This document shows, one piece after another, positions 1 through 22,025 of a DNA stretch of 22,025 bases; the stretch's first letter is position 1, and each line of letters opens with the position of its first letter. The notes below the pieces were generated by a model. That model searched no databases, was not told where the DNA came from, and was given only the letters and a program-made list of their open reading frames with translations. The stretch lies in IMG/VR virus record IMGVR_UViG_3300030098_004926, positions 1-22,025 of that record; one strand, given 5' to 3'. The stretch is from a virus. Made by a program: the position numbers and the translations under genes.

Positions 1-506
1 CTAAAATATCCATCTGCCCCTTGATTAAATACAGTCCACGACATAGTATCATTTTCTGCAAATTGTATGCCACTATTCCAGCCCTCACCACAATCTAATT
101 TCATTGTATTGTGAGAATCTCCACTATGAATGTGTAGCGATAAATCTGGAGAAGAAGTCCCAATGCCAACATTACCATCAGGATTTAACACAAGGTGTCC
201 TGAAGTACCATCATTATCATTTGTAGTAATCGTAGTAACTCCATTTGCTGCTACAGTTATAGTTGCTCCATCATCACTATTTGTGTCATCATATATGGTC
301 AAGGCAGTTGCATCGCAATCAAATAAAAAATGTGGATATCCTCCATCCTGTATTGATAATTGCCCTCCATCAGTATCAAATATAATATTCCTATCTGAAG
401 ATAAAACAACAGTCTTTTTGTTCTTCTCATATATTTGTGCTCCAGATTCACCTTTTTTCCTTATAGTATTATTGAGCCTATTTAATCTTAAATTAGGATT
501 AGACAT
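1..506 (-). CDS. Tail-fibre-like protein, 5' part of gene (runs off the left edge)
   Basis: An open frame of 168 codons starts at the ATG at 506 and leaves the window without a stop. It starts MSNPNLRLNRLNNTIRKKGE. From about residue 40 it is Asp/Asn/Gly/Thr-rich, as expected for beta-structured fibre repeats. Near residue 110-125 it has LNPDGNVGIGTSSP followed by LHIHSGDS. The NVGIGTxSP...LH pattern is common in phage fibre and receptor-binding proteins, often shortly before a C-terminal self-cleaving S74 chaperone; that part would lie outside the window. Its ATG overlaps the stop of the upstream tail gene (TAATG), so the two are probably translationally coupled. Host attachment is an inference from the motif and position. 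Confidence 0.75.
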   Translation of the reverse strand, partial: MSNPNLRLNRLNNTIRKKGESGAQIYEKNKKTVVLSSDRNIIFDTDGGQLSIQDGGYPHFLFDCDATALTIYDDTNSDDGATITVAANGVTTITTNDNDGTSGHLVLNPDGNVGIGTSSPDLSLHIHSGDSHNTMKLDCGEGWNSGIQFAENDTMSWTVFNQGADGYF

Positions 507-2956
507 TATTTAACCTTTTTCATTCTATATATTATTGTAATATCATGAAGTTCAAAAGTAGCTGCTGCTGTTCCATCAAGTTTCAATTGAAAGCTATATA
601 TATTACTTGTGCTTGCTCCTGTAGGAGTTATTTCAACCCTTTTATTCCCACTTGTTGTTGTATCCGTCAAATCTGCACTCATAGTTTCAGTTGGGGTTGT
701 ATCCCCATTTATTCCATATGTTACATCAATATTTTGATTAGTTCCACCAGTATAATTTATAATAACTTTGAATACTTTCTTAGGAACAGATGGTGCTCCA
801 AAATCAATTTCTTTTGAAGTCCATTCAAATTCTGATTGCTCTGCTGGAGTTGAATCTATATTCCTAAGATTTGCTCTTCCAGACTTCCAATAAGATAATT
901 TCCCTCCATATGTAAAGAAATTTGACATCTTTATAGTATCTCCAGAATTATCTACAAGTCCTACTATATTAGCCCATGATTGAGTTTGAAAATCATAAAC
1001 ATATGCATCATTTCCATTGGCAGAAGTGGAAACATCAGATTCTATATTTTTTATAATATATAATTTTTTTGATATAAAATCATATCCAATTGATGGAGAA
1101 GTTGCTGCATTTCCTGTATTATCATCAACTTCATATGCAGATACAATACTTGAACTTGTAAGTCCCCAATCACTAGGGTCAAATCTTCCATGCGTAAGAG
1201 AAATTACTCTATTGCCATCATATAAATAACAACCTTCATTATTTACCCAAGCAATACCCATTGGAGTTTTAGTTACTTGACATGGGTTTTGAATACCAAC
1301 TCCTGTAAATATATTCTCAACATAAAATCTTCTATCATCTGCAACATTAACAACAACAACACTATTATCCCTAAATTGGAGTATTTTATCTTTCATTGAC
1401 TCTAAAGCCCATATTGAGCCACCATCACTTACAGGTGAATCAAATGTATTGTAAAAAGGGAATACTCCAGGTCTACCTACAGCAGAAAACATCATAAGGT
1501 CAGCTTTAATTTGTCCTGATACTGCACTTGTATTTCTATTCCAATTTATATTGGCAATAAATACTCTCCCATCAGAACCAATTGTTGCACATTTATAATC
1601 TAATAATATTGGAGAAATATTACTTGTAGCTTTTTGAGTTAAATAAATCTCATCTTCAAAATATCCATTTAAATCATAAAATGATAGCGCAGTTGGAGGA
1701 TTTTGAATAGTAATATTAGAAGCCATGTTATATTTACCAGAAGCTTCTTGTGCCCAAGGAGTATAGCTAGAATCTGTATATATTTTTATTCCTTTGTCCC
1801 ATGCTGCTTCAGCTAAAAAATATTTTCTTTCAGGATTTGTTGTAGATGCAACATATACTCTCATTCCATTTATTCTTGCATCTCCACCAATAGGATTTGA
1901 AGCTGTGTGTCCAATTGATAAATTGAAAATTAGAGATGTTCCTGCACAAGAAAGTGGTGATGAATTTACTTTTGATGGAGCAGTCTCAGCTATTCCATCG
2001 AAAAGCCATGAAGCATAAAATGTGTAAGTTTCTGCATCTCCAGTTACTCCCCAGTTCCCATTTCCTGAGTCATCAGCAAAAAAGTGTACAGCCCCAGTAC
2101 TATTGACTGTAGCATATGCAGCATTAACGTCATCTTCCACTTGGTTAGCACTTGTTCCAATAGTAGGAGAATTTATTAATACATTTCCTCCAATCCAATC
2201 AAGTATTGATACTTCTTGGCTTCCATTATTAATATCAACTCTATCAACAATTGTATATAACTGTCTCTGTGAATCATATGATTTTATATTTGCATCACAT
2301 GCATATATTGCATTTGCAGTTGCATATAATACAGGAGACATTTCTTCTATCTCTTGACTTCCTCCCCCAAGATTCAATGTTGCATTTTCTCCTGTATTTG
2401 GGTCATTCATATCAAGAGCATTCTCGTCCCATCTACAGAGAAACTCATGATTTCCCCTTACTGGAGGGTCAGCTAAACTATAGCCAGTCTTAAATGCAAA
2501 TCCCCCATATCCTGCTGCTGCATCATCTCCTGAATCTGTAGTTATTGAAACTCCAGCATCTTCATCTGTACCAGTACCAGAGGTAATTATTCTTCCAGGC
2601 TTTGAAAAAGAAAGATTAGACGCAGTTATGCATTCGATAATTGAAATATCTTTAGGGTCTCCCTTTAAATTTAAGCCTCCATCAAATCTTGACATTTGGA
2701 ATGCTTTCTTTTTACCACCTATAGATAATTGTAATGGTTCAAATCCTCCAGGAATTGCATTCCATCCAACCATTGCAGTTGCAGACATGTTGCCAATATT
2801 ACTAAGATTAGCCATATTAGTTATTGCTCTTGTAGCTGCATCTTGATGAAAATCTTCTACTCCTGCCAAAAAATGTTGAGGATGATTTAATTCAAGATTT
2901 ACATCAGCTGGGTCAGTCCAACTTGAGCTCATCATTTGTATATCGTCAGTTGCCAC
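506..2956 (-). CDS. Large tail protein, nozzle/hub-like (816 aa)
   Basis: This is the largest tail-region protein in the window. Around residues 88-125 it has FDGGLNLKGDPKDISIIEC...NLSFSKPGRI, which resembles the N-terminal start of beta-propeller nozzle proteins of short-tailed phages (a 'GGLN...DP...NVxxxxPG' pattern). Later segments such as TPMGIAWVNNEGCYLYDG and GYDFISKKLYIIKN look like propeller blades. The C-terminal 120 residues are beta-rich. It starts with GTG at 2956, preceded by AGGA six bases upstream; the upstream gene's stop lies inside this ribosome-binding site. It is probably part of the tail tip or DNA-exit channel. The assignment is from sequence patterns, not a database match; a generic tail-spike role is the alternative. 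Confidence 0.6.
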   Translation of the reverse strand: MATDDIQMMSSSWTDPADVNLELNHPQHFLAGVEDFHQDAATRAITNMANLSNIGNMSATAMVGWNAIPGGFEPLQLSIGGKKKAFQMSRFDGGLNLKGDPKDISIIECITASNLSFSKPGRIITSGTGTDEDAGVSITTDSGDDAAAGYGGFAFKTGYSLADPPVRGNHEFLCRWDENALDMNDPNTGENATLNLGGGSQEIEEMSPVLYATANAIYACDANIKSYDSQRQLYTIVDRVDINNGSQEVSILDWIGGNVLINSPTIGTSANQVEDDVNAAYATVNSTGAVHFFADDSGNGNWGVTGDAETYTFYASWLFDGIAETAPSKVNSSPLSCAGTSLIFNLSIGHTASNPIGGDARINGMRVYVASTTNPERKYFLAEAAWDKGIKIYTDSSYTPWAQEASGKYNMASNITIQNPPTALSFYDLNGYFEDEIYLTQKATSNISPILLDYKCATIGSDGRVFIANINWNRNTSAVSGQIKADLMMFSAVGRPGVFPFYNTFDSPVSDGGSIWALESMKDKILQFRDNSVVVVNVADDRRFYVENIFTGVGIQNPCQVTKTPMGIAWVNNEGCYLYDGNRVISLTHGRFDPSDWGLTSSSIVSAYEVDDNTGNAATSPSIGYDFISKKLYIIKNIESDVSTSANGNDAYVYDFQTQSWANIVGLVDNSGDTIKMSNFFTYGGKLSYWKSGRANLRNIDSTPAEQSEFEWTSKEIDFGAPSVPKKVFKVIINYTGGTNQNIDVTYGINGDTTPTETMSADLTDTTTSGNKRVEITPTGASTSNIYSFQLKLDGTAAATFELHDITIIYRMKKVK

Positions 2957-2959
2957 TTA

Positions 2960-3229
2960 CTATCCTAATATTTTTTTCTTTAATAAAGGCTTTACTATAG
3001 CCTCTACTTTATCATAGCCTGCATTAAACCATTTGTCTTCTACAGATTCTGGCACCCATGGGATATCAACATTTTTATTGATTGCATCACAAATCATTTT
3101 TTGCAATTCATCATCAAATACATCATCTATTTTTTTTGCTAATTCCTTTTTTGCCTCGTCTATTGCTGAAGACGCTACATCTTCTGCTACGCCTCCAAGC
3201 TTGTCCTTTAACGAATCTAATATTGACAT
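2960..3229 (-). CDS. Small helical protein of unknown function (89 aa)
   Basis: I do not recognise this protein. It starts MSILDSLKDKLGGVAEDV and is rich in Lys, Asp, Glu and Ala in its first 50 residues, which suggests an amphipathic helix. The C-terminal part has a KWFNAGYDKVEAIVKPLLKK segment. The frame is open back to a GTG at 3235, but that codon overlaps the AAGGAG ribosome-binding site at 3235-3240, so the ATG at 3229 is the better start. The upstream gene's TGA (3232-3234) lies between that site and the start. It lies in a group of three small genes behind the phosphoesterase, next to the big tail gene. Confidence 0.7.
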   Translation of the reverse strand: MSILDSLKDKLGGVAEDVASSAIDEAKKELAKKIDDVFDDELQKMICDAINKNVDIPWVPESVEDKWFNAGYDKVEAIVKPLLKKKILG

Positions 3230-3231
3230 TC

Positions 3232-3417
3232 TCACTCCTTTTCTAAATTAATTATTCTTGCTTTTAAGTAATCTATTTCGTCTTGTAAATCTTTTACCTT
3301 ATCATCCAATTCATTTTCCTGGAATACATAATCCATAACCTTATCCATTTTAAATTGCTTAATAACCATATCAAGAACTTTTGGTACAATAAGTTTTATA
3401 AGTGCTGTTGGTATCAT
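3232..3417 (-). CDS. Small protein with hydrophobic N-terminus and coiled-coil C-terminus (61 aa)
   Basis: The protein is not recognised. Residues 3-22 (PTALIKLIVPKVLDMVIKQF) are hydrophobic and helical. Residues 35-61 have a heptad-like pattern ending DYLKARIINLEKE, so a short coiled coil is likely. Its ATG overlaps the TGA of the holin-like gene upstream (ATGA, four bases), and its own stop lies in the ribosome-binding site of the next gene. Tight coupling to a holin-like gene makes a lysis-accessory or membrane-linked role possible, but nothing specific shows it. Confidence 0.65.
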   Translation of the reverse strand: MIPTALIKLIVPKVLDMVIKQFKMDKVMDYVFQENELDDKVKDLQDEIDYLKARIINLEKE

Positions 3418-3707
3418 TTATCCTTCTTTCTAAGTCCGTTACCAGATAATGCCTGTACTATCTCAACAAGTGATTCATAAGATGAACGCATATCTGCTAT
3501 ACTTTCTTTTAAATCTATTTGTAATTCTTTCTGTTGACTTATTAAAGTCACTATAATAGCTTCCAATCTGTTTTGGGATTCCTGCAAATCATCCATGAAA
3601 AATTTCTGAATGAATTGTGTCTGTTTCCATATGAACCACATGGATGCACCAGCCACACTAACAGGTACTCCGAGTTTTTCCACGATGTCAATGAATCCCA
3701 TTTCCAT
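3414..3707 (-). CDS. Holin-like membrane protein (97 aa)
   Basis: One hydrophobic segment near the N-terminus (about residues 11-28, GVPVSVAGASMWFIWKQ) is followed by a long charged helix or coiled coil (residues 35-85) and a basic tail (RKKDK). This layout, one membrane segment then a coiled coil, is that of BhlA/UviB-type holin-like proteins. The ATG at 3707 directly follows the TAG of the phosphoesterase gene; a second in-frame ATG lies two codons downstream. A purine-rich GGGAA lies about 9 bases upstream. If it is a holin, it would permeabilise the inner membrane at lysis. The lysozyme-like gene is 13 kb away, which weakens the lysis reading; a structural membrane-anchored role is the alternative. 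Confidence 0.5.
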   Translation of the reverse strand: MEMGFIDIVEKLGVPVSVAGASMWFIWKQTQFIQKFFMDDLQESQNRLEAIIVTLISQQKELQIDLKESIADMRSSYESLVEIVQALSGNGLRKKDK

Positions 3708-4490
3708 CTATTTATTCCCATCTAGCAATTCACCCCATAAAGATGTCTTGCCATTAATTATTTGTATTACATGAACAGTAAAAAATCCATTCTCATAATA
3801 ATCAACTATCGCAAATGCGTGAGACCAATTAATGTTCCTACCTCCAAGCCAAGCATTTTGCTCTATTGACATATCCTTTAAGCATCCAATACTCCAAGCA
3901 CTCTTAACACCATCCATGTGAGTAATACTTGTTTGTTGAATATCATGATGATGTCCGTACATCACATTCGCACCAGTACGTATAAGATGATTGCGTGTAT
4001 GATGAACTCCAGCAAAGTGATGTCCATGATAATACCACAGCTTCCCTATCCTTAGATACTTCCCAGCAGGGTAATACTTGTATCCACGTTGTTTTAGATT
4101 TACGCATTCTTTAAACCTCATTTCTTGTAAATATGGATGTTCATCAACAAACCTATTCATCCAATCATCATGATTACCTTCAATCATGTATTTTTCTTTG
4201 CAATTTGTCTTATCTAAGGATTCATCAATAATATCCATACCTTTATTTACATCAACGATATCTTGCTCAATAAAAGGCAATTGGTATTCCAATGGTGGTC
4301 TCTTCCTCTTCGTCCATTGCCAATGACTACATCCATGCCATTCTCCAACATCTCCCAAGTCTATATATATATCAGGCTTTACAATTTCAATCGCTTGACA
4401 TAAAACATCAATTGCTGCCATGTCTGCCAATGGAAAGTGCTTATCAGGCGTTACAATTGCTCTTTTAACTACTCCTTTAGTTCTTCCCAT
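3708..4490 (-). CDS. Metallophosphoesterase (calcineurin-like), 260 aa
   Basis: The standard metal-binding motifs are present in order: DxH (D16-K-H18), GDxxE (G46-D-V-G-E50), GNHDD (105-109), HGHH (155-158) and GHHHD (179-183). These define the two-metal phosphoesterase fold and look intact, so the enzyme is probably active; the substrate cannot be read from sequence. Its length is normal for single-domain members. The ribosome-binding site (AAGGAG, 7 bases before ATG) is good. It sits among tail and structural genes rather than with replication genes, so it is made late. It could be a virion-carried or late-acting nucleotide or nucleic-acid phosphatase. Confidence in the fold is high; the role is open. 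Confidence 0.9.
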   Translation of the reverse strand: MGRTKGVVKRAIVTPDKHFPLADMAAIDVLCQAIEIVKPDIYIDLGDVGEWHGCSHWQWTKRKRPPLEYQLPFIEQDIVDVNKGMDIIDESLDKTNCKEKYMIEGNHDDWMNRFVDEHPYLQEMRFKECVNLKQRGYKYYPAGKYLRIGKLWYYHGHHFAGVHHTRNHLIRTGANVMYGHHHDIQQTSITHMDGVKSAWSIGCLKDMSIEQNAWLGGRNINWSHAFAIVDYYENGFFTVHVIQIINGKTSLWGELLDGNK

Positions 4491-4498
4491 TTAACTCC

Positions 4499-5011
4499 TT
4501 ATACTGTCTCAAATAAAAAAGAAACACTACCATGATAATGCACTGCTGTTCCACTATCGTATTTAAATGCTGGATATATCATAGCACCAGCACTTAAAGA
4601 AACATTTAAAGCTGAATATTGATTGATACCTTTCCTTTTATAATCTGTTAAGCTAATACTATCCCTTAAAGTTACTGTGGTTGTAAGTGGAGCTGTTTCT
4701 GCAGGTACTCCTGTCCATGTTTGCAAATGTACAACCTGGTTATAATTTTGCGATTGATATGCAATCCATCTTACACCTTTTAATGTGCAATCATAAGGAA
4801 TAGCAATACCTGACACAGCAGTACTTCCTAAAATAGAAATAGTATCTCCAGGAGTCGTTGTACTTTCAGTATCAAAAGTATCCCACTTAAATGGAGCATC
4901 TGAATCATCAGCATCCCTAAAATAAGTCCTATTTGCTGTCTCTTCTTCGAAATGAAAAGGCATATCTAAAGCAAATTTATGCGTATTGCGTCTTGTCACA
5001 TTACTAGCCAT
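4499..5011 (-). CDS. Beta-rich structural protein of unknown function (170 aa)
   Basis: It is not recognised by name. From about residue 50 onward it alternates Thr/Ser-rich and hydrophobic stretches (TTPGDTISILGS, IPYDCTLKGVRWIAYQSQ, HYHGSVSFLFETV), typical of a beta-sandwich surface or fibre domain. The frame extends to a GTG at 5023, but the ATG at 5011 overlaps the TAA of the upstream gene (TAATG), so re-initiation at 5011 is more likely. No Shine-Dalgarno is seen before either start. It lies between a similar beta-rich gene and the phosphoesterase. Virion decoration or a tail appendage is a guess from composition and position. Confidence 0.65.
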   Translation of the reverse strand: MASNVTRRNTHKFALDMPFHFEEETANRTYFRDADDSDAPFKWDTFDTESTTTPGDTISILGSTAVSGIAIPYDCTLKGVRWIAYQSQNYNQVVHLQTWTGVPAETAPLTTTVTLRDSISLTDYKRKGINQYSALNVSLSAGAMIYPAFKYDSGTAVHYHGSVSFLFETV

Positions 5012-5376
5012 TAGCGATAACACACCACATTTATATCTTCAGTATCAACAGTTGCTATTGCATATAATAGATTTGCATTAGAAACATCTATACTATATAC
5101 ATCTCCAGCATATAAAGCAATTCCAGTAGTCGCAGATACACCACTACCACCAATATATATGATACCTGTATTTGATACATCTGCCATAATATCAACATGT
5201 TTAGATGTCTGAGATGTCAATTGAGTTGCAGAATCTGCTATTTCTTGAGTAAAATGTGCTACAGCTGTATATCCTTGGGCAATTGTATTTGTATCAAGTC
5301 TATTATCTGTTACTGTAGCCTCTTCCCCTGCATTATCCATAATGACTCTATTTATGCCATTACCTGCTTTAGCCAT
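5011..5376 (-). CDS. Small beta-rich virion protein (121 aa)
   Basis: The C-terminal half (SKHVDIMADVSNTGIIYIGG, then GIALYAGDVYSIDVSN and ANLLYAIATVDTEDINVVCY) matches a pattern frequent in small phage structural proteins: a beta-sandwich ending 'xLYAIA...DxxxNVxCY'. No named family can be assigned. Its ATG overlaps the end of the coiled-coil gene by eight bases, and its ribosome-binding site (AAAGGAG) lies inside that gene, so the two are coupled. A role in the head-tail region or tail appendage is likely. Confidence 0.65.
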   Translation of the reverse strand: MAKAGNGINRVIMDNAGEEATVTDNRLDTNTIAQGYTAVAHFTQEIADSATQLTSQTSKHVDIMADVSNTGIIYIGGSGVSATTGIALYAGDVYSIDVSNANLLYAIATVDTEDINVVCYR

Positions 5377-6292
5377 TTAAAATCTCCTTTAAACCAGCCT
5401 TATCAATCTTATCAATCTTATTTTTCATCTTCAATTGAGCAATTTCATCAAGGAAATTTACTTTCCAAGAAGAAGCATTTTCTTTCATCTTTGCAATCTT
5501 CGCTTTATTAACTGGTATATCTTTTTCTAATTTATTTGCCTTATCTTCTAATAAAAGTATTTCTTTTTCTTTTTTAAGTAAACTTGACTCTATTTTGTTA
5601 AGCTTATCCTCCTTGTCCTTAATTTTAATATCTATATCTTTACAATAATCAGAATATTCTAGTTTAGATTTAGATAATTTATCTTCTTGGTTAGATATTT
5701 TTTCAAGTATGTTTTCATACTTTTCAAATAAAAGATTTATATCTTTTTCTATTGAAGAAGATTTATCCATATATTTATTATTCAATGATTTTAATTTACT
5801 TTCTATTGTCTTACATTCATTGCTTATACTATCATATTCAGATTGTTTATCTTTCTTTTTATTTTCAATAGATTTAATTCCTTGAAGAAGATTCTCCTCT
5901 CCCTTTTTTTGAAATTTCAAATATTCAATATCTTTAACAAGAGATTCTTTTTCTTGCGAATATTTAAGTATATCCTTTGCAAAAGATTTCTTTTCATCTT
6001 CAAGCTTTGATACTTCCGATTCTACATCTGATTTTTCTTTTTGCATTTTATATACATCATTTTTAGATAAAGATAAACTTTTTTTCTCAGAATCAATTGC
6101 TTTAATTAAAGATTTTATCTCAGAATTGTAAATTTTAATATCTTTATCCATATCCTTTAAAGACTTTTCTTTATCTTTAATTGATATTTCAAGAGATTTA
6201 TTCTTTTCTTCAAGGCTTTTATTTGCATTTAATATAGATTTTTTCAAATCTTTATCATCAATAAATACTTTCTTCCTACTTACTTGTGCCAT
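5369..6292 (-). CDS. Long coiled-coil protein (307 aa)
   Basis: Almost the whole chain, about residues 12-285, is a Lys/Glu/Asp/Ser/Ile/Leu-rich heptad pattern (for example KSLEEKNKSLEISIKDKEKS) with no Pro until the C-terminal DIPVNKAKIAK segment. There is no signal peptide or membrane helix. The last 30 residues (FLDEIAQLKMKNKIDKIDKAG) look like a separate small domain. A fully helical rod of about 300 residues in a tail-gene block could be a fibre shaft, whisker-like filament or internal rod. It is much shorter than a usual tape-measure protein and lacks its hydrophobic segments. The ribosome-binding site (AAGGAG) is good. The composition is far more biased than its neighbours. Confidence 0.7.
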   Translation of the reverse strand: MAQVSRKKVFIDDKDLKKSILNANKSLEEKNKSLEISIKDKEKSLKDMDKDIKIYNSEIKSLIKAIDSEKKSLSLSKNDVYKMQKEKSDVESEVSKLEDEKKSFAKDILKYSQEKESLVKDIEYLKFQKKGEENLLQGIKSIENKKKDKQSEYDSISNECKTIESKLKSLNNKYMDKSSSIEKDINLLFEKYENILEKISNQEDKLSKSKLEYSDYCKDIDIKIKDKEDKLNKIESSLLKKEKEILLLEDKANKLEKDIPVNKAKIAKMKENASSWKVNFLDEIAQLKMKNKIDKIDKAGLKEILNG

Positions 6293-6301
6293 TTAATCTC
6301 C

Positions 6302-6661
6302 TTAATGAAATGATAATACTTCAAAAACTTCAGCAGTAGATGTTCCTCCAGAACTTTCAATTCTAATCTGGTCAATTAACAAATTATTAATAGTTATTGG
6401 AAAATCATCAAATTTAACAGTTATGTCATCTCCCCAAGAACCACCAATCTTTAGTGCTACTTTAATTGTATCTCCAGCAGTACCACTTATAGGTATAATT
6501 GTAACTTCTTTAGCTACTCCATCTCCACTTGTAGTCCAATCTGTGCCATTATTGTCGGTATCATCATCATCAACTGTAATTGTTACAGATGAATAATTTT
6601 CATATACCTGAAGATTATTCGATTCCTGTACTGTATATTTATGTAATGGTTTTGTTGCCAT
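6302..6661 (-). CDS. Small beta-rich protein of unknown function (119 aa)
   Basis: It is not recognised. It contains an acidic run DDDDTDN near residues 31-37, then beta-type stretches (EVTIIPISGTAGDTIKVALKI, ITVKFDDFPITINNLLIDQI). A good ribosome-binding site (AAAGGAA) lies 7 bases before ATG. It precedes the coiled-coil gene with a nine-base gap, so the two are probably co-expressed. It is probably a small virion protein. Confidence 0.6.
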   Translation of the reverse strand: MATKPLHKYTVQESNNLQVYENYSSVTITVDDDDTDNNGTDWTTSGDGVAKEVTIIPISGTAGDTIKVALKIGGSWGDDITVKFDDFPITINNLLIDQIRIESSGGTSTAEVFEVLSFH

Positions 6662-6691
6662 GTTTATTCCTTTCTTTAAGTTATGCTTTAA

Positions 6692-6706
6692 GGTCTTGAC
6701 GAGACC
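6692..6706 (-). other. Short hairpin in a structural-gene gap
   Basis: GGTCT and AGACC form a 5-bp stem with a 5-base loop, in the 54-base gap between the 51-aa membrane gene and the next gene. There is no T-tract after it, so it is not a good terminator. It could be an mRNA processing or stability element. The stem is short and could be chance. Confidence 0.25.
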
Positions 6707-6715
6707 ATGAGTGCA

Positions 6716-6871
6716 TTATTTTATATCCTTTTTAATTTTTACTATTATATGAATAAGTGTAGCTATTAATATGCCTACCCTCAAAGCATCAGGTAAAGCA
6801 CTCCAAAAACTAATTGCAATTCCTGTTGCTCCTTGTCCTGCTGTTATTAATGAGTCTTTAATACTATCCAT
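6716..6871 (-). CDS. Small one-span membrane protein, holin candidate (51 aa)
   Basis: The sequence encodes a start MDSIKDSLITAGQGATGIAI, a Trp/Pro-containing middle (FWSALPDALR), a strongly hydrophobic helix (VGILIATLIHIIV, about residues 32-44) and a basic end (KIKKDIK). One membrane span with a positive cytoplasmic tail is the usual layout of very small phage holins and other phage membrane proteins. The ATG lies inside the end of the upstream 66-aa gene (eight-base overlap), so translation is probably coupled; its own ribosome-binding site is weak. It fills an otherwise 200-base gap in a tightly packed operon. No homologue is recognised. Confidence 0.6.
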   Translation of the reverse strand: MDSIKDSLITAGQGATGIAISFWSALPDALRVGILIATLIHIIVKIKKDIK

Positions 6872-7064
6872 TTTTAGCATCTAATTCTGTTAATATTTCT
6901 ATAGCTCCTTGAGCTTTAATTTTCATAATTTTAAAATACTCCTCTTTATCAGTATATTCTTTTAATTGAATTTTTAAAGACTCGATAGAAGACTTGATTG
7001 TAGGCTTTTCTGCCTCTTTTCGCAATTTCTTGTAATCTTTAATATTTTTATCTACTTTAGCCAT
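6864..7064 (-). CDS. Small charged helical protein (66 aa)
   Basis: It is not recognised. It is highly charged and helical throughout (DYKKLRKEAEKPTIKSSIES, then a second helix to ILTELDAKNG), with no Cys, no Trp and no membrane segment. AAGGAA lies 7 bases before the ATG. It sits between the neck-like genes and the small membrane gene, with an eight-base overlap to the latter. A chaperone or small assembly factor is possible but not shown. Confidence 0.6.
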   Translation of the reverse strand: MAKVDKNIKDYKKLRKEAEKPTIKSSIESLKIQLKEYTDKEEYFKIMKIKAQGAIEILTELDAKNG

Positions 7065-7076
7065 TTAATTCCTTAA

Positions 7077-7457
7077 CTAAGAACTTGTAAGAGCATCATC
7101 AGTTTCATCAGTATCTTCACGCAATAATTTATGTGGGTCTGCAAGTTTAGGTATCATAACATACCTACTATTTGTATCTAAAATTTCTACTTTCGTTATA
7201 TCAATTACATTTTGGTCTAATTCATACCATCTTTTATACTTCTCTAAATCTGTATTAGCTGAAACCATATATTCTTTTTTCTTTGAAGACATGTCTAATA
7301 AAGCATCATTCATAAGCCTAATCATATATCCTTGAGGTTGCCTTCCTATTAAATATTCAATTTGCTGAATAATCTCATTTGGAGTAACCTCAGAAGCAGC
7401 TACATCACTTGCCTCTGTATTATTCTCACTATCCCATGTTGTTGAATTTGAACCCAT
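7077..7457 (-). CDS. Neck/adaptor-like protein (126 aa)
   Basis: After an acidic Ser/Thr-rich N-terminus, residues 25-60 have a helical segment (NEIIQQIEYLIGRQPQGYMIRLMNDALLDMS). It is followed by KWYELDQNVIDITKVEILDT-like beta strands (about residues 75-95) in which a predicted strand leads into 'ITKVEIL'. The order of helices with a conserved N-D-A-L, then 'Y.L...V..I..V.i', is that of head-tail connector adaptors. Together with its place after two similar genes this suggests a portal-proximal neck protein. The ribosome-binding site GGAGAATTTATG is good. The family call is tentative. Confidence 0.55.
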   Translation of the reverse strand: MGSNSTTWDSENNTEASDVAASEVTPNEIIQQIEYLIGRQPQGYMIRLMNDALLDMSSKKKEYMVSANTDLEKYKRWYELDQNVIDITKVEILDTNSRYVMIPKLADPHKLLREDTDETDDALTSS

Positions 7458-7466
7458 AAATTCTCC

Positions 7467-7868
7467 TTATAAATGTGGAACAGACAACTGTCTTATTCCA
7501 GACTTTCTTGTTGGATATTGCTTTAACATCTTTTCATACATTTGCCTATAATATTGAGCTTGTTGAAGATTTCCTTGGTCTTCAAGCAATCTTGCCTTCA
7601 TATAACAAATAATACATTGCTGTAGTCCTGTATCCACACCAAATGTACTCATATTATTTCCAAGAGTATTTGTGCTAATTGCCTCATACTTTGCACGATA
7701 TGTAATTCTTAATCCATTTGTTACATCAGCATCTTGATAAGTATCATACTTTTCTCTTGTTTGTTCTGTAGAAGATGCTTCTGTATCAATAGCAACAATA
7801 GCAATTCTTCTATCATCATTATACCATGAAAAATAATCGTTTGGGAATGTTCTTTTAGTTGTTGCCAT
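7467..7868 (-). CDS. Neck/connector-like structural protein (133 aa)
   Basis: The C-terminal half reads YMKARLLEDQGNLQQAQYYR, then MYEKMLKQYPTRKSGIRQLS. This is an amphipathic helical hairpin typical of head-tail connector or tail-completion proteins that pack around the portal. The N-terminal part (residues 20-60) is beta-like. Its ATG overlaps the stop of the upstream gene (TAATG), with a strong ribosome-binding site (AGGAGG) inside that gene. It is probably a virion protein; the exact ring position cannot be told. Confidence 0.55.
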   Translation of the reverse strand: MATTKRTFPNDYFSWYNDDRRIAIVAIDTEASSTEQTREKYDTYQDADVTNGLRITYRAKYEAISTNTLGNNMSTFGVDTGLQQCIICYMKARLLEDQGNLQQAQYYRQMYEKMLKQYPTRKSGIRQLSVPHL

Positions 7869-8560
7869 TATTCACCTCCTCTTTTAGGTGCTCCTGTAAG
7901 GGATGATATTCCTTGAGCATAATCTTGTTTCAATGTTGTAAGTTGTGGTGCATAAACTTCAGGGTCTTCCTCTGTAAGCATCATATATTCAGTTGCTTTG
8001 ATTGCTGCATATAATACGACTAAATATTCTGCTTCATCAGGAAAATTAGGAATAGTGCTTTGAACTACAATATCTAAAGCTCCATCATCAGCAGCAGTAA
8101 ATGTAGGATATCCAATATGATGAACAATTGAAGGTTGACCTGCTGTAGGAGTAGGTTTAACATATAATGTAGCTGCTCCAGAAGTATCTCCATCAACCCA
8201 ATACACAGGGTCAGTAGCAGTCGCAAAATGGATTATATTGGTAGAATCTGTTGCTAATCCTCCATGACTTGAAGGAATTTTTCTACATTCAGTATAATGA
8301 CCTCCATCGTCATTTTTGCGTGTTACATAAAGTATTTCTCCCATACTATCTAAATCAACTATAGAATCCGTTCCCACTCCTGTTGCTGTCATGCACTTCT
8401 CTTTTAACTTTTGTGGAAGTAAATTAATAACTTCTCTTGCTCCATCAGACATCCATTGGGCTGCAGTTTCATCAAAATCATCGTCTGTGCTAGTATCATC
8501 CGTACCATCAGCATTAAAGCCACTTAAAGCATGTATTTGTGCTGCAAAATCTAAAGCCAT
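7868..8560 (-). CDS. Head-tail adaptor-like structural protein (230 aa)
   Basis: The N-terminal helix (WMSDGAREVINLLPQKLKEK, about residues 36-55) is followed by a beta domain (ILYVTRKND, HYTECRKIP, ATLYVKPTP, SIVHHIGYP). A C-terminal helical region PDEAEYLVVLYAAIKATEYM (about 174-193), ending EVYAPQLTTLKQDYAQGI, completes the chain. This helix-beta-helix order is typical of the phage neck/adaptor proteins that follow the capsid gene in many short-tailed phages. The ATG directly abuts the stop of the zinc-binding gene upstream. No catalytic motif is seen. Confidence 0.65.
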   Translation of the reverse strand: MALDFAAQIHALSGFNADGTDDTSTDDDFDETAAQWMSDGAREVINLLPQKLKEKCMTATGVGTDSIVDLDSMGEILYVTRKNDDGGHYTECRKIPSSHGGLATDSTNIIHFATATDPVYWVDGDTSGAATLYVKPTPTAGQPSIVHHIGYPTFTAADDGALDIVVQSTIPNFPDEAEYLVVLYAAIKATEYMMLTEEDPEVYAPQLTTLKQDYAQGISSLTGAPKRGGE

Positions 8561-8788
8561 TTACCACTTACCTCCCATACCTTCAACTGATTCTTGCATT
8601 GTTTGTGGAGTAAACTCAACTTGAGTTTGTCCAGACCAAGTAGTTCTCATATTTACATGATTTTTTGTATTATTAAAAGTTGCACCGAAAATGTGACCAC
8701 ATTCGCATTTAGTCATCTCAGTTCTCGGAAAGACAAAATCTACCAGTTTCTTGCATGTTTCGCAATAATATGTCTTCGTTCTTTTCAT
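8561..8788 (-). CDS. Small zinc-ribbon protein (75 aa)
   Basis: Four cysteines form C9-x2-C12 and C28-x-C30, followed by H32 (CECGHIFG), consistent with one structural zinc site. The second knuckle is CxC rather than CxxC. The remaining 40 residues are polar with no further motif. Its stop abuts the ATG of the adaptor-like gene. The Shine-Dalgarno before its ATG is poor (AAGAGAAATAATT). Its function is unknown; nucleic-acid or protein binding is usual for such ribbons. Confidence 0.65.
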   Translation of the reverse strand: MKRTKTYYCETCKKLVDFVFPRTEMTKCECGHIFGATFNNTKNHVNMRTTWSGQTQVEFTPQTMQESVEGMGGKW

Positions 8789-8864
8789 AATTATTTCTCT
8801 TATCTTTTTTTTTATATTTTTTGTTTAATTTTTTCTTCTCATATTCACTACTTTTATAGCCCAT
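8718..8864 (-). CDS. Possible Lys-rich microprotein (48 aa), overlapping
   Basis: An ATG directly abuts the TAA of the upstream 101-aa gene (TAAATG) and opens a 48-codon frame, starting MGYKSSEYEKKKLNKKYKKK. It is strongly basic in the first 28 residues. It overlaps the first 71 bases of the zinc-ribbon gene in another frame and fills a 76-base gap otherwise empty in this compact operon. There is no clear ribosome-binding site, so it would depend on re-initiation. Composition may simply reflect A-rich DNA. It may carry ribosomes to the weakly initiated zinc-ribbon gene. Confidence 0.35.
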   Translation of the reverse strand: MGYKSSEYEKKKLNKKYKKKDKRNNYEKNEDILLRNMQETGRFCLSEN

Positions 8865-9170
8865 TTATTTACCAACTTTTTTCATAGCTTTGTTATGAGC
8901 CTTTTTAAAACTACTTCCCTTTAACATATCCTGTTCCATTTCATTCATATGTTTCTCACTATGATGCTCTTTATGCTCTTCTAGCATATCATATTCCTTT
9001 TCGCTAATCATCCCACCATCTTCCATATACATTTGAGAACGATTTCTTGCATCTACCATTCCACCACCATAATACATTTCCATTTCTTGATTAGTATTTT
9101 TAGCATATTCTTCAGCTTTCTTCATTCCTTCTTTATCATAACTAAATTCTTTATTACCTACTTTTGGCAT
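8865..9170 (-). CDS. Small Met/His-rich virion-region protein (101 aa)
   Basis: It starts MPKVGNKEFSYDKEGMKKAE, a start seen in many small proteins near phage capsid genes (impression, not a search). Thirteen of 101 residues are Met, and His is clustered in EEHKEHHSEKHMNEM. Two Gly-rich turns (YYGGGMVDARNR and MEDGGMISEKEYDML) separate helical parts; the C-terminus is basic (KKAHNKAMKKVGK). The ATG overlaps the upstream stop (TAATG), with AAGGAG inside the upstream gene. Its function is unknown. Confidence 0.65.
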   Translation of the reverse strand: MPKVGNKEFSYDKEGMKKAEEYAKNTNQEMEMYYGGGMVDARNRSQMYMEDGGMISEKEYDMLEEHKEHHSEKHMNEMEQDMLKGSSFKKAHNKAMKKVGK

Positions 9171-9382
9171 TAAAATGTCTCCTTTCTATCTCTTGCATCC
9201 ATTAATGGAATATCTCCATATTCATTAATATATTCTAAAATTGCTAATGTGGAAGGGTTAACTGATTCCTTTCTTACAATAAATTCACCACCTTCAGCTT
9301 CAATTGGTATTCCACCATCAGCATGAGAATTACCTTCAAGAGCTCCTCCATGAGGATATTTTTTAAATTTTTTATTTGGCAT
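9170..9382 (-). CDS. Small protein with the HADGGIPIEAEGGE motif (70 aa)
   Basis: Residues 20-38 (HADGGIPIEAEGGEFIVRK) match a motif found widely in phage virion proteins, including parts of tape-measure and internal proteins ('SHxxGGVxIEAEGGExIxxK'). Here it is almost the whole protein, with a basic N-terminus (PNKKFKKYPHGG) and a short C-terminal helix. No biochemical role is established that I can name. A strong ribosome-binding site (AAGGAGG) precedes it. It follows the 88-base gap after the decoration-like gene. Confidence 0.65.
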   Translation of the reverse strand: MPNKKFKKYPHGGALEGNSHADGGIPIEAEGGEFIVRKESVNPSTLAILEYINEYGDIPLMDARDRKETF

Positions 9383-9470
9383 ATTGCCTCCTTAATTGAG
9401 GGATTTGGGAGAAGCCCTTTATACGACCTCTCCCCAGTTCCCAATAACTGTTATCCGTTAGGACTATTCA
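9383..9470 (-). other. 88-base intergenic gap with imperfect hairpin
   Basis: This is the widest untranslated gap in the capsid/neck part of the operon. GGGAGA (9407-9412) and TCTCCC (9429-9434) form a 6-bp inverted repeat with a 16-base loop. No T-tract follows on the minus strand. It may reduce read-through from the highly expressed capsid genes or protect the upstream mRNA end; this is an inference. Confidence 0.3.
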
Positions 9471-9968
9471 TCAATCAGTATCAGTGAATAGAGCTGTTCC
9501 GTCTGTATCTGCATCATCAGAGTAGATACATCCTGAAACCATCCATTCATCGGCAGTTATTTTCATAACCTCAATCCATGAACCTTTTTCACCACCTGTA
9601 TCAGCAAGATTACCATCAAGGATGATATTACAGTCATTCGCTGCTGGAACTACTGCATGCCCATAGCCTGCTGTAGTAGAAGCCAATATGACTCCACCAA
9701 CAAAATCATCACCACCTGAATCTGCATTATCGCCTGTTGAAATTGTATATGCATTATCATTTGTTGTTTGCACAATAAATTTATAATGACATCCAACAGA
9801 ACAATTAGCATCTGTAGGTAATGTTACTGTTACAGCAGATGTTGAATTTAATGCAAAAACCTTGCCACTATCATCTTGTGAAAGAGTTTTTGATGCATTA
9901 ATAAATTCAAATCCACCAACACTTGCGTCAAAGGCATTACTGTTTGCGTTTAATTTATCGCTTCTCAT
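9471..9968 (-). CDS. Capsid decoration-like protein (165 aa)
   Basis: The core (about residues 28-75) reads KTLSQDDSGKVFALNSTSAVTVTLP...CHYKFIVQTTNDNAYTISTG. This 'D.GKxFxLN...TVTLP...FxV' pattern is a beta-domain frequent in proteins coded next to the major capsid gene and thought to decorate the head. The C-terminal half repeats similar strands and ends in an acidic tail. It is the gene directly after the major capsid gene, with a 14-base gap. A decoration or head-fibre role is inferred from pattern and place. Confidence 0.6.
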   Translation of the reverse strand: MRSDKLNANSNAFDASVGGFEFINASKTLSQDDSGKVFALNSTSAVTVTLPTDANCSVGCHYKFIVQTTNDNAYTISTGDNADSGGDDFVGGVILASTTAGYGHAVVPAANDCNIILDGNLADTGGEKGSWIEVMKITADEWMVSGCIYSDDADTDGTALFTDTD

Positions 9969-9982
9969 TATTCATGCCCTCC

Positions 9983-11326
9983 TTATATTTGGTTAATGTT
10001 AATTAAAGCATGAGTTTCAGGAAGAGATACTTCAAGACCAGCTTCGGTCAATATCATATCTTTTCTTAAATCCTCATCAGCCTGCTGAACATTAGTTGTG
10101 ATTGAAGTGTCTCGATTAACACCATTACCAACAAGAGGTCTATATGAAACATGGTCAAGGTCAACAAAACACATATGACCTGAAGCATTATTTCTAAATA
10201 AAGGCTCTTTAACAATTGAGCAATCGCCATGAACTGTTTCAATCTTCATTACTTTATGACCGAATACACCTTTAGATGATTCAAAGTTATATCGTGTTTC
10301 ACCACTCATACTCAATTCCCCAAATCCAGAGATTTTATTGAAATGAGATACAACTGGTAATGAAGCCAAGCAAAGCTTGTTTGAAGAACCACCACGAGCT
10401 GGGTCATACATAACTTCAAATGCACCAAGAAGACCATCATAAGTCATCTCTGAAGTTGTAAACATGCCTAGATATGGAACACCTTCTGAGTAAGAACCTA
10501 TACTACCATCAGTAATTGTACCATTTTGAAGTATATGTCCTACAATACCTTCAGTATATTGGATTCCACCTTGAGAACCACGCATACCAAAAAGTAATGC
10601 TCTTTCAATATCAACTTTATGCTCACGTAACTTTAAGTTCCAAAGACGTTGCCATTCATCAGCATATCCACGATATACAGTTGCACGAGCAGTATTTGAC
10701 ATCTCACAAGCTGTCTTAAAGATTTGGGTATAACCATAATCATTATCTAGCTCTTGAGACCATACATCAGGTGCACCTGAACCTTGCTCATATGATGTAC
10801 CAATAACTACAGCATCACCATCATTATCAAGAGCAACTGTACTTCCGTCAACAGTTTGTATTGTTTTAACAACTATTGATGTATCAGCAGAATTTTGAGT
10901 AACTGATTCAATACGAGCTGTGCCTTGCAATAAAGGCTCATTAGCATCGCCAATTGTATTTTTATTTTGTGCGAATGAAACAACCATTCCCTTAATTAAC
11001 CATGGTACAGTTGCATCAGAGCCACCAGATTGCATATCTACAAGAACTGTAGTATTTCCACCTGGAGCTGCTAATGTCTGAGTACCATCAACTTGAAAGC
11101 TTCGGTCAGTAATCGCAATTTTTGTTCTATCTTCCAAAAATCGGAATTGCGAATCCGATGTTGGAACTTTCCCTACTTTTGACAAATATACAAAAAACGG
11201 AGATTCTTCTGGAGCTAAGTCAGCGACCCTATCACTAAAGTCATACAGTCTACGTGATGGTATTGTACTATCAATAACTGCACCAGGAGTTCCGAATTTT
11301 ACTTGTCCACTATTAAAAGTAGCCAT
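9983..11326 (-). CDS. Major capsid protein (447 aa)
   Basis: It sits directly after portal and scaffold in the canonical order. Key stretches are SRRLYDFSDRVADLAPEESP (residues ~24-43), TQIFKTACEMSNTARATVYR (about 200-219) and LREHKVDIERALLFGMRG. This matches the layout of SU10/DUF5309-type HK97-fold major capsid proteins: N-terminal arm, 'TQIF...vS.T', then a long backbone helix. Its length suits an HK97-fold subunit without a fused protease. An inserted Asp/Thr-rich domain lies at about residues 95-195. The ribosome-binding site AAGGAG is strong, as expected for the most abundant virion protein. Alternatives are unlikely. Confidence 0.88.
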   Translation of the reverse strand: MATFNSGQVKFGTPGAVIDSTIPSRRLYDFSDRVADLAPEESPFFVYLSKVGKVPTSDSQFRFLEDRTKIAITDRSFQVDGTQTLAAPGGNTTVLVDMQSGGSDATVPWLIKGMVVSFAQNKNTIGDANEPLLQGTARIESVTQNSADTSIVVKTIQTVDGSTVALDNDGDAVVIGTSYEQGSGAPDVWSQELDNDYGYTQIFKTACEMSNTARATVYRGYADEWQRLWNLKLREHKVDIERALLFGMRGSQGGIQYTEGIVGHILQNGTITDGSIGSYSEGVPYLGMFTTSEMTYDGLLGAFEVMYDPARGGSSNKLCLASLPVVSHFNKISGFGELSMSGETRYNFESSKGVFGHKVMKIETVHGDCSIVKEPLFRNNASGHMCFVDLDHVSYRPLVGNGVNRDTSITTNVQQADEDLRKDMILTEAGLEVSLPETHALININQI

Positions 11327-11340
11327 TTTTTCTCCTTAGT

Positions 11341-12078
11341 TTATTTTAATACGTTAGTGCGTCCTCCAGCCTTAACAATTCCATCCCACATAGCATCAGC
11401 ATCAGATTTTGGCATTTGAGGTTTTTCACCTTGCAATATACCACCTGCTTGTTGAGGTTGACTTTGTACATTACGTACTTGGTCTAAGGGACTTTCTTGC
11501 TCTTCTCGGACTGGAGCACCATTTACAGCCTGCCACATTTTAATTACATTGTCCAAGCCATACTCAGAGGGATGCTTGTCAGCAAATTGAAAGAATGATT
11601 GAACTTGCTCATCATTTAAACCTTTAGCTTTAAGTTGAGAGTTCAAATTCGCTCTTCCAGTTTCTTTACGAATACCTTGAGTAGCTTGATTAACTGCACT
11701 ATTAATGCTTTGCTGCATTTCTTGCATCCTAAATTTATAAGATGCTGATGTCGGGTCATTATAGGCTTCCCATGGGTCGAACTCATCAGGTTTAATCATT
11801 GGAGGCTTTTGTGCTTCTGGCTGACCACTATCTGCTTTTCCAGCTATTTGCTGTACTATGTCAGGACGTGATTCCAAAAATTCACCAATTTCCTTATATT
11901 GACTTAACTTTTGATTTTCAGCATAGAGTTTATCCTTCTCTGATTGGTGGTACTTTGCTTGTGCCTCCCAGTCAGTAGAAGAAGTCTCTTCCTGTGTTTG
12001 ACCTTCATCTTGCCCTACAAATTGCTCGGATTGACCAAGTTCATCTTGAATTTGATTTCCTAGTTCATTTGCGTCCAT
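11341..12078 (-). CDS. Scaffold protein (245 aa)
   Basis: It lies between portal and major capsid genes, the usual scaffold position. It is acidic and Gln/Glu-rich, with a disordered N-terminus (MDANELGNQIQDELGQSEQF), a coiled-coil stretch (AKYHQSEKDKLYAENQKLSQY, about 41-60), a Pro-rich linker near 90-105 and a C-terminus with DAMWDGIVKAGGRTNVLK that may bind the capsid shell. No protease motif is seen. It should guide procapsid assembly and be released before packaging. A good AAGGAG ribosome-binding site sits at the end of the portal gene. Confidence 0.8.
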   Translation of the reverse strand: MDANELGNQIQDELGQSEQFVGQDEGQTQEETSSTDWEAQAKYHQSEKDKLYAENQKLSQYKEIGEFLESRPDIVQQIAGKADSGQPEAQKPPMIKPDEFDPWEAYNDPTSASYKFRMQEMQQSINSAVNQATQGIRKETGRANLNSQLKAKGLNDEQVQSFFQFADKHPSEYGLDNVIKMWQAVNGAPVREEQESPLDQVRNVQSQPQQAGGILQGEKPQMPKSDADAMWDGIVKAGGRTNVLK

Positions 12079-12079
12079 T

Positions 12080-14128
12080 TTATTTTTCTCCTTGTTTGCT
12101 ATCTCTCTTAGCTTTTTGAGTTTGACTACGTTTCTCTTGCTCTGTGGCTAAACGTAATTTCTCAGCTTCGAGTTTAACAGCGTTTGATAATCTTCCGACT
12201 TGAAGTTTTTGGTCTGCTTTTGAAGTAGACTCTGTTTCTTTAAGTCGACCTTTAAATTTCTCAACTTCAGTTGCTTTTCTTGATTGTATTGATTCACGAT
12301 GTGCAGTTTGCAAGTCACCAGATAGCTTTTTAATTTGCTCTTCTGATGCTTGAAGTTGTTGTTGAAGTTTTTGTATCGTATCCATTCTTCCGATAACACC
12401 TTCCTTATCAAATATTTCAGTTTTCTTTAATGCCTCATGTCTATCAATAAGACCTGCTTGGAATGCTTCCATATATACATTCCATTCTCCCCATTTATTT
12501 GAAGGCATTGTAGAATTACCAATAATACGAATATCAAATTGACCAACAGATATATCATTATATATCTGCTGAAGTTCTTTTGTTTTATCATCATATAATC
12601 GTTTATTGATAGTAAATTCTGTCAAATCATTATTTGGTTGGACTATTCTAAATGTTTTTTTAAAGCTATAATGAGACTTAGATAGATTATATATAACTCT
12701 ACCAAGCCTTTTTAAAGAACCTTCAATATCTCTAAGTTTTGACTTTGAACGTCTTTGCCCAAAATCTTCCAACATCATTGTGGCAGAGGAAGTACGAGGT
12801 GCAACCTCAGTATTCCCCTGCATCATTTCAAAAATACCCATATTTAAATCAATATATTTCTCTACCATTTGAGGTAATTGTAATATTGAACTTGCAAGTG
12901 GCTGTGGAGAAGGGAAGTGAGGTTCACCAAAAGAAGGGTCATATTCAATTGTTGCATTCGGATTTGCCCAATCTCTTTCTAATTCTTCTATATCATCAAC
13001 CGAGCCTTCAGGAATAAGTAATTTTAACCCAGCTGAAGCTTGAGCATGTGAGGTAATAAGCGAGACCAACTTGTTCAAGAATCTCTGTGAGTCTTTATTC
13101 TTACGAATATCACTCATAGGATACGGAGTATTTGTCCATATATTTGGTACTGGAACGATAGGGTATACATCAGTATCCAGTACTCTCTCGTATAAAACTA
13201 ATTGTCCAACAATGCAAGTTAATTTAATTCTTGTTTGCATAACTTGAACAATGTCAATCATACCCTTTTCGACTGCAAGTTGCATTCTTTCATCTTGAAG
13301 CATAACTTGTAAGCCATTTTCATCTAAAATCTTTTCATCTCCACTTTGCATATCCATAACACGATAATATGGAACTTTTACTTTGGAGAATGATTCAATA
13401 AGTCTATATTTCTCAGAACCTTCTCCTGTATCATAGTCTTTTACAACATCAGGAGTAAATCTAGGTTTTTCATAACTTTGAGTGGAAGAAGGAAAATCTT
13501 CTTCAAAATAATCATTATTCTCTAATTCGTCTATTAATGTCTTACCATTCTCTTGCTCTTCACCTAATTGAGGATATAAATCCATTAATTGCATTTTTGT
13601 GAGAGTGGTTGATAGCATCATACCTGCTGCATCATCAAACCAACGACTTCTACTATTTGGGTCTACCACTACTCTAAATGGGTCAACATATGTAAATTTT
13701 ACTTCACCTCTACCATAATCAGCTTCAGGGTCTATATATGAATAAAAATATCCTAAACCTGTAACAGAATAGTCATGGATAGTTTGCTTGAATGTTTCAT
13801 TTCCATCTGAAATGTCCCATACATATTCAAGTATTCCTTTCCATACATTAGCCATCTTATTATCGGAATCTTCTCTGCCTACAGCAGCGAATTTAGGTGG
13901 TTTTGATGTTATAATTGCTTTAAACTGCTCAACAGCTGAGTGAAGTCTATCCATAGGCAATGCAGATTGGTTTCGCTGTTCAAGCTCAGAAACTTCACTA
14001 TCATTCCAATGGTTTCCCAAATAGAAGTCTATATCTTCACGAGCCTGTGTATCCCAGTCTTTACGAGCATCACTCCAGCGTCTCCAGAGTTCTCTGATTG
14101 ATTTTACTCTAATATCTTCTTGAATCAT
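12080..14128 (-). CDS. Portal protein (682 aa), P22-like
   Basis: It is the dodecameric channel at the capsid vertex through which DNA is packaged. N-terminal residues show REDIDFYLGNHWND (about 28-41), QSALPMDRLHSAVEQFKAII (54-73) and SKPPKFAAVGREDSDNK, the pattern of P22-type portals. YVDPFRVVVDPNSR lies around 147-160 and VYNLSKSHYSFKK-type helices near 470. The last 110 residues are a Gln/Lys-rich coiled coil, expected of a long portal with a C-terminal barrel. Its length of 682 aa is close to P22 gp1. No Shine-Dalgarno precedes the ATG; a promoter-like element ends 7 bases upstream of it, suggesting a leaderless mRNA. Confidence 0.9.
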   Translation of the reverse strand: MIQEDIRVKSIRELWRRWSDARKDWDTQAREDIDFYLGNHWNDSEVSELEQRNQSALPMDRLHSAVEQFKAIITSKPPKFAAVGREDSDNKMANVWKGILEYVWDISDGNETFKQTIHDYSVTGLGYFYSYIDPEADYGRGEVKFTYVDPFRVVVDPNSRSRWFDDAAGMMLSTTLTKMQLMDLYPQLGEEQENGKTLIDELENNDYFEEDFPSSTQSYEKPRFTPDVVKDYDTGEGSEKYRLIESFSKVKVPYYRVMDMQSGDEKILDENGLQVMLQDERMQLAVEKGMIDIVQVMQTRIKLTCIVGQLVLYERVLDTDVYPIVPVPNIWTNTPYPMSDIRKNKDSQRFLNKLVSLITSHAQASAGLKLLIPEGSVDDIEELERDWANPNATIEYDPSFGEPHFPSPQPLASSILQLPQMVEKYIDLNMGIFEMMQGNTEVAPRTSSATMMLEDFGQRRSKSKLRDIEGSLKRLGRVIYNLSKSHYSFKKTFRIVQPNNDLTEFTINKRLYDDKTKELQQIYNDISVGQFDIRIIGNSTMPSNKWGEWNVYMEAFQAGLIDRHEALKKTEIFDKEGVIGRMDTIQKLQQQLQASEEQIKKLSGDLQTAHRESIQSRKATEVEKFKGRLKETESTSKADQKLQVGRLSNAVKLEAEKLRLATEQEKRSQTQKAKRDSKQGEK

Positions 14129-14135
14129 AGTGGTA

Positions 14136-14165
14136 AATATAATATAAATAACTTATATAATGCAA
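14136..14165 (-). promoter_or_regulatory. Promoter-like element before the portal gene
   Basis: Reading the minus strand, TTGCAT (14165-14160), an 18-base spacer and TATATT (14141-14136) are followed by TACCACT and then the portal ATG. The same TATATTTACC with the same 18-base spacing occurs before the small terminase gene. The predicted RNA start falls at or near the ATG. No Shine-Dalgarno is present. The -35 match to TTGACA is modest (3 of 6); the -10 is 5 of 6. Confidence 0.5.
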
Positions 14166-14166
14166 A

Positions 14167-15735
14167 TCAGCTCCTTGCACCTGTAAGCCAGTTATAAACC
14201 TTTCTTTTTTTACTGTAAGTTCCATCCTGCCCTTTTTCAAGCTTTTTCTTGCCAATTTTCTTATTTCCTTTGGCAAATTGAGTCGATAACCAAAAGGCAT
14301 CAATACAATCATCATGAGAACCTTTAGGGAAATCAATAAGCTCTCCAATAAACTCATGCATATCTTTTCTTAAATGAACTGCTCCTTGTCTAAATTTTGG
14401 TTGCAATCCTTCAAATAGCCTATCTTTCTTCTTTTGGTTGCCATATCCCTTGATACCCATCTCAATTCCTGGGATAAATATTCCTTCTTTCTTACTTCTC
14501 TTTTGAACATAATCTCTTAACATCTCTTGATAGGCAATTGTTTCAATGTTTACTCTTTTGACTGGTGTGTATCTTTCGACATATTTGAAAATTTCGTCTG
14601 CACAATCCATTGGAAGAACTCTTTTCCTCCAATAATCAATAACATAATAGTCAAAATCGACAGTAACAGCAGTAACCATAATAACGCTGTAGTCATTACG
14701 AGACCCAAGAGTAGAAGCTGGGTCAACTCCGATATACAAGTTGACATATTTTTTTTCTCCGTCATCCAATTGTAGATACCAGCTACCTGCTCCGTCATCA
14801 TATCTAACATGCCCTTTATACAATCCATCCGTTATATCCTCCTCACTAAAAATTTGGTCTTCAGGAGACTTAGCTTGATTCATATATTCTTGATAAAACT
14901 TGCTTGGAGTGCCAGAATCAATATAGAATTGCTTTCTTTCTTCCAATTTCTTTACTGGCCAACGTGAGGGCCAGAGAGGTGTACCATCATCAAGAAGTGC
15001 TTTATACGTAACTATATTCCAAGAAAACTCTTCTCCATTTTTCATTGCAGCGTTATGGTCTCTAACTAAGTTGTTTAAGAACGAATCATAATGAACGATA
15101 GTTCCATTACACCATAAGAATCCATTCTTATCAAAATCAATCGCTGGATAAACAGCAGCAGTTACCCAATTCTTAATTTGTTGCCTTGATTCAGGAGTTT
15201 TTGTATTTAACTCTGATTCAAAGTCATCTAATACCATTCCAGTATATCTTGTTGAATTTTGCTTTTTACCACGAAGACGTTGAGATGTACCCTTACCAAT
15301 CATACGACATCCGTTTGATAGGGTAAATTCATTCTTTGTCCATTTATCCCCTTGAAGGTCTCCGAAATAGTAGTGGATAGCAGGATTTGAATAAATATGA
15401 TTCATAATCCAACTAATATTGTCAACTGCTTGGTCTTGAGCCTCACCAATCCACGCTATAAACTCAGGCTTGTCTTTTTCTGCAAATAAGAATCTATGGA
15501 GGATTGCAGTTGATGCTAATGTAGATTTAGCATGGTCACGAGGAAGAACAAGACCTAATTGTTGAATTTTTCTATCTAATAGTAAACTCCCAACCTCACG
15601 ATGGAAATTAGGAGTTGCTGTTGCCATAAAGTCTTGAGGGGAAAATAGTTTCCCAAATGTTATAAGGTCATGATAAGCATTATGCAAAACCTTTTCATTC
15701 TCAGAAACATTACCATTTAAATTTAAGTTAGCCAT
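14167..15735 (-). CDS. terL: Terminase large subunit (522 aa)
   Basis: It is the packaging motor ATPase and headful/cos nuclease. The ATPase domain has a Walker A-like LPRDHAKST (64-72), Walker B MVLDDFE (167-173; DD then the catalytic E173) and a coupling motif around WCNGTIVHYDS (208-218). The RNase H-like nuclease domain has GVDPAST (D338), NIETIAYQ (E398) and SHDDCIDA (D475, D476, D479). All catalytic acids are present. The Walker A is the degenerate form common in phage terminases. It precedes portal by 38 bases. No clear Shine-Dalgarno is seen before the ATG; it starts 11 bases after the upstream gene's stop and may be translated by re-initiation. Confidence 0.94.
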   Translation of the reverse strand: MANLNLNGNVSENEKVLHNAYHDLITFGKLFSPQDFMATATPNFHREVGSLLLDRKIQQLGLVLPRDHAKSTLASTAILHRFLFAEKDKPEFIAWIGEAQDQAVDNISWIMNHIYSNPAIHYYFGDLQGDKWTKNEFTLSNGCRMIGKGTSQRLRGKKQNSTRYTGMVLDDFESELNTKTPESRQQIKNWVTAAVYPAIDFDKNGFLWCNGTIVHYDSFLNNLVRDHNAAMKNGEEFSWNIVTYKALLDDGTPLWPSRWPVKKLEERKQFYIDSGTPSKFYQEYMNQAKSPEDQIFSEEDITDGLYKGHVRYDDGAGSWYLQLDDGEKKYVNLYIGVDPASTLGSRNDYSVIMVTAVTVDFDYYVIDYWRKRVLPMDCADEIFKYVERYTPVKRVNIETIAYQEMLRDYVQKRSKKEGIFIPGIEMGIKGYGNQKKKDRLFEGLQPKFRQGAVHLRKDMHEFIGELIDFPKGSHDDCIDAFWLSTQFAKGNKKIGKKKLEKGQDGTYSKKRKVYNWLTGARS

Positions 15736-15746
15736 TAATGCTTAAA

Positions 15747-16139
15747 TTATTTAGGCATTGGCATTTTATGAAATTTATAATAATCCTCCACTTCCTTACG
15801 TGGAATTGTATCTTGTGGTGACTGCTTTATAGCATTTAGTAACATTTGCATTACTTGCCTTCTTGTTCCTTCTCCATATTCTGGATGACCGAAACTGCTA
15901 GGCATAGACGAAGATTTCATATAATATCTTTTCTCTCCACCTTCAGTTTCACCTTCAGCTATTGCTGTAACTATATTAGTTAGATAATCTGGAAATATTG
16001 CGTTTTCAGGAATCTTTATTGTCTCCGTCATCACTTCATTCTTAATATTTTGTGGATTACGCTTATTTTGCTCAATCAAAGTATCAAGTTGAGAATGTGC
16101 ATTATTTCCCATTATCATATCTATAAATTTTTTTACCAT
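15747..16139 (-). CDS. Small protein between lysis-like genes and terminase (130 aa)
   Basis: It is not recognised. It has a hydrophobic/basic N-terminus (MVKKFIDMIMGNN), an Asn/Gln-rich linker, a central helical part (FPDYLTNIVTAIAEGETEGG, about 55-75) and a C-terminus DTIPRKEVEDYYKFHKMPMP. The frame is open to TTG at 16154, but that codon lies in the GAGGAG ribosome-binding site; the ATG at 16139 is correctly spaced. It lies between the 45-aa membrane gene and the large terminase, so a packaging or lysis accessory function is possible. Confidence 0.7.
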   Translation of the reverse strand: MVKKFIDMIMGNNAHSQLDTLIEQNKRNPQNIKNEVMTETIKIPENAIFPDYLTNIVTAIAEGETEGGEKRYYMKSSSMPSSFGHPEYGEGTRRQVMQMLLNAIKQSPQDTIPRKEVEDYYKFHKMPMPK

Positions 16140-16140
16140 T

Positions 16141-16278
16141 TCAATTCTCCTCAATTATATGTTCATGTTGAATATCACAATAACTCGGACATGGAGTAAT
16201 TTGTGATTCATTATATTTTTCAAATAAAATTAGTAGGATGAATATTAATATTGCTAATATTCCATCCTGATTAATCAC
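16141..16278 (-). CDS. Small one-span membrane protein (45 aa), GTG start
   Basis: A GTG start overlaps the TGA of the lysozyme-like gene by four bases (GTGA), a classic coupled junction. The chain is VINQDG, then a strongly hydrophobic helix ILAILIFILLILF (residues 7-19), then a polar C-terminus with C30 and C34 (TPCPSYC) and an acidic end. Its own stop is followed by the correctly placed GAGGAG of the next gene. The arrangement right after a lysozyme-like gene makes it a candidate holin, or a small spanin/signal-anchor protein. There is no lipobox (LxxC) near the N-terminus, which argues against a lipoprotein spanin. Confidence 0.65.
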   Translation of the reverse strand: MINQDGILAILIFILLILFEKYNESQITPCPSYCDIQHEHIIEEN

Positions 16279-16751
16279 CCTTTATAGTGTTCCATGCTAT
16301 GCATGAATGATTCGATGTGTCCTTCTCTATGAGAAGCATCTCCAGCCCAATGATAATCAGCCCACCAATCAGGTAGGTTCTCAGCCGATAAACCTTTCAA
16401 GCTAGCCTTTGGATGATATCTAACATTGCCAAGAAACATCATTTTTTGTGCATCTTCAGTTAATTCAGAGGCATCTACTCCATTATCTCCAATATTAGCC
16501 CATGAAGGGATATCAACTTCACTAGCATTGAACCATCTAACAAGTCTTCTCATGGCAGTTTCACCACCTTGGCTTTTACCAACCTCAAATTGGAATAAAC
16601 CTCTACCTGGTCCACCACCGATTTGTTTGCAATCCACAACACTTCTTGATTCGTGCCATGCAATACGATTCATTACATCTTCAACATTATCTTCAGATTG
16701 TTTGTATCGGTTTGATATGTTTTGCAAGACATAATTATATAAATTACCCAT
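16275..16751 (-). CDS. Lysozyme/transglycosylase-like peptidoglycan hydrolase (158 aa)
   Basis: The N-terminal half has IAWHES (30-35; E34 as likely catalytic acid), then GPGRGLFQFE (47-56) and KSQGGETAMRRL (59-70). The E...G-x-G-L-F-Q-F arrangement is that of lysozyme-superfamily/transglycosylase domains, and GPGRGLFQFE is frequent in a phage peptidoglycan-hydrolase family. The C-terminus has LPDWWADYHWAGDAS. No signal peptide or membrane helix is seen, so a holin or virion delivery would be needed to reach the wall. It is coded between small and large terminase genes with a membrane gene overlapping its end, so either endolysin or virion lysin is possible. GGGAG precedes the ATG at a 9-base distance. 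Confidence 0.65.
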   Translation of the reverse strand: MGNLYNYVLQNISNRYKQSEDNVEDVMNRIAWHESRSVVDCKQIGGGPGRGLFQFEVGKSQGGETAMRRLVRWFNASEVDIPSWANIGDNGVDASELTEDAQKMMFLGNVRYHPKASLKGLSAENLPDWWADYHWAGDASHREGHIESFMHSMEHYKG

Positions 16752-16753
16752 GA

Positions 16754-17002
16754 TTAAGATTCTCCCATTTCGTCCATTCCATGGATACCCATAAGAACAG
16801 AGTTTTCATCAAACATTCCTTTGCAATGTGGACACATCCATCCATAAGGTTCATCATTTTCGTCAACAAGTCCGATTCTTTTGCTAAATTCTTCATTTAG
16901 ATACAAAGATTCCTTGCACATTGGGCATAAATCTTCTTCTTCTTCTTCTTCACTCTTCTTTGTCTTCTGATGATGCATGTATGAGTGGTGTGGCTTTGCC
17001 AT
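16754..17002 (-). CDS. Zinc-ribbon protein (82 aa)
   Basis: Two CxxC knuckles are present, C26-P-M-C29 and C57-P-H-C60, with intervening EEFSKRIGLVDENDEPYGWM. The pattern 'CPxC...RIxLVDxxDxxxxWxCPxC' is common in small phage zinc ribbons. An acidic run of seven residues (EEEEEED) precedes the first knuckle, and the N-terminus is His-rich (HHSYMHH). It overlaps the end of the small terminase gene by 53 bases in another frame; a strong GGAGG site 9 bases before the ATG supports the start. Its role is unknown; DNA or protein binding is typical. Confidence 0.75.
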   Translation of the reverse strand: MAKPHHSYMHHQKTKKSEEEEEEDLCPMCKESLYLNEEFSKRIGLVDENDEPYGWMCPHCKGMFDENSVLMGIHGMDEMGES

Positions 17003-17690
17003 TCTTTACTTCCTCCAGTTGTTCAGGTGTAAACCCAGCGAATACAGTCAATTGTTCTGACTTTTTCTCATTCAGGTCGAATAGACCTGCGATTTTAGTT
17101 AAAGACTCAAGTGAACGAAGCTTATCTGAGTCACGCTCAGCAACATCAGCAATTGTCTTATACCTACCAATTATCCATTCAGCTGTTACACCTTCCTCTT
17201 CAAGACATTTATGGATTTCTTCTTTAATCATCTTTTGTATACTCTCCGTTCTTAAAAGTTTTCCTATGCTTTTTTGTATTCCAAGCTCAGATTTAGCTCT
17301 TGGGAATGCTTTCTTATAAGCTACAGTTGCCTCAACACCTTGAGCAATATATTGTGCAAATAGGAATTGCCTATTCGTCACGTGTTTTGTTAAATTAGGG
17401 GTCTTTCCAGAGAATGAATAGATATTTTCGGCTATTCCGTTTTCACCTATCATTGCCCTATTACGATTCTTAATGTCAAATGTTCCACACACTGTTCGAA
17501 CACAGTCTTTATTGCCAATTTTTATTATACGGAGGATTTGACACACATAATCATCATCGGTCTTTACCCATTCCCCTTCAACTCCATCTCTCCAATAATG
17601 TCTGAGGGGTTTATCGCTATGGAAAGCCCTAAATTCTTCAGGATTATCATATAAATAGTGTTCTTTTCCTTTTATTGTCATGAAATCCAT
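16950..17690 (-). CDS. terS: Terminase small subunit (246 aa)
   Basis: Residues 105-155 form the expected DNA-binding helix-turn-helix region (TNRQFLFAQYIAQGVEATVA, then AYKKAFPRAKSELGIQKSIG). Residues 167-206 (GVTAEWIIGRYKTIADVAER, then DSDKLRSLESLTKIAGLFDL) are the oligomerisation-type helices seen in many phage small terminases. About 100 extra residues at the N-terminus (HYWRDGVEGEWVKTDDDYVC region) have no match I recognise. It should recognise the packaging start and load DNA onto the large subunit. It is the first gene of the late block. It lacks a Shine-Dalgarno; a promoter-like element ends 5 bases before the ATG. A second in-frame ATG lies at 17681. Confidence 0.82.
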   Translation of the reverse strand: MDFMTIKGKEHYLYDNPEEFRAFHSDKPLRHYWRDGVEGEWVKTDDDYVCQILRIIKIGNKDCVRTVCGTFDIKNRNRAMIGENGIAENIYSFSGKTPNLTKHVTNRQFLFAQYIAQGVEATVAYKKAFPRAKSELGIQKSIGKLLRTESIQKMIKEEIHKCLEEEGVTAEWIIGRYKTIADVAERDSDKLRSLESLTKIAGLFDLNEKKSEQLTVFAGFTPEQLEEVKNGKATPLIHASSEDKEE

Positions 17691-17695
17691 AGGTA

Positions 17696-17725
17696 AATAT
17701 AGTTAGAAATGTATGCAAATTGCAA
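17696..17725 (-). promoter_or_regulatory. Promoter-like element before the small terminase gene
   Basis: On the minus strand, TTGCAA (17725-17720), an 18-base spacer and TATATT (17701-17696) are followed by TACCT and the ATG at 17690. TTGCAW-N18-TATATTTACC is identical in form to the element before the portal gene. This is the best candidate for the late promoter. The RNA start would fall at about the ATG, giving a leaderless message. Confidence 0.55.
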
Positions 17726-18047
17726 ATTTAGATTTAATTCCCCTTATATATATATATTATCAGTATATATATATCAGTATATATTTATAAATGTTAAATA
17801 TATATATAAAAAGAAAAATAAATATAATACAAAAAGAAAAAGTAAAAAAATTTCTAAAAAAAATTTTAGGAAAATGGATATTAAAATTAGAGAAATTTGA
17901 AAAATAATATTAGAATGCGTGTACCTCTTTCTTATCGAATACCCCACCCACTCAAGTTCCCCTATGGGTACTAAATTAGGTTGAAATTCCAATTAAATTA
18001 GCCAATTATAATTATAAACTAAATTTTTATTTAATAAAAGAAAATAA
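17702..18047. other. AT-rich non-coding control region
   Basis: No credible gene is seen here. It contains two direct copies of TATCAGTATATAT (17758-17770 and 17772-17784), runs of TA, two copies of AAAAAGAAAA (17808-17817, 17831-17840) and long A-tracts to about 17870. It also holds a GC-rich island at 17913-17972 with GTACC/GGTAC and TACCC/GGGTA inverted arms. The low melting stability and direct repeats would suit a replication origin or enhancer-like region, but nothing decides this. Confidence 0.4.
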
Positions 18048-18073
18048 AAAGCCTCACTAACTTGCGAGGCTTT
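18048..18073 (-). terminator. Bidirectional-looking intrinsic terminator
   Basis: AAAGCCTC (18048-18055) and GAGGCTTT (18066-18073) form an 8-bp stem with a 10-base loop. On the minus strand the stem runs into TTTTTATTTT, a good release tract. On the plus strand the tract is weaker (CTTTC). It ends the minus-strand micro-operon just before the late-gene control region and would separate it from late transcription. Confidence 0.8.
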
Positions 18074-18106
18074 CTTTCAATACATACATAATAAATATTA
18101 TATATA

Positions 18107-18274
18107 TTATATACCTTTGATACTCTCCAATTCATCAATAGACAACATATCAAAACAATCATTAGTAATTTTATTACCTTGCAATTTTCTTTTTCTATTG
18201 CTTATGGTCTTACAATAATTATTATTATAAGTTTTACTAATATAATTATTTATTATTGTAGTTTCATTTAACAT
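18107..18274 (-). CDS. Microprotein of unknown function (55 aa)
   Basis: The ATG at 18274 follows a well-placed GGAG (GGAGAATATAAATG) and opens a 55-codon frame. The first half is Asn/Thr/Tyr/Ile-rich, then a basic patch SNRKRKLQGNK (residues 25-35), then CFDMLSIDELESIKGI. The basic middle could bind nucleic acid. The ATG directly abuts the stop of the 40-aa gene upstream (TAAATG), and a terminator follows 34 bases after its stop. Promoter, ribosome-binding site, coupling and terminator together support a real gene despite the AT-rich DNA. Confidence 0.6.
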   Translation of the reverse strand: MLNETTIINNYISKTYNNNYCKTISNRKRKLQGNKITNDCFDMLSIDELESIKGI

Positions 18275-18397
18275 TTATATTCTCCAATCTTCTATATTAT
18301 TAATAAATTCTTCTATTAAATCCATAATTTTATGAATCTTATCCGAATCATTTTCCAATAGTTCCATAATTTTTAGTTCTAATTCTTCATAATCCAT
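18275..18397 (-). CDS. Acidic helical microprotein (40 aa)
   Basis: The frame MDYEELELKIMELLENDSDK continues IHKIMDLIEEFINNIEDWRI. It is acidic and amphipathic throughout and would form one or two helices. AAGG lies 10 bases before the ATG. It is the first gene of a two-gene minus-strand unit read away from the early genes. Acidic first gene plus basic second gene recalls small regulator or antitoxin/toxin pairs, but no family is recognised and that comparison is only an inference. Confidence 0.55.
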   Translation of the reverse strand: MDYEELELKIMELLENDSDKIHKIMDLIEEFINNIEDWRI

Positions 18398-18467
18398 TAT
18401 TATTATTCCTTATATTAGTTAATTAACATATATAATATATATAATAATTATTATAAATACCTAATAA

Positions 18468-18496
18468 ATAATAAATAGTTTGTTTATTATTTTCAA
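18468..18496 (-). promoter_or_regulatory. Promoter of the minus-strand micro-operon
   Basis: On the minus strand, TTGAAA (18496-18491), a 17-base spacer and TATTAT (18473-18468) match the sigma-70 consensus at 5 of 6 positions each with ideal spacing. The RNA would start near 18461, leaving a leader of about 64 bases before the 40-aa gene. Confidence 0.6.
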
Positions 18497-18510
18497 TATT
18501 CTTAATATTA

Positions 18511-18536
18511 CTCAACGCATTTATATATGTGTTAAG
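18511..18536. promoter_or_regulatory. Imperfect dyad, possible operator
   Basis: CTCAACGCAT (18511-18520) and ATGTGTTAAG (18527-18536) are inverted repeats matching at 8 of 10 positions around a 6-base centre. It lies between the two divergent promoters. Its centre is 50 bases from that of the next dyad, about five helical turns. Confidence 0.4.
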
Positions 18537-18540
18537 CTTT

Positions 18541-18571
18541 TTGAAATTGTTGGAAATAACTTCGGTATAAC
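18541..18571 (+). promoter_or_regulatory. Possible promoter of the first early gene
   Basis: TTGAAA (18541-18546) and TATAAC (18566-18571) are separated by 19 bases, longer than ideal. TATAAA at 18589-18594 is an alternative -10 without a good -35. Some promoter must lie here because the 149-aa gene is the first rightward gene. Confidence 0.35.
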
Positions 18572-18590
18572 AAATATGTTACCCTAGTTA
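18557..18590. promoter_or_regulatory. Imperfect dyad overlapping the early promoter
   Basis: TAACTTCGGTA (18557-18567) and TACCCTAGTTA (18580-18590) are inverted repeats matching at 9 of 11 positions around a 12-base centre. The arms cover the putative -10 of the early promoter, which is where a repressor site is usually placed. No repressor gene is recognised in the window. Confidence 0.45.
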
Positions 18591-18637
18591 TAAATAATAC
18601 TAATAATAATAATAATAAATAATAAGGAATTAATACA

Positions 18638-19087
18638 ATGGAAACTTCATTATTGAAAAAACTAGGTGTTAAAAAATCTTCTAATGTTGTTAAAAGTGTT
18701 ACTGAAAAAAGCTCAATAGAAAAGCAAATTAATGCTGATTTAGTTAAGGCTGGACACGAGATGTTATTAAAAAAATATCCTCAATATTATGTAAGTGTTG
18801 AAAATTTAGACATAACGAAAATTGATGTTGATGGAAATTTAAAAGTGAATGATAACAATGAAGTGTTAGAAAAAAAGCATAGTGGTTATGTAATTTTAAT
18901 ACCACAAGACAACACGGAAATAAAACACAATAAAAGCGTTATTAAATTAGATAAATCTTTTAGGTGTGGATTTTTAACAAGCTATTTAAAAGATAGCAAA
19001 ACATCAATTGTTGAGTATGTAAAAATAAATGGTAAAAAATGTACTACAATTGAGCAAATAAAAAATGTCAATAAAAAAGAAGATTAA
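18638..19087 (+). CDS. First early gene, unknown function (149 aa)
   Basis: It is not recognised. It has a Lys/Ser-rich N-terminus (METSLLKKLGVKKSSNVVKS), a helical stretch (about 30-47), then a beta-rich part (YYVSVENLDITKIDVDGNLK; HSGYVILIPQDN; FRCGFLTSYLKDSKTSIVEY). Overall basic and Lys-rich. AAGGA lies 10 bases before the ATG, after a run of TAA/AAT triplets. It forms a transcription unit of its own: divergent promoter region before it and a strong terminator 25 bases after it. Such an isolated first early gene is often expressed immediately after infection; function cannot be inferred further. Confidence 0.8.
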   Translation: METSLLKKLGVKKSSNVVKSVTEKSSIEKQINADLVKAGHEMLLKKYPQYYVSVENLDITKIDVDGNLKVNDNNEVLEKKHSGYVILIPQDNTEIKHNKSVIKLDKSFRCGFLTSYLKDSKTSIVEYVKINGKKCTTIEQIKNVNKKED

Positions 19088-19105
19088 ACTTTATTGATAG
19101 ATTTT

Positions 19106-19146
19106 AACAAAGCCCTTGACAAAGTAAAATTTGTTGAGGGTTTTTT
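19106..19146 (+). terminator. Strong intrinsic terminator after the first early gene
   Basis: CCCTTGACAAA (19113-19123) pairs with TTTGTTGAGGG (19130-19140) over 11 positions (two G-T wobbles) with a 6-base loop, followed by six T. The flanking AACAAAG can extend the stem into the T-tract. It should separate the 149-aa gene from the small-gene operon, unless antitermination acts. Confidence 0.85.
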
Positions 19147-19147
19147 G

Positions 19148-19176
19148 TTGCATTAAGTTTTTATTCCACTGATAAT
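19148..19176 (+). promoter_or_regulatory. Promoter of the early small-gene operon
   Basis: TTGCAT (19148-19153), a 17-base spacer and GATAAT (19171-19176) start right after the terminator. The TTGCAT box is the same as that before the portal gene. Five bases after the -10 lies an ATG (19182), repeating the layout seen at the small terminase. Confidence 0.6.
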
Positions 19177-19181
19177 TTAAA

Positions 19182-19214
19182 ATGGAAAAGGAAAAGGAAA
19201 GGGACAGTAAATGA
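19182..19214 (+). CDS. Possible 10-codon leader ORF
   Basis: ATG at 19182 opens MEKEKERDSK and stops with TGA overlapping the ATG of the next gene (ATGA). The start would be at or near the RNA 5' end. The purine-rich codons (GAA AAG repeats) also supply the ribosome-binding site GGAAAGGGA for the next gene. It may be a leader peptide that brings ribosomes to that gene, or only a purine-rich leader. Confidence 0.3.
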   Translation: MEKEKERDSK

Positions 19215-19462
19215 AAATAGACACTAAAAATTTTAATGTGAAAACATTGAAATATCCTGATGGAAGTGTTCAAATAAAACTAGAGCCAAAGAAATGCAAT
19301 TGTTATGGCTGTAGTAAGCAAATAGAGTGGGCAGGAGCAAATAGTATATTATGGATTGATGCCGAAACCAACTGTAGAATGCAAGGAAGGTTTTGTAGAG
19401 AATGTCATCAGCAACTGAAATTGGAAGCTAGAGAATATAAAACCAAAGGTTTAATACTTTAA
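19211..19462 (+). CDS. Early zinc-binding protein (83 aa)
   Basis: Cysteines are placed as C29-x-C31-x2-C34 (CNCYGC) and C62-x2-C65-H66 (FCRECH), with another at C55. This suits a zinc knuckle or treble-clef-type site between residues 29 and 66. The N-terminus (about 1-28) is two short strands (VKTLKYPDGSVQIKLEP). First substantial gene of the small-gene operon. Function unknown; small zinc proteins in early phage regions often bind host proteins or nucleic acid. Confidence 0.75.
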   Translation: MKIDTKNFNVKTLKYPDGSVQIKLEPKKCNCYGCSKQIEWAGANSILWIDAETNCRMQGRFCRECHQQLKLEAREYKTKGLIL

Positions 19463-19485
19463 AATAAAGGAAAACAGCAAATGAA
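19462..19485 (+). repeat. Ribosome-binding/start cassette, copy 1 of an exact pair
   Basis: A 24-base stretch beginning AAATAAAGGAAAACAGCAAA and running through the ATG is repeated exactly at 19646-19669, each time placed before a small early gene. It suggests recent duplication of a gene-start unit. Confidence 0.8.
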
Positions 19486-19651
19486 TAATACTAAAAAGTT
19501 ATTTTATATGGAAGGGACTGAAACAACCCTTGAATCAATAATAAAGGAAAACCCTGAATTGCTTACTGCTGAAGAAAAAAAGGCTATCAGAAGATTAAAG
19601 GTAACGCAATCAGTATATATTGGAAATATTTTAATTGAAAGAATTAAATAA
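19481..19651 (+). CDS. Early microprotein (56 aa)
   Basis: The frame MNNTKKLFYMEGTETTLESI continues IKENPELLTAEEKKAIRRLK and ends with a hydrophobic VYIGNILIERIK. It is charged and helical, without cysteines. The ribosome-binding site AAAGG with 8-base spacing is in the duplicated cassette, supporting the start. It fills the gap between two recognised small genes. Unknown function. Confidence 0.7.
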   Translation: MNNTKKLFYMEGTETTLESIIKENPELLTAEEKKAIRRLKVTQSVYIGNILIERIK

Positions 19652-19669
19652 AGGAAAACAGCAAATGAA
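19646..19669 (+). repeat. Ribosome-binding/start cassette, copy 2 of an exact pair
   Basis: Identical over 24 bases to 19462-19485. It overlaps the last codons of the 56-aa gene and includes the ATG of the next gene. Confidence 0.8.
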
Positions 19670-19898
19670 AAACGTACTAATGTTAAGGAGTGTAGAGGTA
19701 GCCATTGATGAAGAAGGCTGCTTTTATGAACTGGAAAGGAAAGGCAATGGTTACAGAGCATTGATTCAACAAGAACCAATTCATCATATTGAAGATACTG
19801 TTGTGGAATGGTATGATGAGCTTAACAACTATGACCTGATGAGATTAACAATGTGGGTATATATGTATGAAATCAGAACACCATATAACTTTAGATAA
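19665..19898 (+). CDS. Early protein of unknown function (77 aa)
   Basis: The frame is open from a TTG at 19635, but the ATG at 19665 is correctly placed behind the duplicated ribosome-binding site, so MKNVLMLRSVEVAIDEEG is taken as the start. It is acidic and aromatic-rich (VVEWYDELNNYDLMRLTMWV and YMYEIRTPYNF), which suggests a compact protein-binding fold. There are no known motifs. Seventeen bases separate it from the next gene. Confidence 0.75.
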   Translation: MKNVLMLRSVEVAIDEEGCFYELERKGNGYRALIQQEPIHHIEDTVVEWYDELNNYDLMRLTMWVYMYEIRTPYNFR

Positions 19899-19915
19899 CA
19901 AGGAGAAACAGTAAA

Positions 19916-20242
19916 ATGGAACGACTAGGCAATAAGGTTTTAAGGCAGCCAGATTGGACTGCAAAGGATGACGAATGTTTTAAATATCCTGATAGAGTAA
20001 AGGTAAGAGCTTGTACAGATAAAGCAAAGTGGATGAATATTAGCATTGACAGATGTGAAGATGAGGGAAGGCTGTTTGTCGGTCTATCTTCTTATCATAC
20101 ATCAACAGAATATACTGAAGGTGATATATCAATGCAAATAGCAATAGAAGATGTGCCTGTACTAATAGAAGCAATGCAACAGGCATATGAAAAACAAGTA
20201 ATAAGAGAACACCAAACAAAATGGAGTAATAATAATGATTGA
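19916..20242 (+). CDS. Early protein of unknown function (108 aa)
   Basis: It is not recognised. The N-terminal half carries WTAKDDECFKYPDRVKVRAC and the middle has beta-type ISIDRCEDEGRLFVGLSSYH. The C-terminal helix IEDVPVLIEAMQQAYEKQVI is amphipathic. AAGGAG lies 11 bases before the ATG. It overlaps the next gene by eight bases; its last residues SNNND are coded by that gene's ribosome-binding/start cassette. Confidence 0.75.
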   Translation: MERLGNKVLRQPDWTAKDDECFKYPDRVKVRACTDKAKWMNISIDRCEDEGRLFVGLSSYHTSTEYTEGDISMQIAIEDVPVLIEAMQQAYEKQVIREHQTKWSNNND

Positions 20243-20423
20243 TTATATATGCTGGAACTCACCAAAAATTAGCCATCACGTTATCTTTACTGTAGTTGAA
20301 ATAACAGGTATAAAAAATGGTTATTGTGATATTGTATATCGTACAGGTAGTGGAGACAAACACACAGCGTATGATGTACCTGTTAATCAATTAGAAATAA
20401 TAAAGGAGAATAATAATGAGTAA
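20235..20423 (+). CDS. Early small beta-type protein (62 aa)
   Basis: Starts MIDYICWNSPKISHHVIFTV and continues with strands (VEITGIKNGYCDIVYRTGSG, TAYDVPVNQLEII), which suggests a small beta-barrel or SH3-like fold. There is no catalytic motif. GGAG precedes the ATG inside the upstream gene, and the last residues ENNNE overlap the start cassette of the next gene by eight bases. Unknown function. Confidence 0.7.
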   Translation: MIDYICWNSPKISHHVIFTVVEITGIKNGYCDIVYRTGSGDKHTAYDVPVNQLEIIKENNNE

Positions 20424-20610
20424 TAATAAAACAGAAATACCAAACCAGAAGAAAACAAGGATGTTCGCATCTTTTATGAATAAAGAGCATCAACAGGCTG
20501 TATTGGATGATGTATTAAAGGTAATACCACCACATCATCAACATAGACTGTTCTTGTTTTTAAGCATGATGGATTCAACAATAGCAGAGGGGTATTCAGA
20601 TGACAATTAA
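20416..20610 (+). CDS. Early small helical protein (64 aa)
   Basis: It starts MSNNKTEIPNQKKTRMFASF and has a helical core EHQQAVLDDVLKVIPPHHQHRLFLFLSMMDS with a PPHHQH turn. The rest is polar and acidic at the end (GYSDDN). Its end overlaps the next ATG by eleven bases. The start lies behind GGAGAATAATAATG. Not recognised. Confidence 0.7.
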   Translation: MSNNKTEIPNQKKTRMFASFMNKEHQQAVLDDVLKVIPPHHQHRLFLFLSMMDSTIAEGYSDDN

Positions 20611-20764
20611 AGAACAACAAAAATTAGCAGATAGACAGGATTATCTTATTGACAGACTAACAAATGGAGAAGAAGAATTTTTAGATATGTTGGAAGAATT
20701 TTATGATATATCTGTAATATTAAATGGCTTAATAAAAAAGGAGAATAATAATGACAATAACTGA
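20600..20764 (+). CDS. Early acidic microprotein (54 aa)
   Basis: ATG at 20600 overlaps the end of the upstream gene and is preceded by GAGGGG. The chain MTIKEQQKLADRQDYLIDRL continues TNGEEEFLDMLEEFYDISVI and ends KKENNNDNN, where the last residues are coded by the next gene's ribosome-binding/start cassette. It overlaps that gene by 14 bases. Acidic and helical; unknown function. It fills what would otherwise be a 140-base gap. Confidence 0.65.
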   Translation: MTIKEQQKLADRQDYLIDRLTNGEEEFLDMLEEFYDISVILNGLIKKENNNDNN

Positions 20765-21029
20765 ACTTAAAAAACCAGTAGAGATTGATGAGGATTGCCA
20801 GTTTATGGATGACCTTGTAACAATAGACAATGGCAGTAGGAATTATAGTCTTGGTATGTGGAACTTAATCTGTTCAATCAGAGACCTTAAGTTGTTCTGT
20901 AAAGGAATAAAGCCACATAGACATTGGAAGTTTACACCTGTAAAGAAATACTTTGGTATGACAGGTAATAAAGAAACAATGTTAGCCAAATTGCAACTGT
21001 TAAAACAAACACTTGATGGAGGAGAATAA
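20751..21029 (+). CDS. Early protein of unknown function (92 aa)
   Basis: Not recognised. Residues 30-75 carry RNYSLGMWNLICSIRDLKLF and CKGIKPHRHWKFTPVKKYFG, a basic aromatic stretch that could bind nucleic acid or a host protein. The C-terminal helix KETMLAKLQLLKQTLDGGE overlaps the next gene's cassette (GGE is coded by GGAGGAGAA). GGAGAATAATAATG precedes its start. Confidence 0.75.
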   Translation: MTITELKKPVEIDEDCQFMDDLVTIDNGSRNYSLGMWNLICSIRDLKLFCKGIKPHRHWKFTPVKKYFGMTGNKETMLAKLQLLKQTLDGGE

Positions 21030-21032
21030 CAG

Positions 21033-21257
21033 ATGAGTAATACAATGATAGCTGCACATAAAGTAGGGCAGTTTATAATGAGCAGAACAGGGATTAATTT
21101 CTTGGAGTTTCCTGATACAGTCGTAGTGAGTGATTGGGTTGATGATGATATGACAGAAAAAGATATTGATGAGATTGTACCTGATATTGCTTGGGAGATT
21201 CTGGATAACTCTGGAATGGATAGAGATGCTGTAAACAATATATGTTATGGAGAATAA
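21033..21257 (+). CDS. Early acidic protein (74 aa)
   Basis: Not recognised. The N-terminus (MSNTMIAAHKVGQFIMSRTG) is followed by a very acidic middle DWVDDDMTEKDIDEIVPDIAW (residues about 34-54). Nucleic-acid-mimicking or host-inhibiting proteins are often this acidic, but no fold is recognised. It ends YGE, coded by the next gene's ribosome-binding site (GGAGAATAATAAATG). Confidence 0.75.
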   Translation: MSNTMIAAHKVGQFIMSRTGINFLEFPDTVVVSDWVDDDMTEKDIDEIVPDIAWEILDNSGMDRDAVNNICYGE

Positions 21258-21260
21258 TAA

Positions 21261-21605
21261 ATGAAGAAAACAATAATAGTTAACAGAGACCATATGATAG
21301 ATGGATGTCCTGAAGATAGTACATTCTGTGCAATAGCATTGGCTGTGGAAGATTCAGGATTAGTGAGAGAAAATGAGTCTATAGATGTAGATGGTGCAGG
21401 GAATATATCTGTGGAACGTATCGCAGATGCTTCAGACCAATGTTGTGCCAGTTACGAAACTATTCAGTTTAGATATATAACTGATGAAATGCACGATGAT
21501 GCACAGGCTTTTATTGCTTGGTATGATAGAGCTACTGATGCAGAGATAATGTCAGATGGTAATAAAATGCAATTTTCATTTGAACTTGAAAGAGAGGATA
21601 TGTAA
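21261..21605 (+). CDS. Early protein, phage family of unknown function (114 aa)
   Basis: Starts MKKTIIVNRDHMIDG, then CPEDSTFCAIALAVEDSG (about 16-33), and later AQAFIAWYDRATDAE and a closing MQFSFELEREDM. The order 'I.V...H...G...(x)C.IALA...(long)...A..FI..yD......F.F.L' is, from memory, shared by a common uncharacterised family in phages and bacteria. No catalytic residues are known. It ends TAATG with the next gene. Confidence 0.7.
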   Translation: MKKTIIVNRDHMIDGCPEDSTFCAIALAVEDSGLVRENESIDVDGAGNISVERIADASDQCCASYETIQFRYITDEMHDDAQAFIAWYDRATDAEIMSDGNKMQFSFELEREDM

Positions 21606-21745
21606 TGGAGCTGAGAGAATTTAGTTATTACTGTATAGATAGAGCTATACATCCAGACATAGCTCTTGAAAATAAGAATATAATTGAGGCACTTAAAAGC
21701 AGAGATGATAAAGAAGTGATTCGATTACTTGATACTGAATTTTAA
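21605..21745 (+). CDS. Early microprotein (46 aa)
   Basis: ATG overlaps the TAA of the upstream gene (TAATG). The chain MELREFSYYCIDRAIHPDIA continues LENKNIIEALKSRDDKEVIR and ends LLDTEF. Charged, helical, one Cys. There is no separate strong Shine-Dalgarno (GAGAGGA lies about 6 bases upstream within the previous gene). Coupled start and tight spacing support it. Unknown function. Confidence 0.65.
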   Translation: MELREFSYYCIDRAIHPDIALENKNIIEALKSRDDKEVIRLLDTEF

Positions 21746-21765
21746 ATAATAAAGGGGAATAACAG

Positions 21766-21921
21766 ATGAAAATAAGAATAACTAAAAAACAAGCTGATTA
21801 TTTATTGATGGCTATTGAAGTCTGTTCAAATGAAATACATCCACCAGACAAAGAAGAAGCTGAAATAATTTCATCATTAATAAATATCAATAATGACCAC
21901 TATCACTTAGAAGGAGAATAA
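21766..21921 (+). CDS. Early microprotein (51 aa)
   Basis: ATG follows a strong AAAGGGG site (GGGGAATAACAGATG). The chain MKIRITKKQADYLLMAIEVC continues with an acidic DKEEAEIISSLIN helix and ends HYHLEGE, where LEGE overlaps the next gene's cassette. A basic N-terminus then helix; no motif recognised. Confidence 0.7.
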   Translation: MKIRITKKQADYLLMAIEVCSNEIHPPDKEEAEIISSLININNDHYHLEGE

Positions 21922-21923
21922 TA

Positions 21924-22025
21924 ATGAAAGAAACAGTAACAGTATATCGCTTTAGAGATGCATTTAGACAGAGCGATACATATAAAAATAACTTCAGCTA
22001 TGAAGGACTTCATGCTCTGTTTGAA
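21924..22025 (+). CDS. Early protein, N-terminal part (runs off the right edge)
   Basis: GGAGAATAATAATG precedes a frame of 34 codons to the window end: MKETVTVYRFRDAFRQSDTY then KNNFSYEGLHALFE. The pattern 'FRDAF......NFSYEGLxALFxY' is, from memory, a widespread uncharacterised family in phages and their hosts. The rest lies outside the window. Confidence 0.7.
   Translation, partial: MKETVTVYRFRDAFRQSDTYKNNFSYEGLHALFE

Follow-up and report, generated by a model that had tools for sequence, protein, structure and literature searches.

Two small genes, here called micA and micB, lie on the minus strand between the gene of the terminase small subunit (TerS) and a divergent 149-aa gene of an uncultured phage. 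They form a genuine two-gene unit. We think it probable that this unit is the smallest form of an operon found in the same slot in relatives of the phage, and that it supplies accessory proteins directed at host factors early in infection.

The window, i.e., the whole stretch of DNA analyzed, is a 22,025-base virus record (IMG/VR IMGVR_UViG_3300030098_004926). PHROG and Pfam scans identified genes for a P22-type portal, an SU10-type capsid protein and the large and small terminase subunits. A named phage collection contained no near DNA match to the window, the best named-phage TerL or MCP matches were only about 25% identical, and a TerL scan of genome contigs found no relative. The closest relative found was L001, part of a 43,963-base IMG/VR contig. 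The phage is a member of an uncultured marine clade. Among its late proteins, one of 816 aa (506-2956, minus strand) had no PHROG match at E 1.

The features of the region are as follows.

16950..17690, minus strand: terminase small subunit, TerS (PF03592 above cut-off; PHROG 51, E 2.2e-09)
17905..17986, minus strand: element upstream of TerS, with conserved TTCAACCTAA and CACNCATTCTAA on either side of a hypervariable, GC-rich dyad core; proposed cos-type site (pattern, alignment, dyad excess)
18046..18075, minus strand: intrinsic terminator of the micro-operon, 12 pairs, 5 of them G-C, with a T-rich tail (-17.6 kcal/mol)
18107..18274, minus strand: micB, 55 aa, basic, Asn-rich, with an RKRK patch (ORF, dN/dS)
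18275..18397, minus strand: micA, 40 aa, acidic (pI 4.1), predicted two-helix hairpin (ORF, homologues, dN/dS, AlphaFold)
18282..18285, minus strand: Shine-Dalgarno (SD)-like GGAG of micB, 7 nt from the ATG, within micA (identical in L001)
18407..18411, minus strand: SD-like AAGGA of micA, 9 nt from the ATG (identical in L001)
18468..18496, minus strand: promoter-like TTGAAA-17-TATTAT (sequence match, not above chance)
18638..19087, plus strand: 149-aa divergent early-side gene that bounds the slot on its other side (several relatives have related proteins)

micA and micB are protein-coding genes

An earlier note on this DNA had described two coupled ORFs of 40 and 55 aa with ribosome-binding sites, joined as TAAATG. 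Both are present, coding and beyond chance, with the stop codon of micA and the start codon of micB fused end to end. Comparison with L001 (NG86) gave a dN of 0.030 and a dS of 0.56 for micA (dN/dS about 0.05), and 0.037 and 0.38, respectively, for micB (dN/dS about 0.10). Eight of the 10 substitutions in micA and 8 of the 13 in micB fall in third positions; 3 non-synonymous codons were observed versus 7.1 expected in micA and 5 versus 9.7 in micB, and as few or fewer were obtained with probabilities of 0.0015 and 0.001, respectively, in 20,000 random placements. In this stretch, the window and L001 differ by a single indel, one nucleotide located exactly between the two frames (TAAATG versus TAAAATG, respectively).

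We also generated 3000 dinucleotide shuffles of the 947-b gap and scored both strands for SD-led ATG ORFs of at least 40 aa. A single such ORF was obtained 52 times, and no shuffle produced two adjacent ones. Homologues of micA were found at the same site in three relatives, L001, L004 and L009 (93%, 57% and 53% identical). The synonymous bias, the junction indel, the micA homologues at the same place and the shuffle result indicate that micA and micB are, by these measures, real protein-coding genes.

The charges announced in the earlier note were borne out as well. The micA product contains 13 D/E against 4 K/R residues (pI 4.1), and that of micB 6 D/E against 8 K/R (pI 8.7), including the basic RKRK patch. 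AlphaFold predicted helices at residues 3-15 and 21-39 of the micA protein (pLDDT 88.1, pTM 0.60), a fold with no significant PDB match (best E, 4.8). No confident structure model was obtained for the micB protein (pLDDT 59.4).

Searches against known families

PHROG, Pfam, NCBIfam and PADLOC returned only sub-threshold or very weak matches for micA and micB, and PDB sequence and fold searches gave no match for the proteins of the unit. For micB, a match to PHROG 13535 (E 0.0024) was rejected, since the 91% identical copy in L001 had no match at E 0.1. The last residues of micB matched the NCBIfam CCRG-2 RiPP leader below its cut-off (E 0.015), with nothing following the motif, and this candidate was discarded too. 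A 381-aa protein of Leptospira phage LE1 aligned with micB at 45% identity over 38 residues, with an E value of 2 in the full search and a profile E value of 0.00058 among few loci; we took this similarity as chance. For micA, neither the match to PHROG 2758 nor the tblastn matches in T4-like phages (E 6-7) were retained, since they extend over only about 20 residues. As far as these searches reach, micA and micB are two small protein families without a relative in the libraries searched. Likewise, the divergent 149-aa gene had no informative family match in PHROG, Pfam or NCBIfam.

The slot is conserved and its genes are exchanged

Relatives were gathered by TerL and TerS searches, which yielded 80 and 45 loci, respectively, and TerS served as the synteny anchor across them. 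A close set of 12 sequences was defined, namely, the window and 11 loci in which TerS is about 72% or more identical and the site is covered. The earlier note had proposed to search for conserved microproteins at the same site in relatives, and this search showed micA in four genomes (window, L001, L004 and L009) and micB in two of them. In 7 of the 12 sequences (L018, L023, L084, L086, L088, L090 and, partially, L019), the slot carries another acidic family, of 52 aa; the L086 and L090 proteins are identical, and the L084 form has 62 aa. An unrelated 32-aa ORF occupies the slot in the last one, L002. A terminator-like hairpin was seen by eye downstream in all 12. In two of the four micA genomes, L004 and L009, micA stands alone directly ahead of the terminator, and micB was found only in the window and L001, always together with micA. 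Scans of contigs confirmed 3 of 236 stretches with the micA alignment and, among viral contigs, 1 of 25 candidate stretches for micB; a micB profile search of 242 sequences revealed no further homologue save the weak LE1 match.

The micA protein and the 52-aa family resemble each other in position, acidity and their -RI end. Homology between them was unsupported by hhalign (probability 19%, 14 columns). In L018, a putative 28-aa ORF rich in Tyr, Gly and Cys (874-960, plus strand) occupies the place of micB and overlaps, as TAATGA, the stop codon of the 52-aa gene. An inverted repeat, GGCAATAATGCC, is located shortly upstream of the SD of the 52-aa gene in L018, L023, L084, L088 and L090, and the divergent spacer of L009 has ACAAGTAATACTTGT instead; both are possible operators.

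When the survey was widened to 54 complete gaps, 46 of them contained one to five co-oriented, SD-led small ORFs, and a terminator preceded the conserved element in 45 of the 54. This survey excluded 78 of 132 distinct elements, which had no divergent SD-led ORF of at least 85 aa within 3.5 kb. L004 was scored as having no ORF even though it encodes micA, because the stop-to-stop frame there begins ahead of the SD-led ATG, and some of the eight gaps without an ORF also lacked a terminator and may represent another locus. These counts of ORFs and terminators indicate conservation of the slot with its insulation but not of its contents. With the slot kept and the genes swapped, the unit of the window appears as the minimal version of a gene-swapping operon found across the clade.

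Longer slot operons (L052, L064, L170 and others) encode recurring small proteins that start with MLSRKYYRLIAKAIKDN, MRKFDFKNLTLETAEEEIFALQG or MIGTHRTT. Of these, only the MIGTHRTT protein has a family, Kyanoviridae Gp96, which was also the only one above a family cut-off when ten slot proteins of relatives were scanned. Gp96 (PF23790/PHROG 554) is an accessory cyanophage family with a member in the slot of L170; it is, however, unrelated to micA or micB.

The window and L001 are 96-100% identical over 16026-17925 (100-base bins) and 100% identical at 19226-19425, versus 84-97% over 18026-19125, with the sharpest drop, to 58%, over 17926-18025. Similarly, dS is 0.03 for TerS and 0 for an 83-aa gene, versus 0.38-0.56 for micA, micB and the 149-aa gene. 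From this drop in identity and the contrast in dS, the slot and the divergent gene have apparently been exchanged as a block or are diverging much faster than their surroundings, with one edge at the conserved element. The slot is not unique in this respect, since the same pair of genomes shows more mosaic blocks, e.g., near 9,500-11,000 and 15,750-16,000.

Terminator and promoter

The earlier note had also postulated a full transcription unit. Its terminator is real, running from 18075 to 18046 just outside the interval assigned to the unit, and it is convincingly strong and recurrent in relatives. With an intrinsic terminator at its end, the unit is separated from the late terminase operon. 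The promoter part of the claim did not hold up, as the match is at chance level: 41 promoter-like sites were found in 15001-22025 versus a mean of 43.0 in shuffled sequences, and an equally good match (10/12 or better) turned up in 737 of 2000 shuffled versions of the 240-b spacer. L001 has the same two hexamers with an identical spacer between them, yet the whole intergenic region is >90% identical. The TTGAAA-TATTAT pair is thus only a candidate, although some promoter is expected in the spacer; transcription of the micro-operon from elsewhere is also possible. With a promoter match no better than chance, the timing of expression is something that we infer. Across nine aligned spacers, conservation is highest in the block GTCAAARAAC (TTGACA when read in the early direction).

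What the unit might do

In the explanation that we favor, the unit would be transcribed by host RNA polymerase soon after infection, starting within the AT-rich divergent spacer, and would encode accessory proteins that act on a host factor. As an acidic helical hairpin, the micA protein might engage in protein-protein contacts, by analogy with small early phage inhibitors, and micB would be an optional second gene. No family, sequence or fold match, however, indicates which host target that would be.

Phage morons are independently transcribed accessory units located between phage genes, such as lambda bor and lom. Like them, the micro-operon is small, has its own terminator (18046-18075), lies between two conserved blocks and differs in contents among relatives; its own promoter is a candidate match only. 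Unlike a moron, it is not inserted in an otherwise empty joint, as 46 of the 54 gaps of relatives carry some operon. Lytic phages also encode small early host-takeover proteins, e.g., T7 gp0.3, gp0.4 and gp2. The slot genes are similarly small, charged and variable, but the proteins of the unit have no sequence or fold match to solved proteins, and we infer their early expression. In kind, micA and micB are ordinary small phage accessory genes; it is their setting that is interesting.

The micA protein, with or without that of micB, might instead be a regulator, as the earlier note suggested from the position of the unit. By binding RNA polymerase or another regulator, it would control the early-to-late switch, acting from its own spacer. 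The location of the unit between two divergent units fits this idea, a small acidic protein modeled as helical would be plausible as a polymerase-binding factor, and the GTCAAARAAC block, with its TTGACA-like -35 in the early direction, is kept in most of the nine aligned relatives. A core switch should be conserved, however, whereas the slot gene is replaced in relatives that keep the surroundings. In addition, Pfam, PHROG, NCBIfam and PDB revealed no DNA-binding family or fold, the micA model being a plain helical hairpin. We therefore regard a regulatory role as rather unlikely.

A role of the slot proteins in the virion, as minor structural components or packaging helpers, appears more doubtful still. 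The slot adjoins the terminase genes on the same strand as the late genes, and more distant relatives have longer, coiled-coil-like slot proteins. Nevertheless, 45 of 54 gaps have a terminator between the unit and TerS, and swapping of packaging helpers among close relatives is not expected.

A pair in which acidic micA neutralizes basic micB, as in toxin-antitoxin systems, is very improbable. The earlier note had named such a pair as a possibility; the products have opposite charges, the genes are tightly coupled, and purifying selection acts on both in the two genomes where they occur. Genes of a type II toxin-antitoxin system are kept together as a pair; here, micA is found in four genomes and micB in just two of them, which makes an obligate pair unlikely. 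In the relatives read, the 52-aa family likewise stands alone before the terminator, except for the 28-aa ORF of L018. Neither gene matched a toxin-antitoxin family at useful scores in PADLOC, Pfam or NCBIfam. What stands of the earlier interpretation is a real, co-oriented two-gene unit at the early/late divergence with its own terminator, without the toxin-antitoxin pairing.

Finally, we give hardly any credence to the idea that the transcript itself is the product, as a small RNA or leader with incidental ORFs: the unit is short and AT-rich with a strong terminator, but substitutions are strongly synonymous in both frames, the SDs and starts are preserved, and an Rfam scan yielded only two matches, both below gathering scores and both at the terminator region.

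A conserved dyad element beside the slot

The pattern of the element between the slot and TerS was detected in 70 of 74 loci examined and confirmed in 68 on reading, as L064 and L065 are pattern matches unlike the element; the other four loci lack the block. The element lies 146-551 nt upstream of TerS across loci. Its core varies widely among relatives, and C-run-first and G-run-first forms both occur, with the geometry kept. Among 109 distinct cores, the best dyad had a mean of 3.35 G-C pairs versus 2.61 after shuffling (highest of 100 round means, 2.77), and dyads with four or more G-C pairs were found in 54 of the 109 cores versus 10.8% of shuffles. The arms of the 25 strongest dyads listed are 11-18 nt apart, mostly 14-16. 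RNAalifold, run on 20 sequences, supported no more than 3 pairs, with 4-5 two-sided changes in each.

The lambda-type cos region is located upstream of the small terminase gene. The element resembles it in its position upstream of TerS and its hyphenated GC-rich dyad, and it combines conserved flanks with a dyad-symmetric core, as a cos site would. It differs in that contig ends are not piled up at the element, cleavage there being only a proposal. Among 133 distinct elements, contig ends on the TerS side were scattered 2, 20, 24, 44, 65 and 82 nt before CACNCATTC (L181, with an internal cut, was excluded). Contig starts near the element were considered as a sign of a cos cut and dismissed, being few and scattered. 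With no accumulation of ends at one base, the chromosome-end idea draws no support from contig ends. Position and symmetry nevertheless suggest that the element is a candidate cos-type or other terminase site.

If the element were cos, the unit and TerS would lie at opposite ends of the virion chromosome, with the unit possibly among the first genes entering the cell. It is conceivable, though we would not bet on it, that the clade maintains the slot as a dedicated end-of-chromosome site for a terminator-insulated operon next to a rapidly diverging cos-type site, near which recombination swaps first-entry host-interaction genes among phages that are otherwise almost identical, micA and micB being such effectors.

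Significance of the slot

A seemingly empty AT-rich gap of this phage is a conserved slot in which small genes are exchanged and the borders stay. Such slots are a good hunting ground for new host-takeover or counter-defense proteins of uncultured marine phages. Should the element prove to be cos, the slot would lie at a virion chromosome end, beside a packaging site whose core diverges fast with its geometry kept. If the end-of-chromosome reading is true, micA and micB would represent two new families of first-entry effectors.
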